From contig JAKVCA010000005.1 in NCBI GenBank assembly GCA_022448315.1, positions 1 to 64,000 of the forward strand: DNA of 64,000 bases, given 5' to 3'. The position numbers were made by a program, and so were the translations under genes. The notes beneath the pieces are model-generated. The model had not been told where the DNA came from and made no database searches. It saw only the letters and a list, made by a program, of their open reading frames with translations. Source of the stretch: Pirellulaceae bacterium. GTDB lineage: Bacteria > Planctomycetota > Planctomycetia > Pirellulales > Pirellulaceae. This document shows positions 1-64,000 of the stretch, piece after piece (position 1 is the first letter of the stretch; every line of letters begins with the position of its first letter).

Positions 1-1071
1 AGACTTCGAGTTGTCTTGTCTCGGGATATTCCATCCGAACGGTATTGTATTCACAGAATCCAGCGGCGGCATAACGGCCATCGAAATTTCTTCTTCAACG
101 TCGGTTTGTCCAGGGCTCTTTAGTTTTACGAGTAACTTATAGTATCCATCCAATTTGATTTCGGGGCTCCAAGCATACTCATTAAGGACCTTGCCGGGTT
201 TCTTAAAGATCGCCACTTGCTCACCCGCGTCCCATGAGAGTCGTCTTGTGGAGTAAACCACCGGTTGAGTCGAGATTTTCCCGATTGGATTGGACGCCTG
301 CAATCTCGATCGATGCACAATGGTGTGTTCGTCGACTACATGATTGTCGACATCACGAAGTTCGAGATGAATCTCGGACTGGGCGGTCTTGGTGCCTGAA
401 ACATTCACCTTGACTTCAACGTCTTCCGGTTTGTCAAAGACGTTGAATCGTTTGCCGGTCTCCACGCTTAATTTGGGCAACAGGCTCAAACGGATATTGT
501 CGAACCACGCTTCTCCAAACAGGTCTTGGTTGCGTGTCGGGCCAAAGTGAAGTCTGACCTCAAGTTGGGTGTGCGACTCAGAAGGCTCGATTGGGCCCAA
601 TTTGAATCGGGTCCACTCCTCCTGATCGCGGATTGGCAGTGTCTTAAAGGTCTCTTTGTCCTTCCCATCCTCGGACATCAACGTAACGCTGACCCACGCT
701 TCGTTGACTTCGTTCTGCTTTGATGGTTTGAGGAAAGTCCATCCTTCCAACACGATGCTGTAGTCAGGACTGATCGTTGTTTTGGGGCTGGAAATTTCCG
801 CCGAACCACCGTCCAACTCGACGTGAAGAGTCCCTTCTCCCCACCTCTCGTCCTTGACCGGAGGATCATCGATTTTGATATCAATATAGGCCGGAAACCC
901 AGGGCCTTTTCTCTGCTCCCAATCGTCGGGCTCACCAGTGTGATTTTTGTCCCATGTTTCCTGCTCAAAATCGATCGATCTGAATCTTTCTTCAAGATCC
1001 CTTGCGCAGACCGATTCAAGTCCTACAATCCATAGGATCGAAATCACGAGATTTAGTATTTGCCAGTTCAT
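1..1071 (-). CDS. Secreted protein with carbohydrate-binding-like module, C-terminus outside the window
   Basis: The reading frame is open from an ATG at 1071 to the window edge, so at least 357 residues are present and the C-terminus is missing. The first 20 or so residues (MNWQILNLVISILWIVGLES) form a hydrophobic signal peptide ending near a C-A-R site, so the product is exported. The next 150 residues are rich in beta-prone stretches and include GEAWFDNIRL, a phrase typical of jelly-roll carbohydrate-binding modules in planctomycete secreted hydrolases. No catalytic motif is visible in the part seen. It is transcribed away from the gene at 1098, with 26 bp between the two starts. Signal peptide and frame are seen; the binding-module call is inference. 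Confidence 0.6.
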   Translation of the reverse strand, partial: MNWQILNLVISILWIVGLESVCARDLEERFRSIDFEQETWDKNHTGEPDDWEQRKGPGFPAYIDIKIDDPPVKDERWGEGTLHVELDGGSAEISSPKTTISPDYSIVLEGWTFLKPSKQNEVNEAWVSVTLMSEDGKDKETFKTLPIRDQEEWTRFKLGPIEPSESHTQLEVRLHFGPTRNQDLFGEAWFDNIRLSLLPKLSVETGKRFNVFDKPEDVEVKVNVSGTKTAQSEIHLELRDVDNHVVDEHTIVHRSRLQASNPIGKISTQPVVYSTRRLSWDAGEQVAIFKKPGKVLNEYAWSPEIKLDGYYKLLVKLKSPGQTDVEEEISMAVMPPLDSVNTIPFGWNIPRQDNSKS

Positions 1072-1097
1072 AACACTGCAGCGTTTGGGAGTTTAAG

Positions 1098-1886
1098 ATG
1101 TTGCATCTGAGAGTCGGTGTGCACTTGGCAAGTTTACGTCAACCATTCAAAAAAAGCTTGGATTTCGCCGCGGAAATGAACGCGGAGGCGATCGAAATCG
1201 ATGCGAGGAATGAAGTTCGACCACAGGATCTCACACGAACTGCCGTTCGGCAGATTCGCACGATGCTGAGCGACCGAAACCTCAAGGTTTGTTCGGTCCG
1301 ATTTCAGACCCGTCGTGGCTATCAGGTGAATGATGATCTTGATCGCAGAGTGGATGCGACGAAACGGGCGATGGAAATGGCCTACGAACTTGGAGCGCCG
1401 ATCGTCTGTAATTCCATCGGTTCGCTGCCCGAAGATCCTGAAGGACCCGAATGGGAGTTAATGCTGCAAGTATTGACCGATCTGGGACGGTTCGGCCAAA
1501 AATGCGGCGCGATGCTTGCCGCAACAACAGGGGGGCTCGCGACGGAAACCCTCAAAAAGACTCTCGAACTGCTTCCTCAGGGTAGCCTGCTTGTCGATTT
1601 TGATCCAGCCGAGTTGGTGATTCATCGACAATCACCCTCGGAAGCAATCTCGGTTTTGGCGAATGAGGTCGCGCATTTCAGGGTCAGGGACGCGGTGCAG
1701 GACCTTTCACAGGGGAGGGGCATTGAAGTCCAGGTGGGTCAGGGATCAGTCGATTTCCCCGAGATATTGGGGAAACTTGAAGAACGTCAGTACAGTGGCT
1801 ATTTGACCGCACAACGAAATGAGCCTCAGGATCCAGTGTATGAAGTTCAGCAAGCAATTGAATACATGCGAAATCTGTGGACTTGA
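1098..1886 (+). CDS. Sugar phosphate isomerase/epimerase-like TIM barrel, probably catalytically divergent
   Basis: The 262-residue protein has the length and layout of the xylose-isomerase-like TIM-barrel family (AP_endonuc_2 fold). Recognisable parts are EAIEIDAR (30-37), a VDFDPAE strand (166-172), HFRVRD (193-198) and GQGSVDF (214-220), which match the strands carrying metal ligands in active members. The usual Glu of the ETG/ENH motif is replaced (TTG at 143-145), and the Asn/His after DP is Glu172, so the standard divalent-metal site looks incomplete. Compare the paralogue at 18147-19013, which keeps LETG and DPAN. No signal peptide is seen, so it is cytoplasmic. Substrate unknown; it may be a non-enzymatic or altered-specificity member. 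Confidence 0.7.
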   Translation: MLHLRVGVHLASLRQPFKKSLDFAAEMNAEAIEIDARNEVRPQDLTRTAVRQIRTMLSDRNLKVCSVRFQTRRGYQVNDDLDRRVDATKRAMEMAYELGAPIVCNSIGSLPEDPEGPEWELMLQVLTDLGRFGQKCGAMLAATTGGLATETLKKTLELLPQGSLLVDFDPAELVIHRQSPSEAISVLANEVAHFRVRDAVQDLSQGRGIEVQVGQGSVDFPEILGKLEERQYSGYLTAQRNEPQDPVYEVQQAIEYMRNLWT

Positions 1887-2024
1887 GTTTCTCGCGCCCA
1901 CTGTAGATTGGCGCTCCCTTCGCCGCATTTCTGTTCTACACTACATATCTATTGCTGAGATGACAGGCACCTGACCTGTCGTCCTTTCGGAATACGTTTG
2001 AGCCCAAGCTGCGGGACGGATTCA

Positions 2025-2423
2025 ATGAATATTCAGGTTCCCAACCTGCTGATTAGCGATGATGATCGCGATTTGCGCGAGACATTGGGGGCCATGTTTC
2101 GGCGACGGGGGATGAAAGTGACGTTGGCCGCAGATGGCCAGCAAACGTTGGAGATTCTGGAGGACCGTCGCCCTCACCTGCTATTGCTCGATCTCAATAT
2201 GCCGCGGCGATCGGGATTGGACGTCGTGAAGACGCTTCAAGCGGAGTCCGTGAGGCTCCCGAGTATTCTGATGTCGGCCCAGTCGGATGATGGTTGGGTT
2301 CAGGAAGCTCTGGATGCTGCGGTTTTCGCGATTCAGTGCAAGCCGTTTAGCATTCGGGACATTCAGAAAATCGTCGACCGGGCTTTGTCCGAATTTCACG
2401 GTCTCGCAACTCCCCAGGAGTGA
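2025..2423 (+). CDS. Stand-alone response regulator receiver domain
   Basis: This is a single CheY-like receiver of 132 residues with no output domain. The acidic pair is at Asp12/Asp13 (SDDD), the phospho-acceptor at Asp56 in LLLLDLNMP, the switch Ser at 84 (ILMSAQ) and the conserved Lys at 106 (CKPF). The start is placed at the ATG at 2025, which follows a GGGACGGA sequence; an in-frame TTG at 1998 would add nine residues. No histidine kinase is adjacent, so the partner must be encoded elsewhere. It probably passes phosphoryl signals by protein contact. Confidence 0.88.
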   Translation: MNIQVPNLLISDDDRDLRETLGAMFRRRGMKVTLAADGQQTLEILEDRRPHLLLLDLNMPRRSGLDVVKTLQAESVRLPSILMSAQSDDGWVQEALDAAVFAIQCKPFSIRDIQKIVDRALSEFHGLATPQE

Positions 2424-2711
2424 ACACTTCGCTTCTGCCGGTTGAGTTCATTTTACGGGGTGCTAAATTGACCGAGATCAGGTTCGGTCGTTAGCAAAAT
2501 CGTTTGGGTCGAACCGCATCAAAACGGTGCATCGCTTGATCCAACTCATGGAATCTCGACGGGGTCACCATTGATGTCTGAAGAATCGGGGCCGGCGTCT
2601 CGCGACGCTTGGATGCCATTTTGGTCCCAATCACTGCATCATCACGGTCGGCCGGACAGATGCGTGCTGGCTCGCCCGATATTGGAAACATTGCTCTGAG
2701 TTGGAAAAACG

Positions 2712-3773
2712 ATGAATAGCTCAAAATCAACGGTGGAAACACTCTCTTGGGTCGGGGATCTTGACGGTCATCTGCGGATGATTGATCAAACGCAGCTGCC
2801 GGGTGAGTTTTTGGAGATTGATTGCATTGAGATTCAGGAAGTCTGGGACGCGATCAAGCAATTGAAGGTTCGAGGCGCACCGGCGATCGGCATCGCAGCG
2901 GCTTATGGGGTTTGTTTGGCCGCAAAAAACGCGATCCAGACAGGGGCACAGGATCCGCAGCAGGTGACGCAGGAGCAAGCCGATTATCTTGCGACCAGTC
3001 GTCCCACGGCAGTCAATCTATTCTGGGCTTTGAATCGGATGAAACCCGTGATTCAGAGTGACGCCACAGATCTCGCCGACTGGCAGCGACGTTTGCTTGC
3101 GGAAGCCAAGGAAATTCACGAAGAAGACCGACGGATGTGCCATCGCATTGGCGAATGCGGAGCCGCTTTGTTGAGCGACGGTGACAGTGTCTTGACGCAC
3201 TGCAATGCCGGGGGGCTGGCAACCGCCGAGTATGGGACCGCGTTGTCGGTCTTCTTCACGGCACAGGATCAGGGGAAATCGCTTCACGTGTTCGTCGACG
3301 AAACTCGTCCACTCCTGCAAGGAGCGAGGCTGACGGCTTGGGAGCTGAGGCAAAGAGAGGTCAATTGCACCCTGATTTGCGATTCAATGGCCGCTCAGGT
3401 GATGAAGGAAGGCCGAGTTCAGGCTGTCATTACCGGGGCAGATCGGATTGCGGCGAATGGAGACTCTGCAAATAAAATCGGCACCTACTCGCTCGCGGTG
3501 CTCGCGAAACACCACGGCGTCCCTTTTTACATCGCTGCACCTACCAGTACCTTTGATCTCGATCTGGAGCATGGCGACCAGATTCCGATTGAGTTACGTG
3601 AATCGGCGGAAATTACCGATGGTTTTGGACGCTCCACGGCTCCGAGTGGCGTACCGGTCTACAACCCGGCATTTGATGTCACGCCTTCCGAATTGATTCG
3701 AGGAATTATCACCGACCGTGGTCTTATTGACCCGGTGAATGCCAGTCGGATTCAGGAAGTGGTGGCTGATTGA
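2712..3773 (+). CDS. mtnA: S-methyl-5-thioribose-1-phosphate isomerase
   Basis: MtnA converts methylthioribose-1-phosphate to methylthioribulose-1-phosphate in the methionine salvage pathway. At 353 residues it has full family length. Diagnostic motifs are RGAPAIG (54-60), the catalytic cysteine region THCNAGGLAT (Cys164), VDETRPLLQGARLT (195-208), TGADRIAANGD (241-251, Asp244 catalytic) and NKIGTYSLA (254-262). The distinction from eIF2B subunits and from ribose-1,5-bisphosphate isomerase rests on the Cys/Asp pair and the QGARLTAWEL segment. No other mtn gene lies beside it, so it stands alone. The ribosome binding site is weak. Confidence 0.95.
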   Translation: MNSSKSTVETLSWVGDLDGHLRMIDQTQLPGEFLEIDCIEIQEVWDAIKQLKVRGAPAIGIAAAYGVCLAAKNAIQTGAQDPQQVTQEQADYLATSRPTAVNLFWALNRMKPVIQSDATDLADWQRRLLAEAKEIHEEDRRMCHRIGECGAALLSDGDSVLTHCNAGGLATAEYGTALSVFFTAQDQGKSLHVFVDETRPLLQGARLTAWELRQREVNCTLICDSMAAQVMKEGRVQAVITGADRIAANGDSANKIGTYSLAVLAKHHGVPFYIAAPTSTFDLDLEHGDQIPIELRESAEITDGFGRSTAPSGVPVYNPAFDVTPSELIRGIITDRGLIDPVNASRIQEVVAD

Positions 3774-4011
3774 GCATCCGGAATGAGGGTGCTGGCCACG
3801 CGCACTATTGATCCAACAACGGCACGGCTGGGCGAGGGACCCAGAACGCCGTATGCCCGAAACGCCCGTTGATGGTGGCAGTTGGCCGATTAAAGGGGCA
3901 AAGCGGCATCCAATTTTGTAGAGGATTGGGAAAGGATCCTTGCCAACCCTGAAACGAATGGGAAGATTGCAGAGGAAGTTGATGGCTATTCGGGTCTTGG
4001 AATCGTGAGTA

Positions 4012-5247
4012 ATGCTAGAGTCCAATTCTAAATCGAGTGAGGACCGACCTTTTCAGGTGCAGTTGGCTTCGCGTGTGATGCGTTTGCCTCCTTACATGTT
4101 CGGGCGAATCAATAATTCACTCTATCAGATGCGCCGCGCTGGCGATGATGTCATTGATCTGGGGATGGGGAATCCCTCGGAGCCTCCCGCCGACATCGTG
4201 ATCGATAAGTTGGCTGAGGCCGCCAAAAACCCCACAATCCATGGCTACAGTAAGTCCAACGGGATTGCCAACCTCCGGCGAGAAGTGGCGTCAAAGTACT
4301 GGCATCGATATGGCGTTCGACTGGATCCTGAAAACGAACTGATGGTCTGCCTGGGCTCGAAGGAAGGCTTCAGCCACATGTGTCTGGCGTTGATGGGACC
4401 GGGCGACACGGCCATCACGCCGGCTCCCTATTTTCCCGTTCACATGTACGCAGTTGCTCTCGCCTCCGGCAATGTCATCGCGTTGGAGGTTCAGAACAGT
4501 GAGAAATTTCTGAGCGATATCGCCTACACTTGCGAAACGCTTTACCCCCGTCCCAAACTCCTGATACTCAACTATCCCCATAACCCATCGACGGTCACGG
4601 TCGAGTCGGAATTTTACGATGAAGTGGTGAAGCTGGCGAAACGTTATGGATTCATGGTCATTAGCGACTTTGCCTACGCGGACGTCGCGTTCGATGGCTA
4701 TCGGCCTCCAAGCTTTTTGGCCGCAAAAGGGGCGTCTGATGTTGGGGTCGAGTTCACGACCATGAGCAAAGGCTACAACATGGCCGGTTGGCGGGTCGGA
4801 TTCTGTGCCGGAAATGCCGAAATGGTCCGTGGGCTTGGGGTGATCAAAGGATACTACGACTACGGAATGTTTCAGGCGATCCAAGTGGCCGCAATCGTAG
4901 CATTGCGGGATACGGAGGAGGCGGTGGAAAGCCAGTCGGCCATCTATCAGGGACGTCGAGACGTCTTGGTTGACGGTTTGCGACGCCTTGGATGGGCAGT
5001 TGATTCGCCCAAAGCCGGGATGTTTTTATGGGCAAAAATCCCGGAACCGTGGCGGTCTCGCTGTTCGACAATGGATTTCGCAATGAAATTGCTTCAAGAG
5101 GGGCACGTGGCGGCAAGTCCGGGCTCAGGTTTTGGGACGGCTGGCGAAGGATTCCTGCGTATGAGCCTTGTTGAAAATGAAAACCGACTTCGACAGGCGG
5201 TCCGCCAGATCGCGCGTTGCCTTGGTGAGGAAGGTGTGAGTCCCTAA
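4012..5247 (+). CDS. PLP-dependent aminotransferase, AlaC-like
   Basis: A fold-type I (class I/II) aminotransferase of 411 residues. Visible landmarks are DLGMGNP (49-55), HGYSKSNG (77-84), NYPHNP (187-192), SDFAYAD (218-224), the PLP lysine in [12 protein letters not shown] (Lys253) and a C-terminal substrate arginine in [20 protein letters not shown] and HGYSKSNGI match the AlaC/YfdZ branch (glutamate-pyruvate aminotransferase, related to LL-diaminopimelate aminotransferase) better than AspC. It is cytoplasmic and forms alanine or a related amino acid. It follows mtnA on the same strand after 238 bp with no clear operon link. Exact substrate cannot be fixed from sequence alone. Confidence 0.87.
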
Positions 5248-5880
5248 CTCTGTTGGAAATCGCCCACTTTCCCGAAACGTGTTTTGCGGCCACCCGGCAG
5301 CGACAGCTTGAAGTGGTCGCCGAAACGTCGGTTTTTTTAAAAATCCCCTCGGGTTCAGAGGAATGTCGCAACTCTTCCTCTGGCGTCGGTGTGGCTCTAT
5401 CGAAACCCGACGTCCTGTTTTATAATTCGACGCCGTGGGACTTGGACGAACCCAACGCCACCTGAGGCGTTTTATGGCTCGTCCTTCAGGATGATTGTCA
5501 CCATGGGCGCAAAAAATGAGGGGCCTTGCTCGCCGCGACAAGACCCCTCGGATTTGGCTGCCCGGGCACTGAATAGACAATGTCCGGAGACCCACAGCCA
5601 AGAGAGGATATCGGGTGACCTGACAGCAGACTTTAGTTTTGGAGTAACATCCCTTTAATCGTTACACCTTAACGTAAGACAGTTGGGTTCGTGAGACCGA
5701 GTTGAGTTTGACAGGAAGCTTTGACATCGTTGTTGATTAAAGAGAAGTTCAAAATTTCGCCTCGACGGCCAACCTTCGTGCCAACGCCGCAAACTCTTCC
5801 TCCTCTTGTCCTGCTGTTCAAGTTGCCCTGATCGGGATTCGACAGGGTTTTCATCTTCCAACCAGAGATAAGGACATAAA
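5248..5880. other. Intergenic region upstream of carA
   Basis: These 633 bases hold no convincing gene; short open frames on both strands lack family features and good start signals. The only clear structure is the hairpin at 5518-5549, described separately. The region probably contains the carA leader and promoter. Confidence 0.5.
5518..5549. other. Strong stem-loop in carA leader region
   Basis: Arms GAGGGGCCTTG (5518-5528) and CAAGACCCCTC (5539-5549) pair over 11 positions with one C-A mismatch around a 10-nt loop. An A-run (5511-5516) precedes it, so on the minus strand it resembles a rho-independent terminator. It sits 330 bp upstream of carA, where an attenuator or terminator could act. 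Function is inferred only from shape. Confidence 0.4.
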
Positions 5881-7020
5881 ATGGATCGGGTCGCCAAGCT
5901 TGCTCTCGAAGATGGAACGGTGTTTACAGGCGTTGGATTTGGAGCTGAAGGCGAGGTCTCCGGCGAAGTGGTCTTCAACACGTCGATGACGGGCTATCAG
6001 GAAATCCTGACTGATCCGAGTTACCGTGGACAAATTGTGACGATGACCTACCCGGAAATCGGCAACTATGGGGTAAATCCTGAAGACGTCGAGAGTGGCC
6101 GTCCGCATCTCTCCGGATTCATCTGCAAAGAAAATAGTCGTGTTCGGAGTAACTTTCGATCGACCGAAAGCCTTGAGGACTACCTGACCTCGAACGGAAT
6201 TGTCTCTCTCGAGGGCATTGATACACGAATGCTGGTTCGAAAGCTCCGAATCTCCGGCGCCATGAAGGGCATTCTCAGCACAACGGATCTTGATGACACA
6301 AGCCTGGTCAACAAGGCGAAAAATAGCGAGAGCCTGGTCGGAAAAGATCTGGTTCAAGAGGTCGTGCCGTCTGAAGCTTCACTGTGGAATGAGGCGTTGA
6401 GTGAATGGTGGCAGGTCGAGGCACCAACGGACTCCTCTGAAACCACAACGCCCCACGTCGTCGCCATGGATTTCGGCATGAAATGGAATATTGCAAGGCA
6501 TCTTGTCTCCCAAGGTTTTCGTGTCACGGTGGTCCCAGGGAATACGACGGCCGAAGAGATCTTGGCCATGGAGCCGGATGGCGTATTTCTCTCGAATGGC
6601 CCCGGAGATCCCGAGCCGGTCATTTACGCCATTGAGACCATCTCGGCGCTGGTTGGCAAAGTTCCCCTTTTCGGGATCTGCTTGGGACATCAACTTCTTG
6701 CCCTGGCTTGTGGAGCGAAAACCTTTAAGCTCAAGTTCGGACACCGGGGGGCCAATCACCCCATTTTGAATCTAAGGACAGGCCGCGTCGAAATCACGAC
6801 ACAGAACCACGGTTTCGCCGTTTCTGAGGATGATCTTCCAGAAGAACTGGAAATCACCCATCGGAATTTAAACGATGACACCGTGGCAGGATTGCGGCAT
6901 CGAAACGCACCGGCATTTTGCGTCCAGTACCATCCTGAGGCGTCGGCTGGGCCTCATGATAGTCAGTATCTGTTTGATGAATTCAGAAACCTGATCCGAC
7001 CGCAGGCGATCAACGCGTGA
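5881..7020 (+). CDS. carA: Carbamoyl-phosphate synthase small (glutaminase) subunit
   Basis: CarA hydrolyses glutamine and passes ammonia to CarB for carbamoyl phosphate, feeding pyrimidine and arginine synthesis. The 379-residue product has the CPSase small-chain N-domain (EDGTVFTGVGFG near residue 10, VVFNTSMTGYQEILTDPSY at 30-48) followed by a class I amidotransferase domain. The catalytic triad is Cys267 in FGICLGHQ plus His351 and Glu353 in YHPEAS. NGPGDPE near 240 is the oxyanion-strand motif. carB is not adjacent, which is unusual compared with carAB operons. Start ATG at 5881 gives the standard N-terminus. Confidence 0.97.
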   Translation: MDRVAKLALEDGTVFTGVGFGAEGEVSGEVVFNTSMTGYQEILTDPSYRGQIVTMTYPEIGNYGVNPEDVESGRPHLSGFICKENSRVRSNFRSTESLEDYLTSNGIVSLEGIDTRMLVRKLRISGAMKGILSTTDLDDTSLVNKAKNSESLVGKDLVQEVVPSEASLWNEALSEWWQVEAPTDSSETTTPHVVAMDFGMKWNIARHLVSQGFRVTVVPGNTTAEEILAMEPDGVFLSNGPGDPEPVIYAIETISALVGKVPLFGICLGHQLLALACGAKTFKLKFGHRGANHPILNLRTGRVEITTQNHGFAVSEDDLPEELEITHRNLNDDTVAGLRHRNAPAFCVQYHPEASAGPHDSQYLFDEFRNLIRPQAINA

Positions 7021-7091
7021 ACCCGCACTCGGGTTCGGCAGGTTTGACAACTTGTTTTGCACACTTCACCTCTGCTACAGGGCGTTTGCGA

Positions 7092-8057
7092 ATGAACAAT
7101 CCCTACACCCAAACGCCGGCGTCAAAAGTTGCTGTGCCACAGACGAGTGGGAAAGCGACCGCAACGTTGATTCTTGGACTGTTAAGTCTCGTGTTCAGCT
7201 GCTTGACGGCATTACCGGCGCTGATTGTGGGAATCGTGGCGATCGGCGAAATCAATCGAAGTGAGGGTGCTTTGACGGGTAAGGGGCTGGCGTTTGCCGG
7301 AATGATTTTAGGGGTCATGACCTCGTTGGTGACGGTGGCTTTTGGCGTCATGATGTTTCTGCTTATTGCCCCTGCAGTGGGTGCCGCGCGTGACGCGGCC
7401 CAAACACAGATGCAGAATAACAACATGAAGCAAGTCGGGATTGCCATGCACAATTACCACGATGTCTTCGAGTCCTTTCCATATGTGGGGACAGAGGCGG
7501 TTCCCATGAGTTGGAGAGTCTCCATATTGCCGTATGTAGAGCAAGCCCCACTCTACGAAGAATTCGATTTCTCGGCGACGGCGGATTCAGCGGTCAATGC
7601 CGCTCTAACCAACCAAATGCCAGAGGTTTATGGAACCGTTCTTTTTGCACATGGCTCCTCGCGATCACCCCTGCAGATTCCGATGGCTGCTGGGGCGACG
7701 GAACAACCTCCCGTTGGGGGCTCGCAGGTCTCGCTTCAGTCGAGATTTGGAGGCCCCAACAATGGCCCGGGGACCGTAGGGATGAGCGACTTTCTCGACG
7801 GCGCTTCGAACACGGTCATGGCCGTCCTGGCGAGTCCGGAAACACTCAAATCCTCTTGGATCGAAACGGACTCTGACTATCTGTTCGATCCATCGAACCC
7901 CGCGGCCGGAATGTATGTGACGCCGCGTGGACAGTACCTGGTGCTGATGGTCGATGGTTCGATCAACCGAATCAGTCAGGATATTGATCCCGAGATTCTG
8001 AAAAATCTCATGCTCCGCGATGACGGAAACCTCATTACCGATGATTTCGGATACTAA
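7092..8057 (+). CDS. DUF4190-DUF1559-type membrane-anchored protein
   Basis: A 321-residue protein starting at the ATG at 7092. Residues 20-95 form two or three hydrophobic segments in a DUF4190-like layout (ATLILGLLSLVFSCLTALPA, then IVGIVAIGEINRS with GKGLAFAGMILG). Then comes a planctomycete DUF1559-like part, visible in NNNMKQVGIAMHNYHDVFESFP, SWRVSILPYVEQAPLYEEF, MSDFLDGASNTVM and the C-terminal FVDG-like LMVDGSINRIS. DUF1559 proteins are abundant pilin-like or surface proteins of planctomycetes with unknown role. A GTG at 7017 overlapping the carA stop is an alternative start adding 25 unlikely residues. Confidence 0.8.
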   Translation: MNNPYTQTPASKVAVPQTSGKATATLILGLLSLVFSCLTALPALIVGIVAIGEINRSEGALTGKGLAFAGMILGVMTSLVTVAFGVMMFLLIAPAVGAARDAAQTQMQNNNMKQVGIAMHNYHDVFESFPYVGTEAVPMSWRVSILPYVEQAPLYEEFDFSATADSAVNAALTNQMPEVYGTVLFAHGSSRSPLQIPMAAGATEQPPVGGSQVSLQSRFGGPNNGPGTVGMSDFLDGASNTVMAVLASPETLKSSWIETDSDYLFDPSNPAAGMYVTPRGQYLVLMVDGSINRISQDIDPEILKNLMLRDDGNLITDDFGY

Positions 8058-8616
8058 GAGAAGATAGGACAGCCGGCTCGCGGATAACCGAGCGTCTCTA
8101 CACGGTCACCACACTTATGGGCCATATCCCTCTTCGCGATCCAAACTGCTGCGATCGCGGGAGGTGAACCGCTTGGCGCGATCCTCGAGGCGGCGTCTCG
8201 TTCACGCGATTCAAACCGGTTTTTTCCGGACTTTACCCTAGCAGCGAGTGATCAACTCGCAATTTTCGCCGCGATGCGCAAAACCTGACACGTTTACCCG
8301 TGCATCTTTGTCCTTGGGCGATGGAAGAGTCATGATGTAAAACGCATCCGTGATCAGGTGAGCACTCACGCATGCTCCTTCTCTAGGTTTGACCGGTTCA
8401 TAAACGACTTTTCCGAGGGTAAAATACGGAACGGGTGATGGTTATGGGCACACCCCAGGGAAGAGAGACCACGCACCGTAAAACGCCTCGTCAAAACTTC
8501 GAGTGATTTCCTTCATCGGACGTCAAACGCATTTGCCGGTTTCGTCGTGAGCCTTGTGACGGAAGCAGGCAAAACTGGAAGCTGCCCTGAACCCAAGAGC
8601 GATCGAACAGGTAGAC
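8058..8616. other. Intergenic region between DUF1559 gene and uvrA
   Basis: 559 bases without a supportable gene. It contains the small hairpin at 8244-8260 and presumably the uvrA promoter; no LexA-like palindrome was recognised by eye. Confidence 0.45.
8244..8260 (+). terminator. Possible intrinsic terminator of the DUF1559 gene
   Basis: GCGAGT (8244-8249) and ACTCGC (8255-8260) form a 6-bp stem with a 5-nt loop, followed by AATTTT. The stem is short and the T-run brief, and it lies 187 bp past the stop codon, so this is only a weak candidate. Confidence 0.3.
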
Positions 8617-11463
8617 ATGAACGCAACGAGCCTGAATGAACTCGACGAGGTGGAGGGTGGAACTGAATCCATCAAAATCGAAGGCGCTCGGACACATAAT
8701 CTCAAATCGGTAAGTGTAGAGATTCCACGCAACCGATTCGTCGTGGTGACCGGACCGAGCGGATCCGGAAAGAGCAGTCTGGTTTTCGATACCATCTTCG
8801 CCGAGGGCCAACGTCAATATATCGAGACGCTCTCGGTTTACGTGCGGCAATTGATGGACCAGATGGAACGCCCGGATGTGGACACCATTTCCGGGCTCCA
8901 GCCAACCTTGTGCATTGATCAAAATCCTGGCAGCTTCAATCCGCGATCGACGGTCGCGACCGTCACCGAAATCTACGACTATCTGCGGCTGCTGTTCGCG
9001 CGTTGTGGCGAGGTTAGTTGTTATCAGTGTGGTGAGCCTATTCGCCAGCAGACCACCGATGAAATTCAGGAGCAGTTGATGGAACTGCCCTTACGCACAC
9101 GCCTGATGATTCTCGCTCCCATGGTCCGAGGACGTCGCGGGGCGCACCAGGATGTATTAACGCAAATACGAAAGGCGGGGTTTGTTCGTGTTCGCATCGA
9201 TGGCGAAATCTACGATGTTGAGGCATTGCCTGAGATTGAACCACGCAAACTCCACTCGATCGATGCAATCATGGACCGAATTGTGACCAAAGAAGAATCT
9301 GGTCCCCGCATCGCAGATGCCGTTCACCTGGCGTGTCGTTACGCGGACGGTCTGGTCACGGCCGTCTACCAGATTCCCGAGCATCAGGAAGGGAACGTTC
9401 ATTGGGATGAGGTATTGTTCAGTACGCAACACGCGTGCGCAGATTGCAACCTGAGCTATGAAGAACTAGAACCGCGGACGTTCAGCTTCAATAGTCCTTA
9501 CGGCGCCTGTCCGGACTGCGATGGACTTGGAGTGATTGAGAGTTTTGATGAGGAGATGGTGTACCCAGATCGGTCGATTTCCGTCTCGGAGAATGGCATT
9601 GCGATTTGGAAGCATCTCAAAAAATCGGCCCTCAACCAACAGCAGACATTGGTGGAAGACTTTTGCTCGTCCGTGGGGTGTGACATGTCTGACCCACCAG
9701 AAAATTGGACGACCAACCAATGGGAGAAATTTCTTTACGGGAGCGAACGTCGGCCAAAGTTCATTGGTTTGTTGAATTTGCTCGAGCAGTCCTTTTCGAC
9801 GGAAACGACGAAAACCCGTCTGGAAAAATTGCAGGCTTATCGGGATCAAGTGACCTGTCGAACTTGCGAAGGCTCTCGACTGCGTCCGGAAGCCAACCAT
9901 GTTCGGATTGCGGGCAAAACGATGGGCGAAGTGACCCGACTGAGTGTCGATCAGGCACTCGAGTTCTTCAAGCAGCATGTCGTGGGCGAGATCGAAGAGC
10001 AGATCGCCGGGCCCTTACTCCGAGAGATTGTGCATCGCCTTGAATTCCTGGTCAAAGTCGGCGCCGAGTACCTTTCTCTGGATCGTGCCGCCGATAGCCT
10101 GAGTGGCGGGGAGCTGCAGCGAGTGCGATTGGCGACCAATATTGGATCTGGATTATGTGGGGTTTGCTACATTCTTGACGAGCCCTCGATTGGTCTGCAT
10201 CCCCGGGATAACGCTCGTCTCATTTCCGCATTGCGAGAACTCCAGCGTCAGGACAATACGGTCCTCATCGTGGAGCATGATGAGTCGGTGATGCGCGAAG
10301 CGGACTGGCTCGTCGACATTGGCCCAAAAGCAGGATTGGATGGAGGGAATGTCGTTGCCGAGGGGCCGGTACAGAAAATCATGGAATGCACGGACTCGAT
10401 CACGGGCCAGTTTTTATCGGGTAAAAAGTCGATTGGTTCCATTCGAACTGAACCTCGGCCCGCACGTGAAGCCAAAATTCACTTGAGTGGGGTGACCACC
10501 AACAACCTCCAGAATGTGGATTTGGAATTGCCCTTGGGGCTTTTTGTCTGCGTGACGGGGGTCAGCGGATCGGGCAAAAGCAGTTTGATCAATGAGACAC
10601 TCGCACCCGCATTGCAGAAGCGACTCGGATTACAAAGCGCTCGCCCCGGTCCGCATCAGTCCCTCAGGGGAGCAAGTCAGGTCCAAAGAATGATCGTGGT
10701 GGATCAGTTGCCGATTGGGAGAACACCACGAGGAAACGCGGCCACTTATACGGGCGTGTTTGATGAAATTCGAAAGGTCTATTCCAAGACCAAATTGTCG
10801 AGACAACTCGGGTTTCGCGTCTCAAGATTCAGCTTCAATGCGAAAGGTGGGCGTTGTGAGGAGTGTCAGGGACTTGGGGTGAAACGTATCGAGATGAACT
10901 TTCTTCCGGATCTTTACGTCAGCTGTCCGGTCTGTCGCGGCAAAAGGTTTAATCGACAAACGCTTAAGGTTCTCTATAAGGGAAAGTCGATTGCTGACGT
11001 GCTTGAAATGCCGATCGATGAAGCCCTGGAATTCTTTGAAAATGTTGAGGCCATTCGGAAAGTATTGGCCTCACTCTCTGACGTTGGCTTGGGCTATCTG
11101 AAGCTTGGCCAGCCAGCGACCACGCTTTCAGGAGGGGAGGCGCAACGCGTGAAATTGGCAAGCGAACTCGCAAAATCATCCAATCAGCACACCATGTTCG
11201 TTTTCGATGAACCGACCCTTGGCCTCCACTTTGTGGATGTGGAGCGTTTGTTGAACGTGATCCAACGCCTGGTCGATGCTGGGAACTCCGTCGTCGTTGT
11301 TGAGCACCATTTGGATCTGGTAAAGAACGCCGACTGGGTGATCGATCTCGGACCAGGGGGCGGAGCCGCCGGCGGGCAGATTGTTTCAGCGGGGACACCT
11401 GCTTCGGTGGCGGCATGCGAAGCCAGTTACACGGGCCAGTTCCTTAAGCAATTGATCGAGTAA
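8617..11463 (+). CDS. uvrA: Excinuclease ABC subunit A
   Basis: UvrA is the damage-sensing ATPase of nucleotide excision repair and loads UvrB. At 948 residues it is full length, with two ABC modules. Walker A motifs are GPSGSGKSS (46-54) and GVSGSGKSS (648-656); signatures are LSGGELQRV (495-503) and LSGGEAQRV (837-845). The first zinc module has CADC (Cys274/277) and CPDC (Cys298/301); the second has Cys747, 750, 770 and 773. DEPSIGLHPRDN and DEPTLGLHF are the Walker B regions. IGRTPRGNAATYTG matches the conserved UvrA DNA-binding segment. It is a single gene after a long leader. Some phyla carry paralogues, so whether this is the main copy is unknown. Confidence 0.97.
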   Translation: MNATSLNELDEVEGGTESIKIEGARTHNLKSVSVEIPRNRFVVVTGPSGSGKSSLVFDTIFAEGQRQYIETLSVYVRQLMDQMERPDVDTISGLQPTLCIDQNPGSFNPRSTVATVTEIYDYLRLLFARCGEVSCYQCGEPIRQQTTDEIQEQLMELPLRTRLMILAPMVRGRRGAHQDVLTQIRKAGFVRVRIDGEIYDVEALPEIEPRKLHSIDAIMDRIVTKEESGPRIADAVHLACRYADGLVTAVYQIPEHQEGNVHWDEVLFSTQHACADCNLSYEELEPRTFSFNSPYGACPDCDGLGVIESFDEEMVYPDRSISVSENGIAIWKHLKKSALNQQQTLVEDFCSSVGCDMSDPPENWTTNQWEKFLYGSERRPKFIGLLNLLEQSFSTETTKTRLEKLQAYRDQVTCRTCEGSRLRPEANHVRIAGKTMGEVTRLSVDQALEFFKQHVVGEIEEQIAGPLLREIVHRLEFLVKVGAEYLSLDRAADSLSGGELQRVRLATNIGSGLCGVCYILDEPSIGLHPRDNARLISALRELQRQDNTVLIVEHDESVMREADWLVDIGPKAGLDGGNVVAEGPVQKIMECTDSITGQFLSGKKSIGSIRTEPRPAREAKIHLSGVTTNNLQNVDLELPLGLFVCVTGVSGSGKSSLINETLAPALQKRLGLQSARPGPHQSLRGASQVQRMIVVDQLPIGRTPRGNAATYTGVFDEIRKVYSKTKLSRQLGFRVSRFSFNAKGGRCEECQGLGVKRIEMNFLPDLYVSCPVCRGKRFNRQTLKVLYKGKSIADVLEMPIDEALEFFENVEAIRKVLASLSDVGLGYLKLGQPATTLSGGEAQRVKLASELAKSSNQHTMFVFDEPTLGLHFVDVERLLNVIQRLVDAGNSVVVVEHHLDLVKNADWVIDLGPGGGAAGGQIVSAGTPASVAACEASYTGQFLKQLIE

Positions 11464-11523
11464 CACGTACTTTGACATAAGGTTTTGCACGTCGATGCGG
11501 AAAACGTCTCAAGAGTCCCGAGT

Positions 11524-12996
11524 CTAAGGCGAGCGGGTGGATGCAATGGCATCCGACTTTGGCGGTCGCTGGAGAATGTTGGAGATAATCTGACTCGGTC
11601 TCCCCGCCGTCAAGTGTTGTTCCTGCCCGTTGTGGAAATAGACCAGTTTGGAGTGGTCCAGACCAAACTGCCTCAGGATAGTCGCTTGATAGTCATTCGG
11701 GGTCACCACATTCTCGACCGCCTTGTGCCCAAACTCATCTGTGGCCCCGTAGGTCATGCCTCCTCGAATTCCACCTCCGGCAAGCCAGGTAGAAAAACCC
11801 TGTCCGTTGTGGTCGCGACCAACGGTCTTTGGGTCGCCATGGTTCTCGGTCACTGGAAGTCGACCAATCTCTCCCCCCCAGTGAACCAAGGTGGTTTCCA
11901 GCAGTCCCCGTTGCTTGAGGTCTTTGACCAATGCGGCACTTGGCTGGTCGGTTCGCTTACAAACGGAGGTCAAATTCTTCTGGATATGATTGTGGTTGTC
12001 CCATGGTTGGCCGCCCAAGAAGAGCTGAACAAATCGAACGCCCCGCTCAACCAGACGACGTGCGATCAAACATCGTTTGCCGTATTCTTCGGTTTCGGGT
12101 TGATCGATTCCGTAAAGTCGAAGTGTCGCCTCGGTTTCCTGGCTGATATCGAGCGCCTCTTTGGCGGCCACCTGCATGTTGGCTGCCATTTCGTAACTGG
12201 CGATCCTCGCCTCGAGATCCACCTCACCCGCGTGCTGCTGCAAATGGCGTTGGTTGAGGAAGTTCAATAGCTCAAGGTTCTGTTCCTGGAGTCCATCACG
12301 GAGACGTTGCGGAGGGTCAAGATTCAGAATACGAGGTTCTTTTGCCCTCAACACCGTCCCCTGAAAAAGAGGTGGCATCCAACCGCTGGACCAGTTGTGG
12401 GTTCCATCAACAGGGTGTCCACCAGGATCAGAAAGGACCATGTAAGCCGGAAGTTCCCGAGTTTCGCTGCCCAGTCCGTAGACCAGCCATGAGCCGAGTG
12501 TTGGCCGCCCCGTAATCGCCGGAATGCCAGCGTGCATGTAGCGAATCGAAACCTCGTGACCATTGAATCCCGTGTGCATCGACCGAACGACGCAGATATC
12601 GTCGGCAATCGACCCAATGTGCGGGAGGAGTTCCGAGACCTCTGTACCGCACTCGCCTCGGTGGGAGAATTTCCAGGGACTGCCCAGCAGTTTTTTACTC
12701 GCGCGATTCACAAAGCTGTATTTCACATCACCCGAGTAATCTTCTCCGGAGCGTTTCTGCAGTTCAGGTTTGGGGTCCAGCAGGTCCATGTGCGAAGGAC
12801 CTCCATGCATGAACAATGAGATCATTGCATTGGCCTGAGGCTGAAAATGAGGATCTTTCAGAGACAGATCGAACTGCCGTAGACTGCGAGGGGCATCTCC
12901 GGGATTGGCACGAGCATGGTCCTCGTTCAAGAGCCAAGCCAATGCCATGGATCCAATTCCCATCGCGTTTTGGGCCAAAAAGGATCGACGGTCCAT
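11524..12996 (-). CDS. DUF1501 protein with Tat-like signal
   Basis: 490 residues, starting at the ATG at 12996 that follows GAGGA at good spacing; longer upstream starts give an implausible N-terminus. MDRRSFLAQNAMGIGSMALAW is a twin-arginine-type leader. The body has family features: MISLFMHGGPSHMDLLDPKP, SELLPHIGSIADDICVVRSM, GRPTLGSWLVYGLG and a C-terminal TLVHWGGEIGRLP...DHNGQGFSTWLAGGG. DUF1501 proteins are related to the alkaline-phosphatase/sulfatase fold and are encoded with PSCyt1 cytochromes in planctomycetes. It is the second gene of a pair with 13100-16207, 103 bp downstream. Biochemical role unknown. Confidence 0.88.
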   Translation of the reverse strand: MDRRSFLAQNAMGIGSMALAWLLNEDHARANPGDAPRSLRQFDLSLKDPHFQPQANAMISLFMHGGPSHMDLLDPKPELQKRSGEDYSGDVKYSFVNRASKKLLGSPWKFSHRGECGTEVSELLPHIGSIADDICVVRSMHTGFNGHEVSIRYMHAGIPAITGRPTLGSWLVYGLGSETRELPAYMVLSDPGGHPVDGTHNWSSGWMPPLFQGTVLRAKEPRILNLDPPQRLRDGLQEQNLELLNFLNQRHLQQHAGEVDLEARIASYEMAANMQVAAKEALDISQETEATLRLYGIDQPETEEYGKRCLIARRLVERGVRFVQLFLGGQPWDNHNHIQKNLTSVCKRTDQPSAALVKDLKQRGLLETTLVHWGGEIGRLPVTENHGDPKTVGRDHNGQGFSTWLAGGGIRGGMTYGATDEFGHKAVENVVTPNDYQATILRQFGLDHSKLVYFHNGQEQHLTAGRPSQIISNILQRPPKSDAIASTRSP

Positions 12997-13099
12997 AGTA
13001 GAGTCCTCGTGGATGACATCTGGTTTGAGTTTGATCGTCCAAAGTGTCGGGGGCCGCTTGCGAGGGAGGGTGAAGCGAACCCCAAACCTCAAAATGAAA

Positions 13100-16000
13100 T
13101 TACTCGACGTACAAAAATTCGTTACTTCCCAACAGGTTCTGGCAAAGGCTGATCAAAGCCTGCTGAAGGGCACTCGACGGATTCTTCGCCTGGGAATCGT
13201 GTTTGACCTGCTGTTTCAACCACTGGGTTACATGATCGAACTCGTCGATCTCTGGCGCTCGCTGGTAGGCGAGCCACCACGCGAGGATGACCTGTTTTTC
13301 AATGGACGATGCGTTCGGGCCCTGGAAGTCTGTGTCCGATTGCCACTTCAGATCGGCACCGGAACTTTCGAGAGTCACGGGCCAGCGGAAGCTGTCGAAG
13401 CTTTGCTCGCCTCGACTGTCCACAACAAACGCGATTTCTTCACCCGCCACGACATGCGTATCCACGTGGGTTGTCAACTCCTGATTGTGAGTGACAAACT
13501 CTCCGAGCAAGCCAACGCGACTGGAGTAGATTCGACCTCGTACACCATTACCCTGATCAGAACCGTGGCTGAGTTTGCCCTCGATCCTAAGCTGCCCGTC
13601 AATACCAGCCCGCCATTTTCGGATCACTGCCAGTTCGGCGTCGGGATGGCCACCCTGCGCGTTCAGCGTGCACCATCCCAAATTCGTATCGGGGAGTTTT
13701 TCGCCTCCTTGCCAACTGGACCCTGTCCAGTGAGGCAGGGGTTCGAAGGAAAACCCACTCTCTTCCTCTTTGCCGAATCCATAGCTCCATGGCGATTGAA
13801 TTTGCTGCAATGCGGAATCTTTGCGAGGGACCTGATCTTCTGGAATCTGAGCTTCTGCGTCTTCGGCGATTCGTTCCGCCATGAGCTTGGCCTGATCGAG
13901 CAGGAATTGGCTATTCAGCAGCATCAGGGACTGTGGGGCGACCGTGGCGTGCACGCGCCGATCGCAGTTGGTTTCCATAATCGGGGCGTCGAAAGCTTGG
14001 AGAAAAGCGACTGGCTGGGAACGGCGAACCTGCAGGTAGATGCTTCGACGTGTGTCTTGTGTGGCGACAACCTGACCGGTGTCGTCCTCCTTCAACGAAA
14101 CTGACGCCCCAAAAAGCGTCTGATCGAGTTGGCCAGAGGCCGTCAGGATTTTATCTCGGATGATTTCGGCTTCGAGTCGGCGAACCGGATAACGCCAGAG
14201 CCATTGATTGTCCTGATCCACTTCGGCTGATTTCGCGTCAATCTGGGACTGTTGGCGGTAGGTGTAGCTGTGGACGATCAATCGGTGAAGGTGCTTGAGG
14301 CTCCAACCTTGATCCGCCAGTTCGCAAGCAAGCCAATCCAGTAATTCTGGATGAGTCGGCCGTTCACCCAAGTTGCCAAAATCGCTGGGAGTTCCGACGA
14401 TGCCCCGACCGAAATGGTGCATCCAGATGCGATTAACAAAAACACGGTTGAAGAGGGGGTGCCGCCCTGAGGTCAAAGATTTCGCCCACGACAGTCGGCG
14501 GCCCGAGGTCGATCGATCCGGATTGTTTGCCTCCAGATCCGCTCGTTGGCCCTCGTCGTATAAAACCGTGGCTTCACCCGGAGCAACAGCTCGGACCGGC
14601 TGCCGGTAATCACCCCGGTAAAACAGTTGCGTTTCGGGCTGGGAATTGGCGGGTTCGACCAAAGCTCGCAGGAAACGTTCCGGTGGTTTCTTGGCCCGGA
14701 TTTCCGCAATTTTTGTGTCGTAGGTTTTAAGATCATCGGCGGCGGCCTGATTGTATTGGTAAAGGACGCCCGGACTGATATTGACACTCGGATTTTTGTC
14801 GAGCAACGCCTTTTGTTCGTCCGTTCGATCTTTGGCGGCGGTCTCATAGGCGAGTTTCAACTGCTCACGCAGGGGCTCGTCATATTTTTCGAGTTCTTTG
14901 GCTAACGCTTCTGCCATGTAGACCTTCTGTTTTTCACCTTTTTCTTTGGCCACCGTTTGAGCCTCGCTCTCAATCTCTGCGGCACGCTTTCGGTCCGAAT
15001 CCGTGTAGAGCGAAACTTTTCTTTGGTTCGGGTTTTTCCACGCCTGTGCATCGAGTGCCGGTTCGAAAATGGCACGAAGACGGTAGTAGTCTTCTTGAAG
15101 AATGGGATCATAGCGATGGTCATGACATTGAGCGCAGGCAAAGCTCAGCCCCATCAAGCTCGTCGATACAATTTTGAGTGAGTCGGCGATCGTCTGATTT
15201 CGTGCGAGCGGTTCATCCACACCCCCTTGGCCCGTCCCATCTGCCGCCATGCGGAGGAAACCAGTTGCGGCAAGCAACTCGATCTGCTCCGCGTCAAGAT
15301 TGTCGTGAGGCGGGGAAACCAGTTCATCCCCGGCCAGTTGTTCGACGATGAACTGATCAATGGGTTTGTCAGCGTTCATCGAACGGATCACGTAGTCGCG
15401 GTAGTGATAGGCCCATTGCCGAGGTTGATCCGCATTGGTGAAGCCTTCGCTATCGGCGTAGCCAGCGGTGTCCAGCCAATGACGTCCCCAGCGTTCCCCG
15501 TAGTGCGGTGATTCAAGCAACTTATTCACCCAACGCGTGTAGGCATCAGGTTGGTCATCCTTGATGAATGCTTCCAGAGCTTCGCGGGAGGGGGGAAGGC
15601 CCGTCAAGTCGTAGGCCACGCGAATGGCGAGTGTTCGCCGGCTCGCTTCCGGGGACCAGTCCAACTGATGCTCGCGAAGGCGAGCCAGAACAAAGCGGTC
15701 GATATCATTGACAATCCTTGGATCGTCCACCGATGGCGGCGAGGGACGCGTCAAGGTTTGGAAGAACCAGAAGGATCGTTCTTCGGGAGTCAAGCCAATT
15801 CCATCCGGAATCTGCTCGGGTTCAGGCCGAGCCGTCTTCGCACCCTGCTCAATCCAACGGATCAAAATGTCGGTATGCTCCGTGGAAACTTTGGCGGACC
15901 CAGGAGGCATCTCGTGGTCTTGGATTCTCTGAATCAGAAAGCTGTCTTCTGCATCACCCGGAACAATGGCCGGACCCGAATCTCCCCCTGAGATCTGACG

Positions 16001-16207
16001 GCGAACCTGCCGCAGGTCCAGCCCGCCCTCGAAGTCATTGGTAGCGCCATGACAGTCAAAGCAGTGTTCGCGAAAAATGGGGCGGATATCGGCCTCGAAT
16101 GTGAGCGTTTCCGATGGAGCGGCGGAAAGTGTTGGCCCCAGAGGGAACAACGTGATTGCAAGGATGAAGACCAGCCGCGGTAGGCTGCAATCGAAGGTTA
16201 GGTTCAT
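13100..16207 (-). CDS. PSCyt1/DUF1549/DUF1553 large planctomycete cytochrome-like protein
   Basis: A 1035-residue exported protein. Residues 1-30 are a signal peptide (LVFILAITLFPLGPTLSAA). A class I-type haem-binding motif CFDCH occurs at 49-53, with EMPPGSAKV as a likely axial Met region near 100. DUF1549 follows (RVAYDLTGLPPSREALEAF, HYGERWGRHWLD), with a second CAQCHDHRYDP. DUF1553 forms the C-terminus (SGRHPLFNRVFVNRIWMHHFG, HRLIVHSYTYRQQS, LMLLNSQFLLDQA). About 40-50 residues near the middle look coiled-coil (EIESEAQTVAKEKGEKQK). It is followed by DUF1501 on the same strand. The pair is thought to act on periplasmic substrates, possibly polysaccharides, but the reaction is unknown. Confidence 0.92.
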   Translation of the reverse strand: MNLTFDCSLPRLVFILAITLFPLGPTLSAAPSETLTFEADIRPIFREHCFDCHGATNDFEGGLDLRQVRRQISGGDSGPAIVPGDAEDSFLIQRIQDHEMPPGSAKVSTEHTDILIRWIEQGAKTARPEPEQIPDGIGLTPEERSFWFFQTLTRPSPPSVDDPRIVNDIDRFVLARLREHQLDWSPEASRRTLAIRVAYDLTGLPPSREALEAFIKDDQPDAYTRWVNKLLESPHYGERWGRHWLDTAGYADSEGFTNADQPRQWAYHYRDYVIRSMNADKPIDQFIVEQLAGDELVSPPHDNLDAEQIELLAATGFLRMAADGTGQGGVDEPLARNQTIADSLKIVSTSLMGLSFACAQCHDHRYDPILQEDYYRLRAIFEPALDAQAWKNPNQRKVSLYTDSDRKRAAEIESEAQTVAKEKGEKQKVYMAEALAKELEKYDEPLREQLKLAYETAAKDRTDEQKALLDKNPSVNISPGVLYQYNQAAADDLKTYDTKIAEIRAKKPPERFLRALVEPANSQPETQLFYRGDYRQPVRAVAPGEATVLYDEGQRADLEANNPDRSTSGRRLSWAKSLTSGRHPLFNRVFVNRIWMHHFGRGIVGTPSDFGNLGERPTHPELLDWLACELADQGWSLKHLHRLIVHSYTYRQQSQIDAKSAEVDQDNQWLWRYPVRRLEAEIIRDKILTASGQLDQTLFGASVSLKEDDTGQVVATQDTRRSIYLQVRRSQPVAFLQAFDAPIMETNCDRRVHATVAPQSLMLLNSQFLLDQAKLMAERIAEDAEAQIPEDQVPRKDSALQQIQSPWSYGFGKEEESGFSFEPLPHWTGSSWQGGEKLPDTNLGWCTLNAQGGHPDAELAVIRKWRAGIDGQLRIEGKLSHGSDQGNGVRGRIYSSRVGLLGEFVTHNQELTTHVDTHVVAGEEIAFVVDSRGEQSFDSFRWPVTLESSGADLKWQSDTDFQGPNASSIEKQVILAWWLAYQRAPEIDEFDHVTQWLKQQVKHDSQAKNPSSALQQALISLCQNLLGSNEFLYVE

Positions 16208-16340
16208 GAAAACCAGCCTCTGAACATAACAACGTGGCAGGAGAACTTGGCGGGAAAACTTCGTCGGAACTGGTTCGCCACTCGCTCACCCGATCCATCG
16301 AGTTTATTGGGGCGATGCCAACGGCCTTTCAGGGGAAGCA

Positions 16341-16360
16341 TCTGAGAAATGCTTCTCAGA
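16341..16360. other. Short perfect hairpin between VanZ-like and PSCyt1 genes
   Basis: TCTGAGAA and TTCTCAGA pair perfectly over 8 bp around ATGC, followed on the plus strand by ACTGCTTTTT. It lies about 110 bp past the VanZ-like stop. On the minus strand the T-run is on the wrong side, so terminator function is uncertain. Confidence 0.35.
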
Positions 16361-16468
16361 ACTGCTTTTTCATCATAGCCGATCGAGATTGAATGGCCTA
16401 ATTTTTACCGCAGATTCCTTGCGGTCCTGTCAGTTGCCTGACGGAGGACTCAGCCGGTTCCTGAAGGA

Positions 16469-16921
16469 CTACTGAGACAGACTCTGCCGGCCCGTTTTCC
16501 AAACCGGAAAAGAGGGACGCAGAGGGGAAGCTTGAAGGATAACCATGAATCCCAGAACACCAAGTCCAGCTCCGAACAAGTCGGCAAACCAATCCGCGAT
16601 GTCCATGGAACGCTTAGGGATAAAACTCTGAAGATATTCGTCCAGAGCCCCGTAAACGGCGGCAACGCTCACTGCGATTCCATTCGCGAGGGCTTGGGAA
16701 AGTCGCCACGACCAACGCAGATATCCCAAAACCAAAAAGGAAAGTCCAGCGTAAAGAATGGCGTGGGCCACCTTGTCCATGTGGGGCCATGATAACATCC
16801 ACGCCCGTTTCGCGGCTTGCACCGTATCACCCGGTAGATGGGTGCTTACAAAGGCGAGTGTCCAGTAACCCAATAAAATGATGAAGACAACACGTCCGAA
16901 TCTAGAGGTCTTGCCGAGCAT
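16469..16921 (-). CDS. VanZ-like membrane protein
   Basis: 150 residues from the ATG at 16921, preceded by GGGAG; an upstream start at 17029 gives a polar extension without family character. Four hydrophobic segments are visible (about 10-27, 52-67, 80-92 and 112-130). Family motifs are DKVAHAILYAGLSFL (49-63), YGALDEYLQSFIP (90-102) and the charged RSMDIADWFADLFGAGLG (104-121), the hallmark of VanZ proteins. VanZ of the Tn1546 cluster gives low-level teicoplanin resistance; most genomic homologues have no known function. There is no glycopeptide-resistance cluster here, so resistance should not be inferred. Confidence 0.85.
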   Translation of the reverse strand: MLGKTSRFGRVVFIILLGYWTLAFVSTHLPGDTVQAAKRAWMLSWPHMDKVAHAILYAGLSFLVLGYLRWSWRLSQALANGIAVSVAAVYGALDEYLQSFIPKRSMDIADWFADLFGAGLGVLGFMVILQASPLRPSFPVWKTGRQSLSQ

Positions 16922-17210
16922 GGTTCCGCTCCCGTTTGCGATGCAGGGCAGGTGAAGACTCGAGCGTTCATTCCGATGCCCTTTAGCGAGTGGCGGCAGG
17001 AGATTAATGGAATCGCGTTTAGTCGGCAAGGCGTTTTTGTGGACCGAGGACGAGCAAAGATTCCCATGGGTGGGGTTGCCAATTGAGTTGACGGTTCTCT
17101 AATACAGCAGGAGTTTTGGTTGGGATTTCCGTTGAATTCGGAGATCGGGCGATTGATGCCCCATGAACGCGGGTGAGAAACTCAAAAAGATTGAGATGGA
17201 AGGGCAAGAG

Positions 17211-17966
17211 ATGAACGTGACGATCCGGGTGCTTATCTTCAGCTTGTTGAGTTTAATGATCGCGGGAGGGTGTCAATCTGAACTCGAAATCTCTACGGTG
17301 GATTTGAATGAGCCCTCCACGGTCGAAGAGTTGACGACGGAGGTCGAGACGTCCGCGGTGACGGAGTCGGAGAATGGTCCTGATGAAGAAACGGAGAACA
17401 GTCAGATGACTGGAGAAACCAAGTTGGCGATGGCGACACTGGGTTCAGGCTGCTTCTGGTGCACCGAAGCATTCTTTCAGGAAGTCAAAGGGGTCAAAAA
17501 GGTTGAGTCAGGATACTCCGGCGGTCCAGTGGAGAACCCAACCTACAAGGCCGTCTGCTCCGGTCTGACCGGGCACGCCGAGGTGGTGCAGGTGACATTT
17601 GACCCGGCGGTGGTTTCCTTCACTGAGATTCTTGAAATCTTCTTCCGGACTCACGATCCTACAACTTTAAACCGTCAGGGCGCGGATGTGGGGACGCAGT
17701 ATCGTTCTGCGATTTTCTACCATGATGAAGAGCAGAAGAAGGTGGCGGAAGAAGTGAAGTCCAAGCTGGATCAAGCGGGTATATGGCCCAATCCGATCGT
17801 GACGGAAGTGACCGCCTTCGACAAGTTTTACGCGGCTGAAGACTACCATCAGGATTACTTCAAATTGAATCCCAACGCCGGCTACTGCCAGGCGGTCATC
17901 ATGCCGAAACTCGCCAAGTTTCGGAAAGTGTTTGAAGAGAAACTCGTAGGCAGCGAACAAGAGTAG
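17211..17966 (+). CDS. msrA: Peptide methionine sulfoxide reductase A, lipoprotein form
   Basis: MsrA reduces the S-epimer of methionine sulfoxide in proteins. The catalytic motif GCFWC is at 80-84 (Cys81). Further family motifs are GYSGGPVENPTYKAVCSGLTGHAE, VGTQYRSAIFY and AAEDYHQDYF. The start is put at the ATG at 17211 because it gives a clean lipoprotein signal, with a hydrophobic stretch then IAGGC (lipid Cys21). Residues 26-70 are an acidic linker to the enzyme domain. The enzyme therefore likely sits outside the cytoplasmic membrane and repairs envelope proteins. Upstream in-frame ATGs at 17163 and 17196 would spoil the signal. No msrB is adjacent. Confidence 0.95.
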   Translation: MNVTIRVLIFSLLSLMIAGGCQSELEISTVDLNEPSTVEELTTEVETSAVTESENGPDEETENSQMTGETKLAMATLGSGCFWCTEAFFQEVKGVKKVESGYSGGPVENPTYKAVCSGLTGHAEVVQVTFDPAVVSFTEILEIFFRTHDPTTLNRQGADVGTQYRSAIFYHDEEQKKVAEEVKSKLDQAGIWPNPIVTEVTAFDKFYAAEDYHQDYFKLNPNAGYCQAVIMPKLAKFRKVFEEKLVGSEQE

Positions 17967-18038
17967 GTTTTATATTCGGATCGCAGTCCGAACGGCCGTC
18001 TCGTGTTGAGACGCTTTACAAAGCACGCCTCGCTCATA

Positions 18039-18081
18039 AAACAAGGCCCGGCTCGCCTTTGACGTGGACCGGGCCTCGTTT
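18039..18081. terminator. Bidirectional terminator-like hairpin between converging genes
   Basis: AGGCCCGG (18044-18051) and CCGGGCCT (18069-18076) form a perfect 8-bp GC stem, extended after one mismatch by AAAC/GTTT. It lies between msrA (plus) and the isomerase gene (minus), with A/T-rich flanks on both sides, as expected for a shared terminator. Confidence 0.6.
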
Positions 18082-18146
18082 GTGCGCCGAACTCGTCGCG
18101 AATTGAAAACGCATTCACTCCCCGACAGCTTTTGAGGCGGTAGCCG

Positions 18147-19013
18147 CTAAAGGATCTTGGCCTTGAGTTCGGTGAGTAGTGATACAGCGTGGCCGATCTC
18201 CTGCTTTTGCCGTTCCGGCTCTTGGGGAATTTCCCGCTCGATCGTCAGCGGCCCTTCGTATCCGATTTCCTGAAGCGTTCGAAGATAGTTTTCCATGCCG
18301 ACATCGCCGTCCCCGAGTGGAACTTCCTGTCCCCACTCCTTGCCTGGATTGTCGGCCCACTTTCCATCTTTGCAGTGGATGCTGCGGACGCGGTTTCCAA
18401 TCTTCTTCAGGGCTTCAATCGGCTCGCCGGTTCCATAGAGGATCATGTTGGCCGGGTCGAAATTGACGAACAGGTTATCGCGAGCGACGTCGTCGATGAA
18501 CTGCACCAGGCCTTCCGCCGTTTCTTGACCCGTCTCAAGATGAAGGTTTTGTCCATTTGCTTTGCAATGGTCGAGGAGGTCCCGGGTGACGGCAACGACA
18601 TCCTCGTAGAGTTGAGACGACGTGTCGTGGGGGACGAAGCCGAGGTGGAGCGCCACCACATCGCAATGCAGCATTTTGGCGAAATCCGAGATCTCTTTCA
18701 TTTCCGCCGTTCTTGCCGCCCGAGTTTCTGGGGGGACCAGACCGACCGTATCGATCACGGTAGGGATGTCCGCGTAACTCTCGCCGTCAAAACCGCCGAA
18801 GACACACGTGAGTTCAATTCCTAGACCTTGAAGTTTTTCCAGAAAGGCGCCTGCATTTTCAGCCGTCCTGGTTGATGGGGCTGGGGCATGAAGCTGAATG
18901 GTTGGGACTCCCAGTTCATGGGCGACTTCTAATTTCACTCCCAGGCCAGCGTCGATGCTGGTGAATACTCCGATGGGCCATTTTTCCACAGATCCGACTC
19001 CTGTTATCGTCAT
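18147..19013 (-). CDS. Sugar phosphate isomerase/epimerase (xylose isomerase-like TIM barrel)
   Basis: 288 residues from the ATG at 19013; the frame stays open upstream but the extra 75 residues lack family character. The metal-site strands are intact: LHLETG (Glu160), FVNFDPAN (Asp186, Asn189), IHCKDGKW (His213, Asp216) and a C-terminal TIERE. It begins with GVFTSIDAGLGVKLEVA, a form common among planctomycete isomerases encoded near oxidoreductases. It is predicted cytoplasmic and probably interconverts or epimerises a sugar or cyclitol. It converges on msrA across the hairpin at 18039-18081. The exact substrate is unknown. Confidence 0.85.
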   Translation of the reverse strand: MTITGVGSVEKWPIGVFTSIDAGLGVKLEVAHELGVPTIQLHAPAPSTRTAENAGAFLEKLQGLGIELTCVFGGFDGESYADIPTVIDTVGLVPPETRAARTAEMKEISDFAKMLHCDVVALHLGFVPHDTSSQLYEDVVAVTRDLLDHCKANGQNLHLETGQETAEGLVQFIDDVARDNLFVNFDPANMILYGTGEPIEALKKIGNRVRSIHCKDGKWADNPGKEWGQEVPLGDGDVGMENYLRTLQEIGYEGPLTIEREIPQEPERQKQEIGHAVSLLTELKAKIL

Positions 19014-19313
19014 GTTAGGCTGAGCCGCGAGGTGAGATCGCCATGAAGCCGTTCTCGGATTGGAACGGTGGATAGGATCCGCTCGCGAGTGGGTAATGAT
19101 GATAGGGATTGACAAGGGGCGCCGGAGCGAGCCTTGATCAACGGACCATGAGTTTACCGGAAAATGGGGCAAAGGGCGCCAAGTGCAGGTGAAAACACCA
19201 TTCGCCATTGGCAGGTCTTTGCTGAACTGAGTGGTCACTGGTTGACATGGGTCGACTGCCGTGAAAACCTAAGGTTTCCTTGCTCAGGTACGGGTTTCGC
19301 GCCTGGGTGAGTT

Positions 19314-19409
19314 GGAGGTGCTTCTCAGCTGGTGCTGGGTGCGGTCTTCAAAACCGTTGTGTCGTGCGTCAATCGTAGGACAGGTGGGTTCGATTCCCAT
19401 GCGCCTCCG
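19314..19409 (+). tRNA. selC: tRNA-Sec (anticodon TCA)
   Basis: The 96-nt sequence folds as a selenocysteine tRNA. The acceptor stem has 8 bp (GGAGGTGC at the 5' end with GCGCCTCC at the 3' end), one more than usual. The anticodon loop CTTCAAA has TCA at 19348-19350 and is closed by a GCGGT/ACCGT stem. A long variable arm of over 20 nt follows, then a T arm TGGG-TTCGATT-CCCA, with discriminator G at 19409. It would decode UGA as selenocysteine with SelA, SelB and SelD, none of which is in this window. No CCA is encoded. Confidence 0.93.
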
Positions 19410-19541
19410 TTTCAGATGTTGGGCGTTCTGCTTGGTAGGAGCCATCCGGGTTTGTGGTCTGAAGGGGAAAAATTGGTCAAGATTTCCCGTCAGGCCGGTC
19501 GACATACTTTTGGTGCTCGTTAGAATGGGCACATTCAATGA

Positions 19542-19615
<74 letters not shown>

Positions 19616-19618
19616 CTT

Positions 19619-19662
19619 AAACCCCGGAGTAGCGAGAGATCGTGACCCCGGGGTTTTGTTTT
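19619..19662 (+). terminator. Rho-independent terminator after tRNA-fMet
   Basis: AAACCCCGG (19619-19627) and CCGGGGTTT (19648-19656) form a 9-bp stem with a 20-nt loop, followed by TGTTTT. It begins 4 bp past the tRNA 3' end. Confidence 0.75.
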
Positions 19663-19993
19663 GCTCTGGCGGAAGACGATCCACCCAAACTCCGGTTGCG
19701 TCGGCCTCAATCAACGAGGCTCCGGTCCGTGCCCCCACGTTCAGACAGTCCGCCAGAAGGATTTCCTGCAAAGCCAACGGTCCGCGGACATCGTGCTTCA
19801 AGTCGGCGCAGGCCCGCGATCGTCGAGCAGCCTCAAACAGTTCATCGCGGTGGTAACGACGGTAGTGGATCTGGATGTGGCGCGGGAACGCTTCGGCCAG
19901 GTGCTCAAGTAGCTGGGGGACGGCGTCTGTTCTTGGCGTAGATCAGCAATTTGTATTCATTCGGCAGCGGCTCGTCGGGCCAAGGATCGACAC
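19660..19993 (-). pseudogene. Remnant of a group-1 glycosyltransferase-like gene
   Basis: On the minus strand two adjoining frames look like one former protein. The upstream piece reads DPWPDEPLPNEYKLLIYAKN. After a frame change near 19930 it continues with DAVPQLLEHLAEAFPRH and ends in ALQEILLADCLNVGARTGAS and TGVWVD, like the C-terminal nucleotide-sugar-binding half of GT-B glycosyltransferases (compare ALQE.LLAGCP.VG...GA). There is no start codon in context, a stop and frameshift interrupt it, and it is cut off at the tRNA-fMet terminator. I read it as a decayed fragment. The family assignment is tentative. Confidence 0.4.
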
Positions 19994-19998
19994 ACTTT

Positions 19999-20571
19999 TC
20001 AAGCGAGCTCCTCCGGTTCACCGAGCACTTCGTCCAGCAGGGTTTTGAGAGCAAGTTGATGTGCCAACCTCTGGATCTGTTGACGGTCGGCTTCGGAGGA
20101 GGTGCGGTAGATCTGACGCAGGTCGCGGCGGCTCTTGTGGCTCCCTTTACTAATCCAGACTAGCTTTGCGGCAGCCGAATCCACCCTCGACACGACTGGT
20201 AGTCGTACACCGGAAAAAATCTCGATCAGGCATGATCGGTCGAGTTCCCCCGCAATCAACTCGCGGGGATAAATGTCAAGCTTGAGAGCCTCCACCTTGT
20301 CGAGTAACTGAAACATCTCGCGCCGCTCCACCGCACGCCGAACGGAGGGTGGATCAAATAGGAAGTCGCCTGTGTCGAGCAGTTGGAAAAACGTATCGAG
20401 TTGTTCTGCCAGAACCTGGTTGTCAACAACGATGTCGATGTCTTGCGTCATCCTCGGCTCGCCGTACAAGACGGATGTGACTCCACCCGTCAGGTGAAAT
20501 CGAACGCCGAGTTGCTGGAAGATTTCCGTTGCCTTGCCAAGCGTTGCCTGAAAGGCTTCAACGGGGAACAT
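19999..20571 (-). CDS. Nucleotidyltransferase, AbiEii-like
   Basis: 190 residues with a minimal nucleotidyltransferase core: the GG...S helix start (HLTGGVTSVLYG, 27-37) and the metal aspartates in TQDIDIVV (Asp44, Asp46), with a third acidic residue likely in LKLDIYP near 98. A basic segment follows (KGSHKSRRDLRQIYR). Such proteins resemble the AbiEii/DUF1814 toxins of type IV toxin-antitoxin and abortive-infection systems, as well as uncharacterised NTases. It overlaps by 14 bp the gene for an 80-residue protein just upstream, so the two are translationally coupled. Toxin function is inference; no activity can be read from sequence. Confidence 0.75.
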   Translation of the reverse strand: MFPVEAFQATLGKATEIFQQLGVRFHLTGGVTSVLYGEPRMTQDIDIVVDNQVLAEQLDTFFQLLDTGDFLFDPPSVRRAVERREMFQLLDKVEALKLDIYPRELIAGELDRSCLIEIFSGVRLPVVSRVDSAAAKLVWISKGSHKSRRDLRQIYRTSSEADRQQIQRLAHQLALKTLLDEVLGEPEELA

Positions 20572-20800
20572 CTTTTAGCCTTTGGTCAATGATGGCTTTA
20601 GCCGTTGGGTCCGAGCCATACATTCGCCTGGCGACTTCCCATTTCAGGCGTTCGTCAGAGAGCGGACCAAGCTCAGCGGTGACTTGTCGAGCAAGCAGAT
20701 CTCGGGTCCATTTCAGCATGGCGGCACATCGCGCGATTCGCTCCTGGGGTGAAAGCGCATCCATTCTGGAGTTGTACTGTTGTTCAACGATCAATGACAT
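20558..20800 (-). CDS. Small protein coupled to nucleotidyltransferase (possible antitoxin)
   Basis: An 80-residue, helix-rich protein with ATG at 20800. The central part LSPQERIARCAAMLKWTRDLLARQ and ELGPLSDERLKWEVARRMYG is charged and amphipathic, with no membrane segment, cysteine cluster or evident DNA-binding helix-turn-helix. I recall similar short proteins encoded directly before nucleotidyltransferases in cyanobacteria and planctomycetes, but give no function. The 14-bp overlap with the downstream gene indicates one transcript and linked translation, as in toxin-antitoxin pairs. Confidence 0.7.
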   Translation of the reverse strand: MSLIVEQQYNSRMDALSPQERIARCAAMLKWTRDLLARQVTAELGPLSDERLKWEVARRMYGSDPTAKAIIDQRLKDVPR

Positions 20801-20948
20801 CGCATCCTGACCTTGTTACGACGTGGCGACTCTATATGCAACAGAGTATATCAAAACCAGAGATGTTGCCGTAGCCTTGCATCTCTACCATTGATCGCTT
20901 CTTTGCGGATCGCCGTCGCGAAAGCCGGGCTTTCAAAATAAAACGTCG

Positions 20949-21170
20949 ACTCCGCAGCCTTTCGGGCCCAACCTACCCGAGTTGGCTTCGGAGTGGAAAA
21001 GTCGATGCGCGAGAGCATCACAAACAAACGGGAAAGTGCCGTGACCGGAGGCGTGATGCTCCTTGGCGGCTTCTAGCCCAGTTTGCCAGTCGGATGGAAC
21101 CTTCGATTTTGAGGAGGCGGATTTCTCGCAGCGTCATTTGCGATCAGGCGGTTTGCAGATCGCAAATGAC
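20949..21170. repeat. Cluster of three stem-loops, one with perfect 13-bp arms
   Basis: Within 222 bp three inverted repeats occur. The first pairs 20949-20959 with 20984-20994 (11 positions, one mismatch). The second pairs GAGCATCAC at 21013-21021 with GTGATGCTC at 21053-21061. The third pairs GTCATTTGCGATC at 21133-21145 with GATCGCAAATGAC at 21158-21170 perfectly, with a 12-nt loop. The region (20801-21201) has no gene. It may encode a structured RNA, carry a terminator, or be a relic of a mobile cassette. Confidence 0.6.
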
Positions 21171-21201
21171 TTCTGCGGCCGTCGACGCAGAACAAAAAAC
21201 T

Positions 21202-21747
21202 CTATTCGATTCGGCGCCAAATGTTGGTTTGCGATGAAATGACCTTCCCATCCTTTAATTGATGGATTTCAATTTCGATGGCTTGATTGTTATCAACAAA
21301 CTTGATCGTCGATTCGAATTCCTTCGTGGTTCCATCCGGAAGGACTTGCCTCGACGTTCGCGCCCAATCCTTGCCCGCTCCGGTAATCTCGTGGTACGTC
21401 ACGACACCGCCAACGCCATGATTAACTGAGCGGATAAGTTTGTTGATCGAGTCGTAATGGGAAAAGCCACGGCCGCCACCGCGAGGACTGTAATTTCTCA
21501 TCATCAACAGGCCATTATTTTTGACGTAATCGAAGTCGAGATAATTCAACGCTTCTTCGTCGACTTTGTTGATCTCGGCTTCACCGATTGTTGATTGTAC
21601 TTTGCCACTCCATCGTCCCTCGTGCATTGCGAAATAAGCATTCGCTTGCTCGCGACTCGTTGTGGAATCTTCAGCAAAGACTTGCTGTCCCAAAACCAGC
21701 ACGGACAACAAAAGAGTCGTGGGAAAAATCGATTTGACAGCATGCAT
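21202..21747 (-). CDS. Secreted DUF1579-like protein of unknown function
   Basis: 181 residues. The first 25 form a signal peptide (IFPTTLLLSVLVLGQQVFA). The mature part is beta-rich, with MHEGRWSGKV, LLMMRNYSPRGGG, YHEITGAGKDWARTSRQV, EFESTIKFVDNNQAIEIEI and a final WRRIE. This layout of a secreted single domain measuring a change in a quantity resembles DUF1579/lipocalin-like proteins, but I do not recognise a named family with certainty. It has no close same-strand neighbour and no operon. Confidence 0.65.
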   Translation of the reverse strand: MHAVKSIFPTTLLLSVLVLGQQVFAEDSTTSREQANAYFAMHEGRWSGKVQSTIGEAEINKVDEEALNYLDFDYVKNNGLLMMRNYSPRGGGRGFSHYDSINKLIRSVNHGVGGVVTYHEITGAGKDWARTSRQVLPDGTTKEFESTIKFVDNNQAIEIEIHQLKDGKVISSQTNIWRRIE

Positions 21748-22448
21748 GTGGACTTCCTTCGTTTTAAGGGCGCGATGACTGAGACTCTATGTTTATAAAC
21801 CTCCCGTTGCCCGATGTGTAGCAGGTGAGATTGTCTCAGACCGACCGGTTCCCAACAGTCGAGGCTTGGGTTTCCAGCCTTTGGAGTCGTATTCGCGAGA
21901 GTTAAGTATTGTGCAACGAACCAACAGAACCGGTTTTTTACATGCTTGTGAAGAACCTTCGCCCAAACTATTTCAGAGGGTTTGTCGCGGTGATCGAGCG
22001 TCAAGATTCCATTTCCCGGTATCATCCTTATTCAAAAAACTCCTGTGTCATAGACATCATTGGCATAGATACGCGTCTCGCCAGCAGCAAGCCATCGCTT
22101 AGCCATCTCCGAGGTGGGGGGCGATCATGCGACCGTGTTTGACCACACTCGCCAATTTGCTTTTTGGGGGTGAACCGACAGATAGTTTGGGGGTGAACCG
22201 ACAGATAGGAAGCGTGGCCCAGCGACTGAGAAGTGTGGTCCGATACGCTCCGGTTAACGGGGTTCGTGTAAACCGAGCTGAGATCAGGGGGAGCAAAAAC
22301 CGAAAAATGTTCAGTTACCGTCCCGCGAAAATTGGCGGTGCGAAGCGGATCTCGAGACGAACTTCTGTTGAAAGTGGATGCATTCGCTCCTGGCGGGACT
22401 TTGTTCAAAGCCTCGATTTCTGAAATATTGCTCCAACTGGCGTTCAAG
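21748..22448. other. Gene-free stretch with possible insertion-sequence relic
   Basis: 701 bases with no supportable gene. It contains the 23-bp tandem repeat at 22163-22208 and, nearby, degenerate copies of the GTAAACCGA/GTGAACCGA phrase (22267-22277 and the tandem units). Spaced repeats of this kind occur at ends of IS21-like elements, but no transposase is present, so an IS relic is only a guess. Confidence 0.35.
22163..22208. repeat. Perfect tandem duplication of 23 bp
   Basis: Units 22163-22185 and 22186-22208 are identical; each contains GGGGGTGAACCGACAGATAG. There are only two copies with no spacer, so this is not a CRISPR. They may be binding sites or multiple terminal repeats of a lost insertion sequence. 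Confidence 0.85.
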
Positions 22449-23540
22449 CTAACGCAAATCGGATAGCCGAATCTCGTGGCTTACCTTCTGCGTTCCATCA
22501 AGACCAACGATGGCCAGAGTGATCTTTGGGTCTTCCTGATCCCAATCGACATCGATCATGCCAAAATGGTTTTCTCGGTACGCTTCACCTACGCGAAATT
22601 TATTGGTTTCAAGATTGGGCCATTCCTCGGTCAAGCCGCTCGCCGTCACGTCGTACAGCGGATAGAGCCCCTCAATGTCACGTTTTGAAATCTCACCCCA
22701 GTGCACATCGCCCGAAATGAACATGACTCCCTGGGCTCCAGTTGTTCGAACAAGGTCGATCATTTTCTGTTGCTGGCGAGGCAGATTGGTCCATGATTCC
22801 CAGCCGTTGTATTCGTGACCGAACTGGATGGACGTGCAGATGACTCGCATGTCGGCCCGTTCGCGGAGCGTTTTTTCAAGCCAATTCCATTGTGGGTCTC
22901 CGAGAAGCGTGTGATCGTTTTCCGCGGGTTGGTATTGATTCTTAAAAGGAGTGTCCTTGGGCAGATTTCGAGGATTGGTGGTTAGTGAATCACGAAAAGT
23001 TCGTGTATCCAATAAGATGATCTGCAGGGTTTTACCGCCCTTGGTGAATCGATGGGAGCCGTAAATCCCGGAATGATCTCGCCTAGGACTATCTTTCGGA
23101 ACTCTCCAAAAGTCCATGAAGATCGCTTTGGACTCCTCTTTGAACTCGTACTCCTTCCCCGCGTCATTCCAACCGTAATCATGATCGTCCCAAATCGATA
23201 GGATGGGCACACGAGAACGTAGCGTTTGGAACTCTGGGCGACGGTTCAGCAATTCATACTTTGCAGCCAAGACCTTCATGTCTTTCGTATCCCCGTAGAT
23301 GTTGTCACCAAGATAGATGAAAAGGTCCGGGTTCTTTTCGACCGCCTGCCGCAAGATCGGCATCGGCTTGGATTGGTGTCCACAGGAGCCGAAGGCAATT
23401 CGGCTGGGAAGCTGACCCTCGGTGATCACATCAGGGGGAGCCAGCACCGGCACGTCTTGGCCCGGAAGAGAGCTCGTTGTCCAGGAGATTGCAAAAACTA
23501 CGAAAAGATGGATGGTCAGGGACTTGAAAAGACGCAGCAT
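22449..23540 (-). CDS. PhoD-like metallophosphatase, exported
   Basis: 363 residues from the ATG at 23540, preceded by GAGG; a longer start at 23645 hides the signal peptide. Residues 1-28 are an export signal. The metallophosphatase motifs follow: RIAFGSCG (47-54), IYLGDNIYGD (75-84, Asp79), WDDHDYGWND (117-126), QFGHEYNGWE and SGDVHWGEIS near 285. This is the alkaline-phosphatase-D family, calcium/iron-dependent phosphodiesterases or monoesterases that release phosphate outside the cytoplasm. The length is short compared with Bacillus PhoD, which carries an extra N-terminal domain. No Pho-box was recognised. Confidence 0.88.
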   Translation of the reverse strand: MLRLFKSLTIHLFVVFAISWTTSSLPGQDVPVLAPPDVITEGQLPSRIAFGSCGHQSKPMPILRQAVEKNPDLFIYLGDNIYGDTKDMKVLAAKYELLNRRPEFQTLRSRVPILSIWDDHDYGWNDAGKEYEFKEESKAIFMDFWRVPKDSPRRDHSGIYGSHRFTKGGKTLQIILLDTRTFRDSLTTNPRNLPKDTPFKNQYQPAENDHTLLGDPQWNWLEKTLRERADMRVICTSIQFGHEYNGWESWTNLPRQQQKMIDLVRTTGAQGVMFISGDVHWGEISKRDIEGLYPLYDVTASGLTEEWPNLETNKFRVGEAYRENHFGMIDVDWDQEDPKITLAIVGLDGTQKVSHEIRLSDLR

Positions 23541-24024
23541 GGCAGCCTCGTATTGTTTGGTCGAGTGATTCAGGAGGGGATAAATCGACGGTGTCCTGGT
23601 ATGAGCATTTGCCCGCGGGCATGATAGTACACGGTCGCACCGCACGCCGGCACATTGTAACTCGACGATTTGTACTTGTGTGATTTCAGGATGGGACCCG
23701 TTGATAGCGTGTTGCGGGCGTTGGCGGCGACGCTCTGAGAATCGAGCGTGATGTTTGATTTCGAGACCACTCAGCGATGCATGTCACACCCTCCAGAATT
23801 GACTTTCGTCCCTTGGCCGTCAAACTATAGATACGCGCAACTTACATGATAAAAATCGGGCCACGGTCGCCGAATCCATCGGTCGCCGGGGTGATCCGTT
23901 TACCCGAGCGTCTTCAGAGGTTTCTGTCGATGCTGGTTTGGTCATGTTGTTGTGAGGCAGACATTTTTTGGGGTCGGGGCACGTTGCCGTCAGGGGGAGC
24001 GTGGGTTCGCAAGGAGCTTTCGAG
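23541..24024. other. Divergent intergenic region
   Basis: 484 bases between the diverging PhoD-like and PSCyt1 genes. No gene or repeat seen. AAGGAG at 24011-24016 is the ribosome binding site that fixes the PSCyt1 start at 24025. Confidence 0.5.
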
Positions 24025-27000
24025 ATGACTCAAGAATTTTTGGCCATCGGTCGTCGGGGAGTGATCGGCATCGCGAGCATAATGCTGTCCGTTTGTCTGC
24101 CTGGATCTCTACTGGCACAGACCATTGATTTCGACAAGCAGGTCGCGCCGATTCTTGTCTCGCATTGCCTCGAATGCCATCAGGGGAATGAACCGGAAGG
24201 CGGATTGAATCTGACTGAACTGAAATTTTTGGAGAAGGGCGGTGAGACCGGCCCCGCAATCACAGCTGGCGACATTGACGGCAGTCTGCTTTGGGAGCGC
24301 GTCAGTTCCGATGAAATGCCTCCAGAGCATCCACTCGGCAACGAGGAGAAAACCATCCTCCGGCAGTGGATCAGTGAGGGTGCCAAGTGGGGAAGTGATT
24401 CGATTGACCTGTTTTCCATCACCACGGATCTTCGCGCCGGACGGGACTGGTGGTCTCTTCAGCCACTAAAGAACGTGGCAACCCCAGCCATCGATGAGGT
24501 CTGGGGCAGAAATCCGATCGATCCATTTATCTACCAGAATCTTGTCGCCCGGGGCCTTCGACCTTCCCCTGAGGCAGACCGACACGTCCTGATTCGGCGA
24601 CTGTCCTTCGACTTGATCGGTTTGCCTCCGACACCCCAAGAGGTGGACGCCTTTGTGAATGATGCGTCGAGGAACGCTTATGAAAAACTGGTCAACCGAT
24701 TGTTGGATTCTCCACACTACGGTGAGCGTTGGGGTCGACATTGGCTTGACGTCGTTCACTTCGGGGAAAGCAACGGGTTCGAGTACAACCAGCCGAGAAA
24801 CAACGCTTGGCCCTATCGCAACTGGGTGATCCGAGCGCTCAATGACGATATGCCCTATGACGAATTCGTTCGGCAGCAGATTGCGGGGGACGTTCTGGCG
24901 GCAGATTCAGGGGGGGCCATTGCGGTCGCTTGTCTTGTGACAGGGCCCCACAATACGACCAAGCCATCCAACGACACCATGCGCAAAACGATGCGGCAAG
25001 ACGAGATGGAAGACATGATTGCGATGGTCAATCAGGCGTTCCTCGGCATGACCACCAATTGTGCTCGATGTCATGATCACAAGTTCGATCCGATTTCGTC
25101 GCGGGACTACTACAGCATGGCCTCTGCGCTGGCGGGAGTTGAGTTTGGTGAACGCAATGTGCCGTTGGACGAAAAAACGGTCAAAACTGCCGCGCGACTG
25201 AAGATGCAGATCCAAGAGTTCCAAGGCCAGTTGGCGACGCTTGAGCAAGAGGCTCGGGAGGCGGCAATGGCAAGCAAAAGTGAAGATGAAGATCGGCCGG
25301 TCGGGCCACAGCCGTTTGCCGCATGGAACTTTCAGGACGGCCTGAGTGATCAGGTTGGGGAAATGGATGTTGCGTTGATCGGAGGAGCCCAACTTGATTC
25401 CGACGGTTTGGTCTTGGATGGCAAAGGAGCTTTCGCCAGAACGAAGCGCCTCGCAAAGCCGCTGTCTGCGAAAACGCTCGAGGCATGGGTTCAGGTTGGA
25501 GATTTGAATCAACAAGGCGGCGGGGTCGTTTCACTTCAGACTTCCAATGGCTTGGTCTTTGACGCCATTGTTTATGGAGAACGCGAAGCGAAACGTTGGA
25601 TGTCGGGGAGCGATGGATTCAGTCGCTATGCGTCCTTCGGGGCCAATGACGAAACGGAGCAGGAAAAACTGATCCATGTGGCGATTACCTACGAGGCCGA
25701 TGGCACGATCACTGGGTATCGAAATGGGCTTCCCTATGGGCGGGCCTACCAAGCCAATCTTGCGACCTACGCGGCGGACAGCTCGGAGGTCGTCTTCGGG
25801 CTTCGCCATGGAGTCGATGCGGGTGGGAATCGAATGTTCCAAGGGACAGTCGCGCAAGCTCGGCTCTATGATCGTGCTCTGACCGCGGCCGAGGTGTCGG
25901 CATCGGCGCAGTCAACTGGAATTCACATCGTTACCGAAGCCGAGTTGGTCGCACAGCTCAGTCAACAGCAACGCGAGCAGCGAGATCGGCTGAATCGTCA
26001 GATCACTCAGGCCCAGGTGACGCTGGATGGTCTTGAGAATGTCCGAGTGTGGACCGTTCAATCCATCCCGGCTGCGACCGTCAAGGTGCTGGGACGAGGC
26101 GACGTTCGCAAAGAGGGCGAAGTGGTTTCGGCTCGTGGGCTTTCAGCGATTCGGACCGTCGACGCGGACTTCGAACTGGCCCCCGATGCGGCGGATCGTG
26201 ATCGTCGTATGAAACTCGCTCAGTGGATCACTCACCCTGATAATCCGCTTTTCTCACGTGTGATCGTCAATCGGATCTGGCATTATCACTTTGGTCGCGG
26301 AATCGTTTCCACACCCAACGATTTTGGCTTCAACGGGGGGCAGCCTACTCACGGCCGTTTGCTCGATTGGCTCGCGGCAGATCTGCAGGCAAATCACTGG
26401 AGCCTCAAACACTTGCATCGCTTGATCGTGACTTCCGCCACCTATCGGCAGTCATCAAAGATGGACTCTCAGGCAGCGGCAGTGGATGCCGACAATCGTT
26501 ACCTATGGCGAAGGAGTCCTGTACGCATGGAAGGTGAAGCGCTGCGTGACTCCATGTTGGCGATCGCTGGTAAACTGGACGATACGATTGGCGGAAAGGG
26601 TTATCGAGATATGCGGGAATACAAATTCAAGGGGAGCCATTTTTACGACCCCATCCCGCAAGATCGTCCCGAGCAGTTCCGCAGGACGATTTACCGCTTC
26701 AGTCCGAGGGGTGCGAAGCGTACGATTCTGGATACGTTTGATTGCCCCGACCCTTCAGCGATCACTCCGAATCGGGCAGAGACGACCACGCCGCTGCAGT
26801 CGCTGGCACTGATGAACAATGATTTCGTTTTGCGAATGTCGGAGGCGACCGCCGCTCGACTGGAGGCCGATCGACCAGACACCGGGGCTCAGGTTCGGGA
26901 ACTGATTCTCCTGGCCTATGGTAGAGAAGCTGAGCAGCAAGAGATCGATCGCGCGATTCCCTTCATTCAAGAGCATGGATTGGCCGCGTACTGCCGCGTG

Positions 27001-27036
27001 GTCTTCAACAGTAATGAGTTGCTTTATGTCAGATAA
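24025..27036 (+). CDS. PSCyt1/DUF1549-LamG-DUF1553 cytochrome-like protein
   Basis: 1003 residues from the ATG at 24025 with AAGGAG 8 nt upstream. A signal peptide covers residues 1-32. The haem motif CLECH is at 48-52, then a DEMPPEHPL axial-Met candidate. DUF1549 follows (RRLSFDLIGLPPTPQEVD, HYGERWGRHWLDVVHF, CARCHDHKFDPIS). Unlike the first copy at 13100, a LamG-type jelly-roll is inserted at about 430-630 (AAWNFQDGLSDQVGEM, KTLEAWVQVG, FQGTVAQARLYDRALTAAEV), suggesting carbohydrate binding. DUF1553 ends the protein (LFSRVIVNRIWHYHFGRGIV, LALMNNDFVLRMS). It overlaps the DUF1501 gene downstream by 11 bp. Confidence 0.93.
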   Translation: MTQEFLAIGRRGVIGIASIMLSVCLPGSLLAQTIDFDKQVAPILVSHCLECHQGNEPEGGLNLTELKFLEKGGETGPAITAGDIDGSLLWERVSSDEMPPEHPLGNEEKTILRQWISEGAKWGSDSIDLFSITTDLRAGRDWWSLQPLKNVATPAIDEVWGRNPIDPFIYQNLVARGLRPSPEADRHVLIRRLSFDLIGLPPTPQEVDAFVNDASRNAYEKLVNRLLDSPHYGERWGRHWLDVVHFGESNGFEYNQPRNNAWPYRNWVIRALNDDMPYDEFVRQQIAGDVLAADSGGAIAVACLVTGPHNTTKPSNDTMRKTMRQDEMEDMIAMVNQAFLGMTTNCARCHDHKFDPISSRDYYSMASALAGVEFGERNVPLDEKTVKTAARLKMQIQEFQGQLATLEQEAREAAMASKSEDEDRPVGPQPFAAWNFQDGLSDQVGEMDVALIGGAQLDSDGLVLDGKGAFARTKRLAKPLSAKTLEAWVQVGDLNQQGGGVVSLQTSNGLVFDAIVYGEREAKRWMSGSDGFSRYASFGANDETEQEKLIHVAITYEADGTITGYRNGLPYGRAYQANLATYAADSSEVVFGLRHGVDAGGNRMFQGTVAQARLYDRALTAAEVSASAQSTGIHIVTEAELVAQLSQQQREQRDRLNRQITQAQVTLDGLENVRVWTVQSIPAATVKVLGRGDVRKEGEVVSARGLSAIRTVDADFELAPDAADRDRRMKLAQWITHPDNPLFSRVIVNRIWHYHFGRGIVSTPNDFGFNGGQPTHGRLLDWLAADLQANHWSLKHLHRLIVTSATYRQSSKMDSQAAAVDADNRYLWRRSPVRMEGEALRDSMLAIAGKLDDTIGGKGYRDMREYKFKGSHFYDPIPQDRPEQFRRTIYRFSPRGAKRTILDTFDCPDPSAITPNRAETTTPLQSLALMNNDFVLRMSEATAARLEADRPDTGAQVRELILLAYGREAEQQEIDRAIPFIQEHGLAAYCRVVFNSNELLYVR

Positions 27037-28477
27037 AAGCAAGGCCGATCAGTCTCGTTCCGGCCTCAAAAAACTTGGCGTGTCGCGCCGTGAATTGCTG
27101 TCCTTTGGCAGCTATGGTCTCACCGGAGCGGCCCTGTCGAGTCTTGTCTCGGCGTCCGAAAAGAACAAGGCTCCTTCACCCCACTTCGAGCCAAAAGCGA
27201 AACGCGTCATCCATATCTGCTTGATGGGTGGCATGAGTCACATCGACAGTTTTGACTATAAACCGGGTCTGGAAAAATTGCATGGCAAGGAGTTGCAGTA
27301 CGAAGAGCGACCGGCAACCTTTTTCAACCAGATTGGTTTGATTCGGAAGAACGACTGGTCGTTCAAGCAGCACGGCGAAAGTGGCATGTGGGTTTCCGAT
27401 CTTTTCCCACATCTAGCCACGGTGGTCGATGATCTGACGGTCATCAAGTCAATGGTTGCGGATTCCGCCAACCATACGCCCGCGACCTTTCAACAAAACA
27501 CAGGATTTCAGCTCAATGGATTTCCGGTCATGGGATCATGGATTTCCTACGGATTGGGGGCCGAGACCGAGGACCTGCCAGCTTATGTGGTTCTGCCCGA
27601 TTCACGCGGATATCCCGCCGGTGGCACGATCAACTGGTCGAATGGTTTTCTCCCATCGGTTTACCAAGGCGTCGCGTTCAACAGCAAGGGAACACCGATC
27701 CCGGACCTGTTTCCGCCGGCAGAGGTTTCGGCGGGAACTGACTCCGCAAGTCGGGAGCTTTTGGCGGCGATGAATCGGGACGATCTCGCGAGGTATGGGG
27801 CCGAAGATGCCTTGCTTGCGAGGATGCGCAGCCACGAACTGGCCGCTCGGATGCAGTTGGCGGTCCCCGAAGTGACCGGTTTGGACAGCGAGACCGAAGC
27901 GACTCGGGAAATGTATGGCCTCAATCAGGCGAACACGGCGGACTTTGGGAAAAATTGTCTGTTGTCGCGACGGCTTCTTGAGAAAGGGGTTCGATTCGTC
28001 CAAATCATTTCCGGAGGATCGTTCGGAAGTCCACGAATCAATTGGGATGGCCATGAGGACATGGTGCGAAACCACAATCGTGAAGCCGGGCGGATCGATC
28101 AACCGGTGGCCGCGCTGATCAAAGATCTCAAACAACGAAGCATGCTTGAAGACACGCTGCTCCTGTTTACCACGGAGTTTGGTCGCACACCTTACACTCA
28201 GGCGGGCGGTGGCACGTTGGGGACAGGGCGTGACCACAATATGTACGGCTTCTCCGTGTTCATGGCGGGCGCCGGGTTGAAGCCGGGAATGAACTATGGC
28301 GCAACCGATGAGCTCGGTTGGAAATCGGTCGAGAATCAGGTGCCTTGGTACGACTTCCATGCCACCGTTCTTCACCTTCTGGGAATGGATCACGAACAAC
28401 TGACGTTCTACCACAACGGGATTGAGCGGCGTCTGACGAACGTCCACGGTCGAGTGATCAAATCTTTGCTCACTTGA
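27026..28477 (+). CDS. DUF1501 protein with Tat-like signal (second copy)
   Basis: 483 residues, start taken at the ATG at 27026; an ATG at 27014 is equally in frame. A twin-arginine motif SRRELLSFGSYGLTGAALSS lies near residue 20. Family features are HICLMGGMSHIDSFDYKPG, DLFPHLATVVDDLTVIKSM, PVMGSWISYGLGAE, RDHNMYGFSVFMAGAG and the closing YHNGIERRLT. It is translationally coupled to the PSCyt1 gene (11-bp overlap), the same order as the pair at 11.5-16.2 kb. The protein probably acts outside the cytoplasm together with its cytochrome partner. Activity is not known. Confidence 0.9.
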   Translation: MSDKSKADQSRSGLKKLGVSRRELLSFGSYGLTGAALSSLVSASEKNKAPSPHFEPKAKRVIHICLMGGMSHIDSFDYKPGLEKLHGKELQYEERPATFFNQIGLIRKNDWSFKQHGESGMWVSDLFPHLATVVDDLTVIKSMVADSANHTPATFQQNTGFQLNGFPVMGSWISYGLGAETEDLPAYVVLPDSRGYPAGGTINWSNGFLPSVYQGVAFNSKGTPIPDLFPPAEVSAGTDSASRELLAAMNRDDLARYGAEDALLARMRSHELAARMQLAVPEVTGLDSETEATREMYGLNQANTADFGKNCLLSRRLLEKGVRFVQIISGGSFGSPRINWDGHEDMVRNHNREAGRIDQPVAALIKDLKQRSMLEDTLLLFTTEFGRTPYTQAGGGTLGTGRDHNMYGFSVFMAGAGLKPGMNYGATDELGWKSVENQVPWYDFHATVLHLLGMDHEQLTFYHNGIERRLTNVHGRVIKSLLT

Positions 28478-28702
28478 ATGCCTCGAAAGGCAAGCGACTG
28501 ACAATGCGGCTTGGTTGATCCGTTGCAGAGTGTGACTCATTTCCTGTCGGGTTTTCACCTCGATGAGAACTTGACCTCTTTCTCTACTGCTGTTGGCACT
28601 TTCACGTGAGTGACACGATGTCGCTCAAAAAGATCCACGGTCTCTCATTAAGACCCATCCCTTTTTGCCTTGTTCCCGCTCGAGGCTGCGGTTTGATCTG
28701 GA

Positions 28703-30097
28703 TCACGTTGAGTCCGGCGTATGATGACTTCGATTGGCATTCGCGCCGATTGTCGCCTCCGATAATTCTGCTTCGTCATCGATTGGCGGTTCGTGCGTTG
28801 CCTGTGAGGACTCAAGTCTTCCCGCGAGTTTGCGGTTGGCGACGATCAGGCTAACAAAAACAACTGCGATCACGATCCATCCAAGCACGGATGTGTTGTG
28901 ACCCGGCCACCAAGAGCCGCCAAACTCAATCGCCTGTCGCCAGATGACGAGATGGATCACCGTCGCGAGAAAGAGGTTGACGGTGAGTAGATGGGAGCCT
29001 GTTCGTTTTCGATATACAGGCATCGTGATGAGACGCAGGGCGAGTCCCAAGATCATGATGGTGAGGGCAGCCTGCCAGCCGAACGAAATTCCCAGAATGA
29101 CCGAGAATGTTGGAATTTGACCCACTGGCTTGGAAATGCGACTGGAAGAGATTCCCAGGAGCGTGCCCCACCCGATCACACCCGCCAAGACTCCACCGAT
29201 CGAACACTGAAGCACCCCGAGCAGCCACGGACTAATCGCCCAGCGTTGAGCGCTGTCGATGAATGGGATGGGTAAAAGGTCGGGACAAACCACGCCGGGA
29301 ATGAGTAACAGGGCAGCGATCCCTGCCTTTGCGAGTAGGCTGATCCGTTGTCGATCGATATCAATCAACATGAATGAAATCAGGATACTGAGACCTAGTC
29401 CGTGATAGAAATAAAGTCCAATCAGATCCCACTTTGGAAAAAGGAGGATCCACGTGATCCCACGGTGAAAATTGGGCAATCGTTCAGGGATGTTCTGGCC
29501 ACCGGAGAGGAGTTCGACGAAATAAAGGATCAGAAAAAGAGTGCCGGTCAGCAACTCGACCATCGGATACCTTCCGGCGATGGGACGGTCGCAGGCGCGA
29601 CAGCGTCCATTCAGCAGCAGCCACCCTAAAATAGGAATATTGTCGCGGCCTTGAATCGGAGTTGCGCAATCGGGACAACGGGAACGCTTGAAGAAAACCG
29701 AGTGGCGTCGGGGTAATCGATAGACGACGACATTGAGAAAGCTGCCCACGGTCGCCCCCAAAACAAAAAACATCAGCGCGGAAATCGCCTCAACACTTTT
29801 CGCCCGTATAAACTCATTAAGCGACATGTCCTCAATTTCACCGCTAAGTTCCGGTGGATTGAATCGATTGATAACCCAGCCTGCGGTTGGGAGCAAAATC
29901 ATGTAGACGAAAAATGCCAGGGCGAATCCCCAAATCGCCAGTCGAGTCCATGAACGGCGAGGACGGACGGACAAGTTTTCAACATCCGCATTCAGTGATG
30001 GAGTATTTTGCTGAGTCAGGTCAACGGTGTTTTCGTTCGACGCTGGCTCCGCCATGCTCGGGTTCAGATCATGGCCCTCGGGTTCGTCAGTGGTCAC
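28703..30097 (-). CDS. Prepilin-peptidase-like protein lacking the GxGD aspartate
   Basis: 464 residues from a GTG at 30097 preceded by GAGGCGGAG. Eight or more hydrophobic segments. The N-terminal part matches type IV prepilin peptidases: GATVGSFLNVVVYRLPRR (114-131) and the zinc cysteines CPDC (141-144) and CRAC (166-169). The first catalytic aspartate region is present as FMLIDIDRQ (242-250). The second, normally GxGD before an LGxxxGW helix, is replaced: LGISFGW at 335-341 is clear, but the preceding residues read PVGQIPTFS, with Ile where Asp belongs. Proteolysis may therefore be lost. An 80-residue N-terminal extension with a membrane segment is also unusual. No pilus genes adjoin. Confidence 0.8.
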   Translation of the reverse strand: MTTDEPEGHDLNPSMAEPASNENTVDLTQQNTPSLNADVENLSVRPRRSWTRLAIWGFALAFFVYMILLPTAGWVINRFNPPELSGEIEDMSLNEFIRAKSVEAISALMFFVLGATVGSFLNVVVYRLPRRHSVFFKRSRCPDCATPIQGRDNIPILGWLLLNGRCRACDRPIAGRYPMVELLTGTLFLILYFVELLSGGQNIPERLPNFHRGITWILLFPKWDLIGLYFYHGLGLSILISFMLIDIDRQRISLLAKAGIAALLLIPGVVCPDLLPIPFIDSAQRWAISPWLLGVLQCSIGGVLAGVIGWGTLLGISSSRISKPVGQIPTFSVILGISFGWQAALTIMILGLALRLITMPVYRKRTGSHLLTVNLFLATVIHLVIWRQAIEFGGSWWPGHNTSVLGWIVIAVVFVSLIVANRKLAGRLESSQATHEPPIDDEAELSEATIGANANRSHHTPDST

Positions 30098-30461
30098 TTC
30101 TCCGCCTCTTGAGAGTTGGTTGGATCCTGCAGTGCGGTCGTCGCCGACACGAGATACAGCGAGTGCTCCGCTCCGGAAGATTAGTATATTCGACCATGCT
30201 GCACCGTGGGGAAGAGTTGGGATACCCGCGGGTAACTTGAGCCCTCAACTTCTCAAACGGCGAATCACCAAGGATCGTTGGCGGCGGTGACGGGTGCCCT
30301 CGCGTGGCACTTTTGAACTTGCAGGTTCCAAATTTCGCTGCGACCTGATCGCTCCAGAAAACAACCACTGTTCTTTGACCGATCGAGTGACTCTAATGCA
30401 AGGGGAAACCGACTTGATTAATACCCAAATAGACGTCGTCAATTTTTTAGGATGGACGAAA
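30098..30461. other. Divergent intergenic region
   Basis: 364 bases between the diverging prepilin-peptidase-like and Kelch genes. No gene seen; AGGATGG just before 30462 serves the Kelch start. Confidence 0.5.
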
Positions 30462-31667
30462 ATGAGATATGCGATAGGGAGTTTGTGGCTACTTGCAACC
30501 GTCATCACCTGTTCGCCCTGTGTGATTGCCGCTCAAGCGTTCGAGGTAAGAATTCTGGAGACCCGAGTGGCGAAGCAAGAGGATGAAGCGGCGGCATCAA
30601 GAACCGCGTCATCTGAGACCCGGCCCTTGGGCAAACCCCAGAGCCTGATCTCCCGTGTCGCATCTGCTTCGTCTCAATTTGAGGCGGTTTCAAAACACGT
30701 TGGATCAGGTCCCGCGGAGACTCAGGACGACACGGGTCCTGTTGTCAAACAACCTGTCGCGAAAGAAATCGCCGATCTCCCTAAACCCATCACGAGCTTC
30801 GGGGCAGCGATTATTGGGGATCAGGTTTACGCCTACGGGGGGCATTTCGGGAACGCACACGAATATTCAACAGAGGGTCAGTCCGACGAGCTTATTCAAC
30901 TGAATTTAAATGAACCGGGTCGATGGAGCGTCCTGTCGCGGGGGCCGAAACTTCAAGGGCTCGCCATGGTGACGGACGGCGAAAAGCTATATCGGCTCGG
31001 CGGTTTTACGGCGAAAAACCAACCCGGTGATAAACATGACCTCTGGTCTCAGGCTCAAGTGGCCAGTTTTGATCTCGAATCCAAACAATGGTCCGAACTG
31101 CCAAATTTGCCTGAACCTCGCTCGTCGTTTGACGCGGTCATTCTGGACCACGTGATTTATGTGGTGGGTGGATGGCAGATGGCCGGAGATGCGGACAAAC
31201 GCTGGCATGAAACCTCCTGGAGTCTCGACTTATCGTCGACTCCGTTGGTGTGGAAGCCACTTGCCAAGCCTCCGTTTAAACGTCGTGCAGTGGGGGCGGC
31301 GGCATTTGCCGAGAAGATTTATGTGATTGGTGGAATGGAACAAAAGGGCGAGCCAACCACGAGCGTGGCGATTTACGATCCGAAAAAAGACGTTTGGGCC
31401 GAAGGCCCGGCAATTCCTGGCGAAGGATTGGAGGGATTCGGTTCGGCTGCATTTGCGCAAGATGGCCGGCTCTTTGTCAGTACTTTAGGAGGCAATCTGC
31501 TCAGGCTTTCCGAAGATGGAAAGACGTGGGAGAAAGCTCAGAAGCTCGAAACCGCACGGTTTTTCCATCGGATGCTGCCGGTTGGAAAGCAACAGATGGT
31601 CTTTTTCGGGGGTACGAATATGGAGATTGGAAAATTCGACCATGTCGATCTGATCGACGTTCGGTAA
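30462..31667 (+). CDS. Exported Kelch-repeat beta-propeller protein
   Basis: 401 residues from the ATG at 30462, after AGGATGG. A signal peptide occupies residues 1-25, then a polar, probably disordered linker to about 100. The rest holds repeated Kelch blades, each with a hydrophobic strand, a double glycine and a later Tyr/Trp: VYAYGGHFG, LYRLGGFTA, IYVVGGWQM, IYVIGGMEQ, LFVSTLGGN and MVFFGGTNM. Six blades are visible, enough for one propeller. Kelch propellers bind proteins or carry galactose-oxidase-like sites, but no such copper site is evident. Neighbours give no clue to its partner. Confidence 0.85.
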   Translation: MRYAIGSLWLLATVITCSPCVIAAQAFEVRILETRVAKQEDEAAASRTASSETRPLGKPQSLISRVASASSQFEAVSKHVGSGPAETQDDTGPVVKQPVAKEIADLPKPITSFGAAIIGDQVYAYGGHFGNAHEYSTEGQSDELIQLNLNEPGRWSVLSRGPKLQGLAMVTDGEKLYRLGGFTAKNQPGDKHDLWSQAQVASFDLESKQWSELPNLPEPRSSFDAVILDHVIYVVGGWQMAGDADKRWHETSWSLDLSSTPLVWKPLAKPPFKRRAVGAAAFAEKIYVIGGMEQKGEPTTSVAIYDPKKDVWAEGPAIPGEGLEGFGSAAFAQDGRLFVSTLGGNLLRLSEDGKTWEKAQKLETARFFHRMLPVGKQQMVFFGGTNMEIGKFDHVDLIDVR

Positions 31668-31853
31668 AATGCCCCGTGGGATGTGCTGCGAACGGCACTC
31701 GGATACTTTGTGTTTGTCTTATGAACGATAAAAAGCGACGACTCGCGAGTTTCGTCGAGCCGTCGCCTCTTGATTCAGTCGAACGGGGTTCGGATTGGAG
31801 TTGCCGCTGGAACCCGCGTCCCGGCTCCCCCGTCTCCGAGGAGTGGAGTCGAC

Positions 31854-32318
31854 TTAGGCGGGTGAGTAAGGAAGGTGCGAATCGTGGAGCACGATCTTGA
31901 GTTGGCCCTCGGTGTTCACCGTGTAGCCGAACGAGTACTCCACTTTAACCACATCCCCACCCTCGGCGGGCGTGAAGAAATAGTTGCCCATGGCAACACC
32001 CATATTGCCAATGATTTTAGTTCCGACACCCTGCCACTCAACGTGGGACCAAGGCTTGATGGCGAATCCATGATCCTCAGGATAGTCGCTGTTGCCTCCG
32101 ACGAAATATGAGAGTGCACCGTCGAAGTCCAATCGGAACTGTTTCTGACTGCAAAGCGTTGGCTTAAACAGCACCGAGCCCTCTTGGTAGTTGTAAAACT
32201 CGTTGATGTGGCTCTCTGCGGCCGCCCGGTAATCACCCTTGTCAAGGAACACCTTACCAATCTTCACGATCCCTTGTCCCCAGGCTTGCTGAGCGTCCAA
32301 AATCAATTGTTCTTGCAT
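31854..32318 (-). CDS. NTF2/SnoaL-like protein (often mislabelled phosphoribosyl-AMP cyclohydrolase)
   Basis: 154 residues from the ATG at 32318, chosen because AGGAG lies 7 nt upstream. It reads as one alpha+beta NTF2-like domain: a first helix AQQAWGQGIVKIGKVFLDKGDY, then VLFKPTLC, a segment FDGALSYFVGG, the strand VAMGNYFFTPAEGG and the closing LKIVLHDSHLPYSP. I recall close homologues in marine bacteria that databases often name phosphoribosyl-AMP cyclohydrolase; it lacks the HisI cysteine/histidine metal site, so that name is probably wrong. No signal peptide. Ligand and function unknown. Confidence 0.72.
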   Translation of the reverse strand: MQEQLILDAQQAWGQGIVKIGKVFLDKGDYRAAAESHINEFYNYQEGSVLFKPTLCSQKQFRLDFDGALSYFVGGNSDYPEDHGFAIKPWSHVEWQGVGTKIIGNMGVAMGNYFFTPAEGGDVVKVEYSFGYTVNTEGQLKIVLHDSHLPYSPA

Positions 32319-32647
32319 GTTGATGCTCCTGTTCATGCGGGTTCTTTTTGGTGCAGAACAAACGACGTACCATAGGTCAAGCCGCTATTATTCAAACGCA
32401 GGCCGAATTCGCAACACCTTGTCAAATCGTAAGATTGAATGAGGGTGTGAATCCCCACTGGGACCTTCAGAGATTCGCTTGACTTGGAAAATTCGTGCAT
32501 GACGTCATCAGTGTTTGTCGTTCGCAACTCCGAATTTTTCGAGACATCCCTGAGGATGATCCTAGTGGTAAACACCCTCTTGTGAGGTCTCTCCGTTGAA
32601 GCTGAAACATGTATCCACGGTGGGTGCGAAAATTCAGTACGGAGATT

Positions 32648-32848
32648 TTATCCGCAGTCGCATTGTGACTCGCAACAACCGCTCTTTTTCATCGGAATTT
32701 TGATTCCACCGGAGATGATTCGTTGCACTGGAACGCCGGTCTCTGGGTGCTTTTTGAGAGGCTCGTCTGCCATGCTCTGCCAAATCTCAAAAACTACCGG
32801 GGTTTCGGATTCGTTTTGAGGGATCGTCTCATATTCGTAAGTCGGCAT
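32648..32848 (-). CDS. FmdB-family small protein without the zinc ribbon, Cys-rich tail
   Basis: 66 residues beginning MPTYEYE, the signature opening of FmdB-type zinc-ribbon proteins. In that family two CxxC pairs follow at once. Here they are absent (TIPQNES instead), while the rest of the fold is recognisable: FEIWQSMADEPLKKHPETG, then PVQRIISGGIKIP. The last ten residues, GCCESQCDCG, form a new cysteine cluster. A candidate Zur box lies about 120 bp upstream (32969-32988). This fits the pattern of zinc-free paralogues expressed under zinc shortage, known for ribosomal proteins. That reading is inference. Confidence 0.75.
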   Translation of the reverse strand: MPTYEYETIPQNESETPVVFEIWQSMADEPLKKHPETGVPVQRIISGGIKIPMKKSGCCESQCDCG

Positions 32849-33276
32849 GGAGGGGACTCCTCGGCTTTGTGACCCGCTTGCACCGAGCGGAATGTAGAAA
32901 AAGACAGGGGTGGGTTTTCAGATGATCTCTGTACCTATGATGAATTGGATCGTGGTCTAGTATGGCGTTAAATGCAAAATGATTGCAAGTGATGTCCCGC
33001 GTTTGTCCGGGGGGCAGGTAATGATCGACCGCTGGGAAGCCGATCCATATGAAGGAGAATTCCCCCGTTGACGGGGAAGAATCGTTACAAACTGCCCACC
33101 TCCATGAAAGGGACTCGCAGGTTACCCATTCCGGGTGAGAAATTTACGGTACTTGGCGACTTGCGATTATCATATCCGCGTATCAACCTACCGCGGTGGC
33201 CCTCGATCCGACGAACCGATCGCGATTATTGTTCGTAGCATAAGACACATTCGTGCTTCTTTTCGGAAACCCGCGT
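32849..33276. other. Divergent regulatory region
   Basis: 428 bases between the FmdB-like gene and the NicO-type transporter gene, holding the Zur-box candidate at 32969-32988. No gene seen. Confidence 0.5.
32969..32988. promoter_or_regulatory. Candidate Zur operator (copy 1)
   Basis: TAAATGCAAAATGATTGCAA contains the inverted half-sites TGCAA and TTGCA separated by 5 nt. It matches the site beside the zur gene at 39807-39826 at 19 of 20 positions. On the minus strand TTGCAA followed 18 nt later by CATACT could be a -35/-10 pair for the FmdB-like gene, so bound regulator would block it. Confidence 0.65.
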
Positions 33277-33984
33277 ATGCATTCACATGAACTGACTCTG
33301 GGATTGGCATTTGGCCTTGGGGCATTGCATGCCTTGGAACCCGGTCACGGCAAGACAGCGATGTTGGTTTATCTTTCCGGCGAGCGACGAAGCATTCTTC
33401 ACCCGATAATTATGGGGCTTTCCAGTGCAACTTCACATTCGGCTTCGTTGATTGGAATTGCAGCGGTCGTCCATCTGACGCATCACTTGGTTACCCAGGA
33501 CCATCAGCACGGAGGTCAGGCGGTCACTCGGGGAATGCAGTGGGTCAGTGCCTTGCTGGTATTGACTGTCGGCCTCTGGATGGCATGGCGCGCTTGGAAA
33601 CCCAAGTCAAAAGCATGTGGCTGTCGAAGCCATGCGACGTCACTTGACTCGCAAAGGGTGCCCCATTCCAAATCCAGTCGCGAAAGTTACTCGATGAGCG
33701 CCATGCTCGGGGTCGCCTTTGGATTGCTGCCTTGCCCATCAGCGATGGCGGCTTACTTTTCGAGCATATCTACGGGAGCCCCGGTAGCAGCTTACTTGGT
33801 GATTGGTCTCTTTGCCGCCGGAATCGCTTCTTCTCTGACGCTGGTGGGGATTTGCGTGCAAATATTTGGGGAGAAAATGCCTCAAGCGGGGCGATTCTCG
33901 AGTCTCCCTTGGCCGTGGATTAGGGCGAGCCTGATCGTCGGGCTCGGAGTTTTCTATCTAGTTCGCACTGCGACACTGTCGTGA
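33277..33984 (+). CDS. NicO-type nickel/cobalt transporter family membrane protein
   Basis: 235 residues from the ATG at 33277 (an upstream GTG at 33253 is possible). About six hydrophobic segments. The opening LGLAFGLGALHALEPGHGKT (residues 8-27) is the NicO/RcnA-family signature, with the His/Asp-like metal motif in HALEPGHG. A His-rich loop HHLVTQDHQHGG and a Cys/His loop ACGCRSHAT could gather metal. A second GVAFGLLPCPSAMAAY repeats the first-helix motif, with LPCP typical of the family. RcnA members export nickel and cobalt, others import. It stands between the Zur-box region and the zinc locus, so a metal other than nickel is possible. Confidence 0.82.
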   Translation: MHSHELTLGLAFGLGALHALEPGHGKTAMLVYLSGERRSILHPIIMGLSSATSHSASLIGIAAVVHLTHHLVTQDHQHGGQAVTRGMQWVSALLVLTVGLWMAWRAWKPKSKACGCRSHATSLDSQRVPHSKSSRESYSMSAMLGVAFGLLPCPSAMAAYFSSISTGAPVAAYLVIGLFAAGIASSLTLVGICVQIFGEKMPQAGRFSSLPWPWIRASLIVGLGVFYLVRTATLS

Positions 33985-34071
33985 TGGATCGCTTGCCAGT
34001 GTAAGACTCGCTCGCGCGTCCGTATCGTTTGCAGACAGACCAGATGCCCGAATCCAGTGGAACCCCTCCCC

Positions 34072-35307
34072 TCAGTTGCTCTCCCCTGCAACTCGTGCTG
34101 CAAGCACTTCTTCAAGGGGCATATTCCATTTGGGGAAGGGATCCTTGTAGCCCTGCCAGTTTTCAATTCCCGATGCGATCTCGTCATCGGTCAGGAGGCA
34201 TCTTTCGAGTTCCTCTTTCAGTTTCGCTTCATTCATCTCGATGCCGATGAAAACCAGTTCCTGTCTGCAGTCACCCACCTCGGGATGCCATTTTTTCTCA
34301 AGTTCCAACTGAAAGGGAGTCGCCGTTGGCCAATGTTCTTTTGGAACAGCAGCCCACCAGAAGCCACCAAAATCGAGTCGTGCGACGCGACCGGCTTGAG
34401 ACCAAACGCCAATTTTATCGAGTCGGGTCGCCAGCCAGAAAAAACCTTTGCTGCGCAAAACACCATCCCATGACTGATTTAAACGCTCGAAAAAACGTAG
34501 CGGATGGAAAGGCCGCCGTGAACGGAAAACAAAGCTCTTGACGCCATATTCGTCCACTTCACTGGCTCCCTCTTCACGGAGAGTGAGCTGCCAGCCTCGG
34601 CTCTGTTTGGCAATCTCGAAATCGAATCGCCCGGTTCCCATGATTCGCTCGGACTCAATTTTTCCAAACGAGGAACGCAACTTGAGTGCATAGGGATTGA
34701 GTTGATCGATAAAGCCCTCGATGGTTTCCAAGGTTTTTTGATCGACCAGATCGGTTTTATTCAGGACGATCACGTTCGCGAATTCGACCTGTTCCGTCAG
34801 AAGGTCGGCGACCGTGCGCGGATCATCTTCGGTCGCCGCCTGATCGATACTCTGCAGGTCTTTACCGATTCGAAGGTCCTCCAGAAAGTTGGCCGTGTCG
34901 ACGACGGTCACCATGGTGTCCAGGTCAGCCATTTCCGAGAGTGCGGTGCCATTGCCCACGGCGAATGTGAAAGTGTCCGCGACGGGGGCTGGTTCCGAAA
35001 TTCCTGTTGATTCGATCAAGAGATAATCAAACCGACCGTCTCTCGCCAGTTCGGCGATTTCCGCAACGAGATCTTCCCGAAGTGTGCAGCAGATGCATCC
35101 ATTGGTCATCTCGACCAACTTCTCTTCGGTCCGACTCAACGCCGCCTCACCACCGACGATCAATTGCGCATCGATGTTGACCTCGCTCATGTCGTTGACA
35201 ATCACCGCCACTCGAAGTCCGGCTCGATTCGAGAGAACGTGATTCAGTAACGTTGTCTTTCCTGCACCCAGAAATCCAGACAGTACGGTGACGGGAAGTT
35301 TCTTCAT
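34072..35307 (-). CDS. COG0523 (CobW/ZNG-like) metallochaperone GTPase, copy 1
   Basis: 411 residues from the ATG at 35307, preceded by GAGG. It has a G3E GTPase domain: Walker [10 protein letters not shown] (11-19), the metal motif [12 protein letters not shown] (CICC at 71-74), [11 protein letters not shown] and the guanine motif LNKTDLV near 220. The C-terminal CobW_C domain runs from about 300 (RRPFHPLRF). COG0523 proteins deliver zinc or other metals to enzymes, and one subgroup is controlled by Zur under zinc shortage. It is the last gene of the seven-gene metal operon. It is closely similar to the first gene of the operon at 38398-39669. Confidence 0.92.
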
Positions 35308-35323
35308 GAAGACCTCGTTGGAA

Positions 35324-35761
35324 TCAAATATCGATGAAGTGTTTGAGCGAGCGGCAGGGATTTTTTTCCCACGATCTGAGGCCGAGGAAACGCCAGGCAG
35401 CAGCATTTTTATCCGCAGCGACAAACGGCCGAAGCCAGGTTGTGACACAATCTCGACGGCACGCAATGCCGAAGCCCCACAGAGAGAGGTGGAGTTGGGA
35501 CTTGTGTGAACGGTAGCAGGTCGAGCGGAGGTCATCGCCACGACCCCGGTGGCGATCAAAGCTATATTTCATCAGCAAATTACCTTGCGGCGACTCCACA
35601 TCCGTTCCCCAGCACCAGAGTTTTTGTGCCATAAGTTTCTGTCCAAAACGGCCAAAGGTGGGCGGGATGCACCAGCCTTGGCCAGCCCGAGAGGCAGGAG
35701 ATTCATGAGTCGCGTGAGCCTCAGTTGCGGTCAAAACGCGGACTCCCGATCGCTTGTGCAA
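35324..35761 (-). CDS. WCWG-motif protein B, unknown function
   Basis: Up to 145 residues from a TTG at 35761 that overlaps the preceding gene by 41 bp; the true start may be downstream. I recognise no known family, but it is clearly related to the neighbouring product of 35721-36365: both share the pattern WCWGxDxxxPxGNxL, then SxxY and a GFGI segment. Protein B has several extra cysteines (STCYR, ACRRDC) and lacks the C-terminal 90 residues of protein A, ending soon after the shared domain. It lies 16 bp before the COG0523 gene. The similarity to A is the main reason to believe it is real. Confidence 0.6.
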
Positions 35762-36365
35762 AAGTGGTTGTTTCTGCCTGATTCCCTGCTTTGAACTCCG
35801 TGTGAAGACGTCGCCACGCTGAGGTCATTGCCTCAACCGGAATGATCTTGCGTTTTCCATTGTCCCACGCCTTGAGGGTCGATCTGCGATACTCCATTCC
35901 AAGTTGCTCCACGATCGTTACCTCGTAATCGTGAATCCACTCGAACAGATCAAGGATCAACGAGAGGCATGCGCTCTGTTGTAGTGGAGTGGGCGATTGC
36001 ATTTTGGGCAAGTTCTCTTCGGACCAGAGGAGGCGATCTAGTCTCGACTGAGTCGTGAAGAGGGGATCGAACCCGAATCTCGAAAGGTAAACACCGCCGA
36101 TCTGCCGATTCCCGAAGAAAATACCGAACCCACGAAGGACGATGTTTCTCTCTCGCGGGAGGTTGCAAAAATACACGCTCGACCCATCTTGGTACTCCGG
36201 TGGCGGTTCAATCCTTTGGAAGCCAAGTTGAACCAGCCAATTGCCCTCTGGCCGGAGAATGTCCTGTCCCCAGCACCAGGTTTGCTGGCTAAGGAGCGTT
36301 GCCGCGTATTCTGTCAGGCAGGTTTCGGAGTTCGGCCACGGCTCAGAGGCCTCCGCATGTGACAT
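35721..36365 (-). CDS. WCWG-motif protein A, unknown function
   Basis: 214 residues, ATG at 36365, one base after the stop of the preceding membrane-protein gene. No signal peptide or membrane segment. The N-terminal 100 residues hold TWCWGQDILRPEGNWL (29-44), SVYFCNLPRERN and LRGFGIFFG. This block is shared with protein B at 35324-35761. The C-terminal half is helical (LILDLFEWIHDYEVTIVEQLG), followed by a basic YRRSTLKAWDNGKRK. No catalytic motif is recognised. The position within a Zur-linked operon suggests a role in metal shortage, but that is only context. Its family appears undescribed as far as I can tell. Confidence 0.72.
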   Translation of the reverse strand: MSHAEASEPWPNSETCLTEYAATLLSQQTWCWGQDILRPEGNWLVQLGFQRIEPPPEYQDGSSVYFCNLPRERNIVLRGFGIFFGNRQIGGVYLSRFGFDPLFTTQSRLDRLLWSEENLPKMQSPTPLQQSACLSLILDLFEWIHDYEVTIVEQLGMEYRRSTLKAWDNGKRKIIPVEAMTSAWRRLHTEFKAGNQAETTTFAQAIGSPRFDRN

Positions 36366-36366
36366 C

Positions 36367-36654
36367 TCAATCTGTCCTGTTCGGGAAGATCACTGCCACG
36401 TTGGCGATAAGCCAGCATGATGCGGCGATCAACTGGAGCCAGTCTCCGGGGGAGGTGATGCCATAGGCGAACACGCTAGCGATCCAGCAAAGACTGGCGA
36501 TGGTCTGACCTAGCCATTCCAGCTTCAGGAACCTTGAGGAGTGAGTCGTTCCGAATTCTTGGCTGACGACAGATTCACTTCGCTCCGTATCGACCGAAAC
36601 CACCGAAAGCGTATCTTCGGTCGATTTTTCCTGAGCATTCAACATGTAGAGCAT
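36367..36654 (-). CDS. Small two-helix membrane protein
   Basis: Up to 95 residues; ATG at 36654 or 36645, overlapping the end of the flavoprotein gene. After a polar N-terminus of about 45 residues come two hydrophobic helices, LGQTIASLCWIASVFAYGI and WLQLIAASCWLIANVAVIF. These resemble the two halves of a PQ-loop/SemiSWEET-like or YgaP-type small membrane protein, but no family is assigned. It is tightly packed in the metal operon between the flavoprotein and WCWG protein A, one base from the latter. Confidence 0.65.
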   Translation of the reverse strand: MLYMLNAQEKSTEDTLSVVSVDTERSESVVSQEFGTTHSSRFLKLEWLGQTIASLCWIASVFAYGITSPGDWLQLIAASCWLIANVAVIFPNRTD

Positions 36655-37763
36655 TCCTCTCCACAGCAGGAAAGGTCATCGAGGTACATGCCCCAGTCCC
36701 TGTATTTGTCGAGTTCTTCTGCGGGTAATTCAAGGGAGGTCGCAATGGCTTTGGCCACAACAGCGAATCTCTGGCGATACTTGTAGATAAAGCAAAATAC
36801 GTGGTGCTTATGTCGAACAGAAGGTCCACACAGAAAAAGGCCCGGGACGATCGTTGACTCGTCATTTTCGTTGAGTAAGGGAAAGCCGTCTTCGCGTTTT
36901 TCGAATAGGTCCGGGATCAACTTGTGACTGCCGTCAAAGCCACTTGCAAGAAGAGGTTGCTCCTCAGTCATGAACGTGAGGCCACTCTCCGTTTCAATTT
37001 GGAAACCCTGATCGGAGGGCTGGACTCCGGTGATGGTCGTCATGGGGTGCAGTTCTACGTGTTCACGAAACCGCCGGTCCCGCATTCGCTCCAACGAATA
37101 GGTTGACAGTGCGACACTCGGGTCAGAGCTCTCGCTTTCCCATGGACATTCACGGTCAATCAATCGCACTGCCTTGCCTCGTCGGGCCAAATGGTAGGCG
37201 GCGTCGACGCCACTTTCGTATCCTCCGATCACAACAAAGTCGTCGCCCTCGAGCTCTGCGTAGCTCTCAACCGTAGCGGTGTGTCGGCAATGTTCGCTCC
37301 CGCTCAAGCTGGCGACAGCGGGATACTGGAACTCGCCAGCAGCCCAGATCACATGTGTGGCCCTCAAGGTCTCTTCATCAGTGTCAATACAAAAATCATC
37401 ACCAATTTTGGTCAGCCGTCTTACCTGGCTCTTCTCGCGGATGGGCAGTTCAAAGAATTGAGCGACGCCTCGCAGATGGGCTGCATATTCACGACCGTTG
37501 GGATGCTCGACGCGAAGACTGTATGCGGGAGAAATACCAATCGCGATGGAGTTCAGGTCGAGCATACCAATCGAGTTGGTCGCGAACGATGGCGTGATGA
37601 AGCGGGTCTCCGCGGGCCATGCGTCAAACGATGCGCCGACTTGATCTCTCTCAAGGACAACAAAGTTTTCAATGCCGGCATGTCTGAGGGCGATGGCGAC
37701 GCCAATTCCGGCGGCGCCGCCTCCAATGATGACGACGTCAAATTTCTCGGAACCTTGAATCAT
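36639..37763 (-). CDS. FAD/NAD(P)-dependent oxidoreductase with Cys-rich tail
   Basis: 374 residues from the ATG at 37763, after GGAGG and overlapping the MerC-like stop as ATGA. The FAD-binding motif VVIIGGGAAGIGVA is at 10-23. A second Rossmann motif FVVIGGYESGVDAAYHLA (177-194) would bind NAD(P)H. ATHVIWAAGEFQYP (136-149) and a late GLFLCGPSV are typical of flavin monooxygenase or thioredoxin-reductase-like enzymes; no CxxC redox pair lies in the core. The final nine residues, CCGEECSTC, form a likely metal-binding tail. In this operon it may reduce a metal or a metal-thiol complex, or help metal transfer. Substrate is not known. Confidence 0.82.
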   Translation of the reverse strand: MIQGSEKFDVVIIGGGAAGIGVAIALRHAGIENFVVLERDQVGASFDAWPAETRFITPSFATNSIGMLDLNSIAIGISPAYSLRVEHPNGREYAAHLRGVAQFFELPIREKSQVRRLTKIGDDFCIDTDEETLRATHVIWAAGEFQYPAVASLSGSEHCRHTATVESYAELEGDDFVVIGGYESGVDAAYHLARRGKAVRLIDRECPWESESSDPSVALSTYSLERMRDRRFREHVELHPMTTITGVQPSDQGFQIETESGLTFMTEEQPLLASGFDGSHKLIPDLFEKREDGFPLLNENDESTIVPGLFLCGPSVRHKHHVFCFIYKYRQRFAVVAKAIATSLELPAEELDKYRDWGMYLDDLSCCGEECSTC

Positions 37764-38401
37764 GCCAAGTTCCTCCCAGTGAAAGTAGTCTTGGTATCTG
37801 GGCAACAACCATTGATACAACCGAGTCGATGATTTGCAATGTGAGCAAAGACGAGAGTGATACCACCCAAGGGCGTGATCCAGGGAAGGAACGCTCCAAA
37901 GAGCCCGGCGGTCTTGGAGTCAGAAGCTGCAGGAGTTGGTTCAACGCATTCTACTTCCGAGGGGCTTTCGCAGTCTGGACAGCAGGCTTCCTCGCTGACG
38001 GCCAAGTTGGGCTGCGGCGGTTCTTCGCACGAGGGGCAGCATTCGCCTGCCCAGCCGAATGCAGCGACCGAAAGCATCGAGACACCAACCCCACCAATCA
38101 TCAAGGGCTTGAAACTTCCATGCTTTCGCAAGCCTGGAAGAAACGCGGACAACGCGATGATGAAACAGGAGATCGCCATCGCTTGGTGGAATGATTCGCC
38201 GGCCAGGAAGCTCTGGCCCAATGCCGGCAAATAGGCGATGACAAATGGCATGGCCGCACAGTGAATCGCACAGCCTATCGATGCCAGCATGCCTAGCCCG
38301 TCGGTCCATGCCACCCATCGCGGTCGGAGTCCGAGTTTGGGTGAATCCGAGGGTGCACTGGAAAGGGAATCTGTCGCGGTAACGAATGGATTCGTGGTCA
38401 T
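37760..38401 (-). CDS. MerC-like membrane protein with extra cysteine clusters
   Basis: 213 residues, start overlapping the preceding GTPase stop as ATGA. The MerC motif [19 protein letters not shown] covers residues 37-55 (Cys44, Cys48). Four hydrophobic helices are visible. Beyond the family core it has cysteine pairs in a large polar loop, CCPSC (121-125) and CCPDC (140-144), and a terminal GCINGCC (194-200). Classical MerC imports mercuric ions in mer operons. There is no merA, merR or merT here, and the neighbours are zinc-type GTPases, so it more likely carries zinc or another thiophilic metal. Confidence 0.82.
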
Positions 38402-39669
38402 TGGGGGACCTCCTCAGATTCGGACTCATCCGTCTCAATTTCGATTGCGGGGAGTGGATCCTCAAAAAGGGCCCATGCTTCGGGCCCCTGTGAAAATTCC
38501 AAGTCCGTCACGAGGCACCGATCCAGAATGCCCTCGACCCGCTGCTGATCGAGATCCTGACCGATAATGACGACCTGTTGGTGTCGATCACCATGTTCAC
38601 CGGAAAAACCAGACCGGAGTTCCGCAATTTCAGCTTCATCATCCGGCCACTCTTCTTCGGGCGCGGCCGCCCACCAAAAACCCGCCGGGTTCATGCGGAT
38701 GGAACATCCGGCCTGTGACCAATCGAAGGCCCAGTCATTTCGCGAGGCGATCCACATCAGGCCTTTGCTACGCAGGATATCACTGAACAGTCCACTCTCC
38801 ATGTCATCGCTAATCAAATCATTGAGTCGTTTCGGATGGAATGGACGATCTCGCCGGTAGACGAAACTCGATATTCCATACTCGTCGGTTTCTGTTTCTT
38901 CTTGCCCCCTCGGTACCGCCAGCCATTCTGGCATCTGTTCGGCCTCTGAGAGTTGAAAACGTTGGGTTCCCAAGACTTCGTTGAGAGGGACTCGACTCTC
39001 AGTGGAGTGCAAGATCTCCGCAGTAGGGTTAAGTTGTCGAAGTATCTGGTCGAGTTGCTTAAGCTGTTGTGGGGTGACAAGGTCGGTTTTGTTCAAAACG
39101 ATCACGTTGGCAAATTCCACTTGGTCGACGAGTAGATCGACGATATTTCGATCGTCTTCGTCGCTCAAGCCCATCCGTCGATCTGTCAAATCGTCCCAAG
39201 AGCTGAAATCCTTCATGAAACTGCCTGCATCGACCACGGTGAGCATCGTGTCCAGATCAGCCACTTGAGCAAGGCTACTGCCGTCCTCGTCCTCGAACGT
39301 AAAGGTTTCGGCTACCGGGAGGGGCTCACTGATGCCAGTGGATTCAATCAAAAGATAATCGAATCTTCCCTGTCGCGCGAGTCGGGACACTTCTATGAGC
39401 AGGTCTTCCCGTAGTGTGCAGCAGATACAGCCATTGGTCATTTCCACCAATTGTTCTTCGGTCCGGGATAACCCGGCGTCGCCGTCACGCACCAAGGTCG
39501 CGTCAATGTTGACTTCACTCATGTCATTAACGATCACTGCCACTCGCATGGACTCTCGGTTGGCGAGGATGTGGTTGAGAAGAGTGGTTTTTCCAGCCCC
39601 TAGGAAGCCGCTGAGCACGGTGACGGGGAGACGTTTTTGGTCTGGGGGAGAGGTGGCGTTATCGAGCAT
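38398..39669 (-). CDS. COG0523 (CobW/ZNG-like) metallochaperone GTPase, copy 2
   Basis: 423 residues from the ATG at 39669; earlier in-frame starts add a nonconserved 105 residues. Walker A is GFLGAGKTT (21-29), the metal motif CICC is at 81-84 in [12 protein letters not shown], then [11 protein letters not shown] and LNKTDLV. The CobW_C domain begins at DRPFHPKRL. An acidic C-terminus ([14 protein letters not shown]) replaces the usual His-rich tail. It is the first gene of the operon and lies directly behind the candidate Zur box at 39807-39826. It differs from the copy at 34072 by a longer N-terminus and an acidic tail, suggesting separate client proteins. Confidence 0.92.
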
Positions 39670-39806
39670 GGACTTCCGTGGGTCCTCAGTGAATTTTCTT
39701 TGAATTTCTGAAACCCGCGATGCGAACGCCCATGGGTCTGTTTGAACCAGCTGACCCTGAACAGTTTTAGACAATTCGCAGCGTAGGAGAAGTCGAAATT
39801 TGACTG

Positions 39807-39826
39807 TAAATGCAAATTGATTGCAA
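39807..39826. promoter_or_regulatory. Candidate Zur operator (copy 2)
   Basis: TAAATGCAAATTGATTGCAA lies between the diverging zur and COG0523 genes, about 140-150 bp from each start. The half-sites are TGCAA and TTGCA. On the plus strand TTGACT with TGCAAT 16 nt later is a possible zur promoter; on the minus strand TTGCAA with TCAAAT 17 nt later is a possible operon promoter. The box overlaps both, so one bound regulator could repress both directions. Confidence 0.7.
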
Positions 39827-39976
39827 TAAGGGTTGGGGGTTGTTGTTTTTCTGGCTATGATACCCGAGGCGTGTGGGCTTTCTCGTATTGAATCGAAGGT
39901 CAAATCGTACCAGAATGGTCCGATGCGTCCAGTAATTCCGAAACCGCCGCTGCAGCCACCTTTGGGCAGACTCTTC

Positions 39977-40408
39977 ATGACCAATCAAACCAATGAACCA
40001 GATTGGGCTCGAACCGCGATTCAGGAGTCAGGATTGCGGGTGACCATGGCACGGATGGCAACTTTGGAGGTCCTGAACACCGCTTCCATGCCCCTGACGC
40101 ATGCCGAAGTTTATCAAGCTCTGCAGGGACGTGGATTTGACAAGGCGACGGTGTTTCGAAATCTGAATGACCTCGTGTCGGTCGGGTTGTTGCGTCGCTC
40201 GGAATTGGGGGACCACGTTTGGCGGTTTGAGCTTATTGCCAACGGTGAACATCCGGATGCACATCATCCGCATTTTGTTTGCGTCGATTGCGGAACGGTC
40301 TCCCGCCTGGATGAGATCGAGTTGAGTCGAAAGAGCAAGTCGACGAGCGATCAGATTGGCAAAGTGACGGAAATCTTGTTGCGGGGGCACTGCCACGAGT
40401 GTGCATGA
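39977..40408 (+). CDS. zur: Fur-family regulator, probably zinc-responsive (Zur)
   Basis: 143 residues from the ATG at 39977. The winged helix is evident: [28 protein letters not shown] and the recognition helix [18 protein letters not shown] (55-72). The dimer domain holds a structural zinc site CVDC (Cys102/105) and CHEC (Cys139/142), and a His-rich sensing segment [11 protein letters not shown] (90-100). Fur, Zur, PerR and Mur share this outline. I favour Zur because it faces two COG0523 GTPases and a MerC-like protein, and because its own box recurs near an FmdB protein without its zinc ribbon. PerR or Fur is less likely but cannot be excluded. Confidence 0.83.
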
Positions 40409-40695
40409 GTCCCTTCTTCGGATCGCTGAGAAGGGGCTCTAAATTCATTGCGATTGGCTCACACCGGTTGTCGCCCGTCTTTACATCGCTCATTAGTCCT
40501 CTGGGCTTACCCATCCGTTAGCCCACCGAGTCATGGGTTACGGTGTGATCGACCAAAGCATCTGATCTATCGCCTTAAATTTTCTTCCGGGGATCAAGAC
40601 TTGTTTTTCCTCATTTCTGACGCTTTTCACTTCAAGTAGATGGGAGGAACCGACGAGTCGCCGTCGCGTTGGTTCCGTCCCGCCAGGATGTGACT

Positions 40696-41583
40696 TCAGT
40701 CGATGAGGAAGTAACTGGGCCATTTACGGGGAAGCTTTCCATCCGTCTGCATCTCGCGTACCATTTTTGACATTGCCGGGAAGTTCTTTCTAACCGCCGC
40801 AACATTACCTTTCAGACGCCATTCCATCTGGGTAGGAGCATCAAAACCTCTGCCCTTCCAGCCTTGCATCAGGTCCGTCATGACACAGAAGAAAAACTCG
40901 GGAACCAGGCAACCGGGGTCCGTGATACAGTCTTCGTCGTACACATAGTGTTGCTGACGGATCGCTTCCCCCGCGGCGGCATGGGCAACACTCAGGGGAA
41001 CACGATCCAAGCCAAACGATTTAGGGTATTCAATTTCCCAGAAATGTCGTTGTAGAAAGTGAAAAAGCTCCTCCTGTATGTTGGTCAAGTGAAGCCGATT
41101 GCCATCCCTTATCGAACTCCACCCTTGATGGTAGAGGGTCGGGTGGGCGTCGTCGAAAGATTTGTATTTTTCTTTCGTCTGAGTCACGTATAGCACCAAG
41201 GGTTGTGCCGCTTCAGTTTCGGCTTTTCGCTTCTGCCACAATGCGAGGTCATCCGGTCGACCATCTTGGTCGTTGTCGATGAGGCCCATCAACACGTGAG
41301 CGACCCGGCGCATGTCGCGGCGCTGCATCTTGGTTTCTCCGACGATGGCAATCACTCCCATGAAGTCCAGATACTGGTCGCCCATCTCCTTTCTTCGAGG
41401 ATGCCCTCGCAAAAATGTGTCGGGCAGGGGGCTGATAAAACGAAAGTCGGTGAAGGCGTCAGGCTCGGGGTGAAGATAATCCCCTGTCACGTAATCTTTT
41501 TCAAACGATTCGCCAAAGCCTGAGGCGGCCCAGGGTGAACTTAATGCACTCAACGACACCGTGAGAATAAAAAAAAGCCGCAT
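40696..41583 (-). CDS. Exported protein with EF-hand-like motif, unknown function
   Basis: 295 residues, ATG at 41583 after GGTGGAG. A signal peptide covers residues 1-22. An EF-hand-like calcium loop DNDQDGRPDD occurs near residue 103. Other conserved-looking parts are NIQEELFHFLQRHFW, SVAHAAAGEAIRQQHYVYDEDCITDPGC and FFFCVMTDLMQGWKGRG. The EExFH stretch and a later His resemble a metal-binding helix, but no known peptidase motif is complete. I do not recognise the family. It converges with zur across 287 bp. Confidence 0.7.
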   Translation of the reverse strand: MRLFFILTVSLSALSSPWAASGFGESFEKDYVTGDYLHPEPDAFTDFRFISPLPDTFLRGHPRRKEMGDQYLDFMGVIAIVGETKMQRRDMRRVAHVLMGLIDNDQDGRPDDLALWQKRKAETEAAQPLVLYVTQTKEKYKSFDDAHPTLYHQGWSSIRDGNRLHLTNIQEELFHFLQRHFWEIEYPKSFGLDRVPLSVAHAAAGEAIRQQHYVYDEDCITDPGCLVPEFFFCVMTDLMQGWKGRGFDAPTQMEWRLKGNVAAVRKNFPAMSKMVREMQTDGKLPRKWPSYFLID

Positions 41584-41739
41584 GGCTCCACCTGCTTCGT
41601 GTTTCTAAGATCGTTGATTAACTTGGGTAAGATCAGACGTCGGGGGGGAGGAATCGCTCAAGTTTCCTGCGGAGATCCCGTTCGACCGAGAGCGTCTTCT
41701 TGATCTTCTGGAGACACTACTGCACCGGTGGTTTTTCGG

Positions 41740-44139
41740 TTAAGGCGAGTGCGCCGAGACGCGATATTCAATCTGATAGGCTGCACCATTCAAAATGCTG
41801 CGGTCGCCCACATAACGGTGGAACCCCGCTTCGGGATCATTGATGGTTCGGACGGTCGTCGCGCAGTAGACACTCGCATGCCATCGCCCGGGAGAGAGTT
41901 TTTGGGTCAGTTGTTTTGTACTCCCCGGCTTCAGGTTGAGGTGCGTCCCATTTTCGCGTCGGGCAATCGGCTCCTGTGACAAGATGAGATGCAGGTCGAC
42001 GACGGCAGCGGACTCAATGCTCAGTGTGACCCAGGGATGTTCTTCTTCCACCTCAAGTGCGAAGTGGTGATATTGAAGGTCACCGATTTTGGCATTGTCA
42101 GGCTTTTCATCACTCCAATTTCGATCCATTCGTCGAGTTTCTCCGACTATCAAAGTCGCCTTGATATCGGGGGTGCCGATGCCATCGAGTCCATAGAGAA
42201 AACAGGCCTCTGTCAGTTCCAGCTTTTCACCCGTGACCGCACCTTCGGGGTGACAGCCAATATTTACAATACGCCCCGAGCTTGAAGCGGCCTGAAAAGC
42301 CCAGATCGCCGCACCACCGTCGATGCGATGTTCTGGGTGATCGTATGTCGCAAGCACCTCGACGTCGGGCATCGTCCCATCCATATTCAGCCAGTTGCCA
42401 TTGTTGTGGTAGACGTCGGCAACGGTCTGGTCAAAACCAAAATCTCGGTAGCGAAGTAATGGAGAGTCGATCGGAATGGCATGATCCAGCCGCGTTTTTT
42501 TGATTCCCGTATTCAGGGTGTTGTAGGGAAAAAGATGAAGGTAGCCGAGCCGACGCTCCTCCCGTTGATCAACGTTTCTTCCTGATAGGAAGGAACCGGC
42601 ACAAGATCCGCAGTAACTTCCACCGGAGCGATTGAATTGCCGCAGTCGGTTGCGACCTGTGCGGGTCAGCGACTTGCCATGAAGCGTCGCGCCCCCTCCG
42701 TTCACGTAGATCATCTTGAAACGCGGCTCACCGTCCGGGTACAGCAGAATACCATTTTCATCTGCTTCATTCCCGATCAAAAGGTGATTCTGACGAGCCG
42801 CATCGGAACCTGCATAGTATTCGTAAGTCAATCCGAGCGACTCGGCCGCAGGCAATACCTTTCGGCTCGTGAGGCTTTTTCCACTGCTCATGAAGATATC
42901 TTTGTAGAAACCGCTCGTGTTCCGATTCGTCGGTTTCTCATTCGAGTGGTTCGCCGGCATCGATCCGAGGCACGCTTTTTCCACCAATTGCCGAAACGCT
43001 TGACGCGGGATGGTCGTTGCCTGGCACTGGGTGAGTACCATCCCGATGAGGCTTCTTTCAGGGTCGACCCAGACAAAGGTGCCATCCGATCCGGTATGGG
43101 AAAACACTTTATTGGGTTCGCGAATGAACCAACCGAGGCCGTAAGTTTTGGCTGCAGGGCACGAATCGACTTGCGGTCGAGTCATTTCTGAAACCCAAGC
43201 CTCATCAAGGATCTGTTGGCCCCCATATGTTCCTCCTTGCAGGAGCATCTGGCAAAAACGAGCATAATCAATGGCCGAGGAGACCATGCCGCCAGAGCCT
43301 CGCGGAAATGGCCAGTCGGGCGGATCGATTGGATTCCAGCCGGGCTGCCAAGTTCCATCCTCCTGACGTTTCATGACGGTTGACATGCGATCGCGATCTG
43401 CGACCGACTCGTGATTGCAACTGTCGACCATTCCGAGCGGATCGTAAAGTTGGCTTTTGAGATGGCTTTCATAAGATCCGGTCAAACTTTCAATCACGGC
43501 GGCCAAGATGTTGTAGCCCGCATTGTTGTAGGAATAGGTGGTGCCAGGTTTCTCTTCAATGGGGATCTCTGCAAATCGCGCTACTTCGCGACAGAGCCAT
43601 GACTCCGCATCTGAGTCCGCTGGTGCTTCGAGCAGCGGCCGAAGGAACAGCGAGGGAATGCGGCTACCACTGGTATGGGTCAGTAAATGCCGCAAAGTGA
43701 CCGGTCGCCAACTTTCGTTTTCGAAAGTCGGGAGGTATTTGCCAACGGGAGCATCCAGGTCCAACCGGCCCTGTTGGGCCAGAAGTAGAATTCCCGCCGC
43801 CGTCACTGCTTTGCTGTTGGAGGCCATGCGGAAAAGCGAGTCGGGTTTGAACGGGGTCCGCTTGTCGGGATCACGAAAACCAAAGGCCTCGTGGAAAATA
43901 ACGCGTCCCTGCCTCGCGATTAGAACGACAGCTCCCGGAATCTCGTCGTCATCGACCGCATGACGAATGATGGAAATGGCATCTTGCAGTTTCTTCGGAT
44001 CGATATCCACGTCTTGGGGTTTCCCCGACTGGAGCGTATCTCCGTGAGCGGTTGGCTCTTGTCCGGGGACGGGACTCCAGCCTTGAAGCAGAAGGATGGC
44101 AGTCAGGACCATTTGTGAACCGAAATTTCGAAATCTCAT
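41740..44139 (-). CDS. Serine beta-lactamase-like hydrolase fused to a glutamine-amidotransferase-like domain
   Basis: 799 residues with a signal peptide (1-26). The N-terminal half is a class C beta-lactamase/esterase-fold domain: SxxK nucleophile in ASNSKAV (Ser107, Lys110), LLTHTSG, the YSYNNAGYN motif near 205 and SHTGSDG near 350. The C-terminal half, from about 425, is a class I amidotransferase-like domain of the BPL_N type: IYVNGGGATLHG and the nucleophile elbow GSYCGSCAGSF (507-517, Cys513), with a later GGAAIWAFQ and CHPEG. A beta-sandwich tail follows. The fused gene would make an exported bifunctional hydrolase acting on peptide or cell-wall-like substrates. Activities are not proven. 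Confidence 0.82.
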   Translation of the reverse strand: MRFRNFGSQMVLTAILLLQGWSPVPGQEPTAHGDTLQSGKPQDVDIDPKKLQDAISIIRHAVDDDEIPGAVVLIARQGRVIFHEAFGFRDPDKRTPFKPDSLFRMASNSKAVTAAGILLLAQQGRLDLDAPVGKYLPTFENESWRPVTLRHLLTHTSGSRIPSLFLRPLLEAPADSDAESWLCREVARFAEIPIEEKPGTTYSYNNAGYNILAAVIESLTGSYESHLKSQLYDPLGMVDSCNHESVADRDRMSTVMKRQEDGTWQPGWNPIDPPDWPFPRGSGGMVSSAIDYARFCQMLLQGGTYGGQQILDEAWVSEMTRPQVDSCPAAKTYGLGWFIREPNKVFSHTGSDGTFVWVDPERSLIGMVLTQCQATTIPRQAFRQLVEKACLGSMPANHSNEKPTNRNTSGFYKDIFMSSGKSLTSRKVLPAAESLGLTYEYYAGSDAARQNHLLIGNEADENGILLYPDGEPRFKMIYVNGGGATLHGKSLTRTGRNRLRQFNRSGGSYCGSCAGSFLSGRNVDQREERRLGYLHLFPYNTLNTGIKKTRLDHAIPIDSPLLRYRDFGFDQTVADVYHNNGNWLNMDGTMPDVEVLATYDHPEHRIDGGAAIWAFQAASSSGRIVNIGCHPEGAVTGEKLELTEACFLYGLDGIGTPDIKATLIVGETRRMDRNWSDEKPDNAKIGDLQYHHFALEVEEEHPWVTLSIESAAVVDLHLILSQEPIARRENGTHLNLKPGSTKQLTQKLSPGRWHASVYCATTVRTINDPEAGFHRYVGDRSILNGAAYQIEYRVSAHSP

Positions 44140-44416
44140 ACGCGGGTCACTCGGGAATTTTTCAGGTTTGTTTCGTGAGCAAAATACCGTGACGCGTTGT
44201 TATGGCAGACCCAATCCTGACGATCAAGATATTTTGGTCGAGCCGTCACAAAAGAGCATGGATGTTCTCAAAGTGTGACGGGGCCGGCGCAGCGATCTGA
44301 AACTAAAGAGCGAGCGTCGCAGCAAGTCCCGCAATTTGAGTCTACCTGTTCAGGTCGCTAAAATGTCAGAACTGGCTGGGATACTCAACGACTCGATGAA
44401 ATGGTGATGACGGACA

Positions 44417-45802
44417 ATGAACCTTCAAGTCTGGCTGATTTCGCAGGTTTTGACCTTCTCGATGGCAACGCTTCTATTTGGAGCCGAGGGCGAAAAACCC
44501 AACCTGGTCTACCTGCTTCTGGATGACGCTGGGTACGGCGATCTGTCCTGTTATGGTCAACAGAAATTCGCCACACCGAATATGGACCGTCTTGCGGCCG
44601 AAGGGCTTCGCTTCACTCAACACTACTCGGGTTCGACCGTCTGCGCGCCGACACGCTGTTGCCTGATGACCGGAGTGCATACGGGGCACTCCTACGTTCG
44701 CGGGAACCGGGAGGTTCGTCCCGAGGGCCAATCCCCGATGCCTTCGGATATCGTGACATTGCCGCGGCTTCTCAAGCAAGCGGGTTACACGACGGGAGCT
44801 TTCGGGAAATGGGGATTAGGTGCGCCCGGCTCTCCCAGTGACCCGGCCCATCACTTTGATGTCTTCTTCGGTTACAACTGTCAGCGCGAAGCACACACCT
44901 ACTATCCGAAGCATCTTTGGAAGAACTTCGAAAAAGTCCCGATGGATGGTCAAACTCACTCGGCCGATGTCATCATGTCTGAGGCATTGGAGTTTGTCCG
45001 CGCGAATCAAGAGAAGCCCTTTTTTCTATTTCTTCCGGTGACCATCCCGCATGCGGCGATGCACGCGACCGAAGAGTATCTTGCCCCATTTCGAAAGAAG
45101 TTTCCTCAGTTCGAAAAAAAAGTGGGAAGGTATGCCAATACCGAAACCAAAAACCCGATCGCGGCGTTTGCGGGGATGATGACTCAAGTCGATGCCCATC
45201 TCGGACAACTCATGCAATTGCTCGATGAGTTGAACTTGGATGATCGCACACTGGTGATGCTCAGCAGTGACAACGGGCCTCATAAAGAAGGCGGTCACGA
45301 CCCGAAGTTTTTTAACAGTAATGGGCCACTCCGTGGTCACAAGCGGGATCTCTACGAAGGCGGGGTGAGGGCTCCCCTGATCGCTCGCTGGCCAGGTAAA
45401 ATTCAGGAAGGCAAAGAATCCGCCATGATTTCGGCTCACTGGGATATGCTGCCGACCTTCTGTGAGCTGGCAGGGGTTGCCGTACCGCAACTGGTTGATG
45501 GCGTTTCACTGGTTCCTGAGTTGACGGGCCAGTCCGACAAGCAGCCTCAACACGAGTACCTGTACTGGGAGTTCTACGAACAGGGGGGGAAACGGGCTGC
45601 CAGATTTGGTGACTGGAAAGCGGTTCAGCTTAATGTCAATAAGAGCAGGAATGCGCCGATCGAGCTTTACTTTCTGCCGGAGGATATCGGAGAAACGAAC
45701 AATGTGGCAGATGATCATCCCGAGGTGGTTGCCCGCGCCATCAAGATTTTTGCTGACGCGCACACACCGAGCGAATTCTGGTCATTCGGCCCGAGGAAAT
45801 AG
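44417..45802 (+). CDS. Sulfatase, exported
   Basis: 461 residues with a signal peptide (about 1-23). Arylsulfatase motifs: LLLDDAGYGDLSCYG (33-47, Asp36/37 metal ligands), the formylglycine motif STVCAPTRC (Cys76 as the modified residue, followed by AxTR), FGKWGLG, and LSSDNGPHKEGGHDP with the metal Asp/Asn. The CxPxR form needs the aerobic formylglycine-generating enzyme encoded elsewhere. Planctomycetes hold many such genes for desulfating algal polysaccharides. The nearby SASA esterase and serine hydrolase fit this use, but each has its own promoter region. Confidence 0.93.
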   Translation: MNLQVWLISQVLTFSMATLLFGAEGEKPNLVYLLLDDAGYGDLSCYGQQKFATPNMDRLAAEGLRFTQHYSGSTVCAPTRCCLMTGVHTGHSYVRGNREVRPEGQSPMPSDIVTLPRLLKQAGYTTGAFGKWGLGAPGSPSDPAHHFDVFFGYNCQREAHTYYPKHLWKNFEKVPMDGQTHSADVIMSEALEFVRANQEKPFFLFLPVTIPHAAMHATEEYLAPFRKKFPQFEKKVGRYANTETKNPIAAFAGMMTQVDAHLGQLMQLLDELNLDDRTLVMLSSDNGPHKEGGHDPKFFNSNGPLRGHKRDLYEGGVRAPLIARWPGKIQEGKESAMISAHWDMLPTFCELAGVAVPQLVDGVSLVPELTGQSDKQPQHEYLYWEFYEQGGKRAARFGDWKAVQLNVNKSRNAPIELYFLPEDIGETNNVADDHPEVVARAIKIFADAHTPSEFWSFGPRK

Positions 45803-45906
45803 CCAGCGACGATTCAGTGGCCGCTTTCAGTGCAGCACGCTTTGAGGACTCCGGCGTTATGGCCCCTTGATCGCAGCAAGTAGTCAGTAGGCACCGTCGT
45901 GCTACC

Positions 45907-46620
45907 TTACTTGCTTCGAATCAACTTCAGGGCGGTAGATGCGAACCGTCGCCCGAGTTCTTTGTAACCTTCACCCGAGTAGTGCAAGTCATTTTGAATC
46001 TTTTTGCCTGCTCGATTTATACCGTCATTGAGATCGTCCGTATTCACCCAGGCGAAGTCAGGGGCGGAGTCGGCGACTTTGACTTGAATCTCTCTAATTT
46101 CGGTCCAGTCCGGATAACGCCGATTCTGCATGTCGAAGTCACTGAGTCGACCGATAATGAATCCGACATCATCGCGTCCCAGATCATTGGACAACTGCTG
46201 GTGGAGGCCCCGCAAACTCTTCTCATAGACACTTGCCCATTGCATTTTGGCGTCTCGTTCGCCCTGCATCCAGATGAACGTCACCGATTCAATGGTTTTG
46301 TCCGCGATGGCGGGTTGAACTTTGGCCATCAGGCGATCATATAGATCGCCTCGGGTCTTTGGCGATTGCCCTTGGGGATCTTTCCATGCCTTGTACCATC
46401 GCTGTATCGGCTGACCACCAAGGGCGTCCTGAATCACGATCACCTGGTCTGTGCCGAAAGCTTCTTGGACCGCCGGCGTAAATGCCTCGTCCGGGCGATG
46501 CCCCTGCATGTTGGACTGGCCTGAGAGGATGAAAAGGTGTTTGCCTTCTTGGCCATTTGCTGCAGAGGTCAACAACAAAAGGCTCAGGACCAGCAGTGAC
46601 CGGATGGGTTGGGATTTCAT
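45907..46620 (-). CDS. Exported SASA/DUF303 carbohydrate esterase
   Basis: 237 residues, ATG at 46620 after GGAG. A signal peptide covers 1-23. The family opening HLFILSGQSNMQGH holds the nucleophile Ser36 in GQSNM, and a late DLHYSGEGYKELG holds the catalytic Asp-His pair. The central FIWMQGERDA is a conserved block with WxQGE. The SGNH-hydrolase fold acts on acetylated sugars (sialate O-acetylesterase family). It converges on the sulfatase gene. Which acetyl sugar it cleaves cannot be told. Confidence 0.86.
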   Translation of the reverse strand: MKSQPIRSLLVLSLLLLTSAANGQEGKHLFILSGQSNMQGHRPDEAFTPAVQEAFGTDQVIVIQDALGGQPIQRWYKAWKDPQGQSPKTRGDLYDRLMAKVQPAIADKTIESVTFIWMQGERDAKMQWASVYEKSLRGLHQQLSNDLGRDDVGFIIGRLSDFDMQNRRYPDWTEIREIQVKVADSAPDFAWVNTDDLNDGINRAGKKIQNDLHYSGEGYKELGRRFASTALKLIRSK

Positions 46621-46848
46621 GGCGGGGACTCCAGACTGGGGATTGAGACTGGCGACGAATGTTTTTTAGAGGTCAGTAAGGAAACAGCATAACTTGGGAG
46701 GCGCAAGGGTGCACGCGCGTCGCCGCTGGTTACGGATTGCAAAGTCTTATGCCATTGCATCACGCCGTAATGTTTGTGGCCGAATGGATTACATTCTAGA
46801 TTGAGACTGTGGTGCTCGGACGCGAAATTACTGCAAAGGTGCTTCAAC

Positions 46849-47337
46849 TTGTCACGCCTGCGACTCGTCGTTTTTGATCTGGACTTCACACTTTGGGACT
46901 GTGGTGGAACCTGGTGCGATTGTTTGAGACCTCCGTTCAGTCGTTCTGATGGACAGGTGAGGGATGTCACAGGGAGGGAGGTCCAGTTGTATAAGGACGT
47001 TCATCGCATTCTCGATGCCTGTGATCGAGAGGGGTTGTTGATGGCCCTTGCCTCTCGAACCGAGCAGCCAAGTTGGGCTCGTGAACTGTTGGCGTTACTT
47101 CAAATCGATCACCGATTTGCCTTTTCTGAGATCTACCCGAGCAGCAAGCTAAGGCATTTCCGTGCGCTCTTGGAACAAACAGACATCTCTTTCGATTCAA
47201 TGCTTTTTTTTGATGACGAGATGAGGAATATTCGCGAAGTCTCTAGTCTCGGCGTCAAATCCATTTATCTGGAATCGGGCATCCATTGGGAGCAATTTCA
47301 GCTAGCGAAAAACTCATTTGGGGCTTCAAAACACTGA
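46849..47337 (+). CDS. HAD-superfamily phosphatase, MDP-1 like
   Basis: 162 residues if read from the TTG at 46849, which is preceded by AAGGT; a GTG at 46774 would add 25 residues that look non-coding. The HAD nucleophile motif is VVFDLDFTLWDCGG (7-20, Asp10 and Asp12). The second motif is LASRTEQPSWA, and the third SMLFFDDEMRNI with acidic residues. These are typical of magnesium-dependent phosphatase-1, a small cytoplasmic phosphatase acting on protein phosphotyrosine or glycated-sugar phosphates in eukaryotes; the bacterial role is unclear. No operon partner. Confidence 0.83.
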   Translation: MSRLRLVVFDLDFTLWDCGGTWCDCLRPPFSRSDGQVRDVTGREVQLYKDVHRILDACDREGLLMALASRTEQPSWARELLALLQIDHRFAFSEIYPSSKLRHFRALLEQTDISFDSMLFFDDEMRNIREVSSLGVKSIYLESGIHWEQFQLAKNSFGASKH

Positions 47338-47576
47338 TTTTGGACTCGAGATTCCGGAGATGCTCCAGCTGCATCCGGCGCTGAATACCGTTCAGATCTG
47401 TGTTTTGGATTCGTTTTCAATGAGTCGCGGCTCATTTCAAGTTGTATGCCTACCTGAGATCGACTAGGGCGGGTTTCTACAGAGAGTACACGGTGAAGCG
47501 ACATCGTCCTTGCAGCCAGCGGCATAAACGGCGATAGTCGGCAGAGTAGCTGTCTCGTTTGACGTTGGAGGTCCCG

Positions 47577-47852
47577 ATGCGAGGACTGCATTCGCCACAG
47601 GAGAACCCTTATCAGTCCCCATGCCAACCCGTTTTTTGTCAACCCTTTCAAAGGCGGTTGCGTCGCGAGTGTCGTCTCGCGTGGGTCGCTTATCGAGACG
47701 GCATTGAGGCTGAAGGGCTAACGTTACGTGAGTACTTCCGAGCCGGGGTTTGCCTCTTTTTACGGATTGCAATTTTAATTCTGCTTGCGATCTCGGCAGT
47801 GCTGTACCTCAGCGGTAATGATCTCTTCATGCACTATTTCCGAAACACTTGA
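47577..47852 (+). CDS. Small membrane protein with ENPYQSP motif
   Basis: 91 residues from the ATG at 47577, supported by GGAGG 6 nt upstream. The N-terminal ENPYQSP (near residue 9) recurs at the start of many planctomycete membrane proteins. A polar, basic segment follows, then one hydrophobic helix (ILILLAISAVLYLSG). Function unknown. The ribosome binding site and motif are the reasons to call it a gene. Confidence 0.66.
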   Translation: MRGLHSPQENPYQSPCQPVFCQPFQRRLRRECRLAWVAYRDGIEAEGLTLREYFRAGVCLFLRIAILILLAISAVLYLSGNDLFMHYFRNT

Positions 47853-47930
47853 ATCCTGCGGCTTCGTTTTTGTTCTACCATTCGGTTCCAGAGTTGCCGA
47901 TCCTGATGTCGCGATTCGTGAATGAGGAAC

Positions 47931-48551
47931 CTACCCTCGAACTTTTCTTTGCAGACGCAGCTCTTCGATTCCGTGGTAGGTCAGCAATAACGCACCCTCC
48001 GCAGCATAATGGTGGAACAGGTTATCCCAGAATCGTGTTTCGCCTGGCCACGGGAAAGCAAAAAGGAGGTCAAAGTCAGCGATCTCAAGATCGAATTCTT
48101 CATAGGCGCCAGGGGTATCAGTTTCGATGTGAGCGACATCTTCGTGATATTGGATCAGACGTTGACCGCCCGGCGGAATGAAGCTCCCCTGAGCAAATTC
48201 GGCGGACAGACCAAGGTCATCGGCAAGTGAACGAGCTCGGTCGACCAGTTCCGCTTCGACTTCGATCCCAAATGCGGTGAAGTTGTGCAGGGATGCCATA
48301 AGGGTGACGACACCAAATCCGCTGCCCCATTCACAGAACATGTTTCCCGCGTTCAGTTGATGTTCCACAATCCAATGCAAGACGTTGTTGACCGTGCGGT
48401 AGTCGCTGGCCACAAAATTCTCAATGATTGGACCACGCCAGTGATGTAAAAAATCGTCGATGCGTCGATCCGATTCTTGAAGCAACGTTTCCATTTCCGA
48501 CGTCAATGGCGCGTCGACATGGAGATCGGGGAGTTCGATTGGCTTCAGCAT
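47931..48551 (-). CDS. Class I SAM-dependent methyltransferase-like protein
   Basis: 206 residues. The nucleotide-binding loop is MFCEWGSGFGVVTLMAS (about 71-87), followed by the acidic residue at the end of strand 2 in FGIEVEAELVDRAR. The remaining strands are degenerate, with LLFAFPWPGE in place of a strict motif IV. Substrate unknown. It converges on the small membrane-protein gene. Confidence 0.72.
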   Translation of the reverse strand: MLKPIELPDLHVDAPLTSEMETLLQESDRRIDDFLHHWRGPIIENFVASDYRTVNNVLHWIVEHQLNAGNMFCEWGSGFGVVTLMASLHNFTAFGIEVEAELVDRARSLADDLGLSAEFAQGSFIPPGGQRLIQYHEDVAHIETDTPGAYEEFDLEIADFDLLFAFPWPGETRFWDNLFHHYAAEGALLLTYHGIEELRLQRKVRG

Positions 48552-48763
48552 GCAGTGGGCTCATTGCAAATGAAGACATGGGAGTGGTTCATTGAGTTCG
48601 TCTAACGATTGGATTGAAATCCAGCTCCGATTAATAGTCGGATTGCTCGAACTGAGGGGTGAATAATGTTCTGGGATTGACGCCTCCGAAGCCCGTTGAA
48701 AATGTGACGATCATCAAAACACGCCGCTCAGGTTCAGAAGTTTTTCCGATCTTCCGAGCCGCG

Positions 48764-49558
48764 TCAGCTTGATTCTTCGAGTTCCTCAGGTGTCGGAAGA
48801 ATCGCATCCGACTCCTCGGTGCTTGCATCCGGAAAGGGGACTGGATGGCCTTCCAGCTCGGCAAGGGCATTCGCCGCCGCTCTTTGTTCGGCATCCTTCT
48901 TATTTTTTCCCCATGCGGGCGAGTAGTTAGTCTGTCCAATTTGTGCCGCAACTTTGAACGTCTTACTGTGGTCAGGTCCAGTTTCCTCGAGCATGAGATA
49001 GACCGGTGGTTGTCCCTGGTGGCGTTGAGCGATTTGCTGCAACTGGCTCTTGTAGTTGACGATTGAGTTGCCGCTCGCCGTTTCTTCGATTTCCAGTAGC
49101 AGGTGCTGACGAATGAAGCTTGATGCCGCGGTCATGCCTCCATCCAGATAAAGCGCGGCCAGCAAAGATTCAAAGACGTCCGCATAGAGACTTGAGGGAA
49201 CCGGCACGTCCCCAGTCATTCCTTTGCCCAGAATCATAAAACGGTCGAGTCCAAGTTTACGACTGATTTTGGCGCAAGTCCGCCGGCTCACCACGGAGGA
49301 TTTTATTTTTGTGAGTTCGCCTTCAAGCATTTGAGGGAACTGATGATAGAGTTCTTCACAGACCACAAAGCCCAAGATTGAATCGCCTAGAAACTCTAGG
49401 CGTTCATTGGAAAGAAGCCGGTGGTCTGCTCCCGACGCGTGCGTTAACGCGGCGAGGAGCAATGCCCGGTCAGAAAAGGTGTATTCGATTTCCTTTTCGC
49501 ATCCGGTCAGTTTCTCCAGAATTTCAGGATTCTGGATGAGTGAAGCCGATCGATTCAT
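48764..49558 (-). CDS. rnc: Ribonuclease III
   Basis: RNase III cleaves double-stranded RNA in rRNA and mRNA maturation. The 264-residue protein has the signature NERLEFLGDSILG (51-63) with catalytic Glu/Asp, a later ESLLAALYLDGG with the second acidic pair, and a double-stranded RNA-binding domain from about 165 (NYKSQLQQIAQRHQG, KKDAEQRAAANAL). About 25 polar, acidic residues end the protein. The gene stands alone in front of the fusA region. Confidence 0.96.
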   Translation of the reverse strand: MNRSASLIQNPEILEKLTGCEKEIEYTFSDRALLLAALTHASGADHRLLSNERLEFLGDSILGFVVCEELYHQFPQMLEGELTKIKSSVVSRRTCAKISRKLGLDRFMILGKGMTGDVPVPSSLYADVFESLLAALYLDGGMTAASSFIRQHLLLEIEETASGNSIVNYKSQLQQIAQRHQGQPPVYLMLEETGPDHSKTFKVAAQIGQTNYSPAWGKNKKDAEQRAAANALAELEGHPVPFPDASTEESDAILPTPEELEESS

Positions 49559-50037
49559 GGTCGGTCTACGGCAGCCTTTCTCAAATGAAAACCGTTTCCT
49601 TGGTCACAGAGTGACTCTGTATGCTTCCGGAAACGATCCTTTTGGCGGGTTACCCATGAATCTCAGTCAGAAAAATGACAGCACCGTGGAACGAGGCCAG
49701 CGGCGACGGAGGATTCAGTGGCAGGAAATTGGCAGGTGGCTGGATCCGACCGCACCGGGGCTACGCAAGTCCAGGTGCGGTCAGACAGACGGGAGCATCG
49801 AAAGTTGGAGGAAACAGGAAGCCGAAACGCTTGCTGTGCCTTCATTTGCGATCGAAGCGTCTCCAGCGTCTGAAGCCAGATGTCAAAATATGCCGTCATG
49901 AGCGCGAAGTCAATCAGAAAGAACGCCTTGCGCATCATGCATGCGCACGAAAAAACCTCTTTGAGACCTTTCGCAAAGAGGTTTTAACGGTTAGAGCGAT
50001 TATCCGTCGTCGCCGACGTGGTCGGCCTTAGGACATG
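49559..50037. other. Region between rnc and fusA
   Basis: 479 bases with no gene I can support. It contains the fusA terminator at 49952-49985 and the rnc upstream region. Confidence 0.5.
49952..49985 (-). terminator. Rho-independent terminator of fusA
   Basis: AAAACCTCTTTG and CAAAGAGGTTTT pair perfectly over 12 bp with a 10-nt loop. Read on the minus strand the stem runs straight into a T-run (TTTTTT). It lies 53 bp past the fusA stop. The symmetry also gives a weaker plus-strand terminator. Confidence 0.88.
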
Positions 50038-52140
50038 CTATTTGGCTGCGGCTAATTCCGCCTGCTTACGTTCCGCGATAATGTCTTCTTGGATATTGTT
50101 TGGTACTTTGCGGTACCCCTGCAATTCCATGGTGAAGGTTCCCTGACCCTGCGTCATACTTCGAAGGTCGGTCGCGTATCCAAAAGTCTCCGCAAGCGGA
50201 ACTTCGGCGATGATGAGAATCGTTCCATCTTCTCTCTGTTCGGTATGCTCGATGATTCCTCGGCGAACGGTACAGTCACCGACGATTGAACCTTGAAACT
50301 GGTCTGGCGCTTCAATCTCGACCTTCATGACGGGTTCAAGCAAAGCTGGTTTCGTTTTCGGGAAATACTCTCGGAAGCAATCTCGGGCACAGATCTGGAA
50401 AGCCATTTCCGAGGAGTCAACATCGTGGAAACTACCATCCTTCAGGTGGACCGTGTAACCGGTTACTGGGTACTTCGCGATGGTGCCCTTGTTGAGCACC
50501 GAGGTAAAGCCCTTGTCCACCGCCGGGATATATTGCCTTGGGATGCGTCCTTGAACAATTGAGTCTTGGAACACGAATGGCTCTTCAACGTCAGGATCGT
50601 CCATGGGGCCCATTTGCCCAACGATGTGGGCGAACTGACCCGAACCACCACTCTGCTTTTTGTGCTTGTAGTTGAATTCCACCATCTGTGTTGGGGTCTC
50701 GCGGTAACTTACTTTGGGAGCGCCGACTTCCACCTCAACCTTGTATTCGCGACGAATTCGCTCAACATAAATATCGAGATGCAATTCACCCATTCCAGCG
50801 ATGATCACCTCGTTGGTTTCCTCATCGGTGAAGACGCGGAAGGTTGGGTCCTCTTTACGGAATCGTTGAAGCGCTTTGCCGAGTTTATCCGCAGAACCTC
50901 GATCGGTGGCAGTCACAGCCACCTTAATGACCGCGTCTGGAACAAACATGTTTTCGAGTGTACACATCGACGACGTCGCGGCGTAAGTGTCACCACTCGC
51001 GCTGTCGATTCCCATGACGGCGATAATGTCGCCGGCCTCCGCAAAATCGACCTCTTCACGCTTGTCGGAGTGCATTCGAACAATCCGACTGAATCGTTCA
51101 GCTCGACCTGTACGTTGGTTGTAGTAGGTTTCGCCTTTGCGGATCGTTCCCTGATAGAGTCGCATGAACGTCAATTGGCCAAAGGGATCGTCCACAATCT
51201 TAAATGCCATGCCGACAAACGGCTTCTTCGGATCCGGGGTCAACTCGTAAGCCTTGTCGGGATCTTCGTAGTCCTTGGCGTTGATCTCACGCTCCAAGGG
51301 CGAGGGCAAAAACTGAACGACCCGATCGAGCAGGGGTTGTACGCCCTTGTTTTTGAACGCTGTCCCCATGTATACCGGCGTCAGCTCGAGGGCCTGAACC
51401 GATTTCCGGACGACGGAGTCGATCAACTCTTCGCTAACCGGCTCGCCCGACAAAAGGAGTTCCATCATTTCGTCGCTGTACATCGAGAGCGACTCAAGCA
51501 TATCTTGACGCGCGGCTTCGGCGTCAGCTTGATGGGCTTCAGGGATTTCGGCTTCAACGACGTTCTCGCCCTGCTCGCCTTCAAACTGAAGCATCTTCAT
51601 TTTGGTGAGGTCGATCACACCTTCAAACTGTTCGCCGGCGCCGATGTTGAGTTGCATCAATACGGCATCGCAACCCAGCTTGTCCCGCATCTGCTTGACC
51701 ACTTTTTGAGGGTCGGCACCCGTGCGGTCCATTTTGTTGATGAAGGCGAGGCGGGGAACTTTGTATCTCTTCATTTGGCGATCGACGGTGATGGACTGTG
51801 CCTGTACACCACCTACCGCACATAGCACAAGGACAGCACCATCGAGCACGCGTAGTGATCGTTCCACTTCCACCGTGAAGTCCACGTGGCCGGGGGTGTC
51901 GATCAAGTTGATGAAGTGATCGCCCCACTGCACCGATGTCGCGGCACTCGTGATCGTGATTCCACGCTCTTTTTCGAGTTCCATGTGATCCATCGTCGCA
52001 CCATCTCCACCTCCACGAACTTCTTCAATCTTGTGAATCCGTCCGGTGTAGTAGAGAACCCGTTCGCTCAGGGTCGTTTTCCCAGAGTCGATGTGAGCCG
52101 AAATACCGATATTACGCAGTTTGTTAAGATCTCGTGCCAT
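50038..52140 (-). CDS. fusA: Elongation factor G, spd/mitochondrial-EFG1 type
   Basis: EF-G moves tRNA and mRNA through the ribosome with GTP. 700 residues with all domains. The P-loop is AHIDSGKTTL (15-24), where canonical bacterial EF-G has AHIDAGKTTT. G2 is EKERGITITSAA, G3 DTPGHVDFT and G4 NKMDRTG. The segment SERVLYYTGRIHKIEEVRGG resembles mitochondrial EFG1 and the spdEFG1 group of spirochaetes, planctomycetes and deltaproteobacteria. Domains IV-V run from about 480 with GQFAHIVGQMGP and the closing MTQGQGTFTMELQGYRKVP. It has a long leader and a strong terminator, and is not in a str operon with rpsL, rpsG or tuf. Confidence 0.95.
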   Translation of the reverse strand: MARDLNKLRNIGISAHIDSGKTTLSERVLYYTGRIHKIEEVRGGGDGATMDHMELEKERGITITSAATSVQWGDHFINLIDTPGHVDFTVEVERSLRVLDGAVLVLCAVGGVQAQSITVDRQMKRYKVPRLAFINKMDRTGADPQKVVKQMRDKLGCDAVLMQLNIGAGEQFEGVIDLTKMKMLQFEGEQGENVVEAEIPEAHQADAEAARQDMLESLSMYSDEMMELLLSGEPVSEELIDSVVRKSVQALELTPVYMGTAFKNKGVQPLLDRVVQFLPSPLEREINAKDYEDPDKAYELTPDPKKPFVGMAFKIVDDPFGQLTFMRLYQGTIRKGETYYNQRTGRAERFSRIVRMHSDKREEVDFAEAGDIIAVMGIDSASGDTYAATSSMCTLENMFVPDAVIKVAVTATDRGSADKLGKALQRFRKEDPTFRVFTDEETNEVIIAGMGELHLDIYVERIRREYKVEVEVGAPKVSYRETPTQMVEFNYKHKKQSGGSGQFAHIVGQMGPMDDPDVEEPFVFQDSIVQGRIPRQYIPAVDKGFTSVLNKGTIAKYPVTGYTVHLKDGSFHDVDSSEMAFQICARDCFREYFPKTKPALLEPVMKVEIEAPDQFQGSIVGDCTVRRGIIEHTEQREDGTILIIAEVPLAETFGYATDLRSMTQGQGTFTMELQGYRKVPNNIQEDIIAERKQAELAAAK

Positions 52141-52646
52141 GGTCCGTTAACACTTATGGAAGAAACGAAGCGGGACTGCCCGTTTACCATCCCTGGACTG
52201 CTTGCTGCAGTTCTCGAGGCATGGACGTCACACCTCGATTGGGGCGGGAAACACAAAAGTGACGATCCTGAATCATCGATTATTAATCGAAACATCGGGA
52301 GACGTCAGACGCGATAAATACCGTTTGTCGGAGGGCTTCCACAACCTGCGATTTCCTCGCTGAATCCAAACCTTTCAGCAGTTTCAGAGCGGTGAGGATA
52401 AGGTAGGGCGAACTCCGAGCGGTGAATTTAAGGCCCAAATCGGGTTGTTATCATAGTAAAAATGGTGAATTCGGAAAGGCCAATTTGCGAAAAGTTTGAA
52501 CGCTTCAGTTGTTGAAGTGTCGCCGGGCGTCATCGCCAAAATCACGTTCCAATGCCGCGTTTTGGGTCATTGCTGCGGTTTGGTGGGGCGTTTCGTTTGA
52601 CTCAGGTGATGGCGATGGGGAGTCACTGCCTTTGAGCTCGCGAAAC
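52141..52646. other. Long fusA leader region
   Basis: 506 bases between the fusA start and the stop of the TPR gene upstream on the same strand. It holds no gene. A phrase GAGCGGTGA occurs twice about 35 bp apart (near 52385 and 52415). Promoter elements were not fixed. Confidence 0.4.
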
Positions 52647-53816
52647 TTATTTGCTTTCATTCTCAGTGGATAGCTTTTTCACAACTCGACGCGTGGCCTC
52701 GAGCCGTTCGAGATCCGACCCCTCAAGGCGATTCAGCCAGCCCGATAAAATCTTCTCGGCTCGCTCCACATCGCCAGACGCTGCGCAGGCGGTTGCCAGC
52801 GTGTTGGCCGCGGGCCAATCTTCCTCGCCCCGAAGTTCAACGCCTCGCTCGGCGAGTTTTACCGCCAGTTCTGGATTTGCAATGGAGCCATCCGGGCAGG
52901 TAGCGTAGAGCCACGCAAGTCTTATTTGGGGCAGTCCGCTCGTCTTGTCCCGTGCTGCAGCGAGTTGAAAATCATCCCGTGCTTTCTCCCAGAGTCCGGC
53001 GATCTGCGCGACCTCAGCACGGTGGATAAGTGCTGCAGCCTCTCCTTCGGTCAATAAAACGACCTTCTGATAATCGCTCATCGCCTCTCGGTATTTGGCT
53101 AATTCAAAGTAGGCATGTCCTCGACCCGTGTAGGCCTGCGCGTCACGCGGGTCGAGAACGATGGCTCGTGTGTAGTCGCGAACGGCCAGCACAAAATTTT
53201 CGAGTTGGTAATGGAGTTCCGCCCGATTGAACCATGCGCGGGGCAATTTGGGTTCCATCTCGAGGACGCGATCGAGATCCTCAATCGCCTTCGCATATTG
53301 AGCTTGTGTTCCATAATGCCATGCCCTCGCGAAAAAGGGTTTCCAATTTTCGGGTTCCAGCTCAATCGCGCGATCCAGAAAAAGGATGGCCGATTCAAAG
53401 GAGACTTCTGGTTGTTCACTCTGACGCAGCAGTGCCCAGCCCAACAGTTGGTTGGCGTAGGCCTGGTCTTCGGCGTTTGGCGTCCCGGAAAGCACCTGTT
53501 CGCAGGTGGAAACGACCTTCCCCAAGGACTTGGGGCCGGGGGTTTCCTGAGAAGACTTGTAGGCTGAAAGCAACTTCTGATGGTCAGAAAGCGAATCGTC
53601 CGTTTCGGGTTCGTTGGCAGTTTCGGATGCTTTCAAGGATGACTCTTCAGCGGTGTCGGTTTTGCTGACGCGTTCGGTCTCACCAGCAATCTCTTGGCCC
53701 GTGAGCCCTTTTGGAGCGACCATCAGAATGACGCACACAATCACCAGCAATCCTGGCTGAACCACCTTGGGTTTATCCTTGAGAGACTTCTGTATTCGTA
53801 AGCTGCCAAGACGCAT
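52647..53816 (-). CDS. Membrane-anchored TPR-repeat protein
   Basis: 389 residues from the ATG at 53816, with AGGG upstream; an upstream ATG at 53993 gives an unlikely extension. A single N-terminal hydrophobic segment (VVQPGLLVIVCVILMVAP) anchors or exports it. An acidic linker leads to tetratricopeptide repeats from about 120, visible as SAILFLDRAIELEPENWKPF, KAIEDLDRVLEMEPKLPRAW, LAVRDYTRAIVLDPRDAQAY and REAMSDYQKVVLLTEGEAAA. Such proteins act as scaffolds. It has no evident operon partner, and its function is unknown. Confidence 0.85.
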   Translation of the reverse strand: MRLGSLRIQKSLKDKPKVVQPGLLVIVCVILMVAPKGLTGQEIAGETERVSKTDTAEESSLKASETANEPETDDSLSDHQKLLSAYKSSQETPGPKSLGKVVSTCEQVLSGTPNAEDQAYANQLLGWALLRQSEQPEVSFESAILFLDRAIELEPENWKPFFARAWHYGTQAQYAKAIEDLDRVLEMEPKLPRAWFNRAELHYQLENFVLAVRDYTRAIVLDPRDAQAYTGRGHAYFELAKYREAMSDYQKVVLLTEGEAAALIHRAEVAQIAGLWEKARDDFQLAAARDKTSGLPQIRLAWLYATCPDGSIANPELAVKLAERGVELRGEEDWPAANTLATACAASGDVERAEKILSGWLNRLEGSDLERLEATRRVVKKLSTENESK

Positions 53817-54014
53817 GCTCTTGCCCTTTCCTTCAGTGACACCGCCAATAGCACCCGTCAATCCAAGGGGCGCAAAAACGCGGCAATCGAGAACCGGGCA
53901 GATGGTAGCGATCGCTTTGGAATGTGCCAAGTCTGATTCCGAATGCCAAAACCTAGCCCGAGATGGGGCGATATCGATCCATCTCAGAGGCATGCTAGCG
54001 GGAATGGATTCAGG

Positions 54015-55442
54015 TCAGGCCTGCGGGCGTGTCATGCTCATCGGATCGAGAGCTTCGTTCAGGGTCGCTTCTGGCAGCACTTCCTGCTCAAGGCATAATT
54101 CTCGGATGGTCTTGCCGGTGGAGAATGCTTGTTTCGCAAGCGATGCCGCTTTCTCGTACCCAATCAGCGGATTGAGACTGGTCACCATCGACAAGCTTTG
54201 TTCCACGGCCGCTTCGCAAGCCTCAATATTTGGTTGGAGATCGGCAATACAGAAATCGATGAAAGCAGAGATGCCCTTGCTCAGTAGCATGATACTCTCG
54301 AGCGTGGTTTGCCCCATCACGGGCATCATGATGTTCAGTTGGAATTGTCCACCCGAGGCGCCACAAAGGGTCAATGTTTGATCATTGCCCATGACGCGGG
54401 CCGTCAACTGCATCATGCTTTCGCACATCACTGGATTGACTTTACCGGGCATGATCGAGCTCCCCGGTTGCCGACTCGGGAGCTGAACCTCAAAGAACCC
54501 ACAGCGAGGTCCTGATCCTAGCCAACGGACATTGTTGGCGAGGTTGAACATGGTTGAGGCAATTGCCTTCAACTCGGCATGGCATTCCACGAGTCCATCC
54601 CTTTGAGCATTGGCTTCGAAATGATCAGCGGCTTCGACGAATTCGACGCCCGACCTTTCCGCAAGTATTTCTGAGACTCTTCCGCCAAATTCCGGGTGGG
54701 TATTGATCCCTGATCCAACTGCGGTTCCTCCCACAGGCAATTCCAGAATTGCCTGCTGCGCTGCGTTCGCACGTTGGACGGACAATTGGGCCTGACGGGC
54801 GAAGCCTCCGAATTCCTGACCTAACGTCAAAGGAGTCGCGTCCATCAGGTGAGTTCGCCCGATTTTAATGATGTTGGACCAAGCTTCAGATTGATTCCTC
54901 AGGACTTCGGTCAGACGGGTCAGTGCGGGTTTCAGTTCGCGTTCGATGGCGATTCCAACGGCCACGTGAATTGCTGTTGGGAAGGTGTCATTGGTGCTCT
55001 GCCCCATATTGACGTGATCATTGGGGTGAATGACCTTGGTCGCTTCAAAACGATCTCCACCGGCGATCTCGATTGCGCGATTGGAGATGACCTCGTTACA
55101 GTTCATATTGCTTGACGTTCCAGAGCCAGTCTGAAACACATCCACGGGGAACTGTGTGTCGTGCTTGCCGTCGGCGACTTCATCGCAAGATTTCAGAAGG
55201 GCTGACACTTGATTGTCGGTGAGTGGGTTTTTGCCTGTGCCGGTAAGTCGCCCCAAGTCGTCGTTTGCTTTAGCGCATGCGAACTTGACCAATCCCATTG
55301 CCCGGATCAGGCCGGCAGGGAGTGACCAGCCTGAAATGGGGAAATTTTCGACCGCTCTCTGGGTTTGTGCCCCGTAATAGGCGAGTTTTGGAACTTCGAT
55401 ATCGCCCATTGAATCTCGTTCAGTTCGCATTTCGGTCATCAT
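54015..55442 (-). CDS. fumC: Class II fumarate hydratase
   Basis: FumC interconverts fumarate and malate in the citric acid cycle without an iron-sulfur cluster. 475 residues when started at the ATG at 55442 (others at 55469 and 55439). Family motifs: GDIEVPKLAYYGAQTQRAVE, FQTGSGTSSNMNCNEVI, VNMGQSTNDTFPTA, GRTHLMDATP with the catalytic His, and GSSIMPGKVNPVMCE with the catalytic Ser. These distinguish it from aspartase or argininosuccinate lyase, although AspA is a near relative. Single-gene unit. Confidence 0.95.
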   Translation of the reverse strand: MMTEMRTERDSMGDIEVPKLAYYGAQTQRAVENFPISGWSLPAGLIRAMGLVKFACAKANDDLGRLTGTGKNPLTDNQVSALLKSCDEVADGKHDTQFPVDVFQTGSGTSSNMNCNEVISNRAIEIAGGDRFEATKVIHPNDHVNMGQSTNDTFPTAIHVAVGIAIERELKPALTRLTEVLRNQSEAWSNIIKIGRTHLMDATPLTLGQEFGGFARQAQLSVQRANAAQQAILELPVGGTAVGSGINTHPEFGGRVSEILAERSGVEFVEAADHFEANAQRDGLVECHAELKAIASTMFNLANNVRWLGSGPRCGFFEVQLPSRQPGSSIMPGKVNPVMCESMMQLTARVMGNDQTLTLCGASGGQFQLNIMMPVMGQTTLESIMLLSKGISAFIDFCIADLQPNIEACEAAVEQSLSMVTSLNPLIGYEKAASLAKQAFSTGKTIRELCLEQEVLPEATLNEALDPMSMTRPQA

Positions 55443-55830
55443 TGGTCTTTCTATTTGACTGGGGCTCATGGACTTGGGTTATCGACTTCAATCGCCATAA
55501 ATCGGTAAACGAGATATTCTGCTTACGGTGCTGAGATTCGAATCATTGACTGTGAGCGAAGCGTTAATTCGACGAGTCTGGGTGGTTCGATCATCCCCAA
55601 ATGACTCACTGCTCGAGATCATCGCATTCGCCGATGCAATCGCGGACTTAAGAAATTCGTTTTGTCAGCAACTAGGCAAATTCTCACGTTTGTGCTCGAC
55701 GCAACTCCACATGTCCAGTGGATTGACCGTGAAGCGGACTGGGCCAGTTGGCTGACGGCGAGCGGACACGTCGCATCCGTGCGAGACAGCATGATAACCC
55801 CGTCTGTAAAACGGACCAAGCCGGCAGTGA
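55443..55830. other. Region between fumC start and UPF0104 gene
   Basis: 388 bases with no gene supported on either strand; probably the fumC promoter and the end of the upstream operon. Confidence 0.4.
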
Positions 55831-56865
55831 CTATTCCGAGTTTGCTTCGCTATCTGCTCGCAGTTGGGCAATCTCTTTGCGTTCGGCAAAATAAACTAAC
55901 AGCCCGATTGATGCGACGATCAGCGTGATGACACGAAAGCCGAAGGCAACGAGGAGGCCATGTTCGGAGGCGACAGGGTTTGTCGCGAGGGCGCGGTAGA
56001 GGATCGCCAGCATCCCCTCGAACGCGCCGATACCACCAGGCAGAGGAAGAACACCTGCCAGACTCGATAAGGGAACTGCAACCAGATGCATCAGCAAGCT
56101 TGGGTGTGCAATCGGCAGACTTGTTGCCACCACGAAAACGGCAATCGAATTAATAGCATGGACTGGAAGGCTGGCCAGATAAGCTCCAAATACGATGCTC
56201 GGTCGACGCGAGTAGGTGACACCCGCCATATGCAACTGTCTGGTGATTGGGCCGACCCAAGGAAGTTCGAAAAGCTTCGACCAGATTTTCCAATCGAAAA
56301 ACGCACGAAAAAAACACAGGATGGCCAAGAGGCCCAGTCCTGCTGCGCCGCATGAGACCGAGACCCAGCGGCATGTTTCGAGGACGCTGAGAGTCGTGAG
56401 ATCATCACCGCAAAGTCGATTGAGATCGAGACACATGAGCACGATCCCGGTCAACGTAAATAAAGCCACAAGGCCAATCAGGCGATCGACAACCACCGTT
56501 GCGATGGCTTCGGTTCGGCGATCCGGGTTATTCCGAGCGACAAAGTAGGCGCGTAAGGCGTCACCCCCAACGGTGCCTACGGTGACAAAATTGAAGAAAT
56601 AGCCGACGAAGCCAAAGCGTATGGCATCCCAGATTCGGATGGGTAGGCCAAGACCATAAACGAGAAAGTACCAACGCACGAAAGTGATGAGAAGTGCGAG
56701 TAAAGACAGGGCTAACGCGGCCAAGTACCGAGTTGGATTGACGCCCCCTTGCCACAACACATCGAATTGGTCGTGGGTGTATGCGGAGTACACAAGGTAA
56801 GTAATCAGTAGGGCCGAAAGCGTGATCTTCAGGATGCCAAAGGCGATCTTTTTGGGGGAACTCAA
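55831..56865 (-). CDS. UPF0104/lysylphosphatidylglycerol-synthase-TM family protein
   Basis: 344 residues with about eight hydrophobic segments. Family motifs are FNFVTVGTVGGDALRAYFVAR (about 92-112), TVVVDRLIGLVALF and VPLSSLAGVLPLPGGIGAFEG. The family comprises flippase-like halves of MprF and relatives (YbhN/AglD2). The start is a TTG at 56865 whose last base overlaps the DUF447 TGA (TTGA). It is the third gene of pabA-DUF447-UPF0104. The substrate is unknown; a lipid-translocating role is inferred from the family. Confidence 0.84.
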   Translation of the reverse strand: MSSPKKIAFGILKITLSALLITYLVYSAYTHDQFDVLWQGGVNPTRYLAALALSLLALLITFVRWYFLVYGLGLPIRIWDAIRFGFVGYFFNFVTVGTVGGDALRAYFVARNNPDRRTEAIATVVVDRLIGLVALFTLTGIVLMCLDLNRLCGDDLTTLSVLETCRWVSVSCGAAGLGLLAILCFFRAFFDWKIWSKLFELPWVGPITRQLHMAGVTYSRRPSIVFGAYLASLPVHAINSIAVFVVATSLPIAHPSLLMHLVAVPLSSLAGVLPLPGGIGAFEGMLAILYRALATNPVASEHGLLVAFGFRVITLIVASIGLLVYFAERKEIAQLRADSEANSE

Positions 56866-57527
56866 AGAGGGGGTTCCTCGTTGCTCGTTTGATGTTTAGC
56901 CCTTGATGCGAGTTTCTTTCCGGCGACGTCAGTTGTTGCTAAGCAGGTAGGGAGACCGTCTTTACCTAGTGATTCTACTATAACCTTGAGGACGAGATTC
57001 CAAGCCGAAATTTCGACCGGTCCGGCCGTTTTTTCCACAGGCACCTGAAGGGCTACCATGGCCGCACGAATCTCATGGTCCGGCAGAATACCGATTCGGG
57101 TTGCCAGAATGGCTGCTTCGAGCACGGCGTGCCGAGCGCGATTGAAACCCCAGAAATTACGGTGAGTGCCTCGGTGGAGGACGTGGCAATTCAATTCGTG
57201 GCGGGGCGAGTTCGGGCGATGACCAACCACCTTGAATTCTTGCCAATGGCATGATTCTTCCAGCACCGCGCCCTCCACGGTGACCGCGGCATGAGCCGGG
57301 GGGCAACTTTTGAGTTGCTTCAACGCCGCCTGCGCAATGAGCAGGACGTTGTCGGTGACATGAAGCACGCCCTCGCCTGTTCGCAACAAGTTGTCTAGTG
57401 TTCCGGAGGGTTCGTAGGGACGCAATAAAAACGAATCGGCATGGGCGTCTGAGAAGACAGGCCCCATCGGGCGTACCCGGATGGTTCCGTCAGGATTTCG
57501 CGTGGTGATCAGACCCTCAAGGATCAT
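56862..57527 (-). CDS. DUF447 family protein
   Basis: 221 residues. The start is the ATG at 57527, fixed by an ATGA overlap with the pabA stop. The opening ILEGLITTRNPDGTIRVRPMGP and the motif FKVVGHRPNSPRHELNCHVL, plus WGFNRARHAVLEAAILATR, match the DUF447 family found in archaea, planctomycetes and methylotrophs. The N-terminal domain has an FMN-binding split-barrel shape. In these groups the family often occurs with tetrahydromethanopterin-linked one-carbon genes. Its coupling to pabA here fits that link, since 4-aminobenzoate is the precursor of methanopterin. The activity is unknown. Confidence 0.82.
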   Translation of the reverse strand: MILEGLITTRNPDGTIRVRPMGPVFSDAHADSFLLRPYEPSGTLDNLLRTGEGVLHVTDNVLLIAQAALKQLKSCPPAHAAVTVEGAVLEESCHWQEFKVVGHRPNSPRHELNCHVLHRGTHRNFWGFNRARHAVLEAAILATRIGILPDHEIRAAMVALQVPVEKTAGPVEISAWNLVLKVIVESLGKDGLPTCLATTDVAGKKLASRAKHQTSNEEPPL

Positions 57528-58315
57528 GGGGCACCACTTTTTCTCATCGGTAACGGGACTCTGCACGCATCAGGGGTTGAGACGCGTTGTTCGCAAGTAA
57601 GCGAAGGGGTCTGCCACGTTGACGACCGTGGCGACGAATATGAATGCTGAGTCGCTGAGGATTCGTCCGTCGAATGTGCAGGCGGTTCGCACGCGAGTTC
57701 CTGCGATTTCAATTCCGAGATGGGACGAGTAGAGGTTTGCGGTTGAATGCCGTAAAGGTCAAAGAACTGTTGCAGAAGTTCAAACCCGTAATCCGTCAGA
57801 ATTGATTCCGGATGAAACTGTAGACCCACCACGGGGTACTCACGATGCTGGATGGCCATGACGATGTTTTGTGGTGTTTTGGCCAACACCTCGAGTTCAT
57901 TGGGCAACGTGTCAGGGGTGGCCACCAAAGAGTGATAACGACAGACCTTCATCGGGCTGGGAAGTCCTGCAAACACCGAAAGGTTGGCATGTTCAATTAG
58001 GGAGACCCGACCGTGCATCGGTTCTGGTGACCGATCAACCTTGCCCCCAAACGCCTGCGCGATCGTTTGGTGCCCCAGACAAATCCCCAAAATGGGAATG
58101 TGCCCCGCGAACTCTTCAACAATTTCCAGCGAGATACCCGCTTCATTGGGAGTGCAAGGACCGGGTGAAAGAAGAATCGCTTCGGGGGCAAGTTTTCGAA
58201 TTTCGTTCAATGTTATCTGGTTGTTTCTCGTTACTTGGACAGCATGTCCCAGACACTCGCAGTACCTGGCGAGGTTAAAGACGAAACTATCAAAATTGTC
58301 GATAACGAGAATCAA
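57524..58315 (-). CDS. pabA: Aminodeoxychorismate/anthranilate synthase glutamine amidotransferase
   Basis: 263 residues from a TTG at 58315, preceded by AGGGGG. Class I glutaminase domain: VIDNFDSFVFNLARY (4-18), LLSPGPCTPNEAG (48-60), the nucleophile in LGICLGHQ (Cys79) and the His168/Glu170 pair in LQFHPESIL. It supplies ammonia to PabB or TrpE; PabA and TrpG cannot be told apart by sequence alone, but the company of DUF447 favours 4-aminobenzoate synthesis. Residues from about 191 form a Ser/Thr/Pro-rich tail not found in most PabA proteins. The next gene overlaps it by 4 bp. Confidence 0.86.
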   Translation of the reverse strand: MILVIDNFDSFVFNLARYCECLGHAVQVTRNNQITLNEIRKLAPEAILLSPGPCTPNEAGISLEIVEEFAGHIPILGICLGHQTIAQAFGGKVDRSPEPMHGRVSLIEHANLSVFAGLPSPMKVCRYHSLVATPDTLPNELEVLAKTPQNIVMAIQHREYPVVGLQFHPESILTDYGFELLQQFFDLYGIQPQTSTRPISELKSQELACEPPAHSTDESSATQHSYSSPRSSTWQTPSLTCEQRVSTPDACRVPLPMRKSGAP

Positions 58316-58561
58316 CGATCAGCCCCCTGCGAAAACCTGATTATCGGCCTTCCCACGATCAAGACAACCCTGGGCGGTAGGGACCGACCGAACGAATTTC
58401 AGTGAATCAGTTCTGTTGCGGGGTAGAATGCCGCGGGCTGCGACGTTCGTCGATTGGGAAACGGATCAGATCGTAAGAAGCTTTGAAAACTGGAAATATG
58501 GATTCGATTTCCATCCTTTCATACCATAAGCAGAGATGCGATCTCGCGAGAAACGATTTGC

Positions 58562-59845
58562 TTATGGTGTCTCATGACGCTCGAGAGAGATCACTCTTTC
58601 CGCGTAAACGACCGGCATTTTCCAACGGGGGTGAGGCATTTTTCTGCCTTGGATACCGACTTGATCACGCAGGTGACGCTCGAGATTGACGCCGGGTGCC
58701 GCCACGACCGTTGCGATAATTTTTCCATTGCTGTCTTGCAACGCATAGCCACTGGCCTGTCGTCCACCGGAGAGAATCATACGACTGATTTTACCGCGAG
58801 CCGTGTAAGAGAGATTCGCGCTCACGGTTGCAAGCCCTGATTCTGGTGCGACTGTGCCCGCGGTGTTTTTCTCACTTTGCTCTGGGGTGTACGGCAGCAA
58901 TTTTGGAGCCGAATTTCCCAGACGCTCCAACGCGTTCTGTCGAAGTTCAAGTTGTAAAAATCGGTCGAAACGATTTTGGATCTCGCGGATTTTTTTCGCG
59001 TCTTGTTCTTCGCGTTTAGCATTCTTAAGTTTGTCGAGAATCCGCTGAAATTCAACCGAATTGGTGTCGGTTTGGCCCAACATGAGTTGGCTTAAAATCT
59101 GGTGCGCCCGACTGATTTCAGCGGCCATGGACTCATCCGTTTTTTCGGCGGCCGATTCTGGCTGGTGAGCTTGAGACACATGCTCTTCTTCTTTCTTGAT
59201 CGAACTCGCCGGCAATACCCCTGCCGATCGCACGGATGAATCTGCACGTTCGGTGGGATCTGAAGAAGCCATATTCTGTTGTCCGAGTGGTAGGGCATTC
59301 AGGTCAGGGGCATTCGGAAATGTCACGTTGGTGGGCCCTCGGTCGAGTGCCAAGTTCGATTCATGCACCCAGCGAAATTCGCCCGCCGGCGGTGCGATCA
59401 ACGCCCAATCTTCGGCACCATCATCGCCGGTTGCCGTTTCTGTTTTCAGGATTTCAACGCGTTCGCCTTTTGCCAATTTAACCTGATAGGTCGCTTCCCC
59501 TTGCCGTCTTATTCGGGTTCCTACCCACGCTTTGACTCCGTCTCGTCTCACCACCCCTAGCCCTTCGGATTGGTCGAGATCTAGATCGGATTTCCGGATC
59601 AGGCTGAAACTGCCTGCAGGGGGACGGATCGCACGCCAGCCGTTGGGATCTTCGCGGTAAACCTCGACGGTTGAGCCCTTATCCAGGACTTCAGTTGCGT
59701 AAGCTTTTCGGGAGGGAGCCGAGTGGACGACTGTCGAACTGTTTTTTATCGTGGCTTCGTACGGGGGATTCGTCTGGGCCATGGCGTTCGTCACTACCAG
59801 GAAACCCCATCCCATCGCCAATGTTATCCATCTAAACCGGTCCAT
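58562..59845 (-). CDS. Exported protein with bacterial SH3 domains
   Basis: 427 residues from the ATG at 59845, with AAGGAAG upstream. Signal peptide 1-23 ending in AMAQ. Two SH3b-like domains follow, visible as VVHSAPSRKAYATEVLDKGSTVEV and GWRAIRPPAGSFSLIRKSDL, then GVKAWVGTRIRR and ERVEILKTE...WALIAPPAGEFRWVHESNL. The centre has a charged, coiled-coil-like segment (ILDKLKNAKREEQDAKKIREI). The last 80 residues form another small beta domain (YALQDSNGKIIATVVAAPG). SH3b domains bind peptidoglycan or proteins in the envelope. Role unknown. Confidence 0.8.
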   Translation of the reverse strand: MDRFRWITLAMGWGFLVVTNAMAQTNPPYEATIKNSSTVVHSAPSRKAYATEVLDKGSTVEVYREDPNGWRAIRPPAGSFSLIRKSDLDLDQSEGLGVVRRDGVKAWVGTRIRRQGEATYQVKLAKGERVEILKTETATGDDGAEDWALIAPPAGEFRWVHESNLALDRGPTNVTFPNAPDLNALPLGQQNMASSDPTERADSSVRSAGVLPASSIKKEEEHVSQAHQPESAAEKTDESMAAEISRAHQILSQLMLGQTDTNSVEFQRILDKLKNAKREEQDAKKIREIQNRFDRFLQLELRQNALERLGNSAPKLLPYTPEQSEKNTAGTVAPESGLATVSANLSYTARGKISRMILSGGRQASGYALQDSNGKIIATVVAAPGVNLERHLRDQVGIQGRKMPHPRWKMPVVYAERVISLERHETP

Positions 59846-60085
59846 CACGCTTCCTTGAATTTCGACACGCGAATCTTGTCAGGCAAGTGTCCCTGCTAGC
59901 ATTCACGCTGCGGACCCCCCGTCACCCAAGCGGCTTTTAATGAAATGGTCTCGAAGGTGCAAGAGGAATCGGTCTTCTTGAAACAGGTGGCGATAAAGTC
60001 GAGGTTGTGGCGAAATGCGCGCTGACCCCAATCATCTCGTGGGTTCCCTCGGTGGAGTCAACGTCTTCCGATTCTTGCTGCTGGC

Positions 60086-60979
60086 TTAAAGAGAGTTTAA
60101 GTGCGCGATGCTCTGACCAATACTCTGAATTGGGTCGGGTGACTGATCCTGCTCCACGTGGCATTGTTCGACACCAATCGTTTCGGCAACTTTCATCACC
60201 TTGGCCATGTCGATGGATCCGCTGCCCAGTTCCTTAAAGGCATCATGGGGAACCTGCCCTTCGTCATAGAAAACTTTGGTGCCAACCTTAAGGTCCTTCA
60301 AATGCACCTGCGAAACGCGACCCTTGAGGCGTTGCAGTGTTGCACACGGATCCCAGCCCCCAATCTGGGCCCAGAAGACATCCAGTTCAAACTTGCAGTT
60401 TTCAGGGTCAAATCCCTCCATGAGTAAATCGAATCCCGTTTTGTCGCCTTCGAGCTTTTCGAATTCGAACGCGTGGTTGTGATAACACAACTGAATATCG
60501 GACTTCTTGCACATCTCACCAAATCGGTTTGAACGCTCGATGTACGCTCGATACTGATCGCCGGTCTGACGGAACTTCTTGCCGATATAGCCGAAGACCA
60601 GATGTTTCACCCCAAGTTTTTCAGCATCTTCGACCAACGTTTCAAGCGAGGGGGCATTTTTGTTGGTTGGATTGCAAATGGATTGCCAGTCGACGAATGA
60701 GGAAGTCATTTTCAGCCCAAGGTCTTCGCAGATGGTCTGAAGTTCAAGGCCTTGGTCAACGCCCCCAAACTCGACCTGGTAATAACCGGCGTCGGCCACC
60801 GACTTCAATGTTCCCGGCTGGTCCTCGGCCAACTGATTGCGGACGGTCCACAGTTGCAGTCCGATTGTGGCTTTGTATTTTGAGTCGGCAGGAATGGCCA
60901 TCAGCGGGCGAGTCAAACTGGCGGTCAACGCGGCGGAACTCGCAATCGCGGTGGTCTTGATAAAATCACGTCGTCTCAT
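60086..60979 (-). CDS. Tat-exported sugar phosphate isomerase/epimerase-like protein
   Basis: 297 residues. The leader MRRRDFIKTTAIASSAALTA is a twin-arginine signal, so the folded protein is exported. The TIM barrel follows: ATIGLQLWTVRNQLAED, GYYQVEFGGVD, HLVFGYIGKKFRQTGDQY, LCYHNHAFEFE (metal His and Glu), FELDVFWAQIGGWDP (metal Asp) and VSQVHLKDLKVG. Its metal ligands look complete, unlike those of the protein at 1098. Exported members of this family are numerous in planctomycetes and probably act on sugars outside the cytoplasm. Exact reaction unknown. Confidence 0.86.
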   Translation of the reverse strand: MRRRDFIKTTAIASSAALTASLTRPLMAIPADSKYKATIGLQLWTVRNQLAEDQPGTLKSVADAGYYQVEFGGVDQGLELQTICEDLGLKMTSSFVDWQSICNPTNKNAPSLETLVEDAEKLGVKHLVFGYIGKKFRQTGDQYRAYIERSNRFGEMCKKSDIQLCYHNHAFEFEKLEGDKTGFDLLMEGFDPENCKFELDVFWAQIGGWDPCATLQRLKGRVSQVHLKDLKVGTKVFYDEGQVPHDAFKELGSGSIDMAKVMKVAETIGVEQCHVEQDQSPDPIQSIGQSIAHLNSL

Positions 60980-61265
60980 GATGGTTCTTTCCGATTTGAA
61001 ATCTTCTTGTATTGATCAAGCTGCATCCCCACCGCGATGTGTGGGGAGCTCTTGGGTTCCTCAGAGGGCTAACAGTTTAGGGGAGCTTTCCTACGTTAGT
61101 TGGAACATCGATTGAAACAATGGGTGTGTTGGCTCGAACGTCGAATCTTGCCGCCTCAAAGGCCACGAGTGCCGGGCAGGCTAGGTGACATCGCCCCCGG
61201 TTCAGAGAGACCGCTTGCCATGATCAAAACTCTGCCAAGCCTTGGAGAGGAGTTGGAGGCGAACC

Positions 61266-62075
61266 TTAAAACTTATGTCCAGCAGAGGGGCCCAGGCCGG
61301 TAGTCGTCAGAATTTCCGGGCCTGTCTCTGTCATGAGAATGGTGTGTTCGAATTGGGCCGACAGTTTCCGGTCTGCGGTCCGGACTGTCCATCCGTCTGA
61401 TTCCGTGGGGCTGGCATCCGCCGTACCCTGATTGATCATTGGTTCAATGGTGAAGCACATTCCCGGCGACAACTTTTGGCGTTGTCCCTCTCGCGTCGGT
61501 ACGTGAGGGATATTGGGTCGCTGGTGGAAGTGGCGGCCGATGCCGTGTCCCACGTACTTATCGACCACACCAAATCCGTACTTCGCGGCCTCTTGAACGA
61601 TCACCGTCCCGATTCGAGAGACTGGGCAATCGGGTTCAATCGCCTTGATAGCAAGGTAAAGTGAATCAAACGCACATTGCGTCACCTGCCGTGCTTCTTC
61701 CGAGACTTCACCAATAAGAAAAGTCTCGCTCTGATCACCATACCAACCGTCGACGACGGTGGTGAGGTCTACATTGACGATGTCGCCGCTTTTCAACGCG
61801 TAATTGTCCGGAATGCCATGGCAAATCACTTCGTTGACACTGGTGCAGCAACTGTTAGGAAACGGATCCTTTTCCCCGGGATATCCGAGGCAAGCTGGCG
61901 TATGGCCATGTCGAACGGTGTATTCATGGATGATCTGGTCAATCTCACCCGTCGTGATCCCCTCCTTGATGTGCGGGCGAACATGGTCCAGAACCTCGGC
62001 GTTGAATTGACATGCACGTCGCATGTAATCCCGTTCGAGCTTGTTCAGCGATAAACTACGTTGTTTCCGTATCAA
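61266..62075 (-). CDS. map: Methionine aminopeptidase, type I
   Basis: Removes the N-terminal methionine from new proteins. 269 residues from a TTG at 62075 preceded by GAGAG. The metal ligands are all present: Asp103, Asp114, His177 (GHGIGRHFH), Glu211 (TIEPM) and Glu243 (QFEHT). The substrate His86 lies in VICHGIPD. LGYPGEKDPFPNSCCTSVNE is the standard type I segment. It is a single gene in this stretch, not beside rpsM, secY or infA as in many bacteria. Confidence 0.95.
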   Translation of the reverse strand: MIRKQRSLSLNKLERDYMRRACQFNAEVLDHVRPHIKEGITTGEIDQIIHEYTVRHGHTPACLGYPGEKDPFPNSCCTSVNEVICHGIPDNYALKSGDIVNVDLTTVVDGWYGDQSETFLIGEVSEEARQVTQCAFDSLYLAIKAIEPDCPVSRIGTVIVQEAAKYGFGVVDKYVGHGIGRHFHQRPNIPHVPTREGQRQKLSPGMCFTIEPMINQGTADASPTESDGWTVRTADRKLSAQFEHTILMTETGPEILTTTGLGPSAGHKF

Positions 62076-62375
62076 ACGTTTGGTCTCTCATTGAAATCAG
62101 CGAACATTATGCGTGTTTCCATACCCAGACAGCACCGAAACTTGAGTGTATCAAGGGCCGCTGAGTAATGCTACGTGCGGTCATCCTGCGTGCGCTAGTG
62201 CCAAAAGGCGGGGCAGTTTCGGAAAAATGGCGGGACCGCTTCGGTCGCGTAGCCCTTTTTCAATGACGATGGCCACGTCTGCGATCACTCGACTAAAAAA
62301 CGAGAGTCAAACGCGGTGTTGCCGGGAGTTTTTACCGGGAGTTGTTACTGAGCGGCATTGTCGAATACCGCCGTG

Positions 62376-63305
62376 TTACTGAATCGACCGTGTCGCCGAC
62401 GGGTTCACGACCGCTTCGAAAAGGTCCTTCACCGTCTTTCGAAGTTGTTCCTCACCGCCAAAATTCATCCCAAGCCGCCGCAGTTTTGTCGTGTCAATTT
62501 CATGCTTAGGGCTTTTTTCGACGCCTGTAATGTTGCTGCGGGATCCTGAAAGGTCTCGAGCGATACGGGCAACTTCGATTTCCGAAACGTATCGGTCATA
62601 GCAGTTGAATGCCTCGCCTAGAATTGCGTCTCGGGGAGCAGCAATCAGGTACGTGATCCCACGAGCCACGTCCGCCGCATGAACCTCTTTACCGCCCCGT
62701 TTGCATTCCACATCTTCGCCTCGCGCAATGGCACCGATCAGGTCATAATATTTGCTTGCCGAGATCCGATGGCTGACCCCATAGACACCGCTGGGTCGGA
62801 TGGCACAAACGGGGAACTGATGACCGAAGGCAAAACTGTGAACGAATTTTTCCACCGCCGCCTTGTGAGCCCCGTAATGCGAGAATGGCCACAGCGGATG
62901 CGTTTCATCGAGGGGGCGGTCATCCATGATTTTTTCATGGACCGCACAGGTCGATACATAGACAAAGCGGTCGATCTGTCGCTTGGCCGCAATTTCCATC
63001 AAGCTCAACGATCCACCCAGATTGATCTGGGTGTACTTCGCCAAGTCTCCTTCTGTGCCGCGAAACGTATTGCCGGGTCGCCAGAGTGCGTTGTGAACGA
63101 CGGCGTCGCAATTTTCCAAAAGAAGCGGCATGCTGCCGGCATCTTCCAGACAGCCCTTCACCCAGTGCAATTTGGGATGCTCTAAAATTCCAGTTCGAGA
63201 TTCTTCGTGACGAAACCAGGCGTTGACCTCATAGCCCTGACCAAGCAATTCACGAAGTAGATACCTGCCAATGAAACCGGTTCCCCCGGTGACTGCCACT
63301 CTCAT
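62376..63305 (-). CDS. NAD-dependent epimerase/dehydratase
   Basis: 309 residues of the extended short-chain dehydrogenase type. The nucleotide motif TGGTGFIGRYLL is at 6-17. VVHNALWRPG and YVSTCAV are the usual strand-4/5 segments. The active-site Tyr-Lys pair is in HYGAHKAAVEKF. IRPSGVYGVSHRIS follows, as in UDP-glucose epimerase relatives. The ATG at 63305 starts the Rossmann strand at once. Sugar substrate unknown; no sugar cluster adjoins. Confidence 0.87.
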   Translation of the reverse strand: MRVAVTGGTGFIGRYLLRELLGQGYEVNAWFRHEESRTGILEHPKLHWVKGCLEDAGSMPLLLENCDAVVHNALWRPGNTFRGTEGDLAKYTQINLGGSLSLMEIAAKRQIDRFVYVSTCAVHEKIMDDRPLDETHPLWPFSHYGAHKAAVEKFVHSFAFGHQFPVCAIRPSGVYGVSHRISASKYYDLIGAIARGEDVECKRGGKEVHAADVARGITYLIAAPRDAILGEAFNCYDRYVSEIEVARIARDLSGSRSNITGVEKSPKHEIDTTKLRRLGMNFGGEEQLRKTVKDLFEAVVNPSATRSIQ

Positions 63306-63478
63306 GTCAACGCCTCGCTTGAGTTGACCGATCTTGTTGCCCTTACTGTTTCCGGCTTTGAAGCATGCTCAATCTGCTACAAATCACACTGCGATTGCGG
63401 CAGCGAAGTCGCGAGCGGAGCCGGTTCATAGGAACCTCAAAAAAAACGCCCACATGTCTATTCCTGCGGGTTGCCACC

Positions 63479-64000
63479 TCAGGCGGTATCACCTTCCGTT
63501 GCGGAGGCAGGTTCCAATTCGGCTTTAAGTCCGTCGTGGCCGAGTCGGGCACAAAAGTCACCGAACGACTCGTCCCCATCACGGTCCCGTTTGAACATCT
63601 GAAAGACGGGCTGGAGTGTGGGAAGCAATTCGTCTCGTTCGACAAGGTCCTTGTAGATGTACCCCAGTCGCTTGCCCAGACGGCCACCCCCCAGGAATAC
63701 CGTATAGCGATCCTTCGCTTTGCCTACCAATCCGATGTCGGCGTTATACGGACGGGCGCAGCCATTCGGGCAACCCGTCATTCGGACCGTGAATTTTTCA
63801 TCCTGCAAGTCGAGGCCCTCGAGCATCGGTTCGAGTTCGTCCATGACGCCCGGGAGTGCTCTTTCACTTTCCGTAATGGCCAAACTGCATGTGGGCCATG
63901 CCACGCAAGCAATCGACCAGCGGCGGACATTTGAATACTCTTCGGTCGTTTTGACACCATGTTTTTTAAGAATCTCCATCAGCGTCGATTTCGACGCTTC
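63479..64000 (-). CDS. Sirohaem-dependent sulfite/nitrite reductase, C-terminal part
   Basis: The frame is open to the window edge; 174 codons including the stop are present and the N-terminus lies outside. The four 4Fe-4S/sirohaem cysteines are seen: ACVAWPTC (two) and TGCPNGC (two), followed by ARPYNADIGLVGK, which is typical of the ferredoxin-dependent and CysI-type sulfite reductases. WSIACVAWPTCSLAITESER favours sulfite over nitrite reductase, but both share these motifs. It works in assimilatory sulfur or nitrogen metabolism in the cytoplasm. The last 15 residues are acidic and nonconserved. Confidence 0.85.
   Translation of the reverse strand, partial: EASKSTLMEILKKHGVKTTEEYSNVRRWSIACVAWPTCSLAITESERALPGVMDELEPMLEGLDLQDEKFTVRMTGCPNGCARPYNADIGLVGKAKDRYTVFLGGGRLGKRLGYIYKDLVERDELLPTLQPVFQMFKRDRDGDESFGDFCARLGHDGLKAELEPASATEGDTA

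Follow-up and report, generated by a model that had tools for sequence, protein, structure and literature searches.

A WCWG protein family encoded with COG0523 GTPases in probable zinc-starvation operons of planctomycetes and other phyla

Proteins with a WCWG block form a family, here called W, that is often encoded near COG0523 genes; in the genome analysed here the two share a conserved operon behind a rare palindrome. Judged from the present searches, W is a so far undescribed part of what is probably a zinc-starvation regulon. The window, which is the whole stretch of 64,000 nucleotides of a Pirellulaceae genome that was analysed, carries two W genes in such an operon. One, of subfamily A (W-A), is apparently intact, and the other, of subfamily B (W-B), lacks an internal segment (Table 1). 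Most work on zinc-starvation operons concerns Proteobacteria and Bacillota. The components of these operons are for the most part transporters, COG0523 GTPases and duplicates of familiar enzymes. W is a conserved part of zinc operons that is nameless in the libraries searched and is found in bacteria, in archaeal records and in named strains, and it comes with a concrete operator-like motif. What the COG0523 GTPases serve in the W-bearing phyla becomes testable.

The gene row of the window

The genes of the minus strand follow one another in an operon-like order: ZigA-like gene 1, MerC, FAD oxidoreductase, TM95, W-A, W-B and ZigA-like gene 2. A Fur-family gene, presumed to encode Zur, diverges from this row. 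The COG0523, MerC and Fur neighbours bear out the metal operon that had been proposed in a sequence-only reading of this DNA. Both GTPases belong to COG0523/CobW, as they have the P-loop, the CxCC motif and the cobW and CobW_C domains. Their scores are just below the curated ZigA cut-off of 600 bits (NF038288), hence the term ZigA-like.

The FAD oxidoreductase, which we take to be CzcO-like, may have its true start at an ATG near 37763. Its closest solved chain, 3d1c, is a putative flavin-containing monooxygenase. The flavoprotein ends in SCCGEECSTC (window 36642-36671) and similar CC...C tails occur in three relatives; this tail is perhaps a redox or metal site. The Fur-family gene perhaps starts truly at the ATG at 39977.

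Table 1. Positions of the genes and sites of the window discussed in the text
Feature	Position	Strand	Basis
W-family subfamily A protein (W-A), 214 aa, apparently intact	35721..36365	-	ORF; full-length homologues; AlphaFold model
W-family subfamily B copy (W-B), internally deleted	35324..35734, frame open to 35761 (145 aa)	-	Alignment of relatives; B clade
Deletion junction in W-B	35465..35466	-	Comparison with six relatives
ZigA-like COG0523 GTPase 2	34072..35307	-	cobW 2.3e-55, CobW_C 7.7e-24; NF038288 583.2 bits
ZigA-like COG0523 GTPase 1	38398..39675	-	cobW 1.1e-56; NF038288 595.4 bits
TM95, 95 aa, two hydrophobic stretches	36367..36654	-	ORF; hydropathy
FAD oxidoreductase	36639..37820	-	Pyr_redox_3 7.4e-96; closest solved chain 3d1c 5.5e-70
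MerC-domain protein	37760..38401	-	PF03203 3.2e-20
Fur-family regulator, presumed Zur	39833..40408	+	PF01475 4.5e-16
Iota-carbonic anhydrase	31854..32336	-	7c5x 1.2e-88
NicO/DsbD-like membrane protein	33253..33984	+	PF13386 1.6e-10, PF03824 5.7e-9
Putative Zur box ATGCAAATTGATTGCAA	39810..39826		Between divergent Fur gene and ZigA-like gene 1
Second putative Zur box ATGCAAAATGATTGCAA	32972..32988		265 bp before NicO-like gene, 636 bp before iota-carbonic anhydrase gene

Relation of the two products and search for a known family

W-A and the product of the short frame share the WCWG region (WCWGQDILRPEGNWL in one product, with its counterpart in the other), an SxxY element (STCY in one) and GFGI, as had been claimed. 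BLASTP aligns the two over 64 residues with an E of 2e-9. A search of the own genome (5.03 Mb) with W-A retrieves the short copy at E 2.5e-5 and, up to an E of 10, no third W place. The W family profile, which was grown iteratively from the same loci and from the W-A query, matches W-A over the whole core (3.7e-72, positions 2-168 of 169). The short frame is matched by this profile at positions 2-63 and 137-169 only, with i-E values of 1.9e-20 for the N-part and 0.001 for the C-part. Profile-profile comparison of B with A, which had been named as a check, gives a probability of 99.9% and an E of 5e-35. Judged from these comparisons, the relation of the two products is far above chance and they are true paralogues.

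The claim that they match no known family also holds for Pfam, NCBIfam, PADLOC and PHROGs, none of which gave a naming match. With 37 W members the best values were 0.14 in Pfam and 0.017 (one member) in PHROGs, and PADLOC gave no match up to 1; with 82 members the best NCBIfam value was 0.072. No convincing solved chain was found in PDB sequence searches with W, and plasmid records gave no match at E 1e-3. No description of the W family was recognised in the literature on COG0523, Zur and ZigA operons, as judged from titles and the beginnings of abstracts.

The internal deletion of W-B

According to the sequence-only reading, the short product had lost its C-terminal half and gained cysteines. 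Instead, the C-terminus is present and the middle is missing. Window W-B tracks its relatives from GQGWC to SLWGFG. The next block in it corresponds to GLAYRRECV of the relative L055, from where it continues to the end. In comparison with six of six relatives, 228 bp are missing, that is 76 codons, in frame; a short GGNNT likeness is found on both sides of the junction. A frameshift as the origin of the short copy is ruled out by the gap of 228 bases in all six comparisons and by the C-terminus, which continues in frame. The cysteines are not gains since they sit in the GWC, STC and RxC blocks, which intact B proteins also carry. Four residues that are identical in 82/82 rows of alignment A2, namely R96, W143, Y147 and E148 in the numbering of A, have their counterparts in the missing stretch. 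The likely start of W-B is the TTG at 35734, from which the gene overlaps the end of W-A by 14 nt; the 13 relatives shown all have an ATG at or near that place.

Two whole W genes stand in tandem at 12 loci (L047-L058), in each of which B is whole, and at L059 B is found without A beside it. The 13 B proteins of L047-L059 align end to end. Compared with the B protein of genome G157, the remaining parts of window W-B show 57% and 62% identity. W-A, whose full-length homologues reach an identity of up to 58%, is 58% identical to the A protein of the same genome. The rest of W-B is thus no more diverged than W-A, which indicates that the loss is recent or that the piece is still kept. Short W-B is probably a pseudogene in the making, its function lost. 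It serves as a caution: what looked like a specialised paralogue is most simply explained by damage to the gene.

Two other explanations of the short copy have to be weighed. The 228-bp gap could be an error of the draft assembly, the real B gene being whole. The draft consists of 126 contigs, the genome is the sole one of its genus among those compared and the remaining B sequence looks conserved; however, there is no run of N at the junction and damaged W copies are also found in other lineages, and we consider such an error improbable. The other explanation assumes that A and B form a heteromer in the tandem genomes and that short B is still a working, shortened subunit here. The adjacency of A and B in 12 loci, the in-frame nature of the deletion and the limited divergence of the remaining piece would fit, but the lost part holds invariant residues, the start is TTG where relatives have ATG, and A or B is alone in many loci. 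As a whole, this explanation is in our estimate very improbable. Since the conserved residues fall in the lost stretch, a working A-B heteromer is unlikely in this genome, while in relatives with two whole copies it is possible. Each subfamily is found alone in other phyla, so that the family in general cannot depend on a heteromer.

Irregular W copies were recorded in several other places. A TGA interrupts W-A in G130 (contig 76), and G147 has only a C-terminal W piece. At L061 (G110), a C-terminal B-like piece (13257-13607) and the A copy lie on opposite strands, some 4 kb apart. B is in two overlapping frames at L111 (8634-9460), the second W copy of L100 is cut by the contig end, and decayed or split copies are also present at L084 (7642-7977) and L069 (7912-8529). 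L100 and L111 belong to the set of 80 loci described below, which in part comes from the genomes that also supplied L047-L059.

Distribution and tree of the family

The family is patchy: W is present in 32/149 genomes of the sample of the window's family, in 21/196 of the order sample and in at least 11/294 of the phylum sample, for which up to 11 candidates per genome were scored, these samples being overlapping and including the own genome. The W-A protein alone, searched against genome contigs, gave 85 stretches, none of which was confirmed as a relative. Alignment A1 as the query gave 210 stretches. Of these, 147 proved to be relatives, and the best 80 of the 147 are the loci counted below. 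The best 80 of 147 come from Planctomycetota, Nitrospirota, marine archaea, Poribacteria, Chloroflexota (including Ktedonobacter) and Rubrobacter. Among the carriers are Rhodopirellula solitaria, Neorhodopirellula pilleata, Thalassoglobus neptunius, Ktedonobacter racemifer and Rubrobacter taiwanensis. Because the loci were selected by QQxWCWG[RQC], the conservation of the QQxWCWG stretch is partly built in. Several of the archaeal records are metagenome bins, in which stray contigs are possible. L135 and L153 bear names that we take to be of the single-cell kind, and L135, an archaeal record, nests among planctomycetes in the tree.

In a quick tree of 88 rows, 15 of the 85 inner branches are starred and 35 are open. 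The B clade comprises 16 rows (100, starred) and is joined with single copies of Chloroflexota, Poribacteria, Rubrobacter and one Gemmataceae (97, starred). Window B belongs to it: although it fills 38% of the columns, it lies within sets of 13 (99, starred) and 16 (100, starred) rows. The A side goes with Nitrospirota and archaea, is not starred (89), and includes window A in no starred set; three planctomycete rows fall outside both sides. The split between A and B, with other phyla on each side, suggests that the two are probably old subfamilies. The earlier picture of adjacent diverged copies of one duplicated component is not supported by this comparison, in which the tree places both in subfamilies that are found alone in other phyla. 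A recent tandem duplication was likewise left unsupported by the quick tree, in which A and B belong to separate subfamilies. A Poribacteria contig (L160) has two very similar W genes, 2152-2745 and 6026-6619, a few kb apart.

Predicted structure and conserved residues

An AlphaFold model of W-A, obtained with 82 rows, has a pLDDT of 88.9 and a pTM of 0.85. In the model, one helix is followed by a group of short strands and these in turn by several helices. No structural relative that would indicate the activity of W was found among PDB chains, VIA and BFVD. Foldseek against the PDB gave no confident match (best E 0.11), the best hit of the VIA structure search had a Z of 5.3 (73 aligned, rmsd 2.8; absence from the VIA list excludes nothing) and the best of the BFVD viral models had an E of 0.084. 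Mom-like, polo-box-like and bacterioferritin-like folds were rejected, their values being in the range that the tools call common.

A set of polar and aromatic residues is conserved in W, namely Q27, D35, N42, Y65, R96, W143, Y147, E148 and R160. C31 is kept in 81/82 rows, so that a metal or thiol role is possible. Beyond this one Cys there is no conserved His/Cys set, and no well-filled column of the 82 rows has His above 30%. A polar and aromatic set of this kind, without a His/Cys set, would be more in keeping with a function that needs no zinc than with a zinc protein. As judged by eye, W has no signal peptide. In L085 and L086, two more distant members, even the WCWG block is altered.

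Neighbours of W and co-occurrence with ZigA

In several phyla the neighbours of W include ZigA-like COG0523, MerC, Fur, ZnuA and the flavoprotein. The best 80 of 147 loci consist of 41 from Planctomycetota, 9 from Nitrospirota, 15 from Chloroflexota, Poribacteria, Rubrobacter and Gemmataceae (hereafter Chloroflexota-type) and 15 archaeal ones. A ZigA-like gene is near W in 34/41 planctomycete, 7/9 Nitrospirota and 12/15 Chloroflexota-type loci, and in 0/15 of the archaeal loci. It is also present in all 12 tandem loci (L047-L058), some of the genes being partial. ZnuA is found in 11/15 Chloroflexota-type and 1/15 archaeal loci and in none of the other 50, while a ZIP transporter is near W in 5/9 Nitrospirota and 1/15 archaeal loci. 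Iota-carbonic anhydrase is a neighbour in 4/15 archaeal loci and 1/41 planctomycete loci, TM95 in 30/41 planctomycete, 6/9 Nitrospirota and 4/15 archaeal loci, and the FAD oxidoreductase in 4/15 archaeal loci. Eight zinc-linked probes were used: ZigA, MerC, Fur, ZnuA, ZnuB, ZIP, iota-carbonic anhydrase and one small protein that we take to be DUF1636-like. At least one of them is near W in 35/41 Planctomycetota, 8/9 Nitrospirota, 15/15 Chloroflexota-type and 6/15 archaeal loci, or 64/80 together. None of the eight is present at 16/80 loci, some of which are on short contigs; 9 of the 15 archaeal loci are of this sort.

Co-occurrence with COG0523 genes, which the sequence-only reading had suggested as a check, is pronounced. 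Over 149 genomes, 30 have both W and ZigA, 2 have W without ZigA, 28 have ZigA without W and 89 have neither (Fisher p 3.3e-13, the genomes being related and not independent). That is, ZigA is present in 30 of the 32 W genomes versus 28 of the 117 others. ZigA is within 8 kb of W on 25 of the 33 W-bearing contigs, among the matches listed. The number of ZigA matches per genome ranges from 0 to 4, which makes it unlikely that W and ZigA are adjacent by chance.

At L163, a small protein with SEPGCPPIETVI is encoded at 12141-12449. Its cluster is found in 8/15 Chloroflexota-type loci, and it gave no match to Pfam up to 0.1.

The palindrome and the regulator

An operator-like palindrome, TTGCAA-N5-TTGCAA, stands before the operon and is a putative binding site of Zur. 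The motif was drawn from 9-mers common to the regions before ZigA genes; the top-scoring dyads before 88 ZigA genes were too varied for use. The 400-bp regions before ZigA in the 41 Planctomycetota loci number 38, and 14 of them contain it with at most one mismatch. Its density is 0.92 per kb there, compared with 0.043 per kb elsewhere in these loci. Spacers of 4 and 6 and five other palindromes were absent from these 38 regions, and CAATTG-N5-CAATTG occurred in 3. When two mismatches are allowed, the motif is mildly commoner (278 places) than with other spacers (114-191) or than CAATTG-N5-CAATTG (174). At three mismatches there is no excess in the window, 30 sites versus 32 expected. One-mismatch sites number three in the window (39810, 32972 and 60672) versus 0.13 expected. 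The copy at 60672-60688 lies inside a coding ORF (60086-60979) and is probably due to chance.

The spacer and mismatch tests were run on sequences that overlap those of motif discovery, and the count over the whole genome is the cleaner test. The pattern WTGCAA-N5-TTGCAW, which was widened to the letter W at both ends after the sites had been seen, has 8 places in 5.03 Mb, and its reversed control has 0. Three of the eight are at the W operon, in the gap between the iota-carbonic anhydrase and NicO-like genes, and before a second ZigA-like pair. This pair, which is without W, is on contig 83 (L187, G000) at 5663-8159, with the palindrome at 5514 just before it. The other five sites (at L183, L184, L185, L186, and at 13133 of L187) have no evident zinc gene by ORF reading, and each overlaps some ORF, whether genuine or not. 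They may be chance copies or unrecognised members of the regulon. The iota-carbonic anhydrase perhaps belongs to the regulon of the W operon; the second putative box is nearer to the NicO-like gene than to the carbonic anhydrase gene.

In comparison with solved chains, the Fur-family protein matches Fur (7e-11) and PerR (9e-9) better than FurB/Zur (1.8e-4). The assignment of zinc as the signal is therefore based on the neighbours.

Possible role of W

The following scheme can be proposed. The divergent Fur-family gene would encode the Zur repressor, which would leave the palindrome as zinc falls. W would then be made together with the two ZigA-like GTPases, MerC, the flavoprotein and the small membrane protein. 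Most likely it would act without bound zinc, either as a zinc-sparing enzyme or as a partner of the flavoprotein/TM95 module. In this joint reading, W-A is probably a cytosolic protein made at zinc shortage with a zinc-free job of its own and short B is probably functionless; we lean slightly towards it.

W could instead have the ZigA-like GTPase as its supplier and be its client: it would be a metalloprotein that receives scarce metal from this GTPase and binds it through C31, D35, E148 or Y147. COG0523 proteins are held to act on clients, according to PMC13339975. Such a role agrees with the position of W close to ZigA in Planctomycetota, Nitrospirota, Chloroflexota and Poribacteria, with the presence of ZigA in 30 of 32 W genomes and with the conserved D, E, Y and C31. 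It is weakened by the archaeal loci, which have no ZigA nearby, and W has no conserved His. The 28 genomes that have ZigA without W, of the 149, argue against the client role and against the zinc-sparing reading alike. A client role seems to us possible, though unlikely. The zinc-free function of W-A, made at zinc shortage, is the reading that we prefer. In a broader version of it, W would have a new fold and would act in the response to zinc starvation of six groups (Planctomycetota, Nitrospirota, Chloroflexota, Poribacteria, Rubrobacter and marine archaea), either as an enzyme without zinc or as a factor that allocates metal, with ancient A and B, a heteromer in some planctomycetes and TTGCAA-N5-TTGCAA as the Zur operator. 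With all these parts taken together, it is doubtful.

Comparison with known systems

Some iota-carbonic anhydrases work without metal. The iota-carbonic anhydrase of the window (compare 7c5x and 7c5v) flanks the second putative box, and the enzyme recurs in 4/15 archaeal W loci; W itself, however, showed no kinship with it in PDB sequence searches.

The ZepA system (PMC10957091) likewise involves Zur-linked genes near COG0523 in Planctomycetota and Nitrospirota. Unlike W, ZepA is an exoprotein with a signal peptide, and a W-like protein is absent from the available sections of that account.

A parallel in gene content can be drawn with the Zur-regulated COG0523 (YciC) clusters, as set out in Haas et al. 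2009 (PMC2770081). In contrast to W, which matched no family searched, those clusters carry paralogues of known zinc enzymes, among them HisI, PyrC, gamma-carbonic anhydrase, HemB and DksA. In both cases COG0523 GTPases share a neighbourhood with a regulator of the Fur family, with genes for zinc uptake and with an alternative carbonic anhydrase.
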